Source: an uncultured beta proteobacterium
Lineage (GTDB): Bacteria > Pseudomonadota > Gammaproteobacteria > Burkholderiales > Rhodocyclaceae
Direction: 5' to 3'
NCBI GenBank assembly: GCA_903959855.1
Contig: CAJBYR010000292.1
Location: 1 to 58,681 of the forward strand
DNA: 58,681 bases
A program made the position numbers and the translations under genes. A model generated the notes under the pieces. The model had not been told where the DNA came from. It was given only the letters and a program-made list of their open reading frames with translations, and did no database searches. Positions 1 through 58,681 of the stretch are shown piece by piece (position 1 is the stretch's first letter; the number at the start of each line of letters is the position of its first letter).

Positions 1-1
1 C

Positions 2-886
2 GGCCTGACACTTGAGCCCTATCTGCCCGGCGTCGTGCTCTGCGGCGGCCTGATTCGCGATGCCGGCAGCGCCGCGCAAAAAGAGGCGCTGCTGCCCGCC
101 GTCGCCGGCGGCGAACTGATGCTCGCCTTTGCCCATAACGAACCCGGCGGCCGCTATGCCCTCGACCACGTCGCCACCAAAGCCACGCCTTCAGGCGGCG
201 GCTGGAAGCTCGACGGCGCCAAGGCGGTCGTGCTCGCCGCGCCCTCGGCCGGCAAGTTCATCGTCTCGGCGCGCGAAGGACTCGGCCTGTCGCTGTTCCT
301 GGTCGACGCCGGAGCGCCCGGCCTCAGCCTGCGCAGCTACCCGACCCAGGATGGCGCCCGCGCCGCGGACATTCGTCTCGACGGCGTGCAGGTCTCCGCC
401 GACGACCTGATCGGCCCCGCCGGCGGCGCCCTGCCGCTGATCGAACGCGCCCTCGATTACGCCAATGCCGCGCTCTGCGCCGAAGCCGTCGGCATCATGG
501 CCGCACTCAACGAACTCACGCTCGAGTACTTGAAGACACGCAAGCAGTTCGGCACGCCCATTGGCAAGTTCCAGGCCCTGCAGCACCGCATGGCCGACAT
601 GGTGATCGCCACCGAACAGGCCCGCTCCATGGCCACGCTGGCCGCCGTGCGCGCCGACTCTGACGATGCCGCCGAACGCAGCCGCAGCGTCGCCGCCGCC
701 AAAGCCTACGTCCTGCAGTCGGCCCGCCTGGTCGGCCAGCAGGCGGTACAACTGCATGGCGGCATGGGCGTCACCGACGAGCTCAACGTCGGCCATTATT
801 TCAAGCGCCTGACCATGATCGGCCTAACTTTCGGCGACGTCGATTACCACCTCGGTCGTTTCAGCGACACGCTGTTGGCCGCCTGA
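2..886 (+). CDS. Acyl-CoA dehydrogenase, 5' truncated by the window edge
   Basis: The reading frame is open from base 2, so the first codons of the gene lie outside the window; 294 C-terminal residues are visible. The protein should oxidise an acyl-CoA to the 2-enoyl-CoA with FAD. The C-terminal helical domain is recognisable by TRKQFGTPIGKFQALQHRMADM and the later QLHGGMGVTDE motif, the usual flavin/substrate signature of the family. It resembles the shorter dehydrogenase subunit that often accompanies a second acyl-CoA dehydrogenase, as in PimD-type or steroid-degradation pairs. Its TGA at 884-886 is 2 bases from the GTG start of the next dehydrogenase, so the two are probably co-translated and may form a hetero-oligomer; that pairing is inference. 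Confidence 0.85.
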   Translation, partial: GLTLEPYLPGVVLCGGLIRDAGSAAQKEALLPAVAGGELMLAFAHNEPGGRYALDHVATKATPSGGGWKLDGAKAVVLAAPSAGKFIVSAREGLGLSLFLVDAGAPGLSLRSYPTQDGARAADIRLDGVQVSADDLIGPAGGALPLIERALDYANAALCAEAVGIMAALNELTLEYLKTRKQFGTPIGKFQALQHRMADMVIATEQARSMATLAAVRADSDDAAERSRSVAAAKAYVLQSARLVGQQAVQLHGGMGVTDELNVGHYFKRLTMIGLTFGDVDYHLGRFSDTLLAA

Positions 887-888
887 CC

Positions 889-2697
889 GTGGCGGGGATC
901 ATCAACCGCCGCGACCTCGACTTCCAGCTCTTCGAAGTCCTCGATGCCGAAGCCCTGACGCAGCGCCCGCGCTACGCCGAGCACAGTCGCGAAACCTTCG
1001 CCGCCGTGCTCGACACGGCAACCGCCATCGCCGAAGAGAAGTTCGCGCCGCACAACCGCAGGGCCGACGAGCACGAGCCGACTTTCGACGGCCAGCGCGT
1101 GAGCATGATCCCGGAAGTCGCCGAAGCCTTGAAGGCCTTCTGCGAGGCTGGCTTCATCGCCGCCGCACACGACTTCGAACGCGGCGGCATGCAGCTGCCG
1201 GTGCTGCTGACGCAGGCCGCGTTCTCGCTGTTCAAGGGCGCCAACGTCGGCACCGCGGCCTATCCCTTCCTCACCATCGCCAACGCCAACGTCATCCACC
1301 GCTTCGGCAGCGATGCACAGCGGGCGAAGTACCTCGCTCCACTGCTGGCCGGCCGCTTCTTCGGCACCATGGCGCTCACCGAGCCGCAGGCCGGTTCCAG
1401 CCTCTCGGACATCACCACCAGCGCGACGCCCAACGCGGATGGCACCTATTCGATAGTCGGCAACAAGATTTTCATTTCCGCCGGCGACCACGAACTATCC
1501 GAAAACATCGTGCACCTGGTGCTGGCCAAGATCCCCGGCGGCCCGCCCGGCGTCAAGGGCATCTCGCTGTTCATCGTGCCCAAGTTCCATGTCAATTCCG
1601 ACGGCAGCCTCGGCGCCCGCAACGATGTGGCGCTGGCCGGCCTGATCCACAAGATGGGCTATCGCGGCACCACCTCGACCATGCTCAGCTTCGGCGAGAA
1701 GGGCGCCTGCGTCGGCGAACTGGTGGGTGAAGCGCACAAAGGCCTCACCTACATGTTCCACATGATGAACGAGGCGCGCATTGGGGTCGGCATGGGTGCC
1801 GTGATGTTGGGCTACCGCGGCTACCTTGCCTCGCTCGACTACGCCAAAGAACGCCCGCAAGGCCGCGCGCCGACCAACAAGAATCCCACCGACCCGCAGC
1901 TCAAGCTGATCGAGCACGCCGACATCCGCCGCATGCTGCTGGCGCAGAAAGCCTATGTCGAAGCCGGCTATGCGCTGTGCCTGTATTGCGCGCGACTGGT
2001 GGATGAAACAAGAGTCGGCGCTGACGACACGGCGATTCAGGAAGCCGGCCTGCTGCTCGACCTGCTGACGCCGATCGCCAAGTCCTGGCCTTCGCAGTGG
2101 TGCCTCGAAGCCAACAGCCTGGCCATCCAGATCCACGGCGGCTATGGCTACACCCGCGAGTACCCGGTGGAGCAGTATTACCGCGACAACCGCCTCAATC
2201 CGATCCACGAAGGCACCCACGGCATCCAGGCGCTCGACCTGCTCGGGCGCAAGGCCGTGATGAACGGCGGTGCGGCGATGAAACTGTTCGCGCGTGAAGC
2301 CGGCAAGACCGTCGCCGAAGCCAGCAACGCAAACCCGGCCGACCCGCTGCTCGCCCCCTACGCAAAGGAACTGCAGGCCGCCATCGAAGAGGTCGCCACC
2401 ACGCTGCAGGCCCTGGCGCCGACGCTGGCCGCCAACCCGACGTTGGCGCTGGCCAATGCCGTGCTCTTCCTCGAAGCCTTCGGCCACACGGTGATCGCCT
2501 GGATCTGGCTGCGCCAGGCCATCGCAGCGCAACGCGGGCTGCAAACCGGCATCGCCGCCGATACGGACTTCTATCGTGGCAAACTGGCCGCCTGCCGCTG
2601 GTTCTACCGCTGGGAACTGCCCAAGGTTCGCCAGTGGCACGAACTCTTGCGCAGCCTCGACGACACCACGCTGACAATGCCTCCGGAATCCTTCTAA
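889..2697 (+). CDS. Acyl-CoA dehydrogenase, long DmdC/FadE-type
   Basis: This 602-residue flavoprotein is longer than classical acyl-CoA dehydrogenases (about 380 aa). It matches the roughly 600-residue class that includes 3-methylmercaptopropionyl-CoA dehydrogenase (DmdC) and several fatty-acyl or steroid dehydrogenases. An extra N-terminal segment of about 75 residues precedes the core. The middle domain carries MALTEPQAGSS near residue 160, and the C-terminal domain carries IHGGYGYTREYPVEQYYRD near 415-440 followed by HEGTHGIQALDLLGRK. The start is a GTG with no strong Shine-Dalgarno, consistent with coupling to the upstream dehydrogenase. The true substrate cannot be read from sequence. 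One copy of the dispersed 22-bp repeat lies inside the gene at 2011-2036, encoding TRVGADDTAI. Confidence 0.87.
   Translation: MAGIINRRDLDFQLFEVLDAEALTQRPRYAEHSRETFAAVLDTATAIAEEKFAPHNRRADEHEPTFDGQRVSMIPEVAEALKAFCEAGFIAAAHDFERGGMQLPVLLTQAAFSLFKGANVGTAAYPFLTIANANVIHRFGSDAQRAKYLAPLLAGRFFGTMALTEPQAGSSLSDITTSATPNADGTYSIVGNKIFISAGDHELSENIVHLVLAKIPGGPPGVKGISLFIVPKFHVNSDGSLGARNDVALAGLIHKMGYRGTTSTMLSFGEKGACVGELVGEAHKGLTYMFHMMNEARIGVGMGAVMLGYRGYLASLDYAKERPQGRAPTNKNPTDPQLKLIEHADIRRMLLAQKAYVEAGYALCLYCARLVDETRVGADDTAIQEAGLLLDLLTPIAKSWPSQWCLEANSLAIQIHGGYGYTREYPVEQYYRDNRLNPIHEGTHGIQALDLLGRKAVMNGGAAMKLFAREAGKTVAEASNANPADPLLAPYAKELQAAIEEVATTLQALAPTLAANPTLALANAVLFLEAFGHTVIAWIWLRQAIAAQRGLQTGIAADTDFYRGKLAACRWFYRWELPKVRQWHELLRSLDDTTLTMPPESF
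2011..2036 (+). repeat. Dispersed 22-bp repeat, copy in acyl-CoA dehydrogenase
   Basis: Core AGTCGGCGCTG at 2013-2023, five variable bases, ACGGCG at 2029-2034; flanked by ACAAG on the left exactly as in the copy at 6639. It reads in frame as RVGADDTA. Confidence 0.8.
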
Positions 2698-2701
2698 GCC
2701 G

Positions 2702-3478
2702 ATGAGCCACCCCAACATCCTGGTCGACAGCAAGGACGGCATCGTCACGATCGAGATCAGCCGCCGCGAAAAGAAAAACGCCATCACCTCCGACATGTAC
2801 CGTGCCATGAGCGCGGCGCTGTCGCGGGCGCGCGACGACAGCCATGTGCGGGTAGTGCTGCTGCGCGGCCAGGACGACATGTTCACCGCCGGCAATGACC
2901 TCGCCGATTTCCTGCAGCGCAAGGTCGGCGACCCCAGTACCGCGATTCCTTTCCTGCACCTGATCGCCGGCTTCGAAAAGCCCATCGTCGCTGCCGTCGC
3001 CGGCAACGCAGTGGGCATCGGCACGACCATGCTGCTGCACTGCGACCTGGTCTATGCCGCCGACAATGCCCGCTTCCAGTTGCCCTTCGTCAATCTCGCG
3101 CTCTGCCCCGAGGGTGGCTCCAGCCTGCTGCTGCCGCGCGTCGCCGGCTATCAGCGCGCCGCCGAACTGCTGATGCTGGGCGAGCCCTTCGATGCCACCA
3201 CGGCCCGCGAGGCCGGATTCGTCAATCGGGTGCCGCCGGCCGGCGAGTTGATGGCCGCCGCGATGCTGGCCGCGCAAAAGCTCGCCGCCCGCCCGGCCGG
3301 CTCGCTCGCCGTGACCAAGGCGCTCTTGAAGCGCCCGCCGGATCGCAGCGCGATCGAGGCCATCGACGAGGAAGTGATCTTCTTCGGCGACCTCGTCGCC
3401 GCGCCCGCCGCCAAGGAAATCTTCGCCGCCTTCCTCGAGAAACGCGCTCCCAGTTCCGCGAAGGTTAGCGAGGAATGA
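2702..3478 (+). CDS. Enoyl-CoA isomerase/hydratase (crotonase fold, PECI-like)
   Basis: A 258-residue crotonase-fold protein. The oxyanion-hole segment is AGNAVGIGTTMLLHCDLVYA, and the active-site segment reads FVNLALCPEGGSS. The PEG(G/C)SS signature with a single acidic residue is typical of delta3-delta2-enoyl-CoA isomerases of the PECI/ECI2 type rather than of hydratases with two catalytic glutamates, so isomerisation of 3-enoyl-CoA to 2-enoyl-CoA is the likelier reaction. It starts 4 bases after the dehydrogenase stop and belongs to the same transcription unit. Its TGA at 3476-3478 is the first base triplet of the structured repeat that separates it from the thioesterase gene. Confidence 0.82.
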   Translation: MSHPNILVDSKDGIVTIEISRREKKNAITSDMYRAMSAALSRARDDSHVRVVLLRGQDDMFTAGNDLADFLQRKVGDPSTAIPFLHLIAGFEKPIVAAVAGNAVGIGTTMLLHCDLVYAADNARFQLPFVNLALCPEGGSSLLLPRVAGYQRAAELLMLGEPFDATTAREAGFVNRVPPAGELMAAAMLAAQKLAARPAGSLAVTKALLKRPPDRSAIEAIDEEVIFFGDLVAAPAAKEIFAAFLEKRAPSSAKVSEE

Positions 3479-3590
3479 GCGCCGCCCGCAGGGCCGCCCC
3501 AAGGGCGGCGCAGCCAAACACATGGAGCGAGCATGGCTCGCGAACCTCAGTCACCCCCTGCCTTGGGCAGGGGGCTGGGGGGAGGGCACT
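3476..3590 (+). repeat. Structured intergenic repeat, copy 1 (three hairpins)
   Basis: The element starts at the stop codon of the upstream gene and runs to the next gene. It contains three consecutive perfect hairpins: GCCGCCC-CAA-GGGCGGC (3493-3509), GCGAGC-ATG-GCTCGC (3527-3541) and CCCCCTGCC-TTG-GGCAGGGGG (3554-3574). A second copy with compensating stem changes lies at 51717-51840. Its GC-rich tail (GGGGGGAGGG, around 3577-3586) supplies the Shine-Dalgarno-like purine tract for the downstream thioesterase. No long U-tract follows any stem, so it is not a classical intrinsic terminator. Confidence 0.9.
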
Positions 3591-3596
3591 TCTAGT

Positions 3597-4052
3597 ATGA
3601 CAAACGACATCCCCGAGGGCTTCAAGCCCCTCAAGCGCGGCGGCGGTTACCTGACCAGCCTCGGCCCCTGGTACTACCGCATCGACGCCAGCAAGGGCGG
3701 CGAACGCGGGCAGATGGTGCTGGCGATCCGCGTCGAGGATCGCCATACCAACATCCGCCACATCGCCCATGGCGGCTTTTTGGTCTCGATGTTCGATACC
3801 GCCCTGGGCATCGTCGTCTCCAGCTCCAAGGAGCCGCCGCAGCCCATCGTCACGGTGAGCCTCACCACCAACTTCGTCTCCGGCGCCGAACCGGGCGATT
3901 GGGTCGAAGCCCACGTCGACCTTGACCGCATGGGCGGGCGCCTGGCCTATGCGAGTTGCCGGCTGGTCTGCGGCGAGCGCGTAATCATGACCGGCACGGG
4001 CGTCTTCGCCCTGATGAAGCCAGCCGTACCCAAGGAACGCACGGATGGCTAA
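3597..4052 (+). CDS. PaaI-type hotdog-fold acyl-CoA thioesterase
   Basis: A 151-residue hotdog-fold protein carrying the PaaI signature HGGFLVSMFDTALG (HGG, then D about 8 residues on). In the family this motif supplies the catalytic acid and the water-binding loop for thioester hydrolysis. It would release CoA from dead-end or accumulating acyl-CoAs of the surrounding pathway. I chose the ATG at 3597 (MTNDIPEGFKPL). The frame is open 25 codons further upstream, but that extension lies entirely within the structured repeat and has no relation to the family. The stop codon overlaps the start of the comB-like gene by 8 bases. Confidence 0.83.
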   Translation: MTNDIPEGFKPLKRGGGYLTSLGPWYYRIDASKGGERGQMVLAIRVEDRHTNIRHIAHGGFLVSMFDTALGIVVSSSKEPPQPIVTVSLTTNFVSGAEPGDWVEAHVDLDRMGGRLAYASCRLVCGERVIMTGTGVFALMKPAVPKERTDG

Positions 4053-4764
4053 GATCCACGTCCTGCTCAAGAAGGAGGAACTCGACGCCCAGCGCCTCGA
4101 AGGCAAGGTGGTGGTGGTGCTCGACATCCTCTTTGCCACTTCTTCCATCGTCACCGCCCTGGCCCACGGCGCCACGGAAGTCATCGCCACCCTGGATGGC
4201 CGTGCCGCACAGGCGGCGGCCGCCAACTACCCGGCTGGCTCCTACGTGCTCTCCGGCGAACTCAATGCCGACACCCTGCCCGGCTTCGTGCACCCGACGC
4301 CCAGGGCGCTGCTGGCCGAAGGCATCGCCGGGCGGCGCCTGATCTACTGCACCACCAATGGCACCGTGGCGCTGGCCAAGTCGCAGGGCGCCGCCCACGT
4401 CTACGCCGCCGCCCTGCTCAACGGCCGCGCCGTGGTCGAACGCATCGTCGCCGACCATGCGGAGGCCACCATCCTGATTGTGTGCTCGGGCTCGGCGGAC
4501 AACTTCAACCTCGAGGATTTCTACGGCGCCGGCTATTTCGTCTCGCTCTTCCACCAGGCCCTGCCACAGGCCGAGTATTCCGACGCCGCGCTCGCCGCCG
4601 AACTGCTGCACGACCACTGCGGCGGCCTAGATGCCCTGCGCCGCGCCCGTGTCGGCCGCATGATGCTGGCGCGGCGCCTCGATGATGAAGTCGCCTTCGC
4701 CGCCCAGGAAAGCTGTTACGACGTGGTCCCCAAACTGCAAAACGGCGCCCTGCGTCCCGTCTGA
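4045..4764 (+). CDS. ComB-like 2-phosphosulfolactate phosphatase family protein
   Basis: A 239-residue protein of the ComB family, whose archaeal founder removes phosphate from 2-phosphosulfolactate in coenzyme M synthesis. Family landmarks are VVVVLDILFATSSIVTALAHGA at the N-terminus, SGELNADTLPGF (versus the usual GGERxGxxxxGF), TTNGT near residue 112, and CSGSADNFNLEDFYGAG near 152. The second motif is altered from the archaeal form, so the substrate may differ. A coenzyme M role is unlikely in a betaproteobacterium, and the placement inside an acyl-CoA catabolic operon is odd. It overlaps the thioesterase gene by 8 bases and is followed 9 bases later by a MaoC hydratase. The family call is firm; the function is not. 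Confidence 0.78.
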   Translation: MAKIHVLLKKEELDAQRLEGKVVVVLDILFATSSIVTALAHGATEVIATLDGRAAQAAAANYPAGSYVLSGELNADTLPGFVHPTPRALLAEGIAGRRLIYCTTNGTVALAKSQGAAHVYAAALLNGRAVVERIVADHAEATILIVCSGSADNFNLEDFYGAGYFVSLFHQALPQAEYSDAALAAELLHDHCGGLDALRRARVGRMMLARRLDDEVAFAAQESCYDVVPKLQNGALRPV

Positions 4765-4773
4765 AGGAATCCA

Positions 4774-5259
4774 ATGAGCACCAAGACCTGGAAGTACTAC
4801 TGGGAAGATTTCCCCGTCGGCAAGGTTCGCGAGTTCGGCAACTACAGCGTCACTGCCGAGGACATCATCGACTTCGCGAAGAAGTTCGACCCGCAGCCCT
4901 TTCACCTTTCTGAAGAAGCCGGCAAGGCCAGCCTCTTCGGCGGGCTGTGCGCCAGCGGCTGGCATACCTGCGCCATGACCATGCGCATGATGTGCGACGA
5001 GTTCCTGCTCGAAACCGCCAGCCTCGGCTCGCCCGGCCTCGAGAACATCCGCTGGATCAAGCCCGTGCGCCCCGGCGATACGCTGCATGTGCGCTCCGTC
5101 GTGCTCGAAGCGCGCCCCATGGAAAGCAAGCCCCACGTCGGCCTGGTCAAGGTGCGCTGGGAGACTCTCAACCAGAACAACGAGGAGGTCGCGCAAATGG
5201 AAGGCTATGGCATGTATCGCCGCCGCCATCCCGGCGCGGCAAAAACCGGCGACGCATGA
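4774..5259 (+). CDS. MaoC family (R)-specific enoyl-CoA hydratase
   Basis: A 161-residue single hotdog-domain protein. The hydratase-2 motif is visible as DPQPFHLSEEAGKASLFGGLCASGWH (D and H five residues apart, then the FGG...SG loop), which in the family activates water for addition to the 2-enoyl-CoA. Several MaoC proteins of this length act in branched-chain, ring-cleavage or steroid side-chain pathways. A Shine-Dalgarno-like GAAGGAA lies 5 bases upstream of the ATG. The stop overlaps the ligase start (ATGA), so the two are translationally coupled. Confidence 0.82.
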   Translation: MSTKTWKYYWEDFPVGKVREFGNYSVTAEDIIDFAKKFDPQPFHLSEEAGKASLFGGLCASGWHTCAMTMRMMCDEFLLETASLGSPGLENIRWIKPVRPGDTLHVRSVVLEARPMESKPHVGLVKVRWETLNQNNEEVAQMEGYGMYRRRHPGAAKTGDA

Positions 5260-6812
5260 GCCCGGCCGAATTGATCGAACAAGCCTTCGGCACCTATGCC
5301 GAACTGATTCACGCTCAGGCCAGGCACCGCCCGCAACATCCGGCACTGATCGACGGCAACCGCTGCGTCTCGTTTTCCGCGCTGGACGCGATGATGGACC
5401 GCGTTGCTGCCACCCTGCAACGTGATGGCATCCGCCCCACCGAGTCGATCGCCATCTGCGCCGGCACCTCCCTCGAACACGCCGCCGTGTTCCTCGGCGC
5501 GCTGCGTGCCGGTGTCGCCGTCGCCCCGCTGGCGCCCTCCTCGACGCCACAGACCATATCCGACATGGTGGCCAATTCCGAAGCGCGCCTGTTCTTCGTT
5601 GACGCCAAGGTCGCGGCCGAACTCGCGTCGGTAAAGGAGCAGATTTCGCTACCGTGGATCGCGCTCGACGAATCCACTGCAGGCAAGGCCTTTTCGCGCT
5701 GGCTGGCACCGACGGGCAGCGTGCCTGAGCCCGTCGACGTACATCCCGATTGGCCCTTCAACATCATCTACTCCTCGGGAACGACCGGCACACCGAAAGG
5801 AATTGTCCAGCCCCACGGCATGCGCTGGGCTCACGCCCAACGCGCCCGTCCACAGGGCTACGGACCGGATTCGGTGACCGTCATCGCCACGCCGCTGTAC
5901 TCCAACACCACACTGGTCAGCTTCTTCCCCACCGTTACGTTGGGCGGCACGGTAGTGCTGATGAGGAAATTCGACACTACCGCCTATCTCGCGTTGGCTG
6001 AAAAGCATCGGGCGACGCACACGATGTTGGTGCCCGTTCAATACCAGCGCTTGATGGCCCATCCCGATTTCGATCGCTACGACCTCGCCAGCTTCCGCAT
6101 GAAGCTGTGTACCAGTGCACCGTTTGCGGCAGCCCTCAAGGCCGACATCCTGCGCCGCTGGCCGGGCGGGCTGGTCGAGTATTACGGCATGACCGAGGGC
6201 GGCGGCACTTGCATCCTGGCGGCCCACGAGTACCCCGACAAGCTTGCCACGGTCGGCAAGGCCGCCGAGGGCCATGACATTCGCCTGATCGACGAAGCTG
6301 GCAAGGAATTGGCGCCGGGAGAAATCGGAGAAGTGGTCGGCCATTCCCCGGCAATGATGAAGGGCTACCACCGCCAGCCCGACAAGACCCGCGAGGCCGA
6401 GTGGTATGCACCCGACGGCAAGCGCTTCATCCGCACCGGCGATGTCGGCCGGTTTGACGCCGATGGGTTTCTGACGCTGATGGATCGACGCAAGGACATG
6501 ATCATCAGCGGCGGCTTCAACGTCTATCCGAGTGATCTCGAAGCCATCCTCGCGCAACATCCCGCCGTGGCCGAAGCTGCGGCAATCGGTGTTGCCTCGC
6601 AGCGCTGGGGCGAAACGCCGGTGGCCTTCGTAGTTACAAGAGTCGGCGCTGGTGATACGGCGATCGAGATCCGCGACTGGGCCAATGCCCGCCTCGGCAA
6701 GACCCAGCGCCTCGCCGCCATCGTTTTCATCGACAATCTGCCGCGCAGCGCGATCGGCAAGATCCTCAAGCGCGAGCTGCGCGATACTTTCGTGCCGCCC
6801 GCCGACCTGTGA
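5256..6812 (+). CDS. AMP-dependent acyl-CoA synthetase/ligase
   Basis: A 518-residue adenylate-forming ligase that activates a carboxylic acid to its CoA thioester with ATP. Motifs in order are YSSGTTGTPKG (phosphate-binding loop, about residue 170), YYGMTEGGG, TGDVGRFDADGF, DRRKDMIISGGFNVYP (hinge) and the catalytic lysine in SAIGKILKREL near the C-terminus. The start is the ATG at 5256, overlapping the maoC stop; the frame is open further upstream but only as a shadow of maoC. It is probably the entry enzyme for this catabolic cluster. A copy of the 22-bp dispersed repeat lies inside it at 6639-6664, encoding TRVGAGDTAI. Confidence 0.86.
   Translation: MSPAELIEQAFGTYAELIHAQARHRPQHPALIDGNRCVSFSALDAMMDRVAATLQRDGIRPTESIAICAGTSLEHAAVFLGALRAGVAVAPLAPSSTPQTISDMVANSEARLFFVDAKVAAELASVKEQISLPWIALDESTAGKAFSRWLAPTGSVPEPVDVHPDWPFNIIYSSGTTGTPKGIVQPHGMRWAHAQRARPQGYGPDSVTVIATPLYSNTTLVSFFPTVTLGGTVVLMRKFDTTAYLALAEKHRATHTMLVPVQYQRLMAHPDFDRYDLASFRMKLCTSAPFAAALKADILRRWPGGLVEYYGMTEGGGTCILAAHEYPDKLATVGKAAEGHDIRLIDEAGKELAPGEIGEVVGHSPAMMKGYHRQPDKTREAEWYAPDGKRFIRTGDVGRFDADGFLTLMDRRKDMIISGGFNVYPSDLEAILAQHPAVAEAAAIGVASQRWGETPVAFVVTRVGAGDTAIEIRDWANARLGKTQRLAAIVFIDNLPRSAIGKILKRELRDTFVPPADL
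6639..6664 (+). repeat. Dispersed 22-bp repeat, copy in acyl-CoA ligase
   Basis: Core AGTCGGCGCTG at 6641-6651 with ACGGCG at 6657-6662; the left flank ACAAG matches the copy at 2011. It reads in frame as RVGAGDTA. Confidence 0.8.
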
Positions 6813-6823
6813 AAGGAAGCCCC

Positions 6824-7636
6824 ATGGACTTTTCCACCCTCGACGTTTCTCTCGACGGCAACGTCGCCACCATCGCCCTCAACCGGCCGGACAAGGCCAA
6901 CGCCATGAGCGAGCCGATGTGGTACGAGATCGAACAGGCGATGCAGTGGCTGGACGAAACCCCGGAGGCACGCGTCGGCGTGCTGGTCGGGCGCGGCAAG
7001 TACTTCACCTCCGGCATCGACCTCGCGCTGCTGATGGGCGTGCCCGCCAAGATCGAGGACGAGGACGACGCCCGCCGCCGCGAGAAACTGCGCCGCCTGA
7101 TCCTGCGCCTCCAGGACACGCTCAGCTCCGTCGAGCGCTGCCGCAAGCCGGTGCTGGCCGCCGTCCACGGCGCCTGCATCGGCGGCGGCATCGACCTCAT
7201 CACCGCCTGCGACATGCGCTACTGCTCGGCGGATGCCTGGTTCTCGGTGCGCGAGATCGACGTCGGCATGACGGCGGATGTGGGCACCCTGCAGCGCCTG
7301 CCCGGGCTGATCGGCGAAGGCATGGCGCGCGAACTGGCCTACACCGGGCGCCGCGTCGATGGCGCCGAAGCGAAAGAGATGCGCCTGGTCAACCGCTGCT
7401 ACGAATCCGCCGAAGCGCTCCACGCCGGCGTCATGGAGACGGCGCGGACCATCGCCGCCAAGTCGCCGCTGGCCATCCGTGGCTGCAAGGAAATGATCAC
7501 CTACGCCCGCGACCACTCGGTGGCCGATGGCCTCAACTACATCGCCACCTGGAACTCGGCGATGCTGATGTCGAAGGACCTGTTCGAAGCCGGCGCCGCC
7601 GCCATGCAAAAACGCGATCCGGTGTTCAAGGACTGA
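6824..7636 (+). CDS. Delta3,5-delta2,4-dienoyl-CoA isomerase-like crotonase
   Basis: A 270-residue crotonase-fold protein. The active-site segment reads FSVREIDVGMTADVGTLQRLP, matching the dienoyl-CoA isomerase (ECH1) signature, in which E of VREID and D of TAD are the two catalytic acids. The oxyanion hole is HGACIGGGIDLITACD. Such enzymes move double bonds in dienoyl-CoAs arising from unsaturated or ring-derived substrates. I chose the ATG at 6824 (MDFSTL), preceded by GAAAGGAAG at 6811-6819; the earlier GTG at 6809 overlaps the ligase stop and would place that purine tract inside the gene. The TGA overlaps the next ATG. Confidence 0.82.
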   Translation: MDFSTLDVSLDGNVATIALNRPDKANAMSEPMWYEIEQAMQWLDETPEARVGVLVGRGKYFTSGIDLALLMGVPAKIEDEDDARRREKLRRLILRLQDTLSSVERCRKPVLAAVHGACIGGGIDLITACDMRYCSADAWFSVREIDVGMTADVGTLQRLPGLIGEGMARELAYTGRRVDGAEAKEMRLVNRCYESAEALHAGVMETARTIAAKSPLAIRGCKEMITYARDHSVADGLNYIATWNSAMLMSKDLFEAGAAAMQKRDPVFKD

Positions 7637-8529
7637 TGGAGGAGTTCTTCGCGCCGGCCAACGGCATCCGCCTGCACTGCGTCGCGCAAGGCTCGGCCGA
7701 CGCGCCGCTGATGGTTTTCGTCCATGGCTTTCCCGAGTTCTGGTACTGCTGGCACGCCCAGCTCGAGGAGTTCGGCAAGGACTACCGGGCGGTGGCCTTC
7801 GACCTGCGCGGCCACAACCTTTCCGACAAGCCGCAGGGCGTCGAGGCCTACCGCATCAAGCCGCTGCTCGAAGACCTGCGCCAGTTGATCGAACACCTGC
7901 GCGCCGGCCGGGAAGACAAATCCTGCGTGCTGGTGGCCCACGACTGGGGCGGCGCCATCGCCTGGACCTTCGCCGCGCTGTACCCACAATATGTGAAAAA
8001 GCTCGTCATCATCAACGCGCCGCATACTGTGCCCTTCGCCCGCGCCTTGGCCCACGACCCGGCCCAGCAGGCAGCCAGCGCCTACATGAACTTCTTCCGT
8101 ATGGACAAGGCCGAGCGTGTGCTGAGCGAGAACGGCTTCGAGCGCCTGCTGAAAATGTTCAACGCCACCGCCGGCGGCCAGTGCGCGCTGAAGGACGAAG
8201 ACATCCCGCGCTATCGCGAAGCCTGGTCGCAGCCCGGCGCGCTGACCTGCGCCCTCAACCTCTACCGCGCCTCGCCGCTCTATCCACCGACGCCCGACGA
8301 CCCCGGCGCCGCTGCGCTCAAGCTCGACCCGGCGGCACTGACGGTGCGCGTGCCGACGCTGGTGATCTGGGGTGAAGCCGACACCGCGCTGGGTACCGTG
8401 CTGCTCGAAGGACTCGACGACCTGGTGCCCGACCTGCGCATCGAGCGCATACCCGGCGCCAGCCACTGGGTGATCCACGAACAACCGCGCGCAGTCAGCG
8501 CGGCGATGCGCCGCTTTCTTGCGGCTTAG
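7636..8529 (+). CDS. Alpha/beta-hydrolase, epoxide hydrolase/dehalogenase type
   Basis: A 297-residue alpha/beta-hydrolase. HGFPEFWYCW supplies the oxyanion loop. The nucleophile elbow is AHDWGGAIAW, with aspartate instead of serine; that aspartate is diagnostic of epoxide hydrolases, haloalkane dehalogenases and fluoroacetate dehalogenases. The acid (WGEAD) and the histidine (SHWVIHEQP) follow in the usual order. The HGFPExW motif favours epoxide hydrolase or fluoroacetate dehalogenase over haloalkane dehalogenase. Start and stop overlap with the previous gene (TGATG). It ends the plus-strand cluster and is immediately convergent with the hemerythrin gene, with no bases between the two stop codons. 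Confidence 0.8.
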   Translation: MEEFFAPANGIRLHCVAQGSADAPLMVFVHGFPEFWYCWHAQLEEFGKDYRAVAFDLRGHNLSDKPQGVEAYRIKPLLEDLRQLIEHLRAGREDKSCVLVAHDWGGAIAWTFAALYPQYVKKLVIINAPHTVPFARALAHDPAQQAASAYMNFFRMDKAERVLSENGFERLLKMFNATAGGQCALKDEDIPRYREAWSQPGALTCALNLYRASPLYPPTPDDPGAAALKLDPAALTVRVPTLVIWGEADTALGTVLLEGLDDLVPDLRIERIPGASHWVIHEQPRAVSAAMRRFLAA

Positions 8530-9171
8530 CTAGGCCTTAGTCGCCGCCAGTTCCGCCTTGAGTCGCTGGATCTCGGCGCGTGCCGCATCGAGATCGGTCT
8601 GCAGCTTGCGATTGGTCTCGCGCAGCTCACGCGTGTGCTCTTCGACCTGCTTTTCCAGTTCATCGTTGGCACGGCGCAGTTCAGCCAGCAGATGGCGCTC
8701 GGAATCCGTCAGATCCTCGGTCACGTCCTGCAACAGGGCGGCGGCGACCCGTGCCGCCATTTCCGGTTCGGCGGCATTGAGCTGGTGCGCCATGGCGCGG
8801 TCAACGACGACAATGTGGTGCAAAAGCCAGTGCACCAGATACTCGATCAGCGTCACGGTAATGCTGGTGCGGCCGTTGTCAAAATCCGCCGTCAGGTCAC
8901 GCAGCACGCTACGGAAATAGGCGTGCTCACCGCAATGCCGCGTCACCAGGTCCGGCGAGCAACCGCCGCCGGCCATCAAACGTTCCTCGAACCCGAAATG
9001 GTCCTTGACGTAGGCATTCAGGTCATCAAGCAGACGGCGCATGTTCTCCGGACTGTATTGCTCATGCGTGCTGGCATCGAGGGCGTTGATCATGCCCACC
9101 AGCGCCTTGTGCTGCTCATCGATCTCGTCGATGCCCAGCGCGAAATCACTGCTCCACTTGATGATGTGCAA
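8530..9171 (-). CDS. Bacteriohemerythrin with C-terminal coiled coil
   Basis: A 213-residue protein with a complete di-iron hemerythrin ligand set: H21 (DEQHKAL), H58 and E62 (HFGFEE), H79 and H83 (RHCGEH), H119 and D124 (HHIVVVD). Such domains bind O2 reversibly and serve in oxygen delivery or sensing. After about residue 145 comes a heptad-rich Glu/Arg/Leu coiled coil to the C-terminus, which is not part of the standard 130-residue bacteriohemerythrin and suggests oligomerisation or a partner. I chose the TTG at 9171 (MHIIKWSS) because GGAGGAAGG sits about 8 bases before it; the frame is open 12 codons further up to another TTG at 9207. It is transcribed convergently with the hydrolase gene. 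Confidence 0.85.
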   Translation of the reverse strand: MHIIKWSSDFALGIDEIDEQHKALVGMINALDASTHEQYSPENMRRLLDDLNAYVKDHFGFEERLMAGGGCSPDLVTRHCGEHAYFRSVLRDLTADFDNGRTSITVTLIEYLVHWLLHHIVVVDRAMAHQLNAAEPEMAARVAAALLQDVTEDLTDSERHLLAELRRANDELEKQVEEHTRELRETNRKLQTDLDAARAEIQRLKAELAATKA

Positions 9172-9336
9172 TTTGTGTTCCTTCCTCCGTGGCCGGGCGA
9201 CAGGCAAGTCTCCGGCAGCTATTGTTGTCGGCGTGCCCGGCGATCCAAAGAAGCCGTGATCGACCGGTTGCGCCCGACCGCAAGCCTACTACGGGGCGTC
9301 GTCGCGGTCAAAGCTGCCGGTCAGGGTGCCGGGGAT

Positions 9337-9816
9337 TCAGGCCGCCAGTTCCACCCGCGGCTCGATGCCCACCGGAAAATTCACCGAATTGGCAATGAAG
9401 CAAAGCCGGTGCGCCTCCTCGTGCAAGGCCAGCGCCCGTGCCACGTCCGCCTCCGCAGCCAGCGTAACCTCGGGGCGCAGCACCGCCGCCGTGAAGCGCC
9501 CGCCGCCGCCCTCGTCCTCGACCATGGTGCCCTCTGCCTCGTCGCGGTAGGCCAGCACCACGATGCCGGCGGCGCTGCACAAATGCAGGTACCACAGCAT
9601 GTGGCAGGACGAGAGCGAGCCGATGAGCAGGTCTTCCGGGTTATAGCGCGTTGCGTCGCCGCGAAACGCCGGGTCCGACGAGCCTGCGAGCTCAGGCCGG
9701 CCGGGCGCCACGATACGGTGGTCGCGCGAATAGGCGCGGTAGTCGGCCGTGCCTCGGCCGAGATTGCCGGTCCATTCGACGCAGGTCTGGTAACGATGGG
9801 TCCGGTCGCGACTCAT
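9337..9816 (-). CDS. OsmC family peroxiredoxin-like protein
   Basis: A 159-residue OsmC/Ohr-fold protein, a family that reduces organic hydroperoxides with two conserved cysteines. Both are present: the first in SLSSCHMLWYLH, the second in EAHRLCFIANSVNFPV. The start (MSRDRTHRYQ) overlaps the RDD gene's stop as ATGA, so the two are co-translated. The substrate is unknown, and this branch is closer to generic OsmC than to Ohr. Confidence 0.82.
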   Translation of the reverse strand: MSRDRTHRYQTCVEWTGNLGRGTADYRAYSRDHRIVAPGRPELAGSSDPAFRGDATRYNPEDLLIGSLSSCHMLWYLHLCSAAGIVVLAYRDEAEGTMVEDEGGGGRFTAAVLRPEVTLAAEADVARALALHEEAHRLCFIANSVNFPVGIEPRVELAA

Positions 9817-10274
9817 GGGGCCGGGCCCTCGCCGGTATCACGCCGGGTGCGGATCACCACCGTATGCGCCAACTTGTCGTGCCAGCCCTGTTTGCGCTTG
9901 TCAAAGGCCACCCAAAGGAAGCCAAGACCCAAAGGAATCGTCGACGCGAAATAGGCGAAGTAGCGCCCGATACCCTGAGATATTGTCAGTGGCGCACCGC
10001 TATCGGCATCGACCACTTGCAGCGACAGCAGCATCTTCCCTGGCGTGGCCTGGCGATGGCGCCAGAACAGGATCACCGCCAGCGACGGCAGCACCCAGGA
10101 GATCAGAATATCCGCCGGGCCGGCGAACACACCGCTCATGCTGCCATCGAAATAGCGCGATCCGTAGATCCACCACAGCAGCGGAAAGGTCACCATCATC
10201 ACCAGTACGGTGTCGATGATCGTTGCGGCAAAACGTATCCAGAAGCCGGCGTAGTTCATGTCCTGACTTTGCAT
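9813..10274 (-). CDS. RDD family membrane protein
   Basis: A 153-residue inner-membrane protein with the RDD signature near the N-terminus (YAGFWIRFAATIIDTVLV) and three hydrophobic segments: about residues 12-34, around 60-75 after the loop, and 110-130. RDD proteins are poorly defined; some are Na+/H+ antiporters. I chose the ATG at 10274 (MQSQDMNYAG) because GGGAG lies 6 bases upstream; the frame runs another 18 codons upstream without a good ribosome site. It is coupled to the osmC gene. Confidence 0.75.
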   Translation of the reverse strand: MQSQDMNYAGFWIRFAATIIDTVLVMMVTFPLLWWIYGSRYFDGSMSGVFAGPADILISWVLPSLAVILFWRHRQATPGKMLLSLQVVDADSGAPLTISQGIGRYFAYFASTIPLGLGFLWVAFDKRKQGWHDKLAHTVVIRTRRDTGEGPAP

Positions 10275-10334
10275 GTGGCATCTCCCTGGAACGTGGAGCA
10301 GCATAGCCATGATCACCCCCGGCGACAAGCTGCC

Positions 10335-10356
10335 CGCCGTTTTGCCAGCGCCGACT
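10335..10356 (-). repeat. Dispersed 22-bp repeat, intergenic copy
   Basis: On the minus strand the sequence is AGTCGGCGCTG, then GCAAA, then ACGGCG. It lies between the RDD gene and the small secreted-protein gene. Confidence 0.75.
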
Positions 10357-10377
10357 TTCTCCCGGCGCGCATCGGTC

Positions 10378-10752
10378 TCAGTGCGTCGTCAGGTAGCAGC
10401 GCGGCAGGCGCGCCCATGCGGCGTGGCCGGGGCGATGTTCGGGGCGGCTGGCAAGCACGATGGTGACACGCTCCGCATCGCCCTCTTTTGCACCCGGTGA
10501 GAAACGAATACCGTAACGCCAGGGCGGGATAGCCCCGGGGGACAACTCGATATGTCCCGTGGTGCTATCGATGCGGATCGGCAATGGCGAATCACCGTTG
10601 ACCGAGATTTCACGTGAGCTCAGGTCGAACCAGGCCACCACGGTATAGGCCGGCGGCTGGTAGCAGCGGTAGCGGCCGGGCACCGGCGCATCGGCCAGCG
10701 CGCCGCCAACCATTACCAGCAGCAGGATCGGCGCGATTGAGAGGATCGACAC
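10378..10752 (-). CDS. Hypothetical secreted protein, about 124 aa
   Basis: I do not recognise the family. A GTG start gives an N-terminal hydrophobic stretch (ILSIAPILLLVMVGGALADA) that looks like a Sec signal peptide with cleavage near ALADA. The mature part is about 100 residues, with two cysteines (RYRCYQPP and PRCYLTT) that could form a disulfide. No good ribosome site precedes the GTG, so the start is uncertain; an internal ATG would remove most of the signal peptide. It lies 23 bases downstream of the DHH phosphoesterase gene. Confidence 0.5.
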   Translation of the reverse strand: MSILSIAPILLLVMVGGALADAPVPGRYRCYQPPAYTVVAWFDLSSREISVNGDSPLPIRIDSTTGHIELSPGAIPPWRYGIRFSPGAKEGDAERVTIVLASRPEHRPGHAAWARLPRCYLTTH

Positions 10753-10775
10753 GCGCGACGAAATGCCGGCCGTGG

Positions 10776-11708
10776 CTAACCGTCCGAATTAATCGTCGCG
10801 ATGAGCTTTTGCAGCACGCTGCCAGCCTTGTCGTTGGGGATCTGGCAGGTGCCGGCGTTCTCGTGGCCGCCGCCACCGTAGAACAACATCAGTTCGCCGA
10901 TGTTGGTATTCGATGTGCGATTGACGATGGACTTGCCGGTGGCGAAAACCGTGTTCTGCTTCTGTACGCCCCAAAGCACGTGGATGGAGATGTTGCAGTC
11001 GGGGAACAGCGCGTAGATCATGAAACGGTTGGTAGCGTAGATGGTCTCTTCCTCGCGCAGATCGAGCACGGCGAGGTTCTTGTACACCGTGGTGCAGCGA
11101 CGGATCTGCTCCTTGGCCTTTTCGGCGTGGTCGAAGTAGAGATCAACGCGCTCCTTGACATCGGGCAGGGCCAGGATGTCATCAATGCCGTGGTTCCGGC
11201 AATAGGAGATCAGGTCCATCATGAGCTGGTAGTTGCTGACGCGGAACTCACGGAAGCGGCCGAGGCCGGTGCGCGAATCCATCAGGTAGTTGAGCAGCAC
11301 CCAGTCCTTGGGATCGAGGATTTCCTGGCGCGTGAAGCTGGCGGAATCGCTCTTGTCCACCGCGATCATCATTTCCGTCAGCGAGGTGGCAAAGCGGCCC
11401 TTGCCACCGAAATGTTCATACACGACACGCGCTGCCGAGGGGGCGTCGGGATAGATGATGTGGTTGGGCCGCTCCCCGGGGTTGCGAAAGGTTTCTGAAA
11501 CGTGATGATCGAAGGCGAGGTGTACGCCGGGGACGAAGGGCAGGTTGGTGGTGATGTCCGTCTCGGAAATTTCGACCTTGCCGTCTTGCATGTCCTTGGG
11601 GTGCACGAACTTGATCTCGTTGATCATGCCGAGTTCGTTTAACAAGACGGCGCAAGCCAAGCCGTCGAAATCGCTGCGGGTTACGAGGCGATATTTCTTG
11701 TCGGACAT
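10776..11708 (-). CDS. DHH family phosphoesterase (exopolyphosphatase-like)
   Basis: A 310-residue DHH/DHHA1 protein. Motif I is RSDFDGLACAVLL, motif III is AFDHHVSE (the name-giving DHH that binds Mn2+), and the C-terminal DHHA1 glycine-rich motif is GGGGHENAG. The family covers exopolyphosphatases, oligoribonucleases (NrnA) and pAp or c-di-AMP phosphodiesterases; this length and motif set resembles proteins annotated as exopolyphosphatase-related. I chose the ATG at 11708 (MSDKKYRL), with GGGGAAAG upstream. It lies 20 bases after addA on the same strand, which hints at a nucleic-acid or nucleotide clean-up role, but that is inference. Confidence 0.78.
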   Translation of the reverse strand: MSDKKYRLVTRSDFDGLACAVLLNELGMINEIKFVHPKDMQDGKVEISETDITTNLPFVPGVHLAFDHHVSETFRNPGERPNHIIYPDAPSAARVVYEHFGGKGRFATSLTEMMIAVDKSDSASFTRQEILDPKDWVLLNYLMDSRTGLGRFREFRVSNYQLMMDLISYCRNHGIDDILALPDVKERVDLYFDHAEKAKEQIRRCTTVYKNLAVLDLREEETIYATNRFMIYALFPDCNISIHVLWGVQKQNTVFATGKSIVNRTSNTNIGELMLFYGGGGHENAGTCQIPNDKAGSVLQKLIATINSDG

Positions 11709-11728
11709 TTCTTTCCCCAAAAGTCGCG

Positions 11729-14700
11729 TTACCTGAAGCTTTGATTGTATTCCAGACTGATCAGCTTGCCATGTGCGACATAGAACACCGCCAGGCGCCG
11801 CGGCAAGGCTTCACCGGCGAACAGTGCGGCGTAGGACTCAAGCTGGGAGCGATAGTGTTCGGCATGCGCCTGCAAACGCGCCGGACCGGCCTGTGGCCCG
11901 AGGTCGGCCGTCTTGTAGTCGACGATCCAGCGCACGCCTTGCTCGACGAAACTGCGGTCGACGACGCGGGTTTCCGCCGTGCCGCCAGCGCCGACTCTGG
12001 CAATGGCCATTTCGGCGCCGGAATCGGCACGCGGGCGCAGCACCCAGCGCCCGTCAGCGCTCGCCAGCGTAATGGCGAGCAGGCGCGCGGCACGCTCGGC
12101 GCCCGCCTGCGCGTCCGCCTGGGGCCAGCCGCGACCCGCCAGCCAGCGCTCGAAGCCCGGCTGGCGTTCGACAACGCTCCCGGCCGACCACTCGCCGGGC
12201 TCCGAAGCCGCCATTTCCAGCAGCGCGTGCACCAGCGTACCGACATCCGCGGCCAGCGCATCCACGGCTTCTTCACGCAACAGCGGCATCACGGGCGGTG
12301 GCGGCGCCTGCCATGCCGCGCAACCTGCTGGCGCGACAAGGCGGCGCAAACGCGGCACAAAGTGGGCAGGATCAAGCCCATCACCCACCGCCGGGGCCGC
12401 TGCCGGCGGGGCAACGGCAAAGTCCGCCTCGACCAGCGGCCACAGCGTCGCCAGCAGGGAATTCGCCGTCGGCGCAACGGGCGTTCCGTCCTCCTTGCGC
12501 CCGGCCACGGCCACCAGGTGCAGGCGGCGCACCGCACGCGTAACCGCGACGTACAGCACGCGCGCGGCCTCATTGCCGGTCCGTTCGCGCTCCAGGCCCT
12601 GCAGGAAGTCATAGGTCGTCGGCTCGCCCCTGGCACGCCCCCGGCGCCGATTCACCGGCGCGACGACAAGGCGCTCGCCCTGCGCCAGCGGAAAGCTGTC
12701 CCAGGCCAGCAGCGGGGCATCCTGGGGCGGCGTGCCGCGATGCAGCCCCGGCAGGATCACGGTGTCGAATTCCAGGCCCTTGGCCTTGTGGATGGTCATC
12801 AGTTGCAGGCAGCCGTCGGCCTGCGCATCGGGTGCGGCAAACAGGCGTGCCATGTCGTCTTCGAGACTATCCAGCGCAAAGCGCCCCGCCGCATCGATCT
12901 CGTCCAGGCGTTTGAAAAATGCCTGCGCGTCTGCCATGGCCGCGGCGTCGCCAAGGACGGCCGGGCCACCCAGCTTTTTCCACGCATCCTCGACCCAGCG
13001 CCGGCGTGACTGCCGCCCCTGCCCTGCCAGGGCTTCACGGATGACCTCGCACACATGCGCCAGACGCCGCCGGCCGTCGGCCGATAGCCGTGCGCTGCGC
13101 GCTGCGTCGTTGAGCAATGACCAGATCGTCGAGTCAGGGTCGTCGCCCGCCAGTGCGTGCAGGTCGGCAAGAGTCAGGCCGCACCAGGGCGCGCGCAGGG
13201 TTGCCAGCCAGTGCAGGCGGTCGCCGCGGTGATGCAGCGCACGCGTCAGCGAAATCAGGTCCTGCACCGCCTGGCGGCCTGCCAGCGGCTCGATCTCGAC
13301 CGCCGAAAATCGCCAGCCGGCCGGATGGCGGCGCAGCGCCGCGACGAGTGCGGCAAGGTGACTGCGCGCCCTGACCAGCACGGCAATCTGCCGCGCCGGA
13401 TCGGCACGACGCTCGGCCTCGATCAGGGTCACGACATGTTCCGCCTCCAGTCGCTCGGCCGCGACACCGTCCCCGTGCGCGGCTGTCAGCGCGTGCACGG
13501 TGACGCCGGAATCGGGCAGGTCTTCGCGTGTGGCGACAAAATTCCGGTAGGCAATCTCGCCACGCACGGGCTCATCCTGCACCGGAAATATCTGCGGAAA
13601 GCCGCGATTGATCCACGCCACCACCGGCGCACAGGCGCGGTTGTTGCGCGACAGGCGCAAGGCTTCGAGGTGCAGGCCGCCGATCCCCTGCGTCTTGGCA
13701 CGCAGGAACAGACCCACCTCGGCCTTGCGGAAGCGATAGATCGACTGCATCGGATCGCCGACGCAAAACAGCGTGCGACGGTCATCCGGCTGCCAACCGG
13801 CGGTAAGCCGTTCAAGCAGCTCGATCTGGGTCGGGCTGGTGTCCTGGAACTCGTCGACCAGCAGATGGCGGATGCGCCAATCCAGCCGCAGGCCAAGCTC
13901 CGTCGGGTCCATCTCGTCGCCCAGCGCAGTGATGGCGCGCGCGGCCAACTCACCGAAATCCACTTCGCCGGCCTCGCGGAACACCAGCCACAGTTCAGCG
14001 GCGGCAAGCTTCATCAGCCGTGCCAGGGCGCGTACGATCGGTTCGCTATCGCGCTCCGGCGTCGGCAACTGGCGCAGTCGCACCAGGGCGGCCACGGCCT
14101 TGTCGTCCAGGGACGCGAGTGCGGCCAGCATCGCGTCCTTTTGCAACTTGAATTCCTTGCCGGCGGGGAATCCGTTTTTCACCGTCACGGTCTTGCGTGG
14201 CGCGTCATCCAGCGTCAGGAGAAAACCGGCGAGGGCGCGCCAGCGCGGCAGTTCGTCGATCTCCGGCGCCAATGCCCCGGTCCATCCGACGAGCGGGTGC
14301 GGGGAACCGGCCGCGCCCAGTTGCGCGGCGGCAAAGCGTGCCAATGGCATCCACGGCGCCTGCCAGAAGGCATCGAGTGTCTGCGCCACCCCAGCGAGTT
14401 CCTCGACCACCATGTCCTCCAGCGCCGTGGCGATTGCGGATTCCGGATCATCGAGTGCGGCAATCGCCCGCCACTGCTCACGGCGGGCCAGCATGGCCAT
14501 CAGCAGGCCGATCAGGCGTTCCGCGTCGTTGTCCATCCAGCTCAGGGCAGCCGCCACGGCCGCAGCGTGCTCTGCGCCCTCGGCGCCATCCTCGAGATGG
14601 TCCAGCGCGCGCCGCGCCGCTTCACGGTAGTGCCGGCCGGCATCGTCGACCGCAGCCGGCTGGGCGCCAAAGCGCGACAGCAGCGGCATCTGCCGTGCAA

Positions 14701-15082
14701 GGCCGGCACAGAGCGCATCGATGGTGGTCAGGCGCAGGCGTCCCGGCTGGATCTCGATGCGCCAGTCGCGCTGCGTCGAACGGGCCAGTGCCGCGCGTGC
14801 CAGATCGAAGGTGATGCGCTTGTGCGCGGCCTGCGGCGGAACACCGCCGCGCGCACGTTCCAGGCTTTCGGCAATGCGTTGCCGCATCTCGCCGGCGGCC
14901 TTGTTGGTAAAGGTAATGGCGACGATTTCCTCGGGTTCATCGGCGATCGCCAGCAGGCGCAGGTAACGCTGCGTCAGCAGCTCGGTTTTGCCCGCACCGG
15001 CCGGGGCCTCGATGATGAAGGATTCAATATCTAGCGCGCGATGGCGGTTGGCATTGTCTTCCGTCAAAAGATCGTGGCTCAC
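11729..15082 (-). CDS. addA: AddA/RecB-like UvrD-family helicase-nuclease
   Basis: A 1117-residue superfamily 1 helicase for double-strand-break end processing. Walker A is APAGAGKT at 26-33, motif Ia AITFTNKAAGEM, motif II VDEFQDTS near 405, motif III GDPMQSIYRFR, motif V TIHKAKGLEFDTVILPGL and motif VI LYVAVTRA. The C-terminal PD-(D/E)XK nuclease domain shows GTLVHALLEM and WIVDYKTADLG near 1050, with the later YRSQLESYAALF. It overlaps the upstream nuclease gene (ATGA), as AddB-AddA pairs do. In proteobacteria lacking RecBCD this pair performs the same job. A dispersed repeat copy lies inside at 11975-11998 (RVGAGGTA). Confidence 0.87.
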   Translation of the reverse strand: MSHDLLTEDNANRHRALDIESFIIEAPAGAGKTELLTQRYLRLLAIADEPEEIVAITFTNKAAGEMRQRIAESLERARGGVPPQAAHKRITFDLARAALARSTQRDWRIEIQPGRLRLTTIDALCAGLARQMPLLSRFGAQPAAVDDAGRHYREAARRALDHLEDGAEGAEHAAAVAAALSWMDNDAERLIGLLMAMLARREQWRAIAALDDPESAIATALEDMVVEELAGVAQTLDAFWQAPWMPLARFAAAQLGAAGSPHPLVGWTGALAPEIDELPRWRALAGFLLTLDDAPRKTVTVKNGFPAGKEFKLQKDAMLAALASLDDKAVAALVRLRQLPTPERDSEPIVRALARLMKLAAAELWLVFREAGEVDFGELAARAITALGDEMDPTELGLRLDWRIRHLLVDEFQDTSPTQIELLERLTAGWQPDDRRTLFCVGDPMQSIYRFRKAEVGLFLRAKTQGIGGLHLEALRLSRNNRACAPVVAWINRGFPQIFPVQDEPVRGEIAYRNFVATREDLPDSGVTVHALTAAHGDGVAAERLEAEHVVTLIEAERRADPARQIAVLVRARSHLAALVAALRRHPAGWRFSAVEIEPLAGRQAVQDLISLTRALHHRGDRLHWLATLRAPWCGLTLADLHALAGDDPDSTIWSLLNDAARSARLSADGRRRLAHVCEVIREALAGQGRQSRRRWVEDAWKKLGGPAVLGDAAAMADAQAFFKRLDEIDAAGRFALDSLEDDMARLFAAPDAQADGCLQLMTIHKAKGLEFDTVILPGLHRGTPPQDAPLLAWDSFPLAQGERLVVAPVNRRRGRARGEPTTYDFLQGLERERTGNEAARVLYVAVTRAVRRLHLVAVAGRKEDGTPVAPTANSLLATLWPLVEADFAVAPPAAAPAVGDGLDPAHFVPRLRRLVAPAGCAAWQAPPPPVMPLLREEAVDALAADVGTLVHALLEMAASEPGEWSAGSVVERQPGFERWLAGRGWPQADAQAGAERAARLLAITLASADGRWVLRPRADSGAEMAIARVGAGGTAETRVVDRSFVEQGVRWIVDYKTADLGPQAGPARLQAHAEHYRSQLESYAALFAGEALPRRLAVFYVAHGKLISLEYNQSFR
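11975..11998 (-). repeat. Dispersed 22-bp repeat, copy in addA
   Basis: The minus strand reads AGAGTCGGCGCTG, GCGGC, ACGGCG. It is translated in frame as ARVGAGGTAE near residue 1030 of AddA, just before the nuclease DYK motif. Confidence 0.8.
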
Positions 15083-17796
15083 TTGCCCTCCGCGTCAATC
15101 TGCTGTTGACGATCGGCGAGGCGCAACAATGGCTTCACCTCGCAGTACTGAAGATCGCTTTCCTTCTCGAACACCACGGCCGCCACGCCCGCCTTCACTT
15201 CACGGGCGACTTCGCGAATCCGTTCGGCCCACACGGCGCGCAATGCGGTCCAGTCGGAGAAGTCGTCCTCACCGTAGCGGCGGCGTTGCTGGTCAAGCGC
15301 TTTGACATTGGGCAGCAAGCCTTCTGACTCGGCAACGCCAAAGAACGCCGGCTCCTCACGTGTCACCCTAGCCAGGGCGACAGCGGCTACCGCACGATCG
15401 GGAAACGCCAGCGCGGCGTAGATCGGCAATTGCGGTTCGACGATGCGTTCGCTACTCCAACTGCTGCTGCGGTCGCTGCGCCCGCTCTTGTAATCGATGA
15501 TCGCCAGGCGCCCGTCGCCAAGTTCATCAACACGGTCGATGACTACGGTCACCGGCAGGCCCTCAATGTCGAGGCGATGGCGTTCCTCGCGCGCCACCAC
15601 ACGAAAAGGCGGCCGTGTCGCTTCCACCTCCAGCCAACTCGCCAGCAGTTCGGACAGGCGCTGCGCTTCCAACGCACGCAAGCGTGGCGGCAATGGATCG
15701 ATGGCCCCGCGATCGTGTTCGTCGAGCGCGAGCTTGACGACACAGCCGATCTCGGACGCTCGCAGTTCGGCATCCATGGCCTGCAGCTCGGCCAGGCCGC
15801 GGCCGGTCCAGAAGGCTTCCAGCGCGGCATGCAGCAGCGAACCTCGGGCCAGGGCATCAAGGCCGAAAGTCGGCGCTGGCAGCGCGGTGGCGCCAAGCCG
15901 GTACTGGTGAAAAGCCCAGGCAGGGCAGGCTGCCTGCGCCGCCAGCAGGCCCGTACCGCCGCGGATCTCCTCATCGGGCCCGAGCTCGGGCGCCCGCGAA
16001 TCGTCAATCAGTTCAACTTCACCCGCAACGGCGATGGGCACGCGTGCTGCCTCATTGGACGTGACGGCAATGCCGTCTAACAGCGGGCTGGGACGCAAGG
16101 CCTTTTCGCCCTCCTTGCACGACCACGAGAACAGCACCTCGGGTGCGCTGGCGCACCACAGCGCCTGCGCCTCGCGCGCGGCATCGGCAAGGCTGTCGGC
16201 GCGCGCCGCGGGAATGCCGGCGCGGCGCTGCAACTCGGCAGGCAGCAGCGGATTGGGCCGTGGTGCCGGTGGCCATGCCCCCTCATTGAGGCCGATCACC
16301 CAGAGCCCGTCAACGGCGCCGGCCAGGGCATCGTCAAGGCTGCAGACCTCGACACGCGGCGCACCGCGGCGGCGACTGCGATAGGCACGGTCGCGACATT
16401 GACGACGCAACTGGCGTAGCGCCTCGCCGCGATCAATGCGACCGAGAATGGCATCCAGCGACGACAGGCCGAGGAACAGCTCGCGCAATTCATCGACCAC
16501 GCCGGCTTCGGCCGCGAGCAAGGGACGCTGGCCGGGCCAGCCAAGGGCGTCGAGCAGTTCGATGAAGACCTTGCCCCAGGCCGAGGGCGCCTGGCGACGC
16601 GAGACGTTGCGGGTGGCATCAAGCAGGGCGTCAAGCTGCGCCAAAAGTTGCGGCACCGGCACGCGCAGGGCGAGACGGCCAATCGCCGCACGGAAGCGTT
16701 CCAGGCTGGCCTCGGGTGGCAGGATGTCGCGCAGGCCGGCTTCGATACGCGCACGGGCATCGGCCTCATCGACGTCCGCCGACCAGCCCGGCGCACAAAG
16801 CAAGGCGCCGAAACTCGCCTGGGCGATGCGGCGCGGGCTGGCGTAAATTTGCAGCAAGGACAAGGCGACATCGGCCAGCGCGTGCGCCGCGAGCGGCTCA
16901 CCACCGACAAATTCGTAGTCCCGCTCCTGCGCCGCCCACGCGGCGCCGACGGCATCGCCATGCAATGCGTCACTCAAGGCAGACTCCAACTGGCGCCGGC
17001 GTGCCGCCAGATCGGCCACGGCGATGCGCAGCCGCAGCCGCCGGTCGCCCGCCTCATCCAGTCGCTGCCTGGCCCAGGCCGAGGCCGCCCGGCATTCGGC
17101 CGCGGCCTCGGCGCATTCGACACCGCGTGCCGCCGTCCCGGATCCGCAACCGAAATCAACACGAAACAGTTCGACGCCGCGTGCTTCCAAGACCCGCAGC
17201 AGGCGCGACACGACCGGATCCGCTGCGACAAAACCGGCGAGGCCGATGCGTGCCGGCAAGCCGCCCAGTCCGCGCTCAAGGCAAGCGATGCGCCAGGCCA
17301 GGATCTCGTCCATTCCCCGCCAGCCCCCGCTTTGGCAGGCAGCGTCGACATCCTCGCGCCAGCGCAGCCAGGCCTGGTATTCACTGGTGTGCAGGGCTTC
17401 CGGTACGTCGATGCGCCAGGTGCGCTGCAGACTCGATGCTTCCATCGCGGCCAGCGCCATGCCCTCGCGGTCGAACAGGTCCGCTGCCGCACCGGCATCA
17501 CGGGCGATTGCCAACTCCCAGAGATTGCGCTCCTGAACCTGACCGAGAAAGCCGCCCGCGGCGGCATCCGGCGGAATCTCGCCGCGCAGCAAGGCGCGCG
17601 ACACCAGGGCGTCGAGCCACAACGCCGGTGTCGAGCTTTGCAGCGCGCGCCAGGTGCCTGCGCCACGTGCCACCTGCGCGTCGCCATGGGCACGGCGCAA
17701 GTCCAGCGCCAGCCGTGCCGTGGCGCACAGCACCACCGGCTCCGGGCCGCCGGGCAGATCACCGAGCAGAACGACAGGCAGATCGGGACGGATCAT
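15079..17796 (-). CDS. AddB-like PD-(D/E)XK nuclease, DNA repair partner of AddA
   Basis: A 905-residue protein of the group usually annotated as probable DNA repair protein or RecB-family exonuclease, the functional counterpart of AddB. The N-terminal region is a degenerate helicase with no clear Walker A. The C-terminal nuclease has CPAWAFHQYRLGA, ARGSLLHAALEAFW, the catalytic IDYKSGRSD near 765 and EPQLPIYAALAF. It overlaps addA downstream and the 38-residue membrane microprotein upstream, both by ATGA, so three proteins are translationally coupled. A weakly matching dispersed repeat (15868-15888) lies within it in the opposite orientation. Confidence 0.83.
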   Translation of the reverse strand: MIRPDLPVVLLGDLPGGPEPVVLCATARLALDLRRAHGDAQVARGAGTWRALQSSTPALWLDALVSRALLRGEIPPDAAAGGFLGQVQERNLWELAIARDAGAAADLFDREGMALAAMEASSLQRTWRIDVPEALHTSEYQAWLRWREDVDAACQSGGWRGMDEILAWRIACLERGLGGLPARIGLAGFVAADPVVSRLLRVLEARGVELFRVDFGCGSGTAARGVECAEAAAECRAASAWARQRLDEAGDRRLRLRIAVADLAARRRQLESALSDALHGDAVGAAWAAQERDYEFVGGEPLAAHALADVALSLLQIYASPRRIAQASFGALLCAPGWSADVDEADARARIEAGLRDILPPEASLERFRAAIGRLALRVPVPQLLAQLDALLDATRNVSRRQAPSAWGKVFIELLDALGWPGQRPLLAAEAGVVDELRELFLGLSSLDAILGRIDRGEALRQLRRQCRDRAYRSRRRGAPRVEVCSLDDALAGAVDGLWVIGLNEGAWPPAPRPNPLLPAELQRRAGIPAARADSLADAAREAQALWCASAPEVLFSWSCKEGEKALRPSPLLDGIAVTSNEAARVPIAVAGEVELIDDSRAPELGPDEEIRGGTGLLAAQAACPAWAFHQYRLGATALPAPTFGLDALARGSLLHAALEAFWTGRGLAELQAMDAELRASEIGCVVKLALDEHDRGAIDPLPPRLRALEAQRLSELLASWLEVEATRPPFRVVAREERHRLDIEGLPVTVVIDRVDELGDGRLAIIDYKSGRSDRSSSWSSERIVEPQLPIYAALAFPDRAVAAVALARVTREEPAFFGVAESEGLLPNVKALDQQRRRYGEDDFSDWTALRAVWAERIREVAREVKAGVAAVVFEKESDLQYCEVKPLLRLADRQQQIDAEGK
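15868..15888 (+). repeat. Dispersed 22-bp repeat, partial copy in addB (antisense)
   Basis: The core AGTCGGCGCTG is exact; the right half is degenerate (GCGGTG for ACGGCG). Confidence 0.55.
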
Positions 17797-17909
17797 CCGG
17801 CCAGCGGCAGCATCAGCGCGCCCAGGGCGCAGAGCGTGGTGGTGAGGATGAACACGGCAACATCGGCGGGATGGGCAGCGTGTTTGGGGCTGGGCGTTTC
17901 AGCAGACAT
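17793..17909 (-). CDS. 38-aa single-pass membrane microprotein upstream of addB
   Basis: A short gene with an excellent ribosome site (AAGGAGGAAG, about 5 bases before ATG 17909). It encodes a hydrophilic N-terminus (MSAETPSPKHAAHPAD) followed by one hydrophobic helix of about 20 residues ending at the C-terminus (VAVFILTTTLCALGALMLPLAG). Its stop overlaps the addB ATG (ATGA). The spacing, ribosome site and coupling argue that it is translated; I do not recognise a family. It could be a membrane tether or merely a leader that raises addB translation. Confidence 0.7.
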   Translation of the reverse strand: MSAETPSPKHAAHPADVAVFILTTTLCALGALMLPLAG

Positions 17910-17955
17910 ATGACTTCCTCCTTGAACATGGAGAGGAGTCTGCCGGTAGCAAGGC

Positions 17956-19311
17956 TCATGGCGTGAGCCTGTCAGCCGGCGGTATCGCATCCGGCGCTTG
18001 CAGCTCCGGCGCCTGCACCGCACGCGGCAATGCTTCGACCGGATTGAGATCGCGGATTTCCTTGTCTTCGCTCGCCACTTTCAGGTCGCGGAACTTGCGC
18101 GCAGAGACCAGCACGCGGCGCTCCAGTGAGGCCACCGAATCGTTGTAGGCGCCAACGGCCTCGCCAAGATTCTTGCCGACCCGGCCCCAGTGCTCGGCCA
18201 CGGTGGCGATCCGGTCGTAAAGCTCGCGGCCCAGCACGCTGATGCGCTCGGCGTTCTCGGTCAGCGCCTGTTGGGTCCAGCCATAGGCGACGGCACGCAG
18301 CAGGGCGATCAGGGTGGTCGGCGTGGCCAGGATCACGCGCGCGTCGACACCAGCCTCGATCAGTGACGGATCGGCTTCCAGCGCCGCCGAGTAGAACATC
18401 TCGCCGGGCAGGAACAGCACGACAAAATCCGGCGAGGGCTGGAACTGCTCCCAATAGGCCTTTTGGCCCAGCTTCTTGAGGTGATCTCGTACCTGGCGGG
18501 CATGGTCGGCCAGCTTGCGCTTTTTCGCGTCCTCATCGGTGGCCTCCAGCGCCTCGAGGTAGGCCGCCAGCGGTGCCTTGGCATCGACCACGATATTCTT
18601 GCCGCCGGGCAGGCGCACAATGAGATCGGGGCGCAGGCGGCCTTCTTCGGTGGTCGTGCTTTCCTGCTCGTAAAAGTCGCAATGGTCGAGCATGCCGGCC
18701 ATTTCGACCACGCGCTTGAGTTGCAGTTCACCCCAGCGGCCACGCGTCTGCGGCGCGCGCAGGGCCTTCACCAGATTGCCGGTTTCCTGGCGCAACTGGT
18801 CCTGCGCGCCGGCCAGCGAGCGCACCTGCTCGGTCAGCGTGGCATAGGCATCGACGCGGGCCTTCTCCAGACCGGTGATCTGCAGCTCGAATTTTTCCAG
18901 CGAGCTCTTAACCGGCGCCACCAGTTCGCCGATGGCCTGCTGGCGCTTTTCCAGCTCGCCCTTGGCGGCCGTCTGCTGGGCTTCGAGCGCGGCGCGCGCC
19001 AGTTCGAGAAAACTTTGATTGTTCTTGGCCAGGGCGTCGGCCGAGATGGACTTGAAGGCGTCGGCGAAGCTGGACCGGGCAGCTTCCAGCGTTGCCTGAC
19101 GCTCGGCGAACAGCGCACGCTCGCTTTCAAGCTCGCTTTGCAATGTGGCACACCGTACTGCCAGCGCCGACTCCTTGTCGCGCAGCGCGGCAAGCTCCGC
19201 CTCGCGTTGCGCCAGAGCGCCGCCCGCCTCGCGCACGCGGGCGGTGAAGACAAATGACACCAGGCCGCCGCCCAGCAGCAGGCCCACCAACAAGGCAATG
19301 GTCATTTCCAT
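17956..19311 (-). CDS. rmuC: DNA recombination protein RmuC
   Basis: A 451-residue protein. It has an N-terminal membrane anchor ([19 protein letters not shown]), a long coiled coil rich in Ala, Glu and Gln to about residue 170, then the RmuC nuclease-like core with [40 protein letters not shown] and [16 protein letters not shown]. RmuC limits inversions at short repeats in E. coli and carries a PD-(D/E)XK-like fold; the D and the DAK here fit that core. It lies 46 bases upstream of the microprotein/addBA unit on the same strand, so a DNA-repair operon is plausible. A dispersed repeat copy is at 19151-19172. Confidence 0.88.
19151..19172 (-). repeat. Dispersed 22-bp repeat, copy in rmuC
   Basis: The minus strand reads AGTCGGCGCTG, GCAGT, ACGGTG. 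Here the reading frame differs from the other coding copies (ESALAV), so the similarity is at DNA level, not peptide level. Confidence 0.7.
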
Positions 19312-19383
19312 GCCGCGCTCGACTCCATCAGGTGATCCATTGCAACAAAAATTGTCGACGCGGCATCCATCTCACGCAAAACG

Positions 19384-19653
19384 TCAAGTTCCGCCTTGGC
19401 TGACAAGAGGGAACCGATCCGGATGTCGGATCGACTCGACCGACAAGTCGACATCCAGTTCCGGCCAATAAAGATGGTCAGGCGACGGATTTTCGACATG
19501 AAGGATTTTGGCGATTGCCTCGTCGCGAAACCACGGAAACTCGGCAAACGGCAGAAACAGTTCCTCCGCCTCCAGCAAGATCCAGAAGCCATGGCGGGAC
19601 ACATTGGTGACTTCAACCAGGGAAGTGTCTGCGCCAGGCATTGCGAATGTCAT
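19384..19653 (-). CDS. DUF2442 domain protein
   Basis: An 89-residue protein with the DUF2442 pattern: a beta-rich core with GFWILLEAEELFLPFAEFPWFRDEAI and a C-terminal LYWPELDVDLSVESIRHPDRFPL. I chose the ATG at 19653 because CAGGAG lies 7 bases upstream; the ATG at 19659 is too close to it. The gene overlaps the end of the DUF4160 gene by about 40 bases in another frame. DUF4160 and DUF2442 genes are often neighbours and have been proposed as a toxin-antitoxin-like pair; there is no experimental basis visible here. Confidence 0.75.
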   Translation of the reverse strand: MTFAMPGADTSLVEVTNVSRHGFWILLEAEELFLPFAEFPWFRDEAIAKILHVENPSPDHLYWPELDVDLSVESIRHPDRFPLVSQGGT

Positions 19654-19852
19654 TTTCATGCTCCTGAACGATGCGTAGAGCCTCGCTGATTTCCCGACGG
19701 GAAAGTCCGGTGCTCTGGGCAGCCTCGATCGCGGGTTCAATCCAGAATTTTGCCTCCCCGTTCTGCCCTTGAACGTGGACATGCATCCTCGGTTCTTCGC
19801 GAGAAAAAAAATAGAACCGGAAGCCACCTTCACGAAAAATTGTCGGACTCAT
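19613..19852 (-). CDS. DUF4160 domain protein
   Basis: A 79-residue protein with the DUF4160 signature: SPTIFREGGFRFYFFSREEPRMHVHV followed by a WIEPAI segment and an amphipathic C-terminal helix. It is first in a two-gene unit with the DUF2442 gene, which it overlaps. The region upstream (19853-19948, toward hsp15) is the AT-richest stretch nearby and probably holds the promoter, but I could not pick a convincing -35/-10 pair. Confidence 0.75.
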   Translation of the reverse strand: MSPTIFREGGFRFYFFSREEPRMHVHVQGQNGEAKFWIEPAIEAAQSTGLSRREISEALRIVQEHENDIRNAWRRHFPG

Positions 19853-19948
19853 GAATCCAATGATACCCGCTGATTCTCAGGTAAATCGGTTTCCAAAACA
19901 CGGGCCTTGCGGTAGGGAAAATTCGTGACGCACCCATACGAACTGCAG

Positions 19949-20341
19949 CTATTCGTTGAACCCCCGGATCAGGCGCCCCGCCTTCTTGGTCGGCCGGCCC
20001 TTGAGCCCTGCGCCGGGCATGGGTGCCAGGCGGCGAACTTCCTCCAGGCGCTGGCGGCGCTCGGTACTTGCCGCCGTCTCTTCGTAAAGCAGGCGCGCTT
20101 CGGGAGCCGGCCGGCGCTGGTGATTGAGTCCGCGCACGATCACGGTCCAGCGAATCTCGCCGGCCGAAATTTCGAGTTCGTCGCCGGGCTTGACCTCCCG
20201 CGCCGGCTTCACCGTCTGGCCGTTCCAGCGCACCTTGCCACCATCGATGGCGTCCGCCGCCAGGCTGCGCGTCTTGTAGAACCGGGCCGCCCAGAGCCAC
20301 TTGTCGAGACGCTGCCTGCCACCGTCCTCCGCCTCATTCAT
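19949..20341 (-). CDS. hslR: Hsp15-like S4-domain RNA-binding protein
   Basis: A 130-residue S4-domain protein. The motif RLDKWLWAARFYKTRSLAADAIDGGKVRWNG is the S4 RNA-binding fold as found in heat-shock protein 15, which binds free 50S subunits with a stalled peptidyl-tRNA and aids their recycling. The C-terminal basic tail (RPTKKAGRLIRGFNE) is also typical. The ATG at 20341 overlaps the end of the nitroreductase gene by 8 bases. Confidence 0.85.
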   Translation of the reverse strand: MNEAEDGGRQRLDKWLWAARFYKTRSLAADAIDGGKVRWNGQTVKPAREVKPGDELEISAGEIRWTVIVRGLNHQRRPAPEARLLYEETAASTERRQRLEEVRRLAPMPGAGLKGRPTKKAGRLIRGFNE

Positions 20342-21029
20342 GGAAGACGACGAACTCCTCAAGCGCCGCACGCTCGGTCGCCAGCGTGTTCTCGATCGCG
20401 TCTGGATCGGCCTGCCCCAGGCACATGCCGCATACCAGCATCTCCTGGTCGCCGAAACCGAGTACATCGCTGATGATGCGATGGTAGTCAAGCCAGGCGA
20501 CCTGCGGACAGGTCGCGAGGCCGCGGGCACGGCTGGCGAGCATCACGTTCTGCAGGAACATGCCGTAGTCGAGCCAGCCGCCCTGCCCCATGCGGCGGTC
20601 GATGCTGAAGATCAGGCCCACCGGCGCACCGAAGAATTCGAAGTTGCGCCGCATCTGGGCGCGCATCCTGGCCGCATCGCCTTTTTCGATACCGAGCAGG
20701 CCATACAGCCCCCAGCCGATCTTGCGCCGCCGCGCCAGGTAGGGTTCGAAGAACTCGGCGGGGTAATAGTTGTATTCCGCCTGGTGCCCGGGCTCATCGT
20801 TATCGTAGGCAACGCAAACGGCTTCGACCAGGCGCTGGCGCGCAGCGCCGGTCAGCACATGCACGCGCCAGGGTTGAAGATTCGTCCCGGATGGCGCACG
20901 GCGGGCCACCGCAAGGATCGCTTCGATGGTCGCGCGCGGCACCGGCGTCGGCAAAAATGCGCGCACCGCATGACGCCCGGCCATGACGGCATCGACGCTG
21001 CCGCCCGCAGATTCGTGCTCGACGGTCAC
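20334..21029 (-). CDS. Nitroreductase family NAD(P)H-dependent flavoprotein
   Basis: A 231-residue FMN-dependent nitroreductase-fold protein with the FMN-binding GRHAVRAFLPTPVP and RRAPSGTNLQPWRVHVLTG motifs at the N-terminus and GLATCPQVAW near the C-terminal third. This branch (with QPWRVHV and YYPAEFFEPY) covers nitrobenzoate/quinone reductases and uncharacterised enzymes, so the substrate cannot be assigned. It lies 15 bases after the MaoC gene. Confidence 0.82.
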   Translation of the reverse strand: MTVEHESAGGSVDAVMAGRHAVRAFLPTPVPRATIEAILAVARRAPSGTNLQPWRVHVLTGAARQRLVEAVCVAYDNDEPGHQAEYNYYPAEFFEPYLARRRKIGWGLYGLLGIEKGDAARMRAQMRRNFEFFGAPVGLIFSIDRRMGQGGWLDYGMFLQNVMLASRARGLATCPQVAWLDYHRIISDVLGFGDQEMLVCGMCLGQADPDAIENTLATERAALEEFVVFHE

Positions 21030-21044
21030 GATCCGGCGGGAAGA

Positions 21045-21491
21045 TTACTTGCCGGATTCACGTTTGGCGCGCGAAGTGGCCATGACCGTGGCCTCGCCAT
21101 CGATCACGACCTTGCCACCCACCGTACAGACCGTATCGAGCACCACACGCGCCTTGCCGACGACCACTTCCTTGACAGTAACCTTGGCATGCACGGTATC
21201 GCCGATACGCACCGGCGCCTTGAAGCGCAGCGACTGGGCCAGGTAAATCACACCGGGGCCGGGCAGGCGCGTGCCAAGAACGGCCGACAGCAGGCTGGCC
21301 GACAACATGCCGTGGGCGATGCGTCCGCCGAACATCGTGGTCTTGCCATATTCCTCGTCCAGATGCACGGCATTGGTATCGGTCGATACGGCGGTGAATA
21401 GGAGGATGTCGGCCTCGCTGATCGTCTTTGCCGTTTCGGCACTCATGCCGACAGAAATGTCCTCGATGTCGTAACCGTTTTGCGGATTCAT
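21045..21491 (-). CDS. MaoC/PhaJ-type (R)-specific enoyl-CoA hydratase
   Basis: A 148-residue hotdog protein with the hydratase-2 motif TDTNAVHLDEEYGKTTMFGGRIAHGML (D and H five apart, then the FGGRIAHGM loop). PhaJ enzymes of this length turn trans-2-enoyl-CoA into (R)-3-hydroxyacyl-CoA and link beta-oxidation to polyhydroxyalkanoate synthesis. The start is supported by AAAGGGAAACGTC before ATG 21491. The upstream 40 bases are AT-rich (TTTATTAAA) and could hold the promoter. Confidence 0.82.
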   Translation of the reverse strand: MNPQNGYDIEDISVGMSAETAKTISEADILLFTAVSTDTNAVHLDEEYGKTTMFGGRIAHGMLSASLLSAVLGTRLPGPGVIYLAQSLRFKAPVRIGDTVHAKVTVKEVVVGKARVVLDTVCTVGGKVVIDGEATVMATSRAKRESGK

Positions 21492-21530
21492 GACGTTTCC
21501 CTTTAATAAATAGGCAGCAATCCTCCCGCG

Positions 21531-21896
21531 TCAGGCGGCAGGCTGAAGTTCCTGTTTCAGCGTTAGCAGCAGAGCCTCGATGCGCGAGGACAATTCAAGG
21601 TAGGCACCAATCGCGGAATCACTCATGTGCAAAATGTGCCCCTCGCGGATGGCGTCGGCAATGGACTTGGACTGGCGATGGAATTCCTCGTGCACCGGCA
21701 GCAGGTTGGCCACCGCCGGCGAATCCCTGAGCTCCGCGGCATTGGCCGTCAGCCAGCGACCAAGTTCGCATTGCGTGGGATCGCCCAACGGGCGCGTGTC
21801 GAAGTCCTCACCCTGGACGCGCCCGAGCGCGATATGGAACTTCATCTTCCATGCGCGGTGCATGGTCAGGGCATTGTCGAAATCGAAATCCTGCAT
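21531..21896 (-). CDS. Stand-alone CZB (chemoreceptor zinc-binding) protein
   Basis: A 121-residue single-domain protein matching the CZB fold found in chemoreceptors and in the diguanylate cyclase DgcZ. The four expected zinc ligands are visible: H13 (MHRAWKMKFH), C43 (CELGRWL), H69 and H73 (VHEEFH). I chose the ATG at 21896 (MQDFDFDNAL), with GAGGG 7 bases upstream, rather than the ATG 7 codons earlier. It probably senses zinc or hypochlorous acid and acts on a partner, since it has no output domain. Confidence 0.82.
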   Translation of the reverse strand: MQDFDFDNALTMHRAWKMKFHIALGRVQGEDFDTRPLGDPTQCELGRWLTANAAELRDSPAVANLLPVHEEFHRQSKSIADAIREGHILHMSDSAIGAYLELSSRIEALLLTLKQELQPAA

Positions 21897-21945
21897 AAGA
21901 ATTCCCTCAAGATGCATCTGGTTATTCTAAACCGGGCATCCGGCG

Positions 21946-23994
21946 TCATATTCCTGCTACGGTGAGCGCGGACCCGGTGAAACGCAGCAAGCCCGCAACC
22001 AGCAGCGCGATGCCGACGGAAAGGACCACCGAAAACAGAGCATCGCGCCGGCCGATGGTCTTCAGCATGACCGCAAAGGTAGACACGCAGGGTACGTAGA
22101 AGCTGATGAACGCAAGTAATACGAACATCTGCACGGGCGCCAGCACCGTGCCCAGTTCCTGGGTGCCCAAGGCCTGGTAGATCATCAGCAGCGAGAGTTC
22201 CTTGCGCAGCACGCCGAACAGGATGGGAACGCCCAGAGCCAGAGGCAAACCCAGCCACCAGACCGTAACCGGTGTCAGCAGCGCATTCACCATGGCATCG
22301 GCACCAAAATGCCCGAGCAGCGCCAGCAGCACGCTGCCCCCCACCAAAAGCGGCGTAACGATGGTGATGATGTCGCTGGTGCGGTTCCAGGTCTCAACCA
22401 GCAATCCTCGCCAGTTCGGCAACGCATAGGCCGGAATCTCCGGTACCCGTCCGGGGCCGAGTTCCAGATTTCCGCGGGATAGAACATGCCCGGCAACGCC
22501 GATCACCACCAGACTCAGTGCAAACATGGAGATCACCCCGGCAACGCCAAGGTACTTGCCGGCGATGGCGAGGATGATGGCCGAACGCGCCGAACAGGGA
22601 ACAAAGGTGATCAGCACCGCGGCGATCACGCGCTCGCGACCGGACGTGAGCCGCGCCGCGCCGGAGATTGCCGGCACATTGCAGCCCAGGCCGAGCAGGA
22701 AGGGCAGCGCCACGCCGCCATGCAGGCCGATGCGGTGGAAGCCGCGATCCACCACGAAGGCGATGCGCTGCATCAGGCCGGTCTGTTCCAGGCTGACCAG
22801 CAGCATCACCAATGGAATCATGTAGGGGACGACGATACCCGTGAGCCCGATGAGGCCATCGAGCACCGCGCGCCCGACCACGCCGCCGGTGGATTCCGGC
22901 TTCCAGTCGGCAAAGGCTTCAACGAGTTGAACCGTAGTCATGGAATCGATCCAGCCGCTGATCTCGAAGACGACGAAGAGCACGGCGGCAAACACTGCCA
23001 GGCTACCTATCAGACCCCACTGCGGATGGAGGAAGAGCTCGTCGAGCCAGTAGCGCCAGCCCTGTGCGCCCGGCGTGCCCATGCGCATCGCCGACTCAAC
23101 CAGGGTCGCGGCGCGGTGATGCTGGTCGGCGTGAAGTTCCTCGGCCAGCGGGCGTGGTAGTTCGATGCTGGCCACATCACGCAGCGCCAGCAGTTCCGGC
23201 AGCAATTGCGGGAAGTGCTCGTTCAGTTCGCGTTCGATGAACCCGTCGGCACCGGCAAATTGGAGCAACAGCCATTCGTGCGGCACGCGAAAGGCCGCAT
23301 GCACATCTTCCCGATTCAGCGCCGCGGAAAGCGGCTCCAGGCTTTTCGCAATATGCGGGCTGGCGGGCTGCGGCAACGGGCAACTGGCATTGCGCGCACT
23401 CGCCGCCGCCCACCCGAAGAGTTGCGGCAAGCCCTGCCCCATCAGCGCCACGGTCGGCACCACCGGCAGGCGCAGCGACTGTTCAAGGGCCTTGAGGTTG
23501 ATTTGCAGGCCCGTCTTAAGCGCCTCATCCATCTTGTTCAGCGCCATCACCACGGGCCGGCCAAGGCGGCAAAGCTCCAGCGTCAGTTCGAGGTGCGACT
23601 GCAGGCGGCTGGCATCGACCACCTGAATAATGAGGTCGGGCGGCGAAAACGGCACCGGCGGCGCGGTCGGCTCATGCCGGGACACCGCCGGACGCTCATC
23701 GCCCCACAACAGGTACTTGAGCGCAACGAGATCATCACCCGTCAGGTGCTGGAAGGATTGCACGTCAGGCAGTTCGACCAGGCTGGCTTCGTCCAGGCCG
23801 ATCTGCACGGTACATTCGCGATAGACCCGCGCCGTGCCGGTCAGCTCGCCGCTCTGCGGCGCGGCGCTGGACACGGCATCAAACAGGGTGGTTTTGCCAC
23901 CCCCCGGTAGCCCAACCAGCGCGATGCGCAGCCGCCGCTCGCCACGACGCAGCGGCAAGTGCAGCGGGATCGAGGCCTCAGAGCCGGTATTCAA
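21946..23994 (-). CDS. Divergent FeoB-like transporter with N-terminal G domain
   Basis: A protein of about 682 residues with the FeoB layout: a G domain (about 25-200), a helical linker, then a membrane part from about 325 with the two gate repeats. GLGCNVPAISGAARLTS and FVPCSARSAIILAIAG resemble the first FeoB gate, and VPCVSTFAVMLKTIGRRD the second. In the G domain, G1 (GLPGGGKTT) and G4 (ALNKMDE) are intact but G3 reads ELPDVQSF instead of DxxG, and FeoB's usual DLPGTYSL is missing. No feoA or feoC is adjacent. The TTG start at 23994 overlaps the upstream DUF294 gene by 17 bases and lacks a clear ribosome site, so the start is uncertain. Fe2+ or another metal is the likely cargo. Confidence 0.75.
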   Translation of the reverse strand: MNTGSEASIPLHLPLRRGERRLRIALVGLPGGGKTTLFDAVSSAAPQSGELTGTARVYRECTVQIGLDEASLVELPDVQSFQHLTGDDLVALKYLLWGDERPAVSRHEPTAPPVPFSPPDLIIQVVDASRLQSHLELTLELCRLGRPVVMALNKMDEALKTGLQINLKALEQSLRLPVVPTVALMGQGLPQLFGWAAASARNASCPLPQPASPHIAKSLEPLSAALNREDVHAAFRVPHEWLLLQFAGADGFIERELNEHFPQLLPELLALRDVASIELPRPLAEELHADQHHRAATLVESAMRMGTPGAQGWRYWLDELFLHPQWGLIGSLAVFAAVLFVVFEISGWIDSMTTVQLVEAFADWKPESTGGVVGRAVLDGLIGLTGIVVPYMIPLVMLLVSLEQTGLMQRIAFVVDRGFHRIGLHGGVALPFLLGLGCNVPAISGAARLTSGRERVIAAVLITFVPCSARSAIILAIAGKYLGVAGVISMFALSLVVIGVAGHVLSRGNLELGPGRVPEIPAYALPNWRGLLVETWNRTSDIITIVTPLLVGGSVLLALLGHFGADAMVNALLTPVTVWWLGLPLALGVPILFGVLRKELSLLMIYQALGTQELGTVLAPVQMFVLLAFISFYVPCVSTFAVMLKTIGRRDALFSVVLSVGIALLVAGLLRFTGSALTVAGI

Positions 23995-25867
23995 GCTGCA
24001 AGCGCGACTGCAGGCGTTTCGCCTGCTTGAAGGCTTCCTTCAACATTTGACGATCGAGCTCGTTGAGCTTGTCCGGGTCGATGCGATTCTCGCCCCCGGG
24101 GGCGGTACCGGCGCGCTGGTTGCGCAGGCGCAATTGCTGGATGATGAAAAATCCCTCGATCACCGCATTGATGTCATCTCCGCCCAGAAGCTGCTGCGCC
24201 GACGCGCTGCGCAATCGCTCGACCGTGCTGCTGTGCGGTATGTTGTGCGCCAGCGCGATGATGCGCGCCGCATCGACAAAGGGACGCGTACCGAAGGCCT
24301 TGAGGTCCAGGGTGTGCGGGAAGTCGGCATTATTGTCAAAGGTGAAGTCGCGGATCATGCCCAGCGGTGGCGTCGCCTTGACGGCGTTCTCGGCCATGAA
24401 ACGCAGGAACATCTTGGAATCCGCCGTCTGCGACAACAACCACTGCCGCAGCTCGCGCGCCAGTGCGTCGTCGCCGAACAGGGGCCGGAAGTCAAAGAAG
24501 ATCGTGGCGTTGAGCAAGGCCTCGGGGTCCCCTGAGCGGATCCACTTCGAGAAGCAGTCGCGCCACTCCTCCTGCGACAGGCACCAGGACGGATTGCTGG
24601 CCATGATGTTGCCCTTGCACAGGGGGAAGCCGCAACGCGCGAGCCCTTCGTTGACATCCTTGGCGAAAGCCAGAAAGCGCTGACGCAGGGCGTCGCAGTC
24701 GCTACCGCCGGGACAGGCAAAAATGATTCCGTTGTCCTGATCGGTGCTGAAGGTCTGCTCATCCCGGCCCTCGGAGCCGAAAGCCAGCCATGACCAGTGC
24801 AAGCCGTCGAAATCATGGTGATCCAGGCAAAGCTCGATCACGCGGCGGGTCAGGCTGTCGTTCAGCCCGGAAATAAACTGGGTCAGTTTCTCCGCATTGA
24901 CGCCCTGGGCGAGCATGTTGAGGCACAGGCGACGCACATCGCTGGCGGCGCGGGCGAGTTCGTCCATGTTTGCGGCGCCCTCGATCACCTTGCGCACGTT
25001 GCGCAGGCCGATGCGCTGCATGGCGAACAGGTCGCGTTCGGAAACCACGCCGGCCAACTTGCCATCCGCATCGACGATAACCAGATGGCGGATGCGATGC
25101 ATGGCCATCGCCAGCATCGCATCGTAGGCCGTGGCATGCGAGGAGATGGTGGCCGGCGGCGCGGTCATCACCTCGGCGACCGGCGCGGTGACCGCATGTC
25201 CGGGGATCACCACGCGGCGCAAGGCGTCGCTTTGGGTGAAGATGCCCGCGGGCTTGCCATCGGCATCGGCGATGATCACCGAACCGACCTTGGACTTGAC
25301 CATGGTTTCCATGGCAACGGCAATCGGCGTCGACGGCGCAATGCGGATCACGCTCGGACGCACAAACACCGTAAGCTGGGCATTCATGGTCTGCTGGTCG
25401 GCATTGCGCTGGCCGAACTGGATCTCGATCTGGCGGCGGGCCTCATGCAGCAGGCCGGCCACATGGTCGAGCACGAAGCGATTGAACTCGCAGCTCGACA
25501 GCAAGAGCGCGGCAAAGTCGGCGCTGGCCAGACGCCAACACCTGACCTCACCGACCGCGCTATAGACATTGATGGCCGGCCGCCGCGCCGCCGTCGCCGC
25601 CAGCGGAAAGCTCTGCCCGACTTCAAGGTTATATAGCGGTGGATCGATCAGGGTGACGTCACCAACCTGACGCACCTGCACCGTGCCCGACGAAATGATG
25701 TACAAATCCGGCGGCATGTCGTCCGGCGTCAGGATATGGCCGCCATCGGCGACGGTAACCGGCTTCAGTGCGGAAGCCAGCGCATCGAGGGCAAACGCGC
25801 CCATGTCCTTGAAGGGAGGATGGCAACGCAGGAAGGCGAGAATTTCCTCGCGTGATTCGGTACTCAT
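23978..25867 (-). CDS. cNMP-binding/CBS/DUF294 nucleotidyltransferase-like signalling protein
   Basis: A 629-residue multidomain protein: a cyclic-nucleotide-binding-type N-terminal domain (about 15-140, ending LLSSCEFNRFVLDH), a CBS pair (about 165-290; GSVIIADADGKPAGIFTQSDALR and HLVIVDADGKLAGVVSERDL), a DUF294 nucleotidyltransferase domain and the DUF294 C-terminal helical domain (about 480-629). The polymerase-beta-type active site is GSEGRDEQTFSTDQDNG near 360, with both aspartates of DQD present. This is the GlnD-like architecture thought to modify or sense a nucleotide, target unknown. It follows a shorter DUF294 paralogue by 8 bases. In several gammaproteobacteria such a gene neighbours actP and a DnaQ-like gene, supporting a link to acetate metabolism (inference). 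Confidence 0.83.
   Translation of the reverse strand: MSTESREEILAFLRCHPPFKDMGAFALDALASALKPVTVADGGHILTPDDMPPDLYIISSGTVQVRQVGDVTLIDPPLYNLEVGQSFPLAATAARRPAINVYSAVGEVRCWRLASADFAALLLSSCEFNRFVLDHVAGLLHEARRQIEIQFGQRNADQQTMNAQLTVFVRPSVIRIAPSTPIAVAMETMVKSKVGSVIIADADGKPAGIFTQSDALRRVVIPGHAVTAPVAEVMTAPPATISSHATAYDAMLAMAMHRIRHLVIVDADGKLAGVVSERDLFAMQRIGLRNVRKVIEGAANMDELARAASDVRRLCLNMLAQGVNAEKLTQFISGLNDSLTRRVIELCLDHHDFDGLHWSWLAFGSEGRDEQTFSTDQDNGIIFACPGGSDCDALRQRFLAFAKDVNEGLARCGFPLCKGNIMASNPSWCLSQEEWRDCFSKWIRSGDPEALLNATIFFDFRPLFGDDALARELRQWLLSQTADSKMFLRFMAENAVKATPPLGMIRDFTFDNNADFPHTLDLKAFGTRPFVDAARIIALAHNIPHSSTVERLRSASAQQLLGGDDINAVIEGFFIIQQLRLRNQRAGTAPGGENRIDPDKLNELDRQMLKEAFKQAKRLQSRLQLEYRL
25516..25537 (+). 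repeat. Dispersed 22-bp repeat, partial copy in DUF294 gene (antisense)
   Basis: Exact core AGTCGGCGCTG at 25516-25526; the right half reads ACGCCA. Confidence 0.5.
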
Positions 25868-25875
25868 GGTGATTC

Positions 25876-26946
25876 CTAGCTATCGATTTGGAAACGGGTC
25901 TTCAGCCGCTGCTGCAGGCTGCGCGCCTGGCGCAGGGTTTCAAGCAGGAGGCGGCGGTCGAATTCATTGAGGCTGTCGGGGTCGATCTGGTTGCCGGGTG
26001 CCGCACCCGCCACAACGGCGGAAGCCTGGGCCGCCAGACGTATGCCTTGCAGGGCGTGAAAGGCGTGGGCCGCCGCTTCGGCATCGGCTGGCGGGATTAT
26101 CCCATCTCCGGCCGCGCGGCGCAGCCGCGGCGCGGTTGCCGTCTCGGCGGAACCGCTGCCCAGCGCAAAAATACGCGCCGCATCGACAAAAATGCGCGAG
26201 CCGAACTTTTTCAGGTCAACGGTGCCGCCCGACTCCGGCACGGTGACGAAATCGCGCAGCCGACCCAGCGGGGGGGCGGCGGCCAGCGCATTCGCCGTCA
26301 TCATGCGCAGGAAGATCTCATTGCCGTAGGTCAGCTTTGCCAGTTCGCGGCGCAGGTCGGTTGCCAACGCGGAATCACCCGCCAGCGGCCGGAAATCAAA
26401 GAATATCGATGCGTTCAGCAAAGCCTCCGGTTCGGGCGTGCGCACCCAGGTCGTGAAGCTCTCCAGCCACTCCGACTGCGAAAGACACCAGCGCGGATTC
26501 CCGCCCATGATTTCGCCATCGCACAGCGGAAAGCCGCAATCGGCGAGCGCCTGGTTCACCGCGCGGGCAAACGGCAGAAACAGCTCGCGCAGGTCACGGG
26601 CCTCGCCGTCATCGCTGGCGGAAAAGACCAGGCCATTGTCCTGGTCGGTGGCGAGCGTCTGCTCAAGCCTCCCCTCCGAGCCCAGCCCCAGCCAGCACCA
26701 GCGGGCCGGCGGCAGGCGATAACGGGATTGAAGCACGACCAGAATGCGTTGCGTGATCGCGTCATTGAGCCGCGAGAGCACCCCGGTCACCAGGGCCGGT
26801 CCGGCCTCGGCGGCATGCAAGGCCAGCGCCAGCTCACGTGCCTGACCAGCGCAGTGCGCCAGGGATGCGACATCCACCGCGCCGGCAATGCGCGCCTCAC
26901 AGGCGGCGATAGCCGAGCTTTGCGGCAGGATCTCATGCTCGCTCAT
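25876..26946 (-). CDS. Short DUF294 nucleotidyltransferase-like protein
   Basis: A 356-residue paralogue of the following gene, with only the nucleotidyltransferase (LGSEGRLEQTLATDQDNGLVF near residue 115) and the DUF294 C-terminal domain; the cNMP and CBS modules are absent. Both proteins also share GNPRWCLSQSEW and ASIFFDFRPL, so the pair arose by duplication or domain loss. I chose the ATG at 26946 (MSEHEILPQ), 16 bases after the exonuclease gene stop; the frame is open upstream only as a shadow of that gene. A catalytic subunit and a sensing subunit acting together is a reasonable guess. Confidence 0.82.
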   Translation of the reverse strand: MSEHEILPQSSAIAACEARIAGAVDVASLAHCAGQARELALALHAAEAGPALVTGVLSRLNDAITQRILVVLQSRYRLPPARWCWLGLGSEGRLEQTLATDQDNGLVFSASDDGEARDLRELFLPFARAVNQALADCGFPLCDGEIMGGNPRWCLSQSEWLESFTTWVRTPEPEALLNASIFFDFRPLAGDSALATDLRRELAKLTYGNEIFLRMMTANALAAAPPLGRLRDFVTVPESGGTVDLKKFGSRIFVDAARIFALGSGSAETATAPRLRRAAGDGIIPPADAEAAAHAFHALQGIRLAAQASAVVAGAAPGNQIDPDSLNEFDRRLLLETLRQARSLQQRLKTRFQIDS

Positions 26947-26962
26947 GGCGAAGTGACCGCAG

Positions 26963-29200
26963 TCAATACTGAATGCGCGCGAAATAGGTCTTCTGCGCCG
27001 CTTCCAGCGCCTGGCGCAGCGTGACGATGCCCATGTCGGCAAGCAGGGGGACCATCTTGAGGAAGACCTCGCCGGTGACGAAGGCGTCACCCAGTGCCGT
27101 ATGGCGGCCGATGACGTTGATCCCCAGGCGCTCGGCGATCAGCTCCAGCTTGTGCGATTCCTGGTTGGGATGGATCACCGCCGACAGCAGCAGGGTGTCG
27201 AGCACCGGCTGGGTGAATTTGATACCAAGGCTATCCTCCTTCAACTGGAAGAAGCGCATGTCGAAGGCGGCGTTGTGCGCCACCAGCACCGTCTCGTGGC
27301 AAAACTCGTGGAAAGCCGGCAGCACCACGTCGAGCTGCGGCTGGCCGGCAATCATGGCCTCGGTGATGCCGTGGATCGGAATGCCCTCGGGTTTCAGCGG
27401 AACCCGCGGATCGACCAACTGATCGAAGATCTCCTGGCGCAGCAGGCGGTTGTTGACAATGCGCACGGCACCCATCTGGATGATCTCGTCACCCTGCGAA
27501 GGCTGCAGGCCGGTGGTCTCGGTGTCGAACACCGAGTAGGCCAGTTCGGTCAGCTTGCGGTCGAGATCGATGCCCGCACCTTCGGCATCGCGCGCGGCAA
27601 AGAGATCGAAGTCGTAATACTCGGGACGGCTGTCGCTGTGCAGGTGCTGGGCCTGGTCCGCCACCGGCGCATCCGGCGTCGTCGCCGCCGGCAGCACAAT
27701 GCGGAAAAACGCCCGGTGCGCGGCTTTCTCGCGCTGGTACCAGATCTCGCCGCCATGGCGCTCGACCACGTCGCGCAAGGTCAGCGGACTGGATTCGTTG
27801 CCAACGTTCATCGGCTCCAATTCCCAGGTGTAGAGGGTCTCCGAGGACACCGTGGTGCCCGACCAGATCAGGTCCACGAATACCATCTTGCCCTCGGCAG
27901 CGAGGCGCAAGCGCAGTTCGCGGATCTCGTAGTGGTCCTGCAGGCGCGAGGCGAGGAAGGTAATGGCCTGGATCAGCGAGAAACTGTCAACGCGCATCCA
28001 CAGGCTCGCATCCTCCTCTTCGTGCTTGATCGGCAGCTTCAGCTTGTCCTCGATGCGCCGCGCCGCCGCCGAGAGGATGTCGATCGCCAGCACGTCTTCC
28101 AGGGGCCAACGCGTTTTCAGCGAATCGGCAAAGCGGTTCATGGTCGCATTCAGGCGCGAACTCATGGCCGAGGCCTCGTCGGAAATCACGCGCATGAAGC
28201 GCTCACGGATTTCCGCCTCCATCTCCGGTGAATCGAGCAGCGTCTCGACGGCGGCGCGGATGTTGCCCAGCGCGGCACGGTTGCCGTCGGTCAAGGTCTG
28301 CAAGGCCTGGTCGCGTTCGGCCTCGCGTTCGAAATTGCGGGTGATGTTTTCGATGGTCAGGACGTAGCCGGTGACATGCTGTTCGGCACCCAGGGGATTG
28401 ACCCTGTCCAGCGTCGGTCCGCCATCTCCCTCGCCCTCCGCCTTGGCGGCATCGGACCGCCCCAGCACCGGCGCCATCTGTGCCCTGAGCAACTGGCCGC
28501 CACGCGTGGTGGTGATGAAGTTGGCGGTCGGTTCGGCGCTGCCCTTGCGCAGGCGCTGCTGGATGTTCTCCAGCGAGTGTGTGATCTGGCCGCGCTCGAG
28601 GATGGAAAAGATCGAACGCCCCAGGCCGATCAGGGCGCCACCGCTCATTGATGTCGGCCCTTGCGCCAGGGCCTTGAATTGCAGGCGGGCACGACTGTTG
28701 TAGAGCAGGATGCGGCCATCGAGGTTGCAGACCACCACGCCCTGCGCCAGTTCCGACATCAGTGCGGCGAGCCGGTTCTTTTCCTCCTCGACCGTGGCCT
28801 TGGCCACACGGATTTGCGCCTCGACATCATCGAGCAGTTCGTTGCGCTGTTGGGCCAGGTCATTGGCCGCACGGGCGAGTTCGCGAACCTCCGGCGGCCC
28901 GTCCAGCGAAACCCGGAAACCGCGGTTGGCACCTAGCATCAGGCGCAAGGTCTCCGACATGCGCAGCAGGCCATGGACATACTGCTGGAACAGGGCGCGC
29001 AAGAGCTGCAGGCCGAGGAACAAGGCGATGAGTGTGATGAAGCCACCGATGGGTAGCCAGCGGTCCATGGCGAGGATGAACCCGGCACGCTCATCGGGGC
29101 CAAGGTCGGCCCAGAGTATCCCCACGGTCATCAGGAAAGGTCCCGTCATCAGCAGCCCGAGCGCCGCCACGGCGAGCCCGAAACGCGTCTTGGCGTTCAT
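26963..29200 (-). CDS. Membrane pseudokinase-like sensor fused to DnaQ-type 3'-5' exonuclease
   Basis: A 745-residue fusion. It has two membrane helices (about 8-30 and 50-70), a HAMP-like linker, a PAS-like region (about 140-300), a dimerisation/ATPase region resembling a histidine kinase (about 300-510), then a DEDDh exonuclease (about 555-730). The exonuclease is intact: FDTETTGL near 556, AHNAAFDMRFF near 638 and HTALGDAF near 697. The kinase half appears dead: the phosphoacceptor region reads DGNRAALGNIRAAVETLL with no histidine, and the glycine boxes are lost. It overlaps the response regulator gene (ATGA). In Pseudomonas-type genomes simpler DnaQ-like genes sit next to DUF294 and actP genes. 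The substrate (DNA, RNA or a signalling oligonucleotide) is unknown. Confidence 0.82.
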   Translation of the reverse strand: MNAKTRFGLAVAALGLLMTGPFLMTVGILWADLGPDERAGFILAMDRWLPIGGFITLIALFLGLQLLRALFQQYVHGLLRMSETLRLMLGANRGFRVSLDGPPEVRELARAANDLAQQRNELLDDVEAQIRVAKATVEEEKNRLAALMSELAQGVVVCNLDGRILLYNSRARLQFKALAQGPTSMSGGALIGLGRSIFSILERGQITHSLENIQQRLRKGSAEPTANFITTTRGGQLLRAQMAPVLGRSDAAKAEGEGDGGPTLDRVNPLGAEQHVTGYVLTIENITRNFEREAERDQALQTLTDGNRAALGNIRAAVETLLDSPEMEAEIRERFMRVISDEASAMSSRLNATMNRFADSLKTRWPLEDVLAIDILSAAARRIEDKLKLPIKHEEEDASLWMRVDSFSLIQAITFLASRLQDHYEIRELRLRLAAEGKMVFVDLIWSGTTVSSETLYTWELEPMNVGNESSPLTLRDVVERHGGEIWYQREKAAHRAFFRIVLPAATTPDAPVADQAQHLHSDSRPEYYDFDLFAARDAEGAGIDLDRKLTELAYSVFDTETTGLQPSQGDEIIQMGAVRIVNNRLLRQEIFDQLVDPRVPLKPEGIPIHGITEAMIAGQPQLDVVLPAFHEFCHETVLVAHNAAFDMRFFQLKEDSLGIKFTQPVLDTLLLSAVIHPNQESHKLELIAERLGINVIGRHTALGDAFVTGEVFLKMVPLLADMGIVTLRQALEAAQKTYFARIQY

Positions 29201-29562
29201 GCCAGCAACGTCTTGATCTGCGCGACCAAATCCTTGGTGGAAAACGGCTTGGTGATGTAGGCGTTGGCGCCCAATGCCAACCCCTTCGTGACTTCGGTCT
29301 CGCGGCCCTTGGCCGTCAGCATGATGATCTTGAGATCGGCCATTGTCGCATCCGCGCGCAGCAACTCGCAGACCTCGAAGCCCGATTTCTTCGGCATCAT
29401 GACATCGAGCAGCATCAGGTGCGGACGGAACTCGGTAGCCTTATGCAAGGCGGCGTCGCCATCGGTGGCCACCGTGACGTCGAAGCCTTCTTTCTTCAGC
29501 AGATACTCAAGCGATATGACGATATTCGGTTCGTCATCAACAATCAGTATGCGATGCGCCAC
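29197..29562 (-). CDS. CheY-like single-domain response regulator
   Basis: A 121-residue receiver domain with no output domain. The acidic pocket is D9/D10 (VDDEPN), the phosphoacceptor D53 (LLDVMMP), T83 (MLTAKG) and the conserved lysine K105 (ITKPFS). It sits between the SSS-type histidine kinase gene and the pseudokinase-exonuclease gene, overlapping the latter by ATGA. It most likely relays phosphate from the kinase to a protein target, possibly the fused exonuclease or a DUF294 protein; this is inference, since CrbR-type systems instead use a LuxR-type DNA-binding regulator. Confidence 0.87.
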   Translation of the reverse strand: MAHRILIVDDEPNIVISLEYLLKKEGFDVTVATDGDAALHKATEFRPHLMLLDVMMPKKSGFEVCELLRADATMADLKIIMLTAKGRETEVTKGLALGANAYITKPFSTKDLVAQIKTLLA

Positions 29563-29573
29563 TAGCTCCCCCC

Positions 29574-32324
29574 TTAGGAATTTTTCCCATTATCACCCGC
29601 CTGACGGGGCAGGGTAAACAGGAAGCGCGCGCCTGCGCCAGGCGAGCTTTCAACCCAAAGGCGGCCGTTGAAGTATTCGATGATCTGGCGGCTGATGGGC
29701 AGGCCCAGGCCGGTGCCCTGCGGCTTGTCGGTAAGCACGTCGGTTCCGCCCGAACCCTGGCGAAACTTGTCGAAAATCAGCTCTTGATCAGCGGCGGCTA
29801 TGCCGGGGCCGTTGTCGCTGACGCTGACACGCACCTCATTCGCCGTACCGTCAGCGCCGACTCTCACCCTGCCGCTATCGGTAGGCACGAACTTCAGCGC
29901 GTTCGACAGCAAATTCACCATGACCTGCATCAGGCGGTCGCGGTCGGCCATCACCGTGAGTCCCGTCTGTAACCCGGCCAGATCCAGCGTGACGCGTTTT
30001 TCGGCAAACAGCACCGTCAGCGAATCCGCCGCCTCGTGGATCACCTCGTCGACATCGATCGCTGTCACCGTCCATTCGGCGCGGCCGGATTCGAGCTTGG
30101 CGAGGTCGAGGATCTGGTTGATCAGGCGCGACAGGCGCACGGTTTCGCTGACGATGATGCCGAGAAACTTGGTGCGCTGTTCCAGATCGGTTTTCGGATC
30201 CTCGTGCAGCATTTCGGAAAACGCGCGAATCGAGGTCAGCGGCGTGCGCAGCTCGTGGGTCACGGTGGAAATGAAATCGTCCTTCATCCGGTCGAGCTCG
30301 CGCAGGCGCTCGTTGGCATCGCGCAACTCGGCCGTGGCGCGTGTAAGCTCGCGCGACTTCTGCTCCAACTCGCGCGAATAGGCGCGCACCTGCGATGCCT
30401 CGTCGAGGATGTTCATCACCTCGTCGATGCCCAAGGGCTCTTCGCTGACCACTGACGCCACCATGGCGCGCGCCGACGCCGAACCAATGGCGCCGGTGAG
30501 CAGGTTCTCGGCGAAATTGACCAGCCGTGTGTCAGCCGGCAGTTCCTTTACCGAATTCAGGCCACGCTGCCTGGCATGGCGCAGAAAGGCTTCCTCGGCA
30601 CGCTCGCGGCCGAGGAAGCGGCTGGCCAGTGGCAGCAGGTCGGCAACGCCGGCACTGGCACTCCAGCCGGAATGCCCTGCCGCCTCGTTGCCGCCGACAA
30701 AAAGTGTGGCCTGCCGCGCCTCCCGCACGTTCGGTACCCGCTGAATCGAGATACCGATATAGAAGCCAAGGTTGGCGAGCAGGCTCCAGACCAGGCAATG
30801 CGTGATCTCGTCGAGGCCGGTCAATCCGAACAGGTGCTGCGGGCGCAGCAGTTCGACGCCAAACAGGCCATGGGCGATGAAACCGTCGGGCAGCCATCCC
30901 GACTTGGCAAAGGAGGGCAACAGCAGCGTGTAGGCCCAGAGCACGAAGCCGGCCGCCAATCCCGCCAGGGCGCCATCACGCGTGCCGCCCTTCCAGAACA
31001 GGCCGCCGATCACCACCGGGGCGAATTGGGCCACAGCCGCAAAGGAAATCAGTCCGATCGAAACCAGTGCATAGGCCTCGCCGGCAACACGAAAGTACAG
31101 GTAGCCCAGGCCGAGGATGATGGCGATGGCCCAGCGCCGGATTTCCAGCAGCAGGCCGGAAAGGTCGGCCTTGGCGGCAAGCCCCAGCCAGGGCATGCGC
31201 AGCAGCAGCGGCATCACCAGGTCGTTGCAGACCATGGTCGATAGCGCAATGGTCTCGACGATGACCATGCCGGTGGCCGCCGACAGACCACCGATGAAGA
31301 CGAACAGTGCCAGCGCTTCCTGCTGGTGCGCCATCGGCAGCGTCAGCACGAAGGTATCGGCATCCACCCCGCCGGCCTTGAAGTGCAGCAGGCCGGCCAG
31401 CGCCACGGGCAGCACGAAGATGTTGATCAGGAACAGGTAGAGCGGAAACATCCAGACAGCGCGGCGCAGGTGGCTCTCATCGACGTTCTCCACCACGGCG
31501 ATCTGAAATTGACGCGGCAGCAGGAGCGACGCAAACATCGAGAGGAAGATCAGCGTTCCCCAGGTGCCGTAGGCTGCCGGCGTGTCGGCGCTGGCAAGAC
31601 GGCGCGCCACGTCGGGCATGGCTGCCGCGCGCGCAAAGATATCGGCAACGCCGTCATGCAGGCCCCAGACCACGAACACACCCACCGCCAGGAAGGCGCC
31701 GAGCTTGACCAGGGATTCGACTGCAATTGCCGCCACCATGCCTTCGTGACGCTCAGTGGCATCCAGATGCCGGGTGCCGAAGAGAATGGTGAACGCCGCC
31801 AGGATCATTGCCACGTAGAGCGCGCTGTCCTGCAGTATCGGCACCGCGCCGGCCGCCGCCGGCATGATGATTTCGGGATAGCTCGACAGGATCGAGAAGC
31901 TGTTCGACACCGCCTTCAACTGCAGTGCAATGTAGGGAATCACGCCGACCACCGCGATCACCGTGACCAGGCCGCCGAGCAGTTGGCTCTTGCCGTAGCG
32001 CGAGGCAACGAAGTCCGCAATCGAGGTGATGCGGTTCACCTTGGCCACCCGGATCATCTTGAAGAGAATGAAACCGGCCAGGGCAAAGAGCAGCGTCGGC
32101 CCCAGGTAGATAGGCAGGAAACCGATGCCGCTGGCCGCCGCGCGTCCAACGCTGCCGTAGAAAGTCCAGGTGGTGCAATACACGCCAAGGGACAGCGCAT
32201 ACACCGCCGGATTCGCAATCAGCGAACGTCCGAGGTCGGCACGCCGATCCGCATACCAGGCGATGGCGAACAGCACCCCGAGATACAGGAAGGACGCCAG
32301 GACAACAACCCAGCCCTGAAGCAT
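29574..32324 (-). CDS. SSS-transporter/STAC/histidine kinase fusion (CrbS/CbrA-like)
   Basis: A 916-residue sensor kinase. The N-terminal 530 residues or so form a sodium:solute symporter-like domain with 13 or so hydrophobic segments. A STAC linker (NFAENLLTGAIGSASARAMVAS and the following segment) and a coiled coil follow. The kinase core has the H box THELRTPLTS (H690), N box NLLSNALKF, G1 DNGPGI and G2 GTGLGLPIS. CbrA senses histidine-related cues and CrbS controls acetyl-CoA synthetase; the acs gene lying just upstream favours a CrbS-like acetate role. The gene overlaps the small membrane protein upstream (ATGA). The dispersed repeat at 29841-29864 encodes RVGADGTA in a loop just before G1. 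Confidence 0.86.
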   Translation of the reverse strand: MLQGWVVVLASFLYLGVLFAIAWYADRRADLGRSLIANPAVYALSLGVYCTTWTFYGSVGRAAASGIGFLPIYLGPTLLFALAGFILFKMIRVAKVNRITSIADFVASRYGKSQLLGGLVTVIAVVGVIPYIALQLKAVSNSFSILSSYPEIIMPAAAGAVPILQDSALYVAMILAAFTILFGTRHLDATERHEGMVAAIAVESLVKLGAFLAVGVFVVWGLHDGVADIFARAAAMPDVARRLASADTPAAYGTWGTLIFLSMFASLLLPRQFQIAVVENVDESHLRRAVWMFPLYLFLINIFVLPVALAGLLHFKAGGVDADTFVLTLPMAHQQEALALFVFIGGLSAATGMVIVETIALSTMVCNDLVMPLLLRMPWLGLAAKADLSGLLLEIRRWAIAIILGLGYLYFRVAGEAYALVSIGLISFAAVAQFAPVVIGGLFWKGGTRDGALAGLAAGFVLWAYTLLLPSFAKSGWLPDGFIAHGLFGVELLRPQHLFGLTGLDEITHCLVWSLLANLGFYIGISIQRVPNVREARQATLFVGGNEAAGHSGWSASAGVADLLPLASRFLGRERAEEAFLRHARQRGLNSVKELPADTRLVNFAENLLTGAIGSASARAMVASVVSEEPLGIDEVMNILDEASQVRAYSRELEQKSRELTRATAELRDANERLRELDRMKDDFISTVTHELRTPLTSIRAFSEMLHEDPKTDLEQRTKFLGIIVSETVRLSRLINQILDLAKLESGRAEWTVTAIDVDEVIHEAADSLTVLFAEKRVTLDLAGLQTGLTVMADRDRLMQVMVNLLSNALKFVPTDSGRVRVGADGTANEVRVSVSDNGPGIAAADQELIFDKFRQGSGGTDVLTDKPQGTGLGLPISRQIIEYFNGRLWVESSPGAGARFLFTLPRQAGDNGKNS
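29841..29864 (-). repeat. Dispersed 22-bp repeat, copy in the sensor kinase gene
   Basis: The minus strand reads AGAGTCGGCGCTG, ACGGT, ACGGCG. It is in frame as RVGADGTA, immediately before the G1 box of the ATPase domain. Confidence 0.8.
31583..31604 (+). repeat. Dispersed 22-bp repeat, variant copy in the sensor kinase gene (antisense)
   Basis: TGTCGGCGCTG, GCAAG, ACGGCG: one mismatch in the left core and an exact right half. Confidence 0.6.
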
Positions 32325-32524
32325 CAGTCGTGCTTCCTTTCCACGACCAGGGCCAGCAAGCCGATCAGCGTCAGCCAGGACACCATGAGCCAGGCATACA
32401 GCGGCGGGAAGCCGAATATGCTGCCGCCCTTGTTGAAGATGGACAGTACCGGATAGTTGAAAAAGAAGCAGCCGAGCAGAAACAGGAAGGCCAGGCGCTG
32501 CGACGTCAGGCGGGTGCGGATCAT
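32324..32524 (-). CDS. Small two-helix membrane protein preceding the SSS kinase
   Basis: A 66-residue protein with two hydrophobic helices (RLAFLFLLGCFFFNYPVLSIF and YAWLMVSWLTLIGLLALVV) and a charged C-terminus (ERKHD). Small membrane proteins translationally coupled to SSS transporters or SSS kinases (DUF485 with ActP, CbrX with CbrA) are known; this fills the same position, overlapping the kinase start as ATGA. The ribosome site GGGGGAGATGAAAAG precedes the ATG. It is the first gene of the apparent seven-gene operon running to the FeoB-like gene. Confidence 0.78.
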   Translation of the reverse strand: MIRTRLTSQRLAFLFLLGCFFFNYPVLSIFNKGGSIFGFPPLYAWLMVSWLTLIGLLALVVERKHD

Positions 32525-32624
32525 CTTTTCATCTCCCCCTTGTTTTCATCGCATGGTACCTGTCGCGGACCTTTTGCGCTTGCCTCATCCCACAAAGGGC
32601 TACCGTCCCTGCTGGGCACACCAT

Positions 32625-32657
32625 AAAAAAAACGCCGGCCCGAAGACCGGCGTTTTC
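32625..32657 (-). terminator. Intrinsic terminator of acs
   Basis: On the minus strand an 8-bp stem AACGCCGG/CCGGCGTT with an 8-base loop is followed by an eight-T run. It lies about 20 bases past the acs stop and separates acs from the sensor operon. Confidence 0.92.
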
Positions 32658-32674
32658 ACAGGCTGTTGCAGCAA

Positions 32675-34657
32675 TCAGGCGTTTTGCTTGAGCTGATCCA
32701 GGATCTGCGGGTTCTCAAGCGTCGAGATGTCCTGCGTAACCTCTTCGTTCTTCGCCAGGCTGCGCAGCAGGCGGCGCATGATCTTGCCGGAACGCGTCTT
32801 GGGCAGGTTCTCGCCGAAACGGATGTCCTTGGGCTTGGCGATCGGGCCGATTTCCTTGCCGACCCAGTTGCGCAGTTCAGCAGCGATCTTCTTGGCTTCC
32901 TCGGCGCTCGGGCGGGATTGCTTGAGCACCACGAAGGCACAGATGGCTTCGCCGGTCAGGTCGTCGGGACGGCCGACCACGGCGGCTTCCGCCACCAGCG
33001 GGTTGGAGACCAGCGCCGATTCGATTTCCATGGTGCCCATGCGGTGGCCGGAAACGTTGAGCACGTCGTCGATGCGGCCCATGATGGTGAAGTTGCCGGT
33101 CTTAGCATCACGCACCGCGCCGTCACCGGCGAGATACAGCTTGCCGCTGAAGTCGACGGGGTAGTAGGACTTTTTGAAGCGCTCCGGGTCGCCCCAGATG
33201 TTGCGGATCATCGAGGGCCAGGGCTTCTTGACGACGAGGAAACCACCGTTGCCCCAGGGTACGTCAGCACCGGTCTCGTCGACGATGGCGGCCTGGATGC
33301 CCGGGAAAGGCAGCGTGCAGGAGCCGGGGACCAGCGGCGTGACGCCGGGCAGCGGAGTGATCATGTGGCCGCCGGTTTCCGTCTGCCAGAAGGTATCGAC
33401 GATCGGGCAACGGCTGCCGCCGACATTGTCGTAGTACCACATCCAGGCTTCGGGATTAATCGGCTCGCCGACGGAACCGAGGATGCGCAGCGAGGTCAGA
33501 TCGTAGTTCTTCGGATGCGTCGTCGGGGTGTTTTCGCCGGACTTGATCAGCGAACGGATCGCCGTCGGCGCGGTGTAGAAAATGCTGACCTTGTGTGCCT
33601 GGATGGTTTTCCAGAAACGGCCGGCGTCCGGATAGGTGGGCACGCCTTCGAAGACGATCTCGGTGGCGCCGCAGGCCAGCGGGCCGTAGGTGATGTAGGT
33701 GTGACCCGTTACCCAGCCGATGTCGGCCGTGCACCAGAAGATGTCGTCCGGCTTGATGTCGAAGGTCCACTTCATGGTCAGGATCGCGTGCAGCAGATAG
33801 CCGCCCGAACTGTGCTGGACACCCTTCGGCTTGCCGGTGGAACCCGAGGTGTAAAGCAGGAACAGGGGATGCTCGGCATCGACCCACTCGGGTTCGCAAA
33901 CGTCGGACTGGCCGGCGCAGGCGTCATCCCACCAGGTGTCGCGGCCGGCGACCATGTTGCAGGTGCCGCCGGTGCGCTTGAAGACGATCACCGAATGGAT
34001 CGACTCGCAGCCGCCCATGGCGATGCCCTCGTCGACCGCGGGCTTGAGCGGAATATTCTTGCCGCCGCGGCACTGCTCGTCCGAGGTGATGACGGCAACA
34101 GCGCCGGCATCCTGGATGCGCTCCTGCACCGACTTGGCGGAGAAGCCGCCGAACACTACGGAGTGAATCGCGCCGATGCGGGCGCAGGCCTGCATGGCGA
34201 CGACACCCTCAACCGACATCGGCATGTAGATCAGGACGCGGTCGCCCTTCTTGATGCCCTTGGCCTTGAGCGCGTTGGCGAAGGTCGCGACCTTGGCCAG
34301 AAGTTCCTTGTAGGTGATCTTGGTGGACTGGCCGCCGTCGGCTTCGAAAATGATCGCGACCTTGTCGCCGAGGCCGGCTTCGACGTTGCGGTCGAGGCAG
34401 TTGTAAGAGACGTTCAGCTTGCCGTCGGCAAACCACTTGTAGAAAGGGGCACCGGATTCATCCAGCGACTGGGTGAAGGGCTCCTTCCAGGTCACGTGCT
34501 CGCGGGCCAGACGGGCCCAGTAACCGGCGTAGTCCTGATCCGCTTCCTTGCACAGCGCCTCATAGGCGGCCATGCCGGAAATCGTGGCCTTCTTGACCAC
34601 TGCGTCGGACGGGGGGAATACGCGAGTTTCATTGGATACTGATTCGATTGCGGACAT
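32675..34657 (-). CDS. acs: Acetyl-CoA synthetase (AMP-forming)
   Basis: A 660-residue enzyme making acetyl-CoA from acetate, ATP and CoA; length and sequence match classical Acs throughout. Motifs are [16 protein letters not shown] (P-loop), [18 protein letters not shown] (adenine and acetate pocket), [34 protein letters not shown] (hinge) and [13 protein letters not shown], whose lysine is the target of Pat-type acetylation that switches Acs off. The ATG at 34657 is preceded by AGAGGAGAGG. Expression is probably controlled by the SSS kinase encoded just downstream, as in CrbSR systems; I infer this from position, not from a visible binding site. Confidence 0.94.
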
Positions 34658-34681
34658 TGAAACCTCTCCTCTCACAGATTA

Positions 34682-34696
34682 CCGGACATGGTCCGG
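34682..34696. promoter_or_regulatory. Perfect inverted repeat in the acs leader
   Basis: CCGGAC-ATG-GTCCGG, a 6-bp perfect dyad 25 bases upstream of the acs start codon, within the probable untranslated leader. It could be an operator or an RNA hairpin near the ribosome site; I cannot tell which. Confidence 0.45.
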
Positions 34697-34811
34697 AACA
34701 AAATTCTCTCCTCGGGTCCGAAGGCACTGCCGCCGGACCTGGGTTTGCGGGACTACCGAAGGATGCGCCTGCTTCTGCCGACCCGTCAGCGGACAGCCAC
34801 TGCAATCGACC

Positions 34812-34840
34812 ATTTTAAGTGCTTGCGGATTAAAGCGAAA
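34812..34840 (-). promoter_or_regulatory. Candidate sigma-70 promoter for acs
   Basis: The minus strand shows TTTCGC (34840-34835), a 17-base spacer and TAAAAT (34817-34812). Transcription would begin near 34804 and give a leader of about 150 bases. The rest of the 34658-34945 divergent region holds the start of yqhA and the dyad above; I see no further gene. Confidence 0.45.
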
Positions 34841-34945
34841 GAGTCTTACATAGGACTTACGCAGGATCGCGCCACGCTTGCCCGGCACGAGTTGACGCAC
34901 CGCCTGCGGTAAGATTGCGGCCCCGCACCATAGAGTCCCGACGCC

Positions 34946-35473
34946 ATGCACCGCATCATCAAACCGATGGAAGCCTTCATTTTTGGGAGCCGCTGGCTAC
35001 AGGCCCCGCTCTACCTGGGTCTGATCGCCGCCCAAGGCGTCTATGTGTACCATTTCATGCACGAACTGGCCCACCTGGTGTCCAAGGCCGGTAGCCTCAG
35101 CGAGAACGAGGTCATGCTGATCGTGCTGGGCCTGATCGACGTGGTCATGATCGCCAACCTGCTGGTGATGGTAATCATCGGTGGCTACGAGACCTTTGTA
35201 TCCAAACTTGACCTCGACGGCAACCCGGATCAGCCGGAATGGCTGTCCCACGTCAATGCCGGTGTGCTCAAGGTCAAGCTCGCCGTAGCCCTGATCAGCA
35301 TCTCTTCGATCCACCTGCTGCGCACCTTCATCAATGCCCCTCAGGTCGAGGACCGCGTGATCATCGCCCAGATCATCATCCACGTCTCTTTCCTGTTCTC
35401 GGCCCTGGCCATCGCCTGGACCGACAAGATGATGATGCAGACCCTCGTCATCAGTCACCAGACCAAACACTGA
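34946..35473 (+). CDS. YqhA/UPF0114 family inner-membrane protein
   Basis: A 175-residue membrane protein of the YqhA (TIGR00645) family, with four hydrophobic segments and the family stretch LVMVIIGGYETFVSKLDLDGNPDQPEWL. Function is unknown in the family; E. coli YqhA is an inner-membrane protein. It is transcribed divergently from acs and lies 26 bases upstream of the fumarase gene. Confidence 0.85.
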   Translation: MHRIIKPMEAFIFGSRWLQAPLYLGLIAAQGVYVYHFMHELAHLVSKAGSLSENEVMLIVLGLIDVVMIANLLVMVIIGGYETFVSKLDLDGNPDQPEWLSHVNAGVLKVKLAVALISISSIHLLRTFINAPQVEDRVIIAQIIIHVSFLFSALAIAWTDKMMMQTLVISHQTKH

Positions 35474-35499
35474 AACCACCCCAAAACCGGAGCCCCGCC

Positions 35500-37023
35500 A
35501 TGCCTGCCCCCATCCGCCAGGAAGATTTCATCCAGTCCATCGCCGACGCCTTCCAGTTCATCAGCTACTACCATCCGCTGGACTACATCACGGCGCTGGG
35601 CGCAGCCTATGAGCGCGAGGAGTCACCGGCAGCCAAGGATGCCATCGCGCAGATCCTGACCAACAGCCGCATGTCGGCCGAAGGCCATCGCCCGATCTGC
35701 CAGGACACGGGTATTGCGCTGGTATTCCTCAAGGTCGGCATGAACGTACGCTGGGACGCCAAGCTCTCGGTGCAGGAGATGGTCAACGAAGGCGTGCGTC
35801 GCGCCTATGGCAATGTTGATAACCCGCTGCGCGCCTCGGTGCTGGCCGACCCGGCCGGCACCCGCAAGAACACCAAGGACAACACCCCGGCCGTGGTGCA
35901 TTATGAGATCGTCCCCGGCGACCACGTTGAGGTCATCTGCGCGGCCAAGGGCGGCGGCTCCGAAGCCAAAGCCAAGTTCGCCATGCTCAATCCTTCGGAT
36001 GACCTGGTCGAATGGATCCTCAAGACAATACCGACCATGGGCGCCGGCTGGTGCCCGCCCGGCATCCTGGGAGTCGGCATCGGCGGCACGCCGGAAAAGG
36101 CCATGCTGCTGGCCAAGGAAGCCATCATGGCGCCGGTCGACATCCATGAGTTGAAAGCTCGTGGAGCAAAAACGCGCGCCGAAGAACTGCGCCTCGAACT
36201 GCACGAGAAGATCAACGCGCTGGGCATCGGCGCGCAGGGACTGGGCGGCTTGACTACCGTGCTTGACGTCAAGGTACTCGACTACCCGACCCACGCCGCC
36301 AACCTGCCGGTGGCGCTGATCCCCAACTGTGCCGCCACCCGCCATGTGCATTTTCACCTCGACGGCTCGGGCCCGGCGAAGCTGACCCCGCCGAGCCTTG
36401 AAGACTGGCCCAAGGTCACCTGGCAGGCCGATGCCGCCACCGCCACCCGCGCCGATCTCAACAGCCTCACCAAGGACCAGGTCGCCGCCTGGAAGCCGGG
36501 GCAAAAGCTCCTGCTCAACGGCAAGATGCTGACCGGTCGCGACGCCGCCCACAAGCGCATCGCCGACATGCTGGCGAAAGGTGAAAAACTCCCGGTTGAT
36601 TTCACCAACCGGGTGATCTACTACGTCGGCCCGGTCGATCCGGTCAGGGACGAAGTCGTTGGACCGGCCGGCCCCACCACCGCCACGCGCATGGACAAGT
36701 TCACCCGCATGATGCTGGAAAAGACGGGCCTGATCTCGATGATCGGCAAGTCCGAACGCGGTCCCACCGCGATCGAGGCGATCAAGGACAACAAGTCGGC
36801 CTACCTCATGGCCGTAGGTGGCGCCGCCTACCTGGTGGCCAAAGCCATCCAGTCGGCCAAGGTCGTCGGCTTCGCGGACCTGGGCATGGAAGCCATCTAC
36901 GAGTTCGACGTCAAGGACATGCCGGTCACCGTCGCCGTCGACTCGCTCGGCACCTCGGTGCACATCACCGGGCCGAAGGAGTGGCAGACAAAGATCGGCA
37001 AGATTCCGGTCAAGGTCGCCTGA
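35500..37023 (+). CDS. fumA: Class I (iron-sulfur) fumarate hydratase
   Basis: A 507-residue fumarase of the homodimeric FumA/FumB type, which hydrates fumarate to malate with a [4Fe-4S] cluster. Cluster cysteines are visible in RPICQDTGIA, in WCPPGILGVGIGGT and in IPNCAATRHVHFHLDGSGP; the C-terminal domain shows NRVIYYVGPVDP and GPTTATRMDKFT. I chose the ATG at 35500 (MPAPIRQEDF); the longer open frame upstream is a shadow of yqhA. The gene is oxygen-labile by family, which fits an organism that grows with little or no oxygen part of the time. Confidence 0.92.
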   Translation: MPAPIRQEDFIQSIADAFQFISYYHPLDYITALGAAYEREESPAAKDAIAQILTNSRMSAEGHRPICQDTGIALVFLKVGMNVRWDAKLSVQEMVNEGVRRAYGNVDNPLRASVLADPAGTRKNTKDNTPAVVHYEIVPGDHVEVICAAKGGGSEAKAKFAMLNPSDDLVEWILKTIPTMGAGWCPPGILGVGIGGTPEKAMLLAKEAIMAPVDIHELKARGAKTRAEELRLELHEKINALGIGAQGLGGLTTVLDVKVLDYPTHAANLPVALIPNCAATRHVHFHLDGSGPAKLTPPSLEDWPKVTWQADAATATRADLNSLTKDQVAAWKPGQKLLLNGKMLTGRDAAHKRIADMLAKGEKLPVDFTNRVIYYVGPVDPVRDEVVGPAGPTTATRMDKFTRMMLEKTGLISMIGKSERGPTAIEAIKDNKSAYLMAVGGAAYLVAKAIQSAKVVGFADLGMEAIYEFDVKDMPVTVAVDSLGTSVHITGPKEWQTKIGKIPVKVA

Positions 37024-37034
37024 TCGACCGTTGA

Positions 37035-37598
37035 ATGGCCAGGATACTCATACTTCATTCATCGACTGACGGCCACACCATAAAGATTTGCGAGCGCCTG
37101 CGGCAGGCGCTCGCCCGGCAGGATCACGAGCTTGCGCTGCACCCCCTTGCCGCTTTCGACGGTGCCGACCTGGCGTCATTCAACACCGTAGTGATCGGCG
37201 CCAGCATTCGCTACGGCAAGCACAGCCCGCATGTCCCGGATTTCATCGCCCGCCACCAACGCGCGCTGGAGAGAATGCCGAGTGCCTTTTTTTCGGTCAA
37301 CATCGTCGCCAGAAAGCCGGAAAAGAACCGGCCTGAGACCAACCCTTACATGAAGAAGTTTTTGCGCCAGATCGCCTGGCGCCCTATGCTTGTGGAGGTA
37401 TTTGCCGGAAAGCTGGACTATCCGCGCTACGGGTTCCTCGACCGGATGATGATCCGTCTCATCATGGCACTCACCAAGGGCCCGACCGACCCCTCGACGG
37501 TGGTTGAATTCACTGACTGGCGCCAGGTCGACGCCTTTGCCCGTCAGATAGGGGAACTGCATCGGAATCATCAAGCCGCAGGAAGTAGTTGTTGTTAA
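37035..37598 (+). CDS. hemG: Protoporphyrinogen oxidase, menaquinone/quinone-dependent HemG
   Basis: A 187-residue flavodoxin-like protein matching HemG, which oxidises protoporphyrinogen IX to protoporphyrin IX with FMN and passes electrons to the respiratory quinone pool. The N-terminal ILILHSSTDGHTIKICERL is the FMN phosphate loop; VVIGASIRYGKHSPHVPDFI and FFSVNIVARKPEKNRP are HemG-specific. The C-terminus ends in SSCC, an unusual tail. It lies 11 bases after the fumarase stop. Confidence 0.86.
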   Translation: MARILILHSSTDGHTIKICERLRQALARQDHELALHPLAAFDGADLASFNTVVIGASIRYGKHSPHVPDFIARHQRALERMPSAFFSVNIVARKPEKNRPETNPYMKKFLRQIAWRPMLVEVFAGKLDYPRYGFLDRMMIRLIMALTKGPTDPSTVVEFTDWRQVDAFARQIGELHRNHQAAGSSCC

Positions 37599-37695
37599 CC
37601 ACAGCAAGGTTGCATGGAGTAAAGTTTTGCAGGCTGCGTTGCAGGCAAATCAGGGGGATCGGCGGCGCGTTTTAGGAAATATCCGGGAGATAAAA

Positions 37696-38334
37696 ATGAA
37701 CGTTCCTATGAGGAATCGAAACCAATTCTTGCGTCTGTCGGCACTCGTCATTGCGGTGCCGGCGATGCTTTATACCCTGCCCTCAACCGCCGCCCCCGAA
37801 AAGGCACGCAGCGGCAAAGTGGTGGTGGAAACGGTGTGTGTAGGCTGCCATGAAACCGGCAAGGACGGAGCACCCAGGATCGGCGATCAGGCAGAATGGT
37901 CCAAGCGTGCGTCCGTCGGTTTGGGCGTCATCACCAGAAATGCCATCACCGGCGTGCGCAAGATGCCTGCCCACGGTGGCAACGCCGCGCTATCCGACCT
38001 CGAAGTGAGCCGTGCCGTGGCCTATATGGTCAGCGGCGGGAAAGCCGTCGACCCTGACAAGCCCTACAGTTCCCCCAGCCAGATTGCCGGAGGCAATCTG
38101 GTCAAGGCGAGGTGTAGCGAATGCCATACCACCGGCAAGGACGGCGCCCCGAGAATTGGTCACATGGAAGACTGGAGCCCGCGCCTGAAAAACGGCGTCG
38201 ATGGCCTCGTCAGTTCCGCCATCAGCGGCCACAATGCCATGCCGGCACGCGCCGGAATGGCCAACCTGAGCGATGCCGACCTGCGTGCTGCCGTCATCTT
38301 TATGGCCGTCCAGTCCAAGCCGCTCGGCAAATAG
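37696..38334 (+). CDS. Dihaem c-type cytochrome (c5-like repeats)
   Basis: A 212-residue periplasmic cytochrome. A signal peptide ends near TAAPEKA; two similar domains follow, each with a haem site (CVGCH at 48-52, CSECH at 140-144) and a following TGKDGAPRIG segment, and likely axial methionines in KMPAHGG and AMPARAG. The domains clearly arose by duplication. The ATG at 37696 is preceded by GGGAG 7 bases upstream; the longer open frame lacks a ribosome site. It probably carries electrons between the bc1 complex or other donors and a terminal reductase; the partner cannot be identified here. Confidence 0.86.
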   Translation: MNVPMRNRNQFLRLSALVIAVPAMLYTLPSTAAPEKARSGKVVVETVCVGCHETGKDGAPRIGDQAEWSKRASVGLGVITRNAITGVRKMPAHGGNAALSDLEVSRAVAYMVSGGKAVDPDKPYSSPSQIAGGNLVKARCSECHTTGKDGAPRIGHMEDWSPRLKNGVDGLVSSAISGHNAMPARAGMANLSDADLRAAVIFMAVQSKPLGK

Positions 38335-38344
38335 CTCCCGAGCG

Positions 38345-38372
38345 GCAGATGGCCCCGACCGTGGCCATCTGC
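38345..38372 (+). terminator. Strong hairpin after the dihaem cytochrome gene
   Basis: GCAGATGGCC and its exact complement GGCCATCTGC flank an 8-base loop, 10 bases after the stop codon. No U-tract follows, so it may stabilise the 3' end or act with Rho rather than as a full intrinsic terminator. Confidence 0.55.
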
Positions 38373-38436
38373 CCTGAGGGCAACGTCGAACGCCACGTGA
38401 CACCCTGTATAAGGACGTCCCCGTCGTGACGCATCC

Positions 38437-39198
38437 ATGATCGGCGTGTTCGACTCCGGCCTGGGCGGCTTGTCGGTACTGGCCGCACTGGTCGAGGCTC
38501 TGCCGCAGGCGGATTTCCATTATTTCGCCGACACGGCCCACGTTCCCTACGGCAACAAGAGCGACGAGCAGATCCAGCGCCGAGTACTCGCCATCGGCGG
38601 GGAACTTGCCGGCATGGGCTGCGACTTGATCGTGGTGGCTTGCAATACGGCCACCGCCGCCGCGGTACAAGCCCTGCGCACCCGCCACCCGCAAATTCCG
38701 ATAGTTGGTGTCGAGCCCGGGATCAAGCCTGCCGCGCAGGAATCGCAAAGCCGGCGCATCGTTGTTCTGGCGACCGAGAGCACGGCAAAGAGCACGCGGT
38801 TGCACAAACTGATCCGCGACCATGCTGATGGCGTTGAGGTGCTGATCGAGCCTTGCCCCGGCTGGGCCACCCACGTAGAAATGTTGCAACTCGATGATCC
38901 GGCGCTGGCCGATGACATTCAGACCCGCGTTGAGACGCTGCTGGCCAAGGGCGTTGATCGCTTTGTGCTCGGATGCACGCATTACAGTTTTCTCGCGCCG
39001 CTGCTCACGCAGGCCGTCGGCAAACGCGCGCAACTGGTCGATGTCGCCGACGCCGTGGCCCGCCAGGCACGGCGCCTTGCGGGGCATCTGCCACATGGCA
39101 GCGGGCGTCTGCACCTGCACGCGTCGGCGCATCCGGAACGCCTGCGCGCCGCGCTGCCCCTGCTGAATCTCGGCCATCTGGCGGCACGCGTCGTGTGA
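38437..39198 (+). CDS. murI: Glutamate racemase
   Basis: A 253-residue enzyme making D-glutamate for peptidoglycan. The N-terminal VFDSGLGGLSVL, the first catalytic cysteine in VVACNTATAAAV, and the second in LGCTHYSFL are all present in the family order. Its start lies about 100 bases after the cytochrome stop, beyond the hairpin. Confidence 0.92.
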   Translation: MIGVFDSGLGGLSVLAALVEALPQADFHYFADTAHVPYGNKSDEQIQRRVLAIGGELAGMGCDLIVVACNTATAAAVQALRTRHPQIPIVGVEPGIKPAAQESQSRRIVVLATESTAKSTRLHKLIRDHADGVEVLIEPCPGWATHVEMLQLDDPALADDIQTRVETLLAKGVDRFVLGCTHYSFLAPLLTQAVGKRAQLVDVADAVARQARRLAGHLPHGSGRLHLHASAHPERLRAALPLLNLGHLAARVV

Positions 39199-39295
39199 CT
39201 GCATACGCTGCATCAGTCCGGTCATGCACCATGCTGGAATCCCTTGATCACGAACGCGGCGATGGCGCGTATCCTTGCCTTCCGGGGCCACCACC

Positions 39296-40231
39296 ATGGC
39301 GGGACTGAATTTCAAACATCTGCGGTATTTCTGGATGGTTGCCAAATCAGGCAGCATCGCCAGGGCCAGCGAACAACTGCACCTCACACCCCAGTCAATC
39401 AGTGGGCAGTTGAGCGAGTTCGAGGATGCCCTCGGCGTCGAACTGTTCCGTCGCGTTGGACGGGGGCTTGAGCTGACCGAGACGGGTCAGAAAATGCTGA
39501 GCTATGCTGAGCAAATTTTCACGCTGGGCAACGAACTGCTCGAGTCCTTGCATGAGGACGCCCTGCCCCAGAGCACGCCGTTTCGGGTCGGTATTGCGGA
39601 CTCGGTACCGAAGATGGTGGCCTATCGGCTGGTGGAACCCTCGCTTGGCGGCAGCGACCCCATCAAACTCATCTGCCGCGAGGGGCGACTCACGTCCTTG
39701 TTGGGGGATATGGCAGTGCACCGCCTCGACATGGTGATCGCCGATCGTCCCATGCCCGACAACCTGAATGTACGGGGCTACGCCCACTTTCTTGGCGAAA
39801 GCGGCGTCAGCATCTTTGCGTCCCAGGCACTCCTCAAGCAACGCGATGGTGATTTTCCAGGCGTGTTGGCGAACAGGCCCTTCCTGATGCCCGGTGCGGA
39901 TGTCGCTTTGCACTCGCGGCTACTCCGCTGGTTCGAGTCAGAGCGCTTGCGCCCGCGCATCGTCGGCGAGTTCGATGACAGCGCACTGCTGATGGCATTC
40001 GGACAGGCAGGCGCAGGCTATTTTGCGGCGCCGACCGCCATCGAGGACTATGTGATCCACCAGTATCAGGTTCAGGTGGCCGGCCGCATCGAAGTCGTCC
40101 GAGAGCAAATCTATGCCATTACCAACGAACGAAAACTGACCCATCCGATCATTTCGGCGATTTGCCAGTTTGCGCAGCACGATTTCTTCGGTGGCAAGGG
40201 AACCAAGCGAGTCAAACCCAAGCGATCCTGA
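39296..40231 (+). CDS. nhaR: LysR-family regulator, NhaR-like
   Basis: A 311-residue LysR-type activator. The N-terminal winged helix-turn-helix is NFKHLRYFWMVAKSGSIARASEQLHLTPQSISGQL, and the effector domain (PFRVGIADSVPKMVAYRLVEPSL and RFLMPGADVALHSRLLRWF) follows the NhaR pattern. NhaR activates the sodium/proton antiporter nhaA and osmC in E. coli; no nhaA is adjacent here, so the target is open. I chose the ATG at 39296 (MAGLNFKH) over a TTG 7 codons earlier because it fits the family start. Confidence 0.85.
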   Translation: MAGLNFKHLRYFWMVAKSGSIARASEQLHLTPQSISGQLSEFEDALGVELFRRVGRGLELTETGQKMLSYAEQIFTLGNELLESLHEDALPQSTPFRVGIADSVPKMVAYRLVEPSLGGSDPIKLICREGRLTSLLGDMAVHRLDMVIADRPMPDNLNVRGYAHFLGESGVSIFASQALLKQRDGDFPGVLANRPFLMPGADVALHSRLLRWFESERLRPRIVGEFDDSALLMAFGQAGAGYFAAPTAIEDYVIHQYQVQVAGRIEVVREQIYAITNERKLTHPIISAICQFAQHDFFGGKGTKRVKPKRS

Positions 40232-40376
40232 CTTGCCAGAGCTGCGCCCCAATGCAACCCGACGAGAACAACAGTAAGTATTTACGGATCATTCAGTACG
40301 TATTATTCTGTTTTTCTTTTGCTTTTAAACGCCCTATCCTGCTCGACGTTTACGCTCATATCAACAGGAGACCACG

Positions 40377-41315
40377 ATGAAATCCCTTTCACTGCTCGCA
40401 ATTGTTGTTGCACTCGGTCTGTCCATAGGTGTCAGTGACGCGGAGGCCGCCAAGCGCCTCGGATCGGGCAAGTCAGCCGGTATGCAACGCCAGATGACAC
40501 CACCGGCCAAGGCACCCGATGCGGGCACGGTTCCGAAGCAAGCGACACCCGCCACCGCTGCCGCTCCGGCGGCGGCCGCCGCCCCCGGTGCCGCCGCACA
40601 AACCGGCCGCTCCTGGATGGGGCCGATTGCCGGCTTGGCCGCCGGTCTTGGCCTTGCAGCACTGGCCTCGCACTTTGGATTTGGCGAAGGGCTGGCTTCA
40701 TTCATGATGATGGCGCTGCTGGCAGTCGCCGTCATTGCCGCCATCGGCTTTTTCATGCGCAAGCGCGCCGCCGGACAACAGCCTGCATTGGCGGGTGCCG
40801 GGGCCGGCAACGCACAGAACTCCTTCCACTACACCGCCGATCGCGTCGAGCCGGATCATTCCGCCACGCGCACTTACGACGTTTCGATGCCAGCCGGCCC
40901 GACCAGTACCAGCATCGCTGGCAGCGCAGCGGCTGCCGCCTCTATTCCGGCGGATTTTGATGTGGCCGGATTCGTGCGAAACGCCAAGGTGCATTACATC
41001 CGCTTGCAGGCCGCCAACGACGCCGGCAATCTGGATGACATCCGCGAGTTCACCACCCCTGAGATGTTTGCCGAGATCAAGCTGACCATCGCCGAGCGTA
41101 CCGGCCAGACCCAGGTAACGGATGTTGTCGCGATTGAAGCCGACGTCATCGACGTGGCCGAAGAGGACAACCGCTACGTCGTCAGCACCCGCTTCACCGG
41201 ACAGATTCGCGAAGACAACGGCCCCGCCGAAAGCGTCGATGAAATCTGGCATCTGGTCAAGCCGCGCCATGGTAACGGCGGCTGGTTGCTGGCGGGCGTT
41301 CAGCAAATCCAATAA
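40377..41315 (+). CDS. Tim44-like domain membrane protein
   Basis: A 312-residue protein. It has a signal or anchor sequence at the N-terminus, an Ala/Pro-rich linker, a hydrophobic hairpin (WMGPIAGLAAGLGLAALASHF and SFMMMALLAVAVIAAIGFFMR), another linker, and a C-terminal Tim44/Mba1-like domain (about 195-312: FVRNAKVHYIRLQAANDAG, EFTTPEMFAEI, VDEIWHLVKP). Bacterial members are common in proteobacteria, but their role, suggested in membrane protein or periplasmic assembly, is unproven. The ribosome site CAGGAG precedes the ATG. The AT-rich 145 bases upstream hold TATTAT-like sequences but no convincing spaced promoter pair. Confidence 0.82.
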   Translation: MKSLSLLAIVVALGLSIGVSDAEAAKRLGSGKSAGMQRQMTPPAKAPDAGTVPKQATPATAAAPAAAAAPGAAAQTGRSWMGPIAGLAAGLGLAALASHFGFGEGLASFMMMALLAVAVIAAIGFFMRKRAAGQQPALAGAGAGNAQNSFHYTADRVEPDHSATRTYDVSMPAGPTSTSIAGSAAAAASIPADFDVAGFVRNAKVHYIRLQAANDAGNLDDIREFTTPEMFAEIKLTIAERTGQTQVTDVVAIEADVIDVAEEDNRYVVSTRFTGQIREDNGPAESVDEIWHLVKPRHGNGGWLLAGVQQIQ

Positions 41316-41343
41316 ATCTCAGCTAAATTGTTGCTCCACCTCC

Positions 41344-41386
41344 GGCGCCCGCCAGTGTTGCCCCCCACTGGTCGGCGCCGCCTTTT
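41344..41386 (+). terminator. Intrinsic terminator of the Tim44-domain gene
   Basis: A long imperfect stem (GGCGCC-CG-CCAGTG pairing with CACTGG-TC-GGCGCC, 8-base loop) followed by GCCTTTT. It starts 28 bases past the stop codon. Confidence 0.75.
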
Positions 41387-41397
41387 CGGCCCACGAC

Positions 41398-41847
41398 ATG
41401 CATGTAACTCTCATTCTCCCGATCGCGCTCGCAATCAGCCTGTCAGCCTGCAGCGATCAGGTTGAAGACACCCGCCCGGGCCAGCCCGTGAAGATGCGCC
41501 AGACAGCCTTCAAGGAGATGTTGCGGGTATTCGAGCCGATGGGAACCATGCTTCGCGATGGCAAATACAATGCCGGCAAGTTTGAGGCATTGGCCACGGA
41601 TCTGATCAGCAAACGCAACGGCCCCTGGGGCCATTTTGCTCCGGACACCAACTATCCGCCGACCAAGGCCAGGCCCGAGGTTTGGACGAACAAAGCTCAG
41701 TTCGATCAAGCCCAAGGCGCGTTTTTCGGATCGACCGATGCCTTGCTGACCGCAGCCCGGGCCAAAGATCTCAAGCGCGTGACCGACGCCTACTCGACGG
41801 TGTATGACCACTGCCAGTCATGCCATCGGGAGTTCAAGAAGAAGTAA
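41398..41847 (+). CDS. c556/c'-type cytochrome, predicted lipoprotein
   Basis: A 149-residue protein with a lipoprotein signal peptide (lipobox LSAC, C18) and a haem-binding CQSCH motif at 139-143 close to the C-terminus, the arrangement of four-helix-bundle cytochromes c556 and c'. The ATG at 41398 fits the signal peptide; the frame is open further upstream only as a shadow of the preceding gene. Such proteins bind haem c and sometimes NO or CO; the partner is unknown. Confidence 0.8.
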   Translation: MHVTLILPIALAISLSACSDQVEDTRPGQPVKMRQTAFKEMLRVFEPMGTMLRDGKYNAGKFEALATDLISKRNGPWGHFAPDTNYPPTKARPEVWTNKAQFDQAQGAFFGSTDALLTAARAKDLKRVTDAYSTVYDHCQSCHREFKKK

Positions 41848-41941
41848 GACGGAAGCCAATTCCCGAGACCTGCCTGTGCCGTGGATCGCTACGCCTTCGG
41901 CATCGAGACTCAGGGAACACGTGCCGCCCACGCGGCCCACA

Positions 41942-43084
41942 CTAGAACTCGTTGAACGCGACGGCGCGATTGCGGCCCGTGGATTTGGCCCGGTACAGCG
42001 CCTGATCGGCGCTGCGGATCAGGTTTTCCACGGTGAGAGCGTGATCCGGCACGGCGGCGATGCCGATCGATGTGGTAACGGGGATACGCTTATCCTCGAA
42101 CATCACGGTGGTCTGGCGGAACAATTCGAGCAGTTGGTTGGCACGGCCGCGCGCGATGTGCAAGGGCATCTTCGGCAATACCAGCAGGAATTCCTCGCCG
42201 CCGTAGCGGCAAACGATATCTTCGGTGCGAGCGCTTTCCTGCAAGGCGCGGGCAAAGACGCGCAGCACCTCGTCGCCCGCCGGGTGGCCATAGGTGTCAT
42301 TCACCAGCTTGAAATGATCGATATCGAGCAACAGCATGGTCAGCGGCGCGTTTTCCCGCTTGCAGCGTGCCAGTTCGCGCTCCAGCGTGCCTTCCAGGTA
42401 GCGACGGTTGAACAGGCCCGTCAGCGAATCGCGGTTGGCCTGCTCACGCAGCTTTTCCTGCAAGTCATGAATTTTGCCGATCTGCTCGTGCAGCGCGTGG
42501 TTGGCCACCTCCAGCGTACGCTTCTGCTCGTCCACCGCATCCTGAACTTGATGCAGGCGTCGGATGTAGCTGAAAAACTCGATTCCCATCAACGACAGGT
42601 AAACCGCAAGGCCGACAATCGAGGTCAGTGTCACCAGGCCATTGGTATCGGTGGACACATGGAAGGCGATCACCGTGGTCGAGGCCAGCGCACCGCTGCA
42701 TAGCGACAGGAAACAGATCAGTATGCCCTTTCGTCCCAGCGTGATCGTGTGATTGAGCAGTGCGGCGAGAAACAGCGCAACGCTGATCCAAAGCGGGAAG
42801 CCCAGCGCGGCAGCCCAGGCCCCGCTGGCCAGGGAATCGACGATGAGATTGTTGTGCTCGGCCTTTTCGCGATCCCGGGCGCGCTGACTGAGCCACTGCA
42901 TCACGTGCGGGTAGGCAAAGAACTGGAGCAGAAACAGCGCCCAAAAAAGGACCCCGGGATTGCGTGGCACGATGTGCAGTGCAATGGGAATGCCGACCAG
43001 CGCAAACGCGGTGATGCGCACGCGATAGCTGTTGGCGGCGATCCAGTGGTGCGATTGCAGCGGTTCCAAAACGGTATTGGTCAC
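41942..43084 (-). CDS. MASE2-GGDEF diguanylate cyclase
   Basis: A 380-residue membrane cyclase. The N-terminal MASE2 domain (about 15-185) has several hydrophobic helices; a coiled-coil linker and a GGDEF domain follow, with NRDSLTGLFNRRYLE, LDIDHFKLVNDTYGHPAGDEVL and the active-site GGEEF. An RTED sequence lies just before the active site, matching the RxxD inhibitory site that binds c-di-GMP, so the enzyme is probably product-inhibited. The output is c-di-GMP; the stimulus for MASE2 is unknown. It is the second gene after relA on the minus strand, with a 49-base gap. Confidence 0.9.
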   Translation of the reverse strand: MTNTVLEPLQSHHWIAANSYRVRITAFALVGIPIALHIVPRNPGVLFWALFLLQFFAYPHVMQWLSQRARDREKAEHNNLIVDSLASGAWAAALGFPLWISVALFLAALLNHTITLGRKGILICFLSLCSGALASTTVIAFHVSTDTNGLVTLTSIVGLAVYLSLMGIEFFSYIRRLHQVQDAVDEQKRTLEVANHALHEQIGKIHDLQEKLREQANRDSLTGLFNRRYLEGTLERELARCKRENAPLTMLLLDIDHFKLVNDTYGHPAGDEVLRVFARALQESARTEDIVCRYGGEEFLLVLPKMPLHIARGRANQLLELFRQTTVMFEDKRIPVTTSIGIAAVPDHALTVENLIRSADQALYRAKSTGRNRAVAFNEF

Positions 43085-43133
43085 CTGGACCGTTCCACCG
43101 AGTTCATTTGCCTGCTTTCAACTGCATGTGCCC

Positions 43134-45335
43134 TCATCCCCGCCCGGCGCGGATCACGCCGGGAACCTCTCTGAGCGAGGATAGCACTCTCATGAGGATT
43201 CCCGTCGCCGGAACTTCGACCACAAAGCTCATGTGCGCCAGACCGCTGCGACTCTGCGTCTTGACCGCCGTAACATTGATCTTCTCGCGCGAGAGCAGGT
43301 CGGAGATATCGCGCAGCAGTCCCTGCCGGTCGGTGGCATCGACCACAATATCCACCGGATAGACGGCGCCCGCCTGCTCGCCCCAGTCGGTGGTGATGAC
43401 ACGCTCAGGATTGCGCGCGGCCATGTTGCGGAAATTTATGCAGTCAACACGATGGATCGAGATGCCCTTGCCGCGCGTAACGAAGCCGGTAATGGCATCG
43501 GGCGGCATCGGCTTGCAGCACTTGCCGGTCTGCGTCATCAGGTTATCGACGCCCACCACCAGAATGCGGCTGTCGCCGGCACGGCTCTTGTGCGTCTGAA
43601 TCTCGGGTTCGGGCTCAGGCGGCGCTTCAGCGCCACGCAGCGCAACATCAATGGCGCGCACCCCCACCTCACTGCGCGCGGCAGCAAGGAACAGCGCATC
43701 AGCGCTCTTCAGCCCGAGTTTGACGGCCAGTTCGTCGAGATTGGCCTGGGAATGTCCTTCACGCTGGAGTTCCTTGGTCACGATGGCACGGCCTTGAGCC
43801 AGCATCTCGGCTTCGTCCCGGGTAGCGAACCACTGGCGCACTTTGCTGCGCGCACGCGGCGTGACCAGAAAACCCTGTGCCAAATTCAACCAGTCACGCG
43901 ACGGTCCTCCGGTCTTGACGGCGACGACCTCGACCCGCTGGCCATTTTGCAAGGGCGTCCCCAGGGGAACCATGTGGCCATCGACCTTGGCACCACGACA
44001 ACGGTGCCCCAGGTCGGTATGCAGGCGATAGGCAAAATCCAGCGCCGTGGCCCCGCGCGGCAAATCAATGACCTTGTCCTGCGGCGTCAGCACATAGATG
44101 GTGTCATCGAGCGCGGCGCGCTTGAACTGCTGTACCCATTCGCCGGAATCGGCAATCTCATCCCGCCACGACAGCAACTGGCGCAACCAGGAAATCTTGT
44201 CTTCATAGTCGCCACCTGCCTTGACCGACTTACCGGATTCCTTGTAGCGCCAATGTGCCGCCACGCCGAGTTCCGCGTGCTCATGCATCTCACGGGTACG
44301 AATCTGCACTTCCAGCGAACGACCGTCTTCGGCCGCCACCGCCGTATGCAGCGAGCGATAGTAGTTGCCCTTGGGGTGCGAAATATAGTCGTCGAATTCG
44401 CCCCGGATCGGTTGCCACAGATGGTGCACGATGCCCAGCGCGGTGTAGCAGTCCTTGACCTCGTCGACGATGATGCGCAGCGCGCGCACGTCGTAGACTT
44501 TCTCGAAGTCGATGTCCTTGCCGCGCATCTTGTTCCAGATACTGAAGATGTGCTTGGGCCGGCCATACACCTCGGCCTGAACTCCGGAAGCCGCCAGTTC
44601 CTCCTGCAGCCGACGCACGGCGGACTCGATAAAGCCCTCGCGCTCGGAACGCTTTTCGTCAAGCATGCGCGCAATGCGCTTGTAGGTTTCGGGTTCGAGA
44701 TAGCGGAAGGCAAGGTCCTCGAGCTCCCACTTCACCTGCCAGACGCCCAGGCGATTGGCCAGCGGTGCGTAGATCAGCTGGCTCTCGCGCGCCATTTCGT
44801 CGCGCAGCAACCCCGGCCGGTTGCCAAGGAAGCGCAGCGATTGCACACGGCTTGCCAGGCGCAGCATGACCACACGGATGTCATCCACCATCGCCAGCAG
44901 CATCTTGCGCAGGATTTCGGTCTGCGCCTTCATCTCGGTGACGCCCTCCCCGCTTCCTGCTCCGGCCGCCGCGCGCGTCAGCGGACGCAGGCTGCCCAGG
45001 CGCTTGAGGCCATCGACCAGGCTGGCCACCGTGTCCCCAAAGCCGACTTTCAACGTTTCGGCCGAATCCGCAACGTGATCGCCCGCAGCAAACAGCAAAG
45101 CGGCACAGCGAACATCGACATCGAGATCAAGCGACGTCGCGATCAGTGCCATGCCCAGCGCGTGCTGGAAAACGGGTTCCGTCGTACCGAGGACCCGGTC
45201 ACCGTACGCGTCACGTGCGAGTTGAAACGCCGCATCGACACGCGCCTGTGCCTCAGGCAACAGGCCCGCCTGCAGAAGCATCAGCGATCCGGCCTCGGAG
45301 TCGCTGGGGGCTACGGAATGAACAATGGAAACCAT
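43134..45335 (-). CDS. relA: Monofunctional (p)ppGpp synthetase RelA
   Basis: A 733-residue RelA. The hydrolase-like N-terminal domain has lost its metal site (AAGDHVADS where HDxxED would be), so it cannot degrade (p)ppGpp. The synthetase domain is intact: YGRPKHIFSIWNKM, YDVRALRIIV, GEFDDYISHPKGNYYRSLHT (the acidic ExDD form of RelA rather than the RxKD form of SpoT) and EVQIRTREMHEHAE. TGS (LTPQDKVIDLPRGATALDFAY), a helical region and a C-terminal ACT domain follow. I chose the ATG at 45335 (MVSIVHSV) over one 19 codons upstream. It makes the stringent-response alarmone on stalled ribosomes. Confidence 0.92.
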   Translation of the reverse strand: MVSIVHSVAPSDSEAGSLMLLQAGLLPEAQARVDAAFQLARDAYGDRVLGTTEPVFQHALGMALIATSLDLDVDVRCAALLFAAGDHVADSAETLKVGFGDTVASLVDGLKRLGSLRPLTRAAAGAGSGEGVTEMKAQTEILRKMLLAMVDDIRVVMLRLASRVQSLRFLGNRPGLLRDEMARESQLIYAPLANRLGVWQVKWELEDLAFRYLEPETYKRIARMLDEKRSEREGFIESAVRRLQEELAASGVQAEVYGRPKHIFSIWNKMRGKDIDFEKVYDVRALRIIVDEVKDCYTALGIVHHLWQPIRGEFDDYISHPKGNYYRSLHTAVAAEDGRSLEVQIRTREMHEHAELGVAAHWRYKESGKSVKAGGDYEDKISWLRQLLSWRDEIADSGEWVQQFKRAALDDTIYVLTPQDKVIDLPRGATALDFAYRLHTDLGHRCRGAKVDGHMVPLGTPLQNGQRVEVVAVKTGGPSRDWLNLAQGFLVTPRARSKVRQWFATRDEAEMLAQGRAIVTKELQREGHSQANLDELAVKLGLKSADALFLAAARSEVGVRAIDVALRGAEAPPEPEPEIQTHKSRAGDSRILVVGVDNLMTQTGKCCKPMPPDAITGFVTRGKGISIHRVDCINFRNMAARNPERVITTDWGEQAGAVYPVDIVVDATDRQGLLRDISDLLSREKINVTAVKTQSRSGLAHMSFVVEVPATGILMRVLSSLREVPGVIRAGRG

Positions 45336-45399
45336 ACGCGGATTATCCCATGCCAGCCCGAATGCCCTGCGCCACCTTCCTGACCTTGACACATCTGGA

Positions 45400-45412
45400 G
45401 ATCGATCGATCG
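45400..45412. repeat. Triple overlapping GATC in the relA/mtfA intergenic region
   Basis: Three GATC sites in a row within a GATCGATCGATCG stretch, sitting between the divergent relA and mtfA start codons and next to a TTGACA hexamer at 45386. It may be a promoter-proximal methylation cluster or just a simple repeat. Confidence 0.5.
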
Positions 45413-45441
45413 TCTAAACTGAGCCCACACTGCACTTTCCC

Positions 45442-45465
45442 ACAAGCGTCGGCGCCATTCCGACC
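45442..45465 (+). repeat. Possible degenerate dispersed repeat in the relA/mtfA spacer
   Basis: ACAAGCGTCGGCGC followed by CATTCCGACCG: the left half keeps the ACAAG flank and GTCGGCGC, the right half is poor. Listed only as a possible relic. Confidence 0.3.
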
Positions 45466-45504
45466 GATTGAAGCAATGCCCTGGTTTCTCCTTTCCGCAC
45501 ACCG

Positions 45505-46293
45505 ATGATCCATCGTCTCGCCGCCTGGTGGCGCGGCCGTCAGGCCGAACGTCTCGACATACCCGGTGAACTTTGGGACACCATCGAAGCCGGATTCTGG
45601 TTCCTTGATCACCTCAGTCCGGACGATCGTACCGAGCTGCGCCGCCTGGCCCGCGAATTCATCGCCAGCAAGCAATGGAGCGGTGCGCAGGGGCTGGAAC
45701 TGACACCGCATATCCAGCTGGCGCTCGCTCTCCAGGCCTGCCTGCCCATCCTCCATCTGGGGCTGGATTGGTACTCCGGCTGGGTCGGCATCATTGTCTA
45801 TCCCGGCGACTTCATCATCCCGCGACAGGTCATGGACGACGGTGGCGTGGTCCATGAATTCGACGATCAGGTGATGGGTGAAGCCTGGTACGGTGGCCCG
45901 GTGCTGATCTCCTGGTTCGACGACCCCGACGATACGCTAGGCGTCAACGTGGTGATCCACGAGTTCGCGCACAAGCTGGACATGAAGAATGGCGACGCCG
46001 ACGGCATGCCACCGCTGCACGAAGGCATGTCACGCAAGCGCTGGGCCGCTGTAATGGGCACGGCCTTTGAGGATTTCCGGCGGCGTGTTGATTCTGGCGA
46101 AGACACGGCCCTGGATCCTTACGCCGCGGAACTACCTTCGGAGTTCTTCGCCGTTGCGAGCGAAGCGTTTTTTGAGGACCCGGCGATGCTGCGTGCCGAC
46201 TATGCCGACGTCTATGACCAGCTCCGCTTGTTCTATCGCCAGGATCCGGCAGTAGCCGCTCGAAATCGTGACGTGCCCCCGAAGCAACCGTGA
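45505..46293 (+). CDS. mtfA: MtfA-type zinc-dependent peptidase
   Basis: A 262-residue protein of the MtfA (YeeI) family, a zincin whose E. coli member inactivates the glucose repressor Mlc. The HEFAHKLDMKNGDADG segment near residue 152 carries the HExxH zinc motif; YPGDFIIPRQVMDDGGVVHEFDD and DPYAAELPSEFFAVASEAFFEDP are the family's other landmarks, with the downstream glutamate as third ligand. It is transcribed divergently from relA and convergent with the next gene; 46294-46380 holds no gene. Confidence 0.87.
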   Translation: MIHRLAAWWRGRQAERLDIPGELWDTIEAGFWFLDHLSPDDRTELRRLAREFIASKQWSGAQGLELTPHIQLALALQACLPILHLGLDWYSGWVGIIVYPGDFIIPRQVMDDGGVVHEFDDQVMGEAWYGGPVLISWFDDPDDTLGVNVVIHEFAHKLDMKNGDADGMPPLHEGMSRKRWAAVMGTAFEDFRRRVDSGEDTALDPYAAELPSEFFAVASEAFFEDPAMLRADYADVYDQLRLFYRQDPAVAARNRDVPPKQP

Positions 46294-46380
46294 TCTCGTC
46301 AAACGGGGCCGGCTGACACCACATCATCACAACCCGGGTGGAGAATCCGCCGCCTTCCGGAACAGAGGGCCGGGGAATGC

Positions 46381-48618
46381 CTAGCGCGCCGTCCCGCGAT
46401 ACCGTGGCGCAGCATAGGGATGGCGATTGCGGTAGGCTTCGAAGAGCTTCCAGCGCACCACGGGGATCCGCACCACCAGCTTCAGTGGCACCGAATACAC
46501 CTCGCAGCTATCCAGCGCAATCAATGGTGCATCAACATCGGGCTCCGGGGTCTCAGCCGCCCGATTCATCGCGGCAAACAGACTGTCGTAGCCCCAGAAC
46601 TCCCCCTTGCCGAGCACCGGCGCCTTTTCGTCCTTGCCTCGCGCGAGCCGGCCCTTGCCAATCAGATGCAACTGATTCGCCTCGCCCTTGAACCGGCGGC
46701 CGGCCTGAAGGCGCGTGAGGTGGCAATTCTTCGCCAACAGGAACAGCGTCGTATTGGTCACCGCGTCGCTGAAAAGGAAGGTGCGGCGCAGGCGCTCCTC
46801 GACCTTCCGTACTTTGAGCAGTTCGTCGCTGGAAAAAAAGCGATCGACGAAATTGCGGTACAGATCGGCCGGCAAGCGCAGCGCCTGAACGAATCCCACC
46901 GAGCGGTAGGTCTCTTCACTGGCCGTGTTGTGGAGAGCCGCCGACTCGGCCAGCATCGAACCGCTGAACAGAAAGTGCGCACTGTTCGGGTCCTGCGTCA
47001 GGATCTCGACCTTGCCCGCCAACATCAAGTAGATTTCCTGCGGCACCTTGCCGGCCTGGACCATGATGGTCTCGGGATTGAAGGTGACGATACGATTGTT
47101 GAGCAACATGTGCAGGCGCTCAACCGGCACACTGGGGAAATAGCTCTTCAGGAGTTCGCTGGCATCGCGCAACAAAAAGTTCTGCTCGCCCGGGATCAGC
47201 ACATCGACCGTACCAAAGGGCGCACCGGAACCAATGCGCCGCTCGGACTGGGTGAGATCGCGCGAGATATGGGCCAGCAGCAGGCGCGGTGTCGAATCGG
47301 TAGCAAAGTCCGTGGCGCAACCGTGGATCATCCCGCCGCCGATATCGATCTTTTTCAGGTCGGTCGGCGCCAGATACGCGGCCTTGACCGCCTCGACCCG
47401 TTCGGGCGTGAGGCCGGGCGCCGAACTGTCCGCCGTGACCATGCTATCGAGCACTTTGAAGGCGGCGACATCCGCGAGGTGGGCGTAAGTACGATAACCG
47501 CCCTCCCACAGCACGCGGAAATTGAACACCGTGGTTTCCACCGGATGCGGCGACACCGTAGGCTTGACCTCCAGGCCCATGATGTCGTTCCACCTGCCCT
47601 CCTCCAGATCGCAGATATCGAAGTAGTTGGCGAACTCGCTTTCCGGAATCGACAGCAACGCGCAGAACTTGCGCGTCACGGAAGCCCGCACCAAAGGCGT
47701 GGCGAAATATTGCAGCGGGCGGTCGCACTGCAGGAGATTGGTGAGCCCGGCGAAGTGGTCATCGTGGCAATGCGTGTGGAAGATACCGGCGACTTCCTTC
47801 TTGCCGATCCCCAAGGCATCCAGGCTGTAGTGGATGTTCGGGCCGGCATCGATCAGATAGACGCGGCCTTGATGGATCAGCACACTGCCCATGGCCGGGC
47901 GGTTGAAATCCCAGCCATCGCCGTCGCCGGCGTGGATCACGGCAAAGTAATGGCGATCCACCGCGACATGGCTTAGCGGATACGGGCACGGATAGGTCGT
48001 GTGCGGCGCGAGATTGAGATCCACCTCGACAAACTCGTCGCCATGGCGGATATCGAACACATTGTGTGCCAGCCGCTTGATGCTGACGCCGTTGCCGATG
48101 TCGATCGGCTCACCGGCCAGCACGTGGCAATCGACGAAAACTTCCGGGCGGGCAATCTGGCCGAACGCGAACTTGAGCTTGATGCGCATCAGTTCATCGG
48201 CCTCGGCCTCCGACACACCGGCCTTTATCATTTCTTCGGCCGAGATGAGCCCGTAGTTGCCGCGATGGATGTAACGCAGTTGCGACGCCAACTGTTCCGG
48301 GGTGCCGATCAGCCTGGGCTTGACGCCGGTATTGTTGGGATGGTTCGGGATCATCATCCCCTGGCGATACAACATTTGCAGGATGGGGAACTCCGCCAGA
48401 TTGCACAAATGGCCGTTCTGGATCATCGAGTCCGATAGCAAGATAGCGTTCGGCCCGTTCTCGTAGGTCACGCCATTCATTTCGGTGGTCTGGATGATGC
48501 CCCGCCGCAGCAAATGCTTGACGCTGTCGGCGGGCGCACCGCAGAGCAGATAAATTCCGGCCGCCGGGATTTCGACGTAACAGATCCCGTTGGCTACCAC
48601 CAGTTTGCGTATCGACAT
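46381..48618 (-). CDS. Metallo-beta-lactamase-fold protein with C-terminal cNMP-binding-like domains
   Basis: A 745-residue multidomain protein. An N-terminal region of about 210 residues (RGIIQTTEMNGVTYENGP, LQMLYRQGMMIPNHPNN) is followed by a metallo-beta-lactamase domain with the metal motif HTHCHDDH near 280 and NIHYSLDALGI just before. From about 490 to the end come one clear and one probable cyclic-nucleotide-binding-like domain (SYFPSVPVERLHMLLNNRIVTF onward; FKGEANQLHLIGKGRLA). I do not know a characterised member. The ATG at 48618 (MSIRKLVV) is the best start, though two in-frame ATGs lie just upstream. A nucleotide-regulated hydrolase is the simplest reading. Confidence 0.75.
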   Translation of the reverse strand: MSIRKLVVANGICYVEIPAAGIYLLCGAPADSVKHLLRRGIIQTTEMNGVTYENGPNAILLSDSMIQNGHLCNLAEFPILQMLYRQGMMIPNHPNNTGVKPRLIGTPEQLASQLRYIHRGNYGLISAEEMIKAGVSEAEADELMRIKLKFAFGQIARPEVFVDCHVLAGEPIDIGNGVSIKRLAHNVFDIRHGDEFVEVDLNLAPHTTYPCPYPLSHVAVDRHYFAVIHAGDGDGWDFNRPAMGSVLIHQGRVYLIDAGPNIHYSLDALGIGKKEVAGIFHTHCHDDHFAGLTNLLQCDRPLQYFATPLVRASVTRKFCALLSIPESEFANYFDICDLEEGRWNDIMGLEVKPTVSPHPVETTVFNFRVLWEGGYRTYAHLADVAAFKVLDSMVTADSSAPGLTPERVEAVKAAYLAPTDLKKIDIGGGMIHGCATDFATDSTPRLLLAHISRDLTQSERRIGSGAPFGTVDVLIPGEQNFLLRDASELLKSYFPSVPVERLHMLLNNRIVTFNPETIMVQAGKVPQEIYLMLAGKVEILTQDPNSAHFLFSGSMLAESAALHNTASEETYRSVGFVQALRLPADLYRNFVDRFFSSDELLKVRKVEERLRRTFLFSDAVTNTTLFLLAKNCHLTRLQAGRRFKGEANQLHLIGKGRLARGKDEKAPVLGKGEFWGYDSLFAAMNRAAETPEPDVDAPLIALDSCEVYSVPLKLVVRIPVVRWKLFEAYRNRHPYAAPRYRGTAR

Positions 48619-48692
48619 GGCCCTCATCCCACGTATTGCCCAGAACAGCAAAAACCCTGCGATGGACTATTGACGATTAAGCAGTATGCCGC

Positions 48693-48713
48693 GTTTCCCG
48701 GATCAGGGGAAAC
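48693..48713. other. Hairpin between nagZ and the MBL-fold gene
   Basis: GTTTCCC and GGGAAAC flank a 7-base loop in the 194-base interval 48619-48812, which otherwise holds the dispersed repeat at 48718 and a 12-bp palindrome CTTCGCGCGAAG near 48776. It may belong to the promoter region of the MBL-fold gene; no T-tract is present. Confidence 0.4.
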
Positions 48714-48717
48714 CGGA

Positions 48718-48739
48718 AGTCGGCGCTGGTACGACGGCG
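48718..48739 (+). repeat. Dispersed 22-bp repeat, intergenic copy
   Basis: AGTCGGCGCTG, GTACG, ACGGCG, an exact match to both halves, located in non-coding DNA. Confidence 0.8.
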
Positions 48740-48812
48740 CGCAATGCCCGCTCACGGCAAATGGTCGGCTCCATCTTCGCGCGAAGGAACAGATTTCATA
48801 CGCATACACATA

Positions 48813-49814
48813 TCAGGTCAGGCGCTGCACCGCTGCCGTGCCCGCCGCGTAGCGCGCGGCATCCTGCTGCCAGGCCGAGCCCGGCGCAATGCGGGCGACG
48901 CGCGCGGCGCGATGCGGATCTGGCTCAGGCTTCCAGTTTGCCAGCACGTCGGCCACGGCATCGGGCGAATTGCAGATCAGCAGCATGTCGCAACCGGCAG
49001 CCCAGGCAGCCTCGGCACGCTGCACCATGTTGCCGGCGAAGGCGGCGCCTTCCATCGACAGGTCATCGCTGAAAATGACACCGTCGAACTTGAACTCGGT
49101 GCGCAGCTTTGCCAGCCACAGCGGCGAGAAGCCGGCGGGCCGCGGATCGACCTTGGGGTAGATGACGTGGGCCGGCATGACGCCGTCGAGCCTCAGGCGC
49201 CGGTAGGGCGTGAGGTCGGGCTCCATCTCGGCAAGGCTGCGCTCATCGACCGGGATGGCGAGGTGGGAGTCGGCGGCGACCCAGCCGTGGCCGGGAAAGT
49301 GCTTGCCGCAACAGCCCATGCCGGCGGCACGCAGGCCTTCGATCAGGGCGCCGGCCAGTTCGGCCACGGCCTCCGGGTTTTTGTGGAAAGCGCGGTCGCC
49401 GATGACGCCGCTGGGGCCCCAGTCGAGGTCGAGCACGGGGGTAAAGGAGTAGTCGACGCCGCAGGCGCGCAATTCGGCGGCCAGGAGGTAGCCAAGGCTG
49501 GATGCAGCCTGGCGCGCGGCGGCCGGGTCACTGTCCCACAGTTCGCCCAGGCGGCGCATCGGCGGCACGTGGGTGAAGCCTGCGCGGCAGCGCTGCACGC
49601 GGCCGCCCTCGTGGTCGATGGCGATGGGCAAAGCCGGGCTGCGCAGGCCGTGGATGGCGGCGCAAATGGCAGTTAGCTGCTGCGGGTCGCGGTAGTTGTG
49701 CTTGAACAGGATGACGCCGCCGACCAGCGGGTGAGCCAGGCGTTCGCGCTCGGCGTCAGTGAGTTCGAGGCCGGCGACATCGATCATCAGCGGGCCGAGG
49801 GGCAAGGTTTTCAT
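48813..49814 (-). CDS. nagZ: Beta-N-acetylhexosaminidase NagZ
   Basis: A 333-residue family 3 glycosidase that removes GlcNAc from 1,6-anhydromuramyl peptides in cell-wall recycling. Substrate-loop and active-site motifs are IDHEGGRVQRCRAGFTHVPPM, KHFPGHGWVAADSHLAIP (the mobile histidine-aspartate loop) and VIFSDDLSMEGA, containing the nucleophile aspartate. Its start overlaps acpS (ATGA), so it is last in the lepA-to-nagZ run. Confidence 0.93.
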   Translation of the reverse strand: MKTLPLGPLMIDVAGLELTDAERERLAHPLVGGVILFKHNYRDPQQLTAICAAIHGLRSPALPIAIDHEGGRVQRCRAGFTHVPPMRRLGELWDSDPAAARQAASSLGYLLAAELRACGVDYSFTPVLDLDWGPSGVIGDRAFHKNPEAVAELAGALIEGLRAAGMGCCGKHFPGHGWVAADSHLAIPVDERSLAEMEPDLTPYRRLRLDGVMPAHVIYPKVDPRPAGFSPLWLAKLRTEFKFDGVIFSDDLSMEGAAFAGNMVQRAEAAWAAGCDMLLICNSPDAVADVLANWKPEPDPHRAARVARIAPGSAWQQDAARYAAGTAAVQRLT

Positions 49815-50188
49815 GGCTTCTCCAGAACGACAAAGGCGACGGCGTAATCCTGCTCGTCGCTGATGGAAAGATGGGCGGTAAGGCCGCGCGCGGCGAAGTG
49901 TGCGGCGAGCTCGGGCGAGTAGGCGAACGCGGGCTTGCCGAACTCGTCGTGTTCAACGGCGATGTCGGGCAGCAGCACGGGGGCACGTACGCCGGTGCCG
50001 AAGGCCTTGCCCAGCGCCTCTTTCGCGGCGAAGCGCTTGGCCAGGAAGCGGCCGGGATCGGGGCTGGCGCGGCAGGCTTCGCGCTCGGCGGGGGCGAGCA
50101 TCTTTTCCAGGCCACGCTCGCCATGGCGCCGCCAGTACTCGGTCATGCGCGCGACGGCGACGATGTCGGTGCCGATGCCGAAAATCAT
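49811..50188 (-). CDS. acpS: Holo-[acyl-carrier-protein] synthase
   Basis: A 125-residue phosphopantetheinyl transferase that activates ACP. The motifs IFGIGTDIVAVARM (metal-binding aspartate) and RFLAKRFAAKEALGKAFGTG are complete, and AHLSISDEQDYAVAFVVLE closes the fold. I chose the ATG at 50188, which overlaps the pdxJ stop by ATGA, over the in-frame GTG two codons upstream. It ends by overlapping nagZ. Confidence 0.93.
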   Translation of the reverse strand: MIFGIGTDIVAVARMTEYWRRHGERGLEKMLAPAEREACRASPDPGRFLAKRFAAKEALGKAFGTGVRAPVLLPDIAVEHDEFGKPAFAYSPELAAHFAARGLTAHLSISDEQDYAVAFVVLEKP

Positions 50189-50934
50189 CCGCACTGCGCC
50201 TCGCGCATCAGTCGCTTCATTTCAGCCACGGCTTCGCGCATGCCGACGAAGATGGCACGGCTGACGATGGCGTGGCCGATGTGCAGTTCGCGGATGCCGG
50301 GCAGCGCGGCGACGGGCTGGACGTTGAAGTAGTTGAGCGCGTGGCCGGCGTTGAAGCGCATGCCGGCGGCGCGAATGGCGGCTCCGGCCTTGCGGATCTT
50401 TTCCAGTTCGGCGACCACGGCCGGGCTTTCGGCGTCGCGGCCGTGATTGAAAAAGGCGTGGGCATACGGACCGGTGTGAATTTCACAGACGCGCACGCCA
50501 GCCTTTGCGGCGGCTTCGACCTGCGGCAGTTCGGCGTCGATAAAGGCGCTGGTCATGATGCCGGCACCGGCCAGGCGTGCGATGACATCACGCAGGCGTG
50601 CCTGCTGGCCGGCGACGTCGAGCCCGCCTTCGGTGGTGATCTCGTGGCGGCCCTCGGGGACCAGCATCGCCATCTCGGGCTTGAGACTGCAGGCAATGCC
50701 GACCATTTCGTCGGTGGCGGCCATTTCCAGGTTGAGCTTGATGTGCGTGAGTTCGCGCAGGCGCTGCACATCGCGGTCCTGGATGTGGCGCCGATCTTCG
50801 CGCAGATGCACGGTGATGCCGTCGGCACCGCCGAGGTGGGCCTCGACGGCAGCCCAGACCGGGTCGGGTTCGTGGCCCTTGCGCGCCTCGCGCACAGTGG
50901 CGACGTGGTCGATGTTGACGCCGAGTTCGATCAT
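50185..50934 (-). CDS. pdxJ: Pyridoxine 5'-phosphate synthase
   Basis: A 249-residue enzyme that condenses 1-deoxyxylulose 5-phosphate with 3-amino-2-oxopropyl phosphate to form vitamin B6 phosphate. The family N-terminus LGVNIDHVATVREARKG, the VHLREDRRHIQDRDV segment, EITTEGGLDV and the C-terminal RFNAGHALNYFNV are all present. It lies 20 bases downstream of recO and overlaps acpS. Confidence 0.95.
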   Translation of the reverse strand: MIELGVNIDHVATVREARKGHEPDPVWAAVEAHLGGADGITVHLREDRRHIQDRDVQRLRELTHIKLNLEMAATDEMVGIACSLKPEMAMLVPEGRHEITTEGGLDVAGQQARLRDVIARLAGAGIMTSAFIDAELPQVEAAAKAGVRVCEIHTGPYAHAFFNHGRDAESPAVVAELEKIRKAGAAIRAAGMRFNAGHALNYFNVQPVAALPGIRELHIGHAIVSRAIFVGMREAVAEMKRLMREAQCG

Positions 50935-50954
50935 GATTTCTCCAGTTTCATGTT

Positions 50955-51707
50955 TTACAACTCCTGCAGTTCCATGAATACACGGCGCGACTGCAAGGAC
51001 TTGCCGCCGAGGTGATGCGAGATCAATTGGCGCATCAGGCGCCGGCTTTCGAGCCGCGTGCGCGGATCGGAATAGTCGTCGGCGGCCATGTCGAGCAGGG
51101 TTTTGCCGGTGAGTGCCGGGGTGTCTTCAGTGGTCGCCGTGCCATCAGCGCCAGCGCTCTGCATCCCTCCGGGAACTTTTGCCACCGGGCCGCGCTCGAT
51201 CAGAAAGGCATAGCGGCCCTCGGGCACCACGGGATGCCCGGTCTCGACGTCGACATCCAGCGTCAGGCCGTAGCCGAGCTCCTTGAGCAGGGTCTTTTCG
51301 AAGCGACGCAATTCGGGGGCATCGGCCGCGCCATCGGCCAGGGCTTGAAGGGCCGCGGCATAGGCGTCGAACAGCGCGGCGTGGGCGTCCTCGCGCGGCA
51401 GCATCTTGAGCAGCAGTTCGTTGAGGTAATAGCCCAGCAGCAGGCAGCGCCCGCCCAGCAGCGGCATACCGCCCAGCCATTCGACCTTGGCCAGGGTCTT
51501 GACCTCGCCGCCGCCGAACCAGCCAAGTTCCAGCGGCTGGAAAGACATCAGCATGCCGCGCATGGCCGAGCGCGGGCGGCGCGCGCCGCGCGCCAGCAAA
51601 GGCACGCGGCCGTGGTCGCGACTGAAAACATCAACGACGAGGCTGGTCTCGCTGTATGGATGCAGGTGCAGGACGTAGGCAGCCTGACCGTCGACGCGCT
51701 TGCTCAC
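50955..51707 (-). CDS. recO: DNA repair protein RecO, with a repeat-derived loop
   Basis: A 250-residue RecO, which loads RecA in the RecFOR gap-repair pathway. The N-terminal OB fold (QAAYVLHLHPYSETSLVVDVFSRDHGRV) and helical core (LLLGYYLNELLLKMLPREDAH) are clear. I chose the GTG at 51707 (MSKRVDGQ), preceded by AAGGTG 8 bases upstream; the open frame extends 25 codons more, but only into the structured repeat. About residues 180-200 form a loop, GGMQSAGADGTATTEDTPAL, low in complexity and overlapping a degenerate copy of the 22-bp dispersed repeat (51135-51160), so repeat insertion has probably lengthened this protein. Confidence 0.85.
   Translation of the reverse strand: MSKRVDGQAAYVLHLHPYSETSLVVDVFSRDHGRVPLLARGARRPRSAMRGMLMSFQPLELGWFGGGEVKTLAKVEWLGGMPLLGGRCLLLGYYLNELLLKMLPREDAHAALFDAYAAALQALADGAADAPELRRFEKTLLKELGYGLTLDVDVETGHPVVPEGRYAFLIERGPVAKVPGGMQSAGADGTATTEDTPALTGKTLLDMAADDYSDPRTRLESRRLMRQLISHHLGGKSLQSRRVFMELQEL
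51135..51160 (-). repeat. Degenerate dispersed repeat copy inside recO
   Basis: The right half ACGGCG is exact and the left reads AGAGCGCTGGCGCTG instead of AGAGTCGGCGCTG, as if two bases were gained. It encodes AGADGTA, close to the RVGADGTA of the other coding copies. Confidence 0.6.
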
Positions 51708-51716
51708 GGATAGATC

Positions 51717-51840
51717 ACCTTCCCCCCCGCCCCCTTCCCAAGGAAGGGGGTGACTACGGTTCGCGAGCATTGCTCGCTCCATGCTGCTGGCTGTGCCGTC
51801 CTTGGGACGGCCCTGCGGACGGCCCTGCGGACGGCGCTCA
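51717..51840 (-). repeat. Structured intergenic repeat, copy 2 (three hairpins)
   Basis: Read on the minus strand it begins at the era stop codon and ends near the recO start. Hairpins, in minus-strand order: GCCGTCC-CAA-GGACGGC (51811-51795), GCGAGC-AAT-GCTCGC (51777-51763) and CCCCCTTCC-TTG-GGAAGGGGG (51750-51730). Compared with copy 1, bases on both sides of stems 1 and 3 have changed together. A 12-bp tandem duplication (51809-51832) makes this copy longer; without it both stop-to-start distances are 121 bases. Confidence 0.9.
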
Positions 51841-52725
51841 ATCGTACCCCAGCGACTTCAAGGCGCGCTCATCGTCGGCCCAGCCGCCCTTGACCTTGAC
51901 CCAGGTCTCGAGCCAGACCTTGCCGCCGAAGAGGGACTCCATTTCCTTGCGCGCGTCGGTGGAAATGCGCTTCAGGCGCTCACCACCCTTGCCAATGACG
52001 ATGGGCTTGTGCCCGGCCTTGTCGACGATCACTGCGGCATGGATGCGGCGCAGGTCGCCTTCCTGTTCGAACTTCTCGATCTCGACCGCGATGCCGTAGG
52101 GCAGCTCTTCGCCGAGGTTGCGGAACAGTTTTTCGCGCAGGATCTCGGAAGCGAGGAAGCGCTCGTTGCGGTCGGTGATGTCGTCAGCATCGAACACCGC
52201 CGGCCCTTCGGGCAGATAGCCGCGCGCGGCACCCAGCAGCGTCTCGGTGCCGAGACCCTTCTCTGCCGAGATCGGCAGGATTTCGGCGAAGCCGTGCAGG
52301 GCCGACAGCTTCTGGATGAAAGGTAGCAGTTCGACCTTGTCGGCGAGGCGGTCGATCTTGTTGATCACCAGCAGCACCGGCTTGTCCTCGGGCAGCATGC
52401 GCAGGATCTCGGCTTCGCCGCTGCCCCAGTTGCCGGCCTCGACCACCAGCATGATCACATCGACGTCGGCGAAGGTGGAGGTGACGCTGCGGTTCATCAG
52501 TCGATTGAGCGCATTCTTGTGTGTCATCTGGAAGCCGGGCGTATCGACGAAAATGAACTGGGCATCGTCAGTGGTAAGGATGCCGTGGATGCGATGGCGG
52601 GTGGTTTGCGCCTTCTTCGAGGTGATGCTGATCTTGGCGCCGACCAGGCGATTGGTCAGCGTGGATTTGCCGACGTTGGGCCGACCGATTACGGCCAGGT
52701 AGCCGGTACGAAAGATTTTTGTCAT
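51838..52725 (-). CDS. era: GTPase Era
   Basis: A 295-residue GTPase needed for 16S rRNA maturation and 30S assembly. G1 is GRPNVGKST, G3 DTPGF, G4 NKID and G5 the ISAEKG segment; the C-terminal KH domain shows the RIHAAVIVDKAGHKPIVIGKGGERLKRIS pattern. It overlaps rnc (ATGA, embedded in a run of seven A residues). Its stop codon is the first triplet of the structured repeat that leads to recO. Confidence 0.95.
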   Translation of the reverse strand: MTKIFRTGYLAVIGRPNVGKSTLTNRLVGAKISITSKKAQTTRHRIHGILTTDDAQFIFVDTPGFQMTHKNALNRLMNRSVTSTFADVDVIMLVVEAGNWGSGEAEILRMLPEDKPVLLVINKIDRLADKVELLPFIQKLSALHGFAEILPISAEKGLGTETLLGAARGYLPEGPAVFDADDITDRNERFLASEILREKLFRNLGEELPYGIAVEIEKFEQEGDLRRIHAAVIVDKAGHKPIVIGKGGERLKRISTDARKEMESLFGGKVWLETWVKVKGGWADDERALKSLGYD

Positions 52726-53390
52726 TTTTTTATTCCGGCCAGGGCGCGCTCGGCAGCCTGTTGTTCGGCGATGCGGCGACTGGCGCCGATGCCCGTGCTA
52801 CGGATGGTGAGTTCAGGCACTTCGCATTCGACCTCGAATTCCTGGGCATGGGCCTCGCCGCGCGTGGCCAGCAACTTGTAGCGCGGCAGCGGCAGGTGCT
52901 TGCCCTGGAGGATTTCCTGCAGGGCCGTCTTCGGATCCTTGATGGCGTTTTCCGGGTTGATGCGGTCGATGGCCGGCCGGTAAAGGCGCTCGACCACCGT
53001 GCGCGCGACATCAAATCCGGCATCGAGGAAAATGGCGCCGATGATGGCTTCGAGGGCATCAGCCAGGATCGAAGGACGGCGCGCGCCACCGCTCTTGAGT
53101 TCCCCCTCGCCCAGCGCAAGGTAGCTGCCCAGTTCCAGGCTCAGTGCGATCTCGGCCAATGACTCCTGGCGCACGAGATTGGCACGCAGGCGCGACAGAT
53201 CACCTTCCTTGAGGCCGGGATAGCGCAGGCAGAGGGTGGCAGCGATGGCGCAGTCAAGCACCGAATCACCGAGGAATTCGAGCTGTTCGTTGTTGGTACT
53301 GGAAAAGCTGCGATGGGTAAGCGCCTGTCGCAGCAGATCTGGCCGGGCAAAGCCGTGGCCCAGCGCCGCTTCCAGCCGCTGCGACTTCAT
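52722..53390 (-). CDS. rnc: Ribonuclease III
   Basis: A 222-residue double-strand-specific endoribonuclease. The signature QLEFLGDSVLDCAI and the second metal site ADALEAIIGAIFLDAGF are present; the C-terminal double-stranded-RNA-binding domain shows PKTALQEILQG and GIGASRRIAEQQAAERAL. It overlaps era downstream and touches the DUF4845 gene upstream (TAATG). The hairpin-rich repeat in the same operon would be a natural substrate to consider. Confidence 0.95.
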   Translation of the reverse strand: MKSQRLEAALGHGFARPDLLRQALTHRSFSSTNNEQLEFLGDSVLDCAIAATLCLRYPGLKEGDLSRLRANLVRQESLAEIALSLELGSYLALGEGELKSGGARRPSILADALEAIIGAIFLDAGFDVARTVVERLYRPAIDRINPENAIKDPKTALQEILQGKHLPLPRYKLLATRGEAHAQEFEVECEVPELTIRSTGIGASRRIAEQQAAERALAGIKK

Positions 53391-53746
53391 TACTTGTTGC
53401 TGGCGCCCTCGAAATCGAAGACGAGGCTGACGTTCTTGAACAGCGGAACCTTGCGCGTATAGGCGAAGGAAATCACCAGCTCGCCGCCCTCTTTGGTGAT
53501 GTCGAGATCCTTTTCGGAAAGGCTCTTGATATTGTCGATCTCGGCGCGTTTGGCATAGGCAGTGCGCACTTGCGCCACAGACGCATCCTTGAGGCTGGCA
53601 TCGCCGGCGGTGGATTTGACCGCCTTGACCACGTTGCCGTACTCCATGTACTCGGGGGCAATCTTCATGAACAGCAGGGCCACGATGCCAAGCATCACGC
53701 CACCGATCATTATTCCATTGAGGCTGACGCCACGCTGATATTTCAT
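53390..53746 (-). CDS. DUF4845 membrane-anchored protein
   Basis: A 118-residue protein with an N-terminal hydrophobic anchor (GVSLNGIMIGGVMLGIVALLFM) that resembles a type IV pilin-like leader (RGVSL), followed by a small soluble domain. It is the DUF4845 protein normally found between lepB and rnc in betaproteobacteria and Pseudomonas; its function is unknown. The ATG at 53746 (MKYQRGVS) follows AGGGGG. Confidence 0.83.
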   Translation of the reverse strand: MKYQRGVSLNGIMIGGVMLGIVALLFMKIAPEYMEYGNVVKAVKSTAGDASLKDASVAQVRTAYAKRAEIDNIKSLSEKDLDITKEGGELVISFAYTRKVPLFKNVSLVFDFEGASNK

Positions 53747-53754
53747 GCTACCCC

Positions 53755-54543
53755 CTAATGAAACGAGCCGATCCGTTTCAGATCGCCGAAATTGAACCAG
53801 ATGAAGAATGCTTTTCCGACCAGGTTTTCGTCGGGTACGAAGCCCCAGAAGCGGCTGTCCTGCGAGTTGTCGCGGTTGTCGCCCATCATGAAATAGTGGC
53901 CGGCCGGAACCTCGCAACTCATGCCTTCGCTATTGTAGTTACATTTCTCGCCCTGCGGAAAGCGCCCCCCCATGGGGATGAAGGACGGCGCATCGGCCTC
54001 GACCAGGATTTCGTGCTGGATGCTGCCGAGCGATTCGACGAAGCGCGGGGTGTAGTAGAGACGATCGCGATCAAGGTAGTCATCGGTCTTCTTCTGCGCC
54101 ACTTCCTGGCCGTTGATGGTCAGTTTCTTGTTCTTGTAGGCCACCTTGTCGCCCGGCAACCCGACCACGCGCTTGATGTAGTCGAGGCTGGGATCGGGGG
54201 GATAGCGGAACACGACGACGTCGCCACGCTGCGGGGTGTTCAGTTCGATGATTTTCTTGTTGATTACGGGCAGGCGCACGCCATAGGTGAACTTGTTCAC
54301 CAGGATGAAGTCGCCGATCAGCAGCGTCGGGATCATCGAGCCGGAGGGGATCTTGAAGGGTTCGACGAGGAAGGACCGCAACAGGAACACGGCGAGGATC
54401 ACCGGGAAAAAGCTGCCGCCATACTCTACCCACCAAGGATCGGGAGCATCTGCCGCGCGCTTCTTGCGGGCGTAAAAGTGGTCGAAGGCCCAAACCAGGC
54501 CGGTGGCCACCACCAGGATGAAAAGTATCAGGGCGAAGTTCAT
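53755..54543 (-). CDS. lepB: Signal peptidase I
   Basis: A 262-residue membrane protease that removes Sec and Tat signal peptides. An N-terminal hydrophobic segment and a second one near 45-60 anchor it; the catalytic serine is in IPSGSMIPT (S69) and the general-base lysine in [12 protein letters not shown] (K124). [14 protein letters not shown] is the conserved box near the C-terminus. The ATG at 54543 overlaps the lepA stop; the longer frame upstream is a shadow of lepA. Confidence 0.93.
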
Positions 54544-56333
54544 TTGTCTCCCACGCGCAGCACGGCCAGGAAGGCCTCCTGCGGAATTTCGACGCTGCCG
54601 ACCTGCTTCATGCGCTTCTTGCCGGCCTTCTGCTTTTCGAGCAGCTTCTTCTTGCGCGTGATGTCGCCGCCGTAACACTTGGCAAGCACGTCCTTGCGCA
54701 TGGCCTTGACGTTCTCGCGGGCGACGATGGTGGAGCCGATCGCGGCCTGAATGGCGACGTCATACATCTGGCGCGGAATCAGTTCGCGCATCTTGGCCGC
54801 CAGTTCGCGGCCGCGATACGGCGCGTTGGCACGGTGCACGATCAGCGACAGCGCATCGACCTTGTCGCCATTGATCAGCACGTCGAGCTTGACCACGTCG
54901 GCCGCGCGATATTCCTTGAACTCGTAGTCGAGCGAGGCGTAGCCACGCGAGACGGACTTGAGCTTGTCGAAGAAGTCCATCACCACTTCGGCCATCGGCA
55001 TGTCGTAGGTAAGCTGCACCTGGCGGCCATGGTAGGCCATGTTCACCTGCGAGCCGCGCTTGCTCTCGCACAGGGTGATCACGGACCCGAGGTATTCCTG
55101 CGGCACGAAAATCTTGGTGGTGATGATGGGCTCGCGAATTTCTTCGGTCTTCTGGATTTCCGGCAGCTTGGCCGGGTTTTCCACCTGGATGGTGGTTCCG
55201 TCACGCATCAGCACTTCGTACACCACGGTCGGCGCGGTGGTGATCAGGTCCTGGTCGAACTCGCGCTCCAGTCGCTCCTGCACGATCTCCATGTGCAAGA
55301 GGCCGAGGAAGCCGCAGCGGAAGCCGAAACCCAGCGCCTGCGACACTTCGGGCTCGTAGTGCAGCGAGGCGTCGTTGAGCTTGAGCTTTTCCAGCGAGTC
55401 GCGCAGGCTGTCGTACTGGTTGGACTCGATCGGATACAGCCCGGCGAAGACCTGCGACTTGATTTCCTTGAAGCCGGGCAGCGCCTCCGCGGCGCGACGA
55501 TCGGCGATGGTCACCGTATCGCCTACCTTGGCGGCATCGAGTTCCTTGATGCCGGAAATGATGAAGCCGACTTCGCCGGCGCGCAATTCCGGGCGGGTCA
55601 CCGACTTGGGAGTAAACACGCCGACCTGTTCGCACAGGTGCTGCGAGCCTTCGGCCATCAGCAGGATCTTGTCCTTGGCGCGCACGGTGCCGTCGACCAC
55701 ACGTACCAGCATCACCACGCCGACATAATTGTCGAACCAGGAATCGATGATCAGCGCCTTCAGGGGCGCGGCCGGATCGCCCTTGGGCGGCGGGATGCGC
55801 GCGATGACAGCTTCCAGCACGTCGTCCACGCCGAGGCCGGTCTTGGCCGAACACAGTATCGCCTCGGTGGCATCGATGCCGATCACGTCCTCGATCTCGG
55901 TGCGCGCGTTGTCGGGGTCGGCGGCCGGCAGGTCGATCTTGTTCAGCACCGGCACCACGTCGACGCCGAGTTCGATCGCGGTGTAGCAATTGGCCACGGT
56001 CTGCGCCTCGACACCCTGCGAGGCATCGACCACCAGCAGCGCGCCTTCGCAGGCCGAAAGGGAGCGGCTGACCTCGTAGGAAAAGTCGACGTGGCCCGGG
56101 GTGTCGATCAGGTTCAGGTTGTAGGTCTTGCCATCGCGGGCGACGTAGCTGAGCGCCGCCGTCTGCGCCTTGATGGTGATCCCGCGCTCACGCTCGATAT
56201 CCATCGAGTCGAGCACCTGGGCTTCCATTTCGCGGTCGGAGAGGCCGCCGCAGCGATGGATGATGCGATCGGCCAGGGTCGATTTGCCGTGGTCGATGTG
56301 GGCGATGATGGAAAAGTTGCGGATGTGATCCAT
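54540..56333 (-). CDS. lepA: Elongation factor 4 (LepA)
   Basis: A 597-residue translational GTPase that acts on stalled or mistranslocated ribosomes; the size equals E. coli LepA. G motifs are [17 protein letters not shown] and NKIDLP, and the C-terminal LepA-specific domain ends [19 protein letters not shown] chose the ATG at 56333 (MDHIRNFS), the family start. An ATG 8 codons earlier falls inside the stem-loop of the upstream terminator (56343-56373) and is very unlikely to be used. TAAAAT at 56401-56406 could be the -10 of its own promoter; I found no convincing -35. Confidence 0.95.
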
Positions 56334-56342
56334 GGGGTCAAC

Positions 56343-56373
56343 AAAAAAAGCGCTCATTCAAGCACTTGAGCGC
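56343..56373 (-). terminator. Intrinsic terminator after the glutaredoxin-like gene
   Basis: The minus strand forms GCGCTCA/TGAGCGC (7 bp, 10-base loop) followed by seven T residues, about 25 bases past the glutaredoxin stop. It separates the rseBC-degQ unit from lepA. Confidence 0.88.
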
Positions 56374-56398
56374 CTTCGAGCGGGGGATGGCTAGCCAG

Positions 56399-56665
56399 TT
56401 ATTTTACCGGAAATCGGCCCAGATACCCGAGCACTTTCGGCGCGTCGAGGAAGTAATGGCAGAGTTCCTGCCCGTCCTCGTCAGCCAGCACCGGCACCAG
56501 TTCGTCGTATTTCGCCTCCAGTTCCGGGTCGGCATCGACGTCAAGCACCTCGATCCCGAAGTCGGGCGTACCAGGCTCGCCGCGCAGGTTTTCCAACGCG
56601 ACGAGCATGTCGTGGCAGAGGTGACAGTAATTGCGGCTGTAAAGCCGCAACCGCGGTGCCGGCAT
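56399..56665 (-). CDS. Glutaredoxin-like thiol-disulfide protein
   Basis: An 88-residue thioredoxin-fold protein with a CxxC motif (RNYCHLCHDM) near the N-terminus, of the glutaredoxin-like (DUF836) type. It begins immediately after the degQ stop codon (TAG then ATG), so it is translated with it. A thiol redox protein next to the periplasmic stress protease is a common betaproteobacterial arrangement; its own partner is unknown. Confidence 0.83.
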   Translation of the reverse strand: MPAPRLRLYSRNYCHLCHDMLVALENLRGEPGTPDFGIEVLDVDADPELEAKYDELVPVLADEDGQELCHYFLDAPKVLGYLGRFPVK

Positions 56666-58099
56666 CTACTTGTCGCTCAAGCCCTTGATGGTGATGAAGG
56701 TCTGCGAATCGCCACGCCGCACCAGCAGCGTAATGGTGGCGCTCTTGTCCAGGCCTTGCAGCAGTTCGTTGAACTGCGCCACCGACTTGACATCGACCTG
56801 GCTGCCCTTGGCGATCACCGAAAGGATCACGTCGCCCTGCCTCAGCTCGGTGCGGGTGCCGGCATTGCGCACATCCTCGACGATCAGGCCATGCTGCACG
56901 CCGAGTTGCTTGCGCTGCTCGGCATTGGGCACCGAGAGCACCAGGCCGAGGCGATTGGTTGTCGGCTCGGACGGCTTGCCGCGACCGGCCGTCCGGATGC
57001 TGCCCTCTTCGTCGGGAATCTCGCCGACGACGGCGGTGAGCTCGCGTGACGAGCCCTTGCGCCAGACCTGCACGGTGACCTTGCTGCCCGGTTTGGTGGA
57101 GCCGACCATGCGCGGCAGATCGCTGGATTCATTCACCGTCTTGCCGTCGTATTTGAGGATGACGTCGCCAATCTCGATGCCAGCCTTGTCGGCGGCGGCG
57201 CCCTTCTCCACTGAAGCGACCAGCGCGCCGTGCGCCTTGCTCAGGTTGAAGGATTCGGCAAGCTCCTTGCTGACTTCCTGGATGCCTATGCCGAGGCGCC
57301 CGCGGCTGACCTTGCCCTTGGACTTGAGCTGGGTCTGGATTTCCATCGCCAGGTCGATCGGAATCGCAAAAGACAGGCCCATCGAGCCGCCGGAACGCGA
57401 GTAGATCTGCGAATTGATGCCGATCACCTCACCCTTCATGTTGAACAAGGGCCCGCCCGAGTTGCCGGGGTTGATGGCGACGTCGGTCTGGATGAAAGGT
57501 ACAAAGTTCTCATGCTGCAGCGAACGCCCCTTGGCGCTGACGATGCCGGCGGTGACGGTATTCTCGAAGCCGAAGGGCGAGCCGATCGCAATCACCCATT
57601 CGCCGACCTTGAGTTTGGTGGAATCGCCGAGCTTGGCCACCTGCAGGTTGCTGGCCTCGATCTTGATCAGGGCGACGTCGGTGCGCTTGTCGGCACCCAG
57701 CACCTTGGCCTTGAACTCGCGCTTGTCGGCCAGCTTGACCAGCACTTCGTCGGCACCCTCGACCACATGGGCGTTGGTCAGGATGTGGCCGTCGGCACCG
57801 ATGATGAAGCCGGATCCCAGCGAGCGGTTCTTGAATTCGTGCGGCATGCCGGGAATGTTCGGGATCTGGCCGGGGAAGAAGCGGCGCAACAGTTCCTGCG
57901 CCGCATCATCGTCACCGAAAGGCGATCCGGGAATACCGCGGCGACCCTTGATCACCTGGGTGGTGCTGATATTGACCACGGTGGCACCCTGCTTCTCGAC
58001 CAGTTCCGTGAAGTCGGGCAAGTCCTTGGCCTGAGCCGCCTGTGGCACCGAGATCAGCGCCGCTGCAGCAAGGACAAGCATTGTCAGGAGTTTTTTCAT
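56666..58099 (-). CDS. mucD: DegQ/MucD-type periplasmic serine protease
   Basis: A 477-residue HtrA-family protease. A signal peptide ends near AQAKDLP; the catalytic triad is in ILTNAHVVEG (His), DVALIKIE (Asp) and NPGNSGGPL (Ser); two PDZ domains follow (from about residue 275: RGRLGIGIQEVSKEL; and from about 380: RLGLVLSVPNAEQ). It degrades or refolds damaged envelope proteins. Its start overlaps rseC, placing it in the sigma-E regulon operon, where it is named mucD in Pseudomonas. Confidence 0.93.
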   Translation of the reverse strand: MKKLLTMLVLAAAALISVPQAAQAKDLPDFTELVEKQGATVVNISTTQVIKGRRGIPGSPFGDDDAAQELLRRFFPGQIPNIPGMPHEFKNRSLGSGFIIGADGHILTNAHVVEGADEVLVKLADKREFKAKVLGADKRTDVALIKIEASNLQVAKLGDSTKLKVGEWVIAIGSPFGFENTVTAGIVSAKGRSLQHENFVPFIQTDVAINPGNSGGPLFNMKGEVIGINSQIYSRSGGSMGLSFAIPIDLAMEIQTQLKSKGKVSRGRLGIGIQEVSKELAESFNLSKAHGALVASVEKGAAADKAGIEIGDVILKYDGKTVNESSDLPRMVGSTKPGSKVTVQVWRKGSSRELTAVVGEIPDEEGSIRTAGRGKPSEPTTNRLGLVLSVPNAEQRKQLGVQHGLIVEDVRNAGTRTELRQGDVILSVIAKGSQVDVKSVAQFNELLQGLDKSATITLLVRRGDSQTFITIKGLSDK

Positions 58100-58539
58100 T
58101 TCTGTTCCTCGAATCGAATTTCTTGTGTGGGGAATTGCAGTGAAATCAGGTTCTGGTCTTTGCGCACGCGCAACTCACGCCGGCGCAGCAACAGCAGGCC
58201 GATGCCCAGGCCAAGCAGCGTTCCGGCGGCGGCCCGGCCATCGCTGCCCGCTGCCTGACCGATCATGGCGCCGGCAATGGCAAGCAGCAGCGGCAACACG
58301 TAGGACGCGAGCGACGCCTGCCACAAACCGCCATCGGCGATCGTCAAATGGACGCGATCGCCTACGCGCGCGCCGATGCCATTGACCAACCGGTAGCGGC
58401 GCACACCGGCATTTCCTGCCAAGCCCTCGACACAAGCGTCAGTGTTCTTGCAATTACCGCAACTGGGGGCGCGTGCCGGAAGTTCAACCCAGACATCGTT
58501 GCCGCCCACTTGGACCACCACGGCGTCGCACCGGCTCAT
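58096..58539 (-). CDS. rseC: RseC/MucC family sigma-E regulator
   Basis: A 147-residue inner-membrane protein: a cysteine-rich N-terminus (SCGNCKNTDACVEG), the beta-rich VGDRVHLTIADGG segment, then two hydrophobic helices (LASYVLPLLLAIAGAMIGQ and GTLLGLGIGLLLLRR). RseC/MucC tunes sigma-E (AlgU) activity and helps reduce SoxR in some organisms. The ATG overlaps the rseB stop. Confidence 0.88.
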   Translation of the reverse strand: MSRCDAVVVQVGGNDVWVELPARAPSCGNCKNTDACVEGLAGNAGVRRYRLVNGIGARVGDRVHLTIADGGLWQASLASYVLPLLLAIAGAMIGQAAGSDGRAAAGTLLGLGIGLLLLRRRELRVRKDQNLISLQFPTQEIRFEEQK

Positions 58540-58681
58540 TTGCGCCTCCGCTCGACGCCGTCGCCAAGACGCTTGACAGCCAGCGGCGGCACTTCGCCCA
58601 TGACCACCAGTCGATGATCGCCGAGCTGGCGGCGGTAGATATTTACCGGTCCCATGGTGGCGGCGTTGGCGGCCTCGCCGC
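58536..58681 (-). CDS. rseB: RseB/MucB anti-sigma-factor partner, C-terminal part only
   Basis: The last 48 codons of a gene that continues past the window edge. The translated end (GPVNIYRRQLGDHRLVVMGEVPPLAV and the basic tail VKRLGDGVERRRK) matches the C-terminus of RseB, which binds RseA and protects it from cleavage until envelope stress occurs. The stop overlaps the rseC start (ATGA). rseA and the sigma-E gene would be expected just beyond the edge. Confidence 0.85.
   Translation of the reverse strand, partial: GEAANAATMGPVNIYRRQLGDHRLVVMGEVPPLAVKRLGDGVERRRK

Follow-up and report, generated by a model that had tools for sequence, protein, structure and literature searches.

A widespread receiver and pseudokinase-exonuclease module that probably controls a nuclease and a protein-modifying enzyme, not genes

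The seven-gene operon and its surroundings

The window, the 58,681-nucleotide stretch of DNA analyzed here, carries seven closely spaced genes on the minus strand between positions 21946 and 32524, and neighboring genes either overlap or are separated by no more than 16 bases, just as the original prediction had it. These genes and the features that flank them are as follows.

32675–34675, minus strand: acs, acetyl-CoA synthetase, the upstream neighbor
32657–32628, minus strand: intrinsic-terminator-like hairpin and T-run between acs and the operon
32324–32524, minus strand: 66-amino-acid membrane protein with two hydrophobic stretches (one-base overlap with the kinase start)
29574–32324, minus strand: SSS-type histidine kinase (HisKA and HATPase_c)
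29197–29562, minus strand: lone CheY-like receiver of 121 amino acids (Pfam Response_reg)
26963–29200, minus strand: pseudokinase-exonuclease (pHK-exo; Pfam RNase_T)
25876–26946, minus strand: short DUF294 protein (Pfam DUF294/DUF294_C; the ATG at 26946 is our choice of best start)
23978–25867, minus strand: cNMP-binding-like/CBS/DUF294 protein (Pfam CBS and DUF294/DUF294_C; the cNMP match is below the Pfam cutoff)
21946–23994, minus strand: divergent FeoB-like protein (Pfam FeoB_N/Gate)
21531–21917: CZB protein, 28 bases beyond the FeoB-like gene
21045–21491: MaoC protein, 39 bases further on after the CZB protein

The gene run may extend through the CZB and MaoC genes. The neighborhood is indeed one of acetate genes, and acs adjoins the operon; however, the terminator-like hairpin, a strong one, lies between them, so that the claim of an operon directly after acs holds for position, with acs unlikely to be on the same transcript. 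The hairpin and T-run are conserved, being found in 46 of 67 unique intergenic stretches, whereas shuffled versions averaged 0.5 (20 shuffles). We therefore rejected acs as the first gene of the operon and suggest that it is probably a transcription unit of its own.

The identification of the kinase as an SSS histidine kinase was confirmed by HisKA and HATPase_c and by a match of residues 7 to 473 to a solved chain described as "histidine kinase" (10ed_A; 1e-75), with a weak match of the SSS part to TIGR03648. Pfam and NCBIfam gave no SSS or STAC call in the kinase and no call for the 66-amino-acid protein. A crude scan showed nine hydrophobic peaks in the SSS part, which does not settle the number of helices, and the segment between the transporter and kinase parts is presumably a STAC domain, assigned by its position. 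The catalytic residues are intact in the kinase of the window, and across 128 linked SSS kinases, H was present in 126, N in 125, and the G1 Asp in 125. Among 35 kinase matches in the window's own genome, this kinase was the only one aligned across the SSS part. The small membrane protein, also found as claimed, is CbrX-like by position and topology only; similar small genes were detected by direct phmmer in 27 of the 54 distant loci described below (a looser profile gave 32 of 54, but misread frames also matched).

The linked regulator, correctly called CheY-like from the outset, is a receiver only, with the phosphoacceptor Asp53 and Lys105 present, and is not a DNA-binding regulator of the LuxR-type CrbR kind. 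Among 144 receiver rows compared, six look like misread frames. A DNA-binding output is absent from the seven genes, as had been stated.

The pseudokinase-exonuclease and the DUF294 proteins

The pHK-exo protein is a membrane protein that consists of two hydrophobic stretches, a long coil, a PAS-like part (weak Pfam match), a pseudo-histidine-kinase part with DHp and CA-like regions, and a C-terminal DEDDh exonuclease. From a collection of 118 proteins, one of <550 amino acids was dropped and 117 were aligned; after removal of 19 in which the His motif is intact, 98 rows remained, drawn from both near and distant loci and including related ones. In these rows, from which the intact-His proteins had been removed beforehand, the phosphoacceptor His was found in none (0/98), with mostly Glu or Asp in its place; the N-box Asn was kept in 3 and the G1 Asp in none, with Trp at the latter position in 93. 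The Asp-Glu-Asp-His-Asp set of the exonuclease was kept in 94, 94, 94, 95, and 94 of the 98 rows, respectively, and these residues are gone in three loci (L107, L109, and L115). The original description of a degenerate kinase fused to a DnaQ exonuclease holds. We interpreted the structure model of the full-length protein domain by domain only, since its pTM was low (0.36) and its TM-scores against whole kinases were low as well.

The exonuclease domain is of the canonical DEDDh type and stands near Pol III epsilon and PolC. This would also suit an exonuclease that acts, within the same relay, on RNA (acetate, pyruvate, or glyoxylate mRNAs), giving posttranscriptional control with DUF294 as a parallel modifier, and the authors of PMC9927547 speculate that PP_0353 of Pseudomonas putida acts in mRNA decay. 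We regard this alternative as unlikely; it leaves unexplained that the exonuclease is recurrently paired with DUF294 in two architectures. Besides the fusion, a DUF294 gene followed by a free exonuclease, without the pseudokinase, was found in 7 of 10 loci examined (out of 12 strong matches). The window's own genome has three DUF294 genes, each at most two genes from one of its two pHK-exo genes.

Pfam bore out both DUF294 assignments, and the G-S...D-x-D motif is present, with D-x-D kept in 162 to 163 of 170. By sequence, no solved structure for DUF294 was found at an E value of ≤1; the Pfam DUF294 model weakly matches GlnD-sized proteins, and the one that was checked was GlnD-like. The predicted structure of the short DUF294 protein (pLDDT 93) gave four Foldseek matches in the PDB at E values of ≤0.001, namely, GlnE (1v4a and, twice, 3k7d) and DrrA (6yx5), which are protein adenylyltransferases. 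By its predicted fold, DUF294 thus resembles a GlnE-like nucleotidyltransferase, and the "nucleotide or protein-modification signal" of the original prediction can be narrowed, on this model, toward protein nucleotidylation. An improbable alternative is that DUF294 synthesizes a short oligonucleotide as a signal, or alters a small molecule, with the exonuclease breaking down the product: such a synthase/hydrolase pair could be read from the neighborhood, and the CBS and weak cNMP matches could be its ligand sensors, yet the fold search favors GlnE and DrrA, and aminoglycoside adenylyltransferases were matched only at E values above 0.01.

Both tandem DUF294 genes of the window have intact motifs, and the two nucleotidyltransferase domains of GlnE are described as catalyzing opposite reactions (PMC12663964). 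The two DUF294 proteins of the genus might accordingly form an opposed writer and remover pair, like the halves of GlnE, with pHK-exo unrelated to them; many loci have one DUF294 gene together with the exonuclease, however, and we consider such a pair improbable.

Conservation of the module and the receiver-DHp association

The neighborhood was sought in other genomes, a check proposed with the original prediction, and proved to be conserved far beyond the genus. pHK-exo was recognized in every one of the 34 phylum loci and the 80 named loci, in all but one of the 40 near loci (39), and in 20 of the 24 class loci; the near and named sets share assemblies, and their counts are not added. Of the exceptions, L068 escaped the rule; L107, L109, and L115 have no recognizable exonuclease; and L124 is a different kinase. 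The class loci come from every other genome that gave a match, 20 in number (21 of 369 including the window's own). Among 398 genomes, 46 had a match, again including the window's own, and from the 45 others, 34 were newly taken, 10 were left out, and the class set already contained one, G424.

The core of the module, which comprises a lone receiver, pHK-exo, DUF294, and an SSS-type kinase, recurs in Rhodocyclaceae, other Burkholderiales, Paracoccus, and further Pseudomonadota, with gene order and strand varying among distant loci. In 39 of 54 distant loci, the gene immediately upstream of pHK-exo encodes the receiver, compared with 2 of 292 nonmodule open reading frames under the same rule; a tblastn recount gave 40 of 54, confirming all 39 and adding L161. 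A DUF294 gene is present within 7 kb of pHK-exo in 39 of 54 distant loci and an SSS kinase nearby in 33 of 54. Receiver, SSS kinase, and DUF294 are all absent nearby in six (L103, L104, L108, L110, L111, and L156; for L108 and L110, the first look at the locus was cut by a contig end). The same gene content is seen again within the genus and in distant genomes, and the arrangement is not due to chance.

The FeoB-like gene has a different distribution. Every locus that carries it, 21 of 39 near and 6 of 80 named, belongs to the genus of the window, and none of the 54 distant loci has it; among the loci examined, it is a genus-level addition. The divergence noted originally was confirmed (254 to 259 bits, below the 315.65 cutoff of the feoB equivalog TIGR00437), and the protein is the only full-length FeoB-like match in its own genome. 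Metal uptake as a core part was rejected on account of this restriction, and the place proposed for it in the signaling logic was not supported.

Among the 51 untruncated distant loci, defined by 700 or more upstream bases, the DHp helices were intact in all 40 that carry the receiver and lost in 6 of the 11 that lack it, with the other 5 keeping them (Fisher's test, P = 2.6e-5; n = 51; not corrected for relatedness). The losses sit in three places on a tree. Covariation between receiver and DHp gave no signal, and neither did the positive control, receiver versus SSS kinase, at an effective number of ∼15.

This association also bears on whether the operon encodes a standard acetate regulator of the CrbS type that works through a DNA-binding partner encoded elsewhere, with the clustered genes being merely coregulated acetate genes. 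Pseudomonas CrbR/ErdR is described as controlling actP and a CBS/DUF294 gene, with an exonuclease gene in the operon of the latter, which speaks for such an arrangement. On the other side, DHp loss accompanies receiver loss, and the receiver adjoins pHK-exo even without an SSS kinase nearby, as in L034 (the second copy in the window's own genome), L058, and L061; we hold this explanation to be fairly improbable.

A proposed relay and its relation to known systems

We propose that the output of the module is enzymatic rather than transcriptional and that a kinase-receiver-pseudokinase-exonuclease relay opposes nucleotidylation by DUF294, a model to which, as a whole, we assign a probability of roughly 0.4. 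The SSS-type kinase would sense either the flux or the presence of a small carboxylate, acetate or pyruvate, and phosphorylate the lone receiver, which would then dock on the membrane pseudokinase at its DHp helices. Docking may in turn control how active the fused DEDDh exonuclease is, with signal flow reversed by analogy with DivK~P and DivL. DUF294 would act as a GlnE-like nucleotidyltransferase gated by the CBS and cNMP-like domains, and the exonuclease might oppose it in a writer and eraser chemistry, the least established step. The reversibly nucleotidylated target may belong to carboxylate uptake or activation, the obvious candidates being the SSS symporter and Acs. The outputs originally suggested, a nuclease and nucleotidyltransferases, are supported as likely ones.

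In its most specific form, a two-component system would directly control a reversible protein-nucleotidylation cycle, with DUF294 as writer, the DEDDh exonuclease as a dedicated deAMPylase or denucleotidylase, and the phosphorylated receiver switching the eraser through the membrane pseudokinase; this we regard as doubtful. To our knowledge, there is no precedent for a DEDDh exonuclease as a deAMPylase. A nuclease, RNase Z, can be one, according to PMC12663964. In P. putida, deletion of the exonuclease gene PP_0353 is reported to impair growth on pyruvate and deletion of PP_0354 is not (PMC9927547), which fits loss of an eraser and not of a writer. Counted against our model are the acetate phenotypes described as absent in PP_0353, PP_0354, and Pflu5625 mutants, the five receiver-less loci with DHp, the six loci without the other core genes, the three loci lacking the exonuclease residues, and the separate acs unit.

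The finding is larger than the window, in that the module is widespread and the operon represents a single copy of it; the module probably controls a nuclease and a protein-modifying enzyme, not genes. Current annotation gives only "exonuclease domain-containing protein" and a putative nucleotidyltransferase. In the open-license PMC literature, we found no published description of the module, and searches aimed at an exonuclease combined with either a histidine kinase or DUF294 returned no paper; nor did we find in the literature any biochemistry for a DUF294 or pHK-exo protein. Nucleotidylation was predicted long ago as the mode of action of DUF294 proteins (Aravind and Koonin 1999, cited in PMC5715377), to which the literature covered here assigns no function; if the exonuclease does remove nucleotides from protein, these proteins would gain both a job and an eraser, and the need for the putative exonuclease in normal pyruvate use by P. 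putida could be explained. Pseudokinases that read receivers are rarely reported, and few bacterial ones have been studied, according to PMC5361649. A widespread module offers many natural variants for testing reverse signal flow.

Four known systems resemble parts of the module. In the CbrX-CbrA system of Pseudomonas, the partner of CbrA is CbrB, which is of the NtrC type, and the small proteins are likened here by position and topology. There, as here, a small two-helix open reading frame overlaps the gene of an SSS-type kinase (PMC6591292). CrbS/CrbR (MxtR/ErdR) likewise has an SSS-type sensor kinase, and its described regulon includes acs, actP, and a CBS/DUF294 gene in an operon with an RNase_T exonuclease gene (PMC5715377; PMC9927547); its output, however, is the DNA-binding CrbR, and its exonuclease is free, whereas here we find a lone receiver and a pseudokinase-fused exonuclease. 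GlnE and GlnD share with DUF294 the predicted fold, the nucleotidyltransferase motif, and a HEPN-like C-terminal domain (PMC3710099), but DUF294 lacks a built-in remover domain and has CBS and cNMP-like sensors. DivK-DivL of Caulobacter also combines a lone receiver with a pseudo-histidine-kinase and has the reverse signal flow proposed for the module (PMC5361649). As in DivL, the phosphoacceptor His of pHK-exo is lost and DHp is retained, the latter in all untruncated receiver-bearing distant loci (40/40); in DivL, however, Tyr replaces the His and the protein acts on CckA, while pHK-exo has mostly Glu or Asp, and its likely effector is the fused exonuclease.

Operon structure and a second copy in the same genome

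The seven genes on the minus strand lie as originally predicted, and no junction exceeds 16 bases:

21946-32524, minus strand: operon of, in gene order, a 66-aa membrane protein, the SSS kinase, a lone receiver, pHK-exo, a short DUF294 protein, a cNMP/CBS/DUF294 protein and a FeoB-like protein
26963-29200, minus strand: pHK-exo, a membrane pseudo-histidine-kinase fused to a DEDDh exonuclease
26946, minus strand: most likely ATG start of the short DUF294 gene, 16 bases past the preceding stop
32657-32628, minus strand: G+C hairpin, then a T-run, between acs and the 66-aa gene

Pfam and NCBIfam back the predicted domains but support neither the SSS/STAC part of the kinase nor the 66-aa protein; residues 7 to 473 of the kinase, its SSS part, match PDB chain 10ed_A, which is named histidine kinase (1e-75). 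The acs gene, which had been placed next to the operon, is a conserved neighbor but probably not its first gene, because the conserved hairpin and T-run separate it from the 66-aa gene. Both occur at the equivalent site in 63 of 69 intergenic stretches of relatives under a loose rule and in 46 of 67 unique stretches under a strict rule (mean of 0.5 and maximum of 2 in 20 shuffles). This terminator-like hairpin is kept across Rhodocyclaceae.

With the Pfam cut-off applied, the genome carries three DUF294 genes; it also has two pHK-exo genes, the second copy (51% identity to that of the window) lying on the 13.5-kb contig C265. This contig lacks both an SSS kinase and a FeoB-like gene, and of the 35 kinase matches genome-wide, the window kinase alone aligns across the SSS part; the smallest unit seen is thus receiver, pHK-exo and DUF294. 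Elsewhere in the genome, a VC_2705-type symporter (TIGR03648, above cut-off) sits at the edge of a contig, apart from the operon (G000:C189:1-1188). The FeoB-like gene (21946-23994) is the genome's sole full-length FeoB-like match (about 254 bits, under the feoB cut-off).

Gene order at three loci (the last two as annotated)
Second copy, contig C265: after panC, receiver, pHK-exo, CBS/DUF294
Paracoccus denitrificans PD1222 plasmid 1, PDEN_RS25395-25415: DUF294-type protein, small protein, "ATP-binding protein", response regulator, "exonuclease domain-containing protein"
Marivivens JLT3646: acs, DUF4212, symporter, DUF294, hypothetical, response regulator, 3'-5' exonuclease

Conservation of the module

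Loci of the window's genus mostly retain, with gaps, the series acs, small protein, SSS kinase, receiver, pHK-exo, short DUF294, cNMP/CBS/DUF294, FeoB-like, CZB, MaoC; for example, a full short DUF294 is missing in four loci (L039, L046, L047, and L057) and CZB in L050 to L052. In most same-genus loci, the FeoB-like gene is followed by the CZB (chemoreceptor zinc-binding) and MaoC proteins (21045-21917 in the window). At three loci from other genera of the family (L053, L054, and L061), a VC_2705-type SSS symporter (TIGR03648) replaces the FeoB-like gene downstream, and one of the three has an intervening DnaQ-like gene; L058 and L061 show acs, receiver, pHK-exo and DUF294 with no SSS kinase in between. 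A free DnaQ-like protein after DUF294 (L053:3021-3692), with Ala replacing Glu of the first exonuclease motif and no Pfam match at E ≤ 0.01, is possibly inactive. In the single-contig genome G002 (L062), a frame disruption splits pHK-exo; this might reflect an error in sequencing or mark a pseudogene. Among the named relatives (the best 80 of 392 confirmed stretches) are Azonexus hydrophilus, Aromatoleum, Thauera, Azoarcus, Zoogloea, Denitromonas, Rhodoferax and Noviherbaspirillum.

The neighborhood also proved to be conserved farther away, as its partners recur in distant class- and phylum-level loci. A profile search with the pseudokinase part turned up relatives in 21 of the 369 genomes at class level and 46 of the 398 at phylum level (own genome counted).

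Partners at 54 distant loci; at 80 named loci (best 80 of 392, many close kin)
Receiver: 39, directly upstream of pHK-exo (40 by tblastn recount); 67 (72 by tblastn)
DUF294: 39, within 7 kb of pHK-exo; 47 on the same strand, 4 opposite
SSS kinase: 33; 69
Symporter: 26 (ActP- or VC_2705-type); 47, plus 4 opposite
Acs: 18; 50, plus 1 opposite

As a control using crude ORF picking, 292 non-module ORFs (250 aa or longer) from the same distant loci were checked against the first receiver rule, and 2 satisfied it. A direct search found the small protein at 27 of the 54, and 6 had neither receiver, SSS kinase nor DUF294. Relative to pHK-exo, the SSS kinase lies downstream at 25 distant loci, upstream at 7 and on the other strand at 1, and DUF294 upstream at 26, downstream at 1 and on the other strand at 12. 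That the partners stay together while their order varies by lineage indicates a functional unit, a reading to which we assign a probability of about 0.9. The P. denitrificans PD1222 kinase is 55% identical to the window kinase over its whole length. In one group of loci, proteins of 160 to 177 aa that share this position separate DUF294 from the receiver or from pHK-exo: L173:7906-8430, L177:8251-8781, L175:9918-10448 and L326:7805-8293 (Rhodobacterales); the two copies scanned (L175 and L177) gave no Pfam match.

Catalytic residues and a putative nucleotidylation step

The predicted degeneracy of the kinase was borne out in 98 aligned pHK-exo rows (true kinases taken out): the phosphoacceptor His occurs in none (Glu in 47, Asp in 29), the N-box Asn survives in 3 and the G1 Asp in none, 93 rows having Trp at the latter site, and the first and second G2 glycines remain in 3 and 54. 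The exonuclease residues, five in all, persist in 94, 94, 94, 95, and 94 rows, respectively. Linked receivers retain the phosphoacceptor Asp (138/144), and linked SSS kinases the His (126/128). Three pHK-exo relatives from one family (f77; L107, L109, and L115) have lost the exonuclease catalytic residues, yielding a doubly dead protein still retained as an ORF of about 690 aa. The AlphaFold model of pHK-exo (pLDDT 77, pTM 0.36) contains N-terminal helices, a long coil, and PAS-like, DHp, CA-like and exonuclease domains; Foldseek matches it best to a WalK model and to the VicK-type kinase 4i5s, and its exonuclease part aligns to Pol III epsilon (2ido, TM-score 0.84 normalized to the target).

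At E ≤ 0.001, a model of the short DUF294 protein (pLDDT 93) gave four matches in the PDB, all to GlnE (1v4a, N-terminal domain; 3k7d, adenylylation domain, two chains) or DrrA (6yx5). The D-x-D motif is present in 162 to 163 of 170 linked DUF294 proteins; PF03445 also weakly matches GlnD-sized proteins, and the single one inspected has GlnD_UR_UTase and HD. Outside the module, 12 strong DUF294 matches came from class-level genomes without a pHK-exo match. At 7 of the 10 examined as loci (L281, L282, L284, L285, L286, L288, and L291), an exonuclease ORF directly follows DUF294; L283 stops at a contig edge, and L280 and L290 have no exonuclease. The pairing thus recurs outside the module, in line with the PP_0354-PP_0353 operon of Pseudomonas putida. 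There, as reported in PMC9927547, deleting the exonuclease slowed growth on pyruvate, deleting the DUF294-type gene had no such effect, and neither deletion affected growth on acetate. In our reading, the pyruvate asymmetry would be expected from loss of an eraser, not of a writer. RNase Z, described as a deAMPylase in PMC12663964, is a precedent for a nuclease capable of deAMPylation chemistry. We tentatively propose, as a possibility clearly short of even odds, that DUF294 nucleotidylates a protein target and the exonuclease removes the nucleotide.

Receiver-pseudokinase pairing and known systems

Among 51 untruncated distant loci, the DHp stretch, the pseudokinase helices proposed as the receiver dock, is kept in 40 of 40 with an adjacent receiver and lost in 6 of 11 without one (Fisher 2.6e-5, related loci not being independent; an earlier tally gave 39/39 kept and 6/12 lost). 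In a tree made without DHp columns, the losses form a group of four (L175, L176, L177, and L179) plus L184 and L121; L172 and L173, receiver-bearing sisters of the four, keep DHp. The rule is not strict, since the other five loci without an adjacent receiver (L103, L104, L106, L111, and L156) keep DHp. Docking of the receiver on the pseudokinase is the outcome we predict, with somewhat better than even confidence.

SSS-type kinases, lone receivers, pseudokinases, DEDDh exonucleases and GlnE-like transferases are each already known; in the open-access PMC literature we found no description of their combination in one module, the novelty of which would increase if a nucleotidylation cycle were demonstrated. 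A known precedent for the pairing is DivL, a pseudo-histidine-kinase that binds the phosphorylated lone receiver DivK (PMC5361649).
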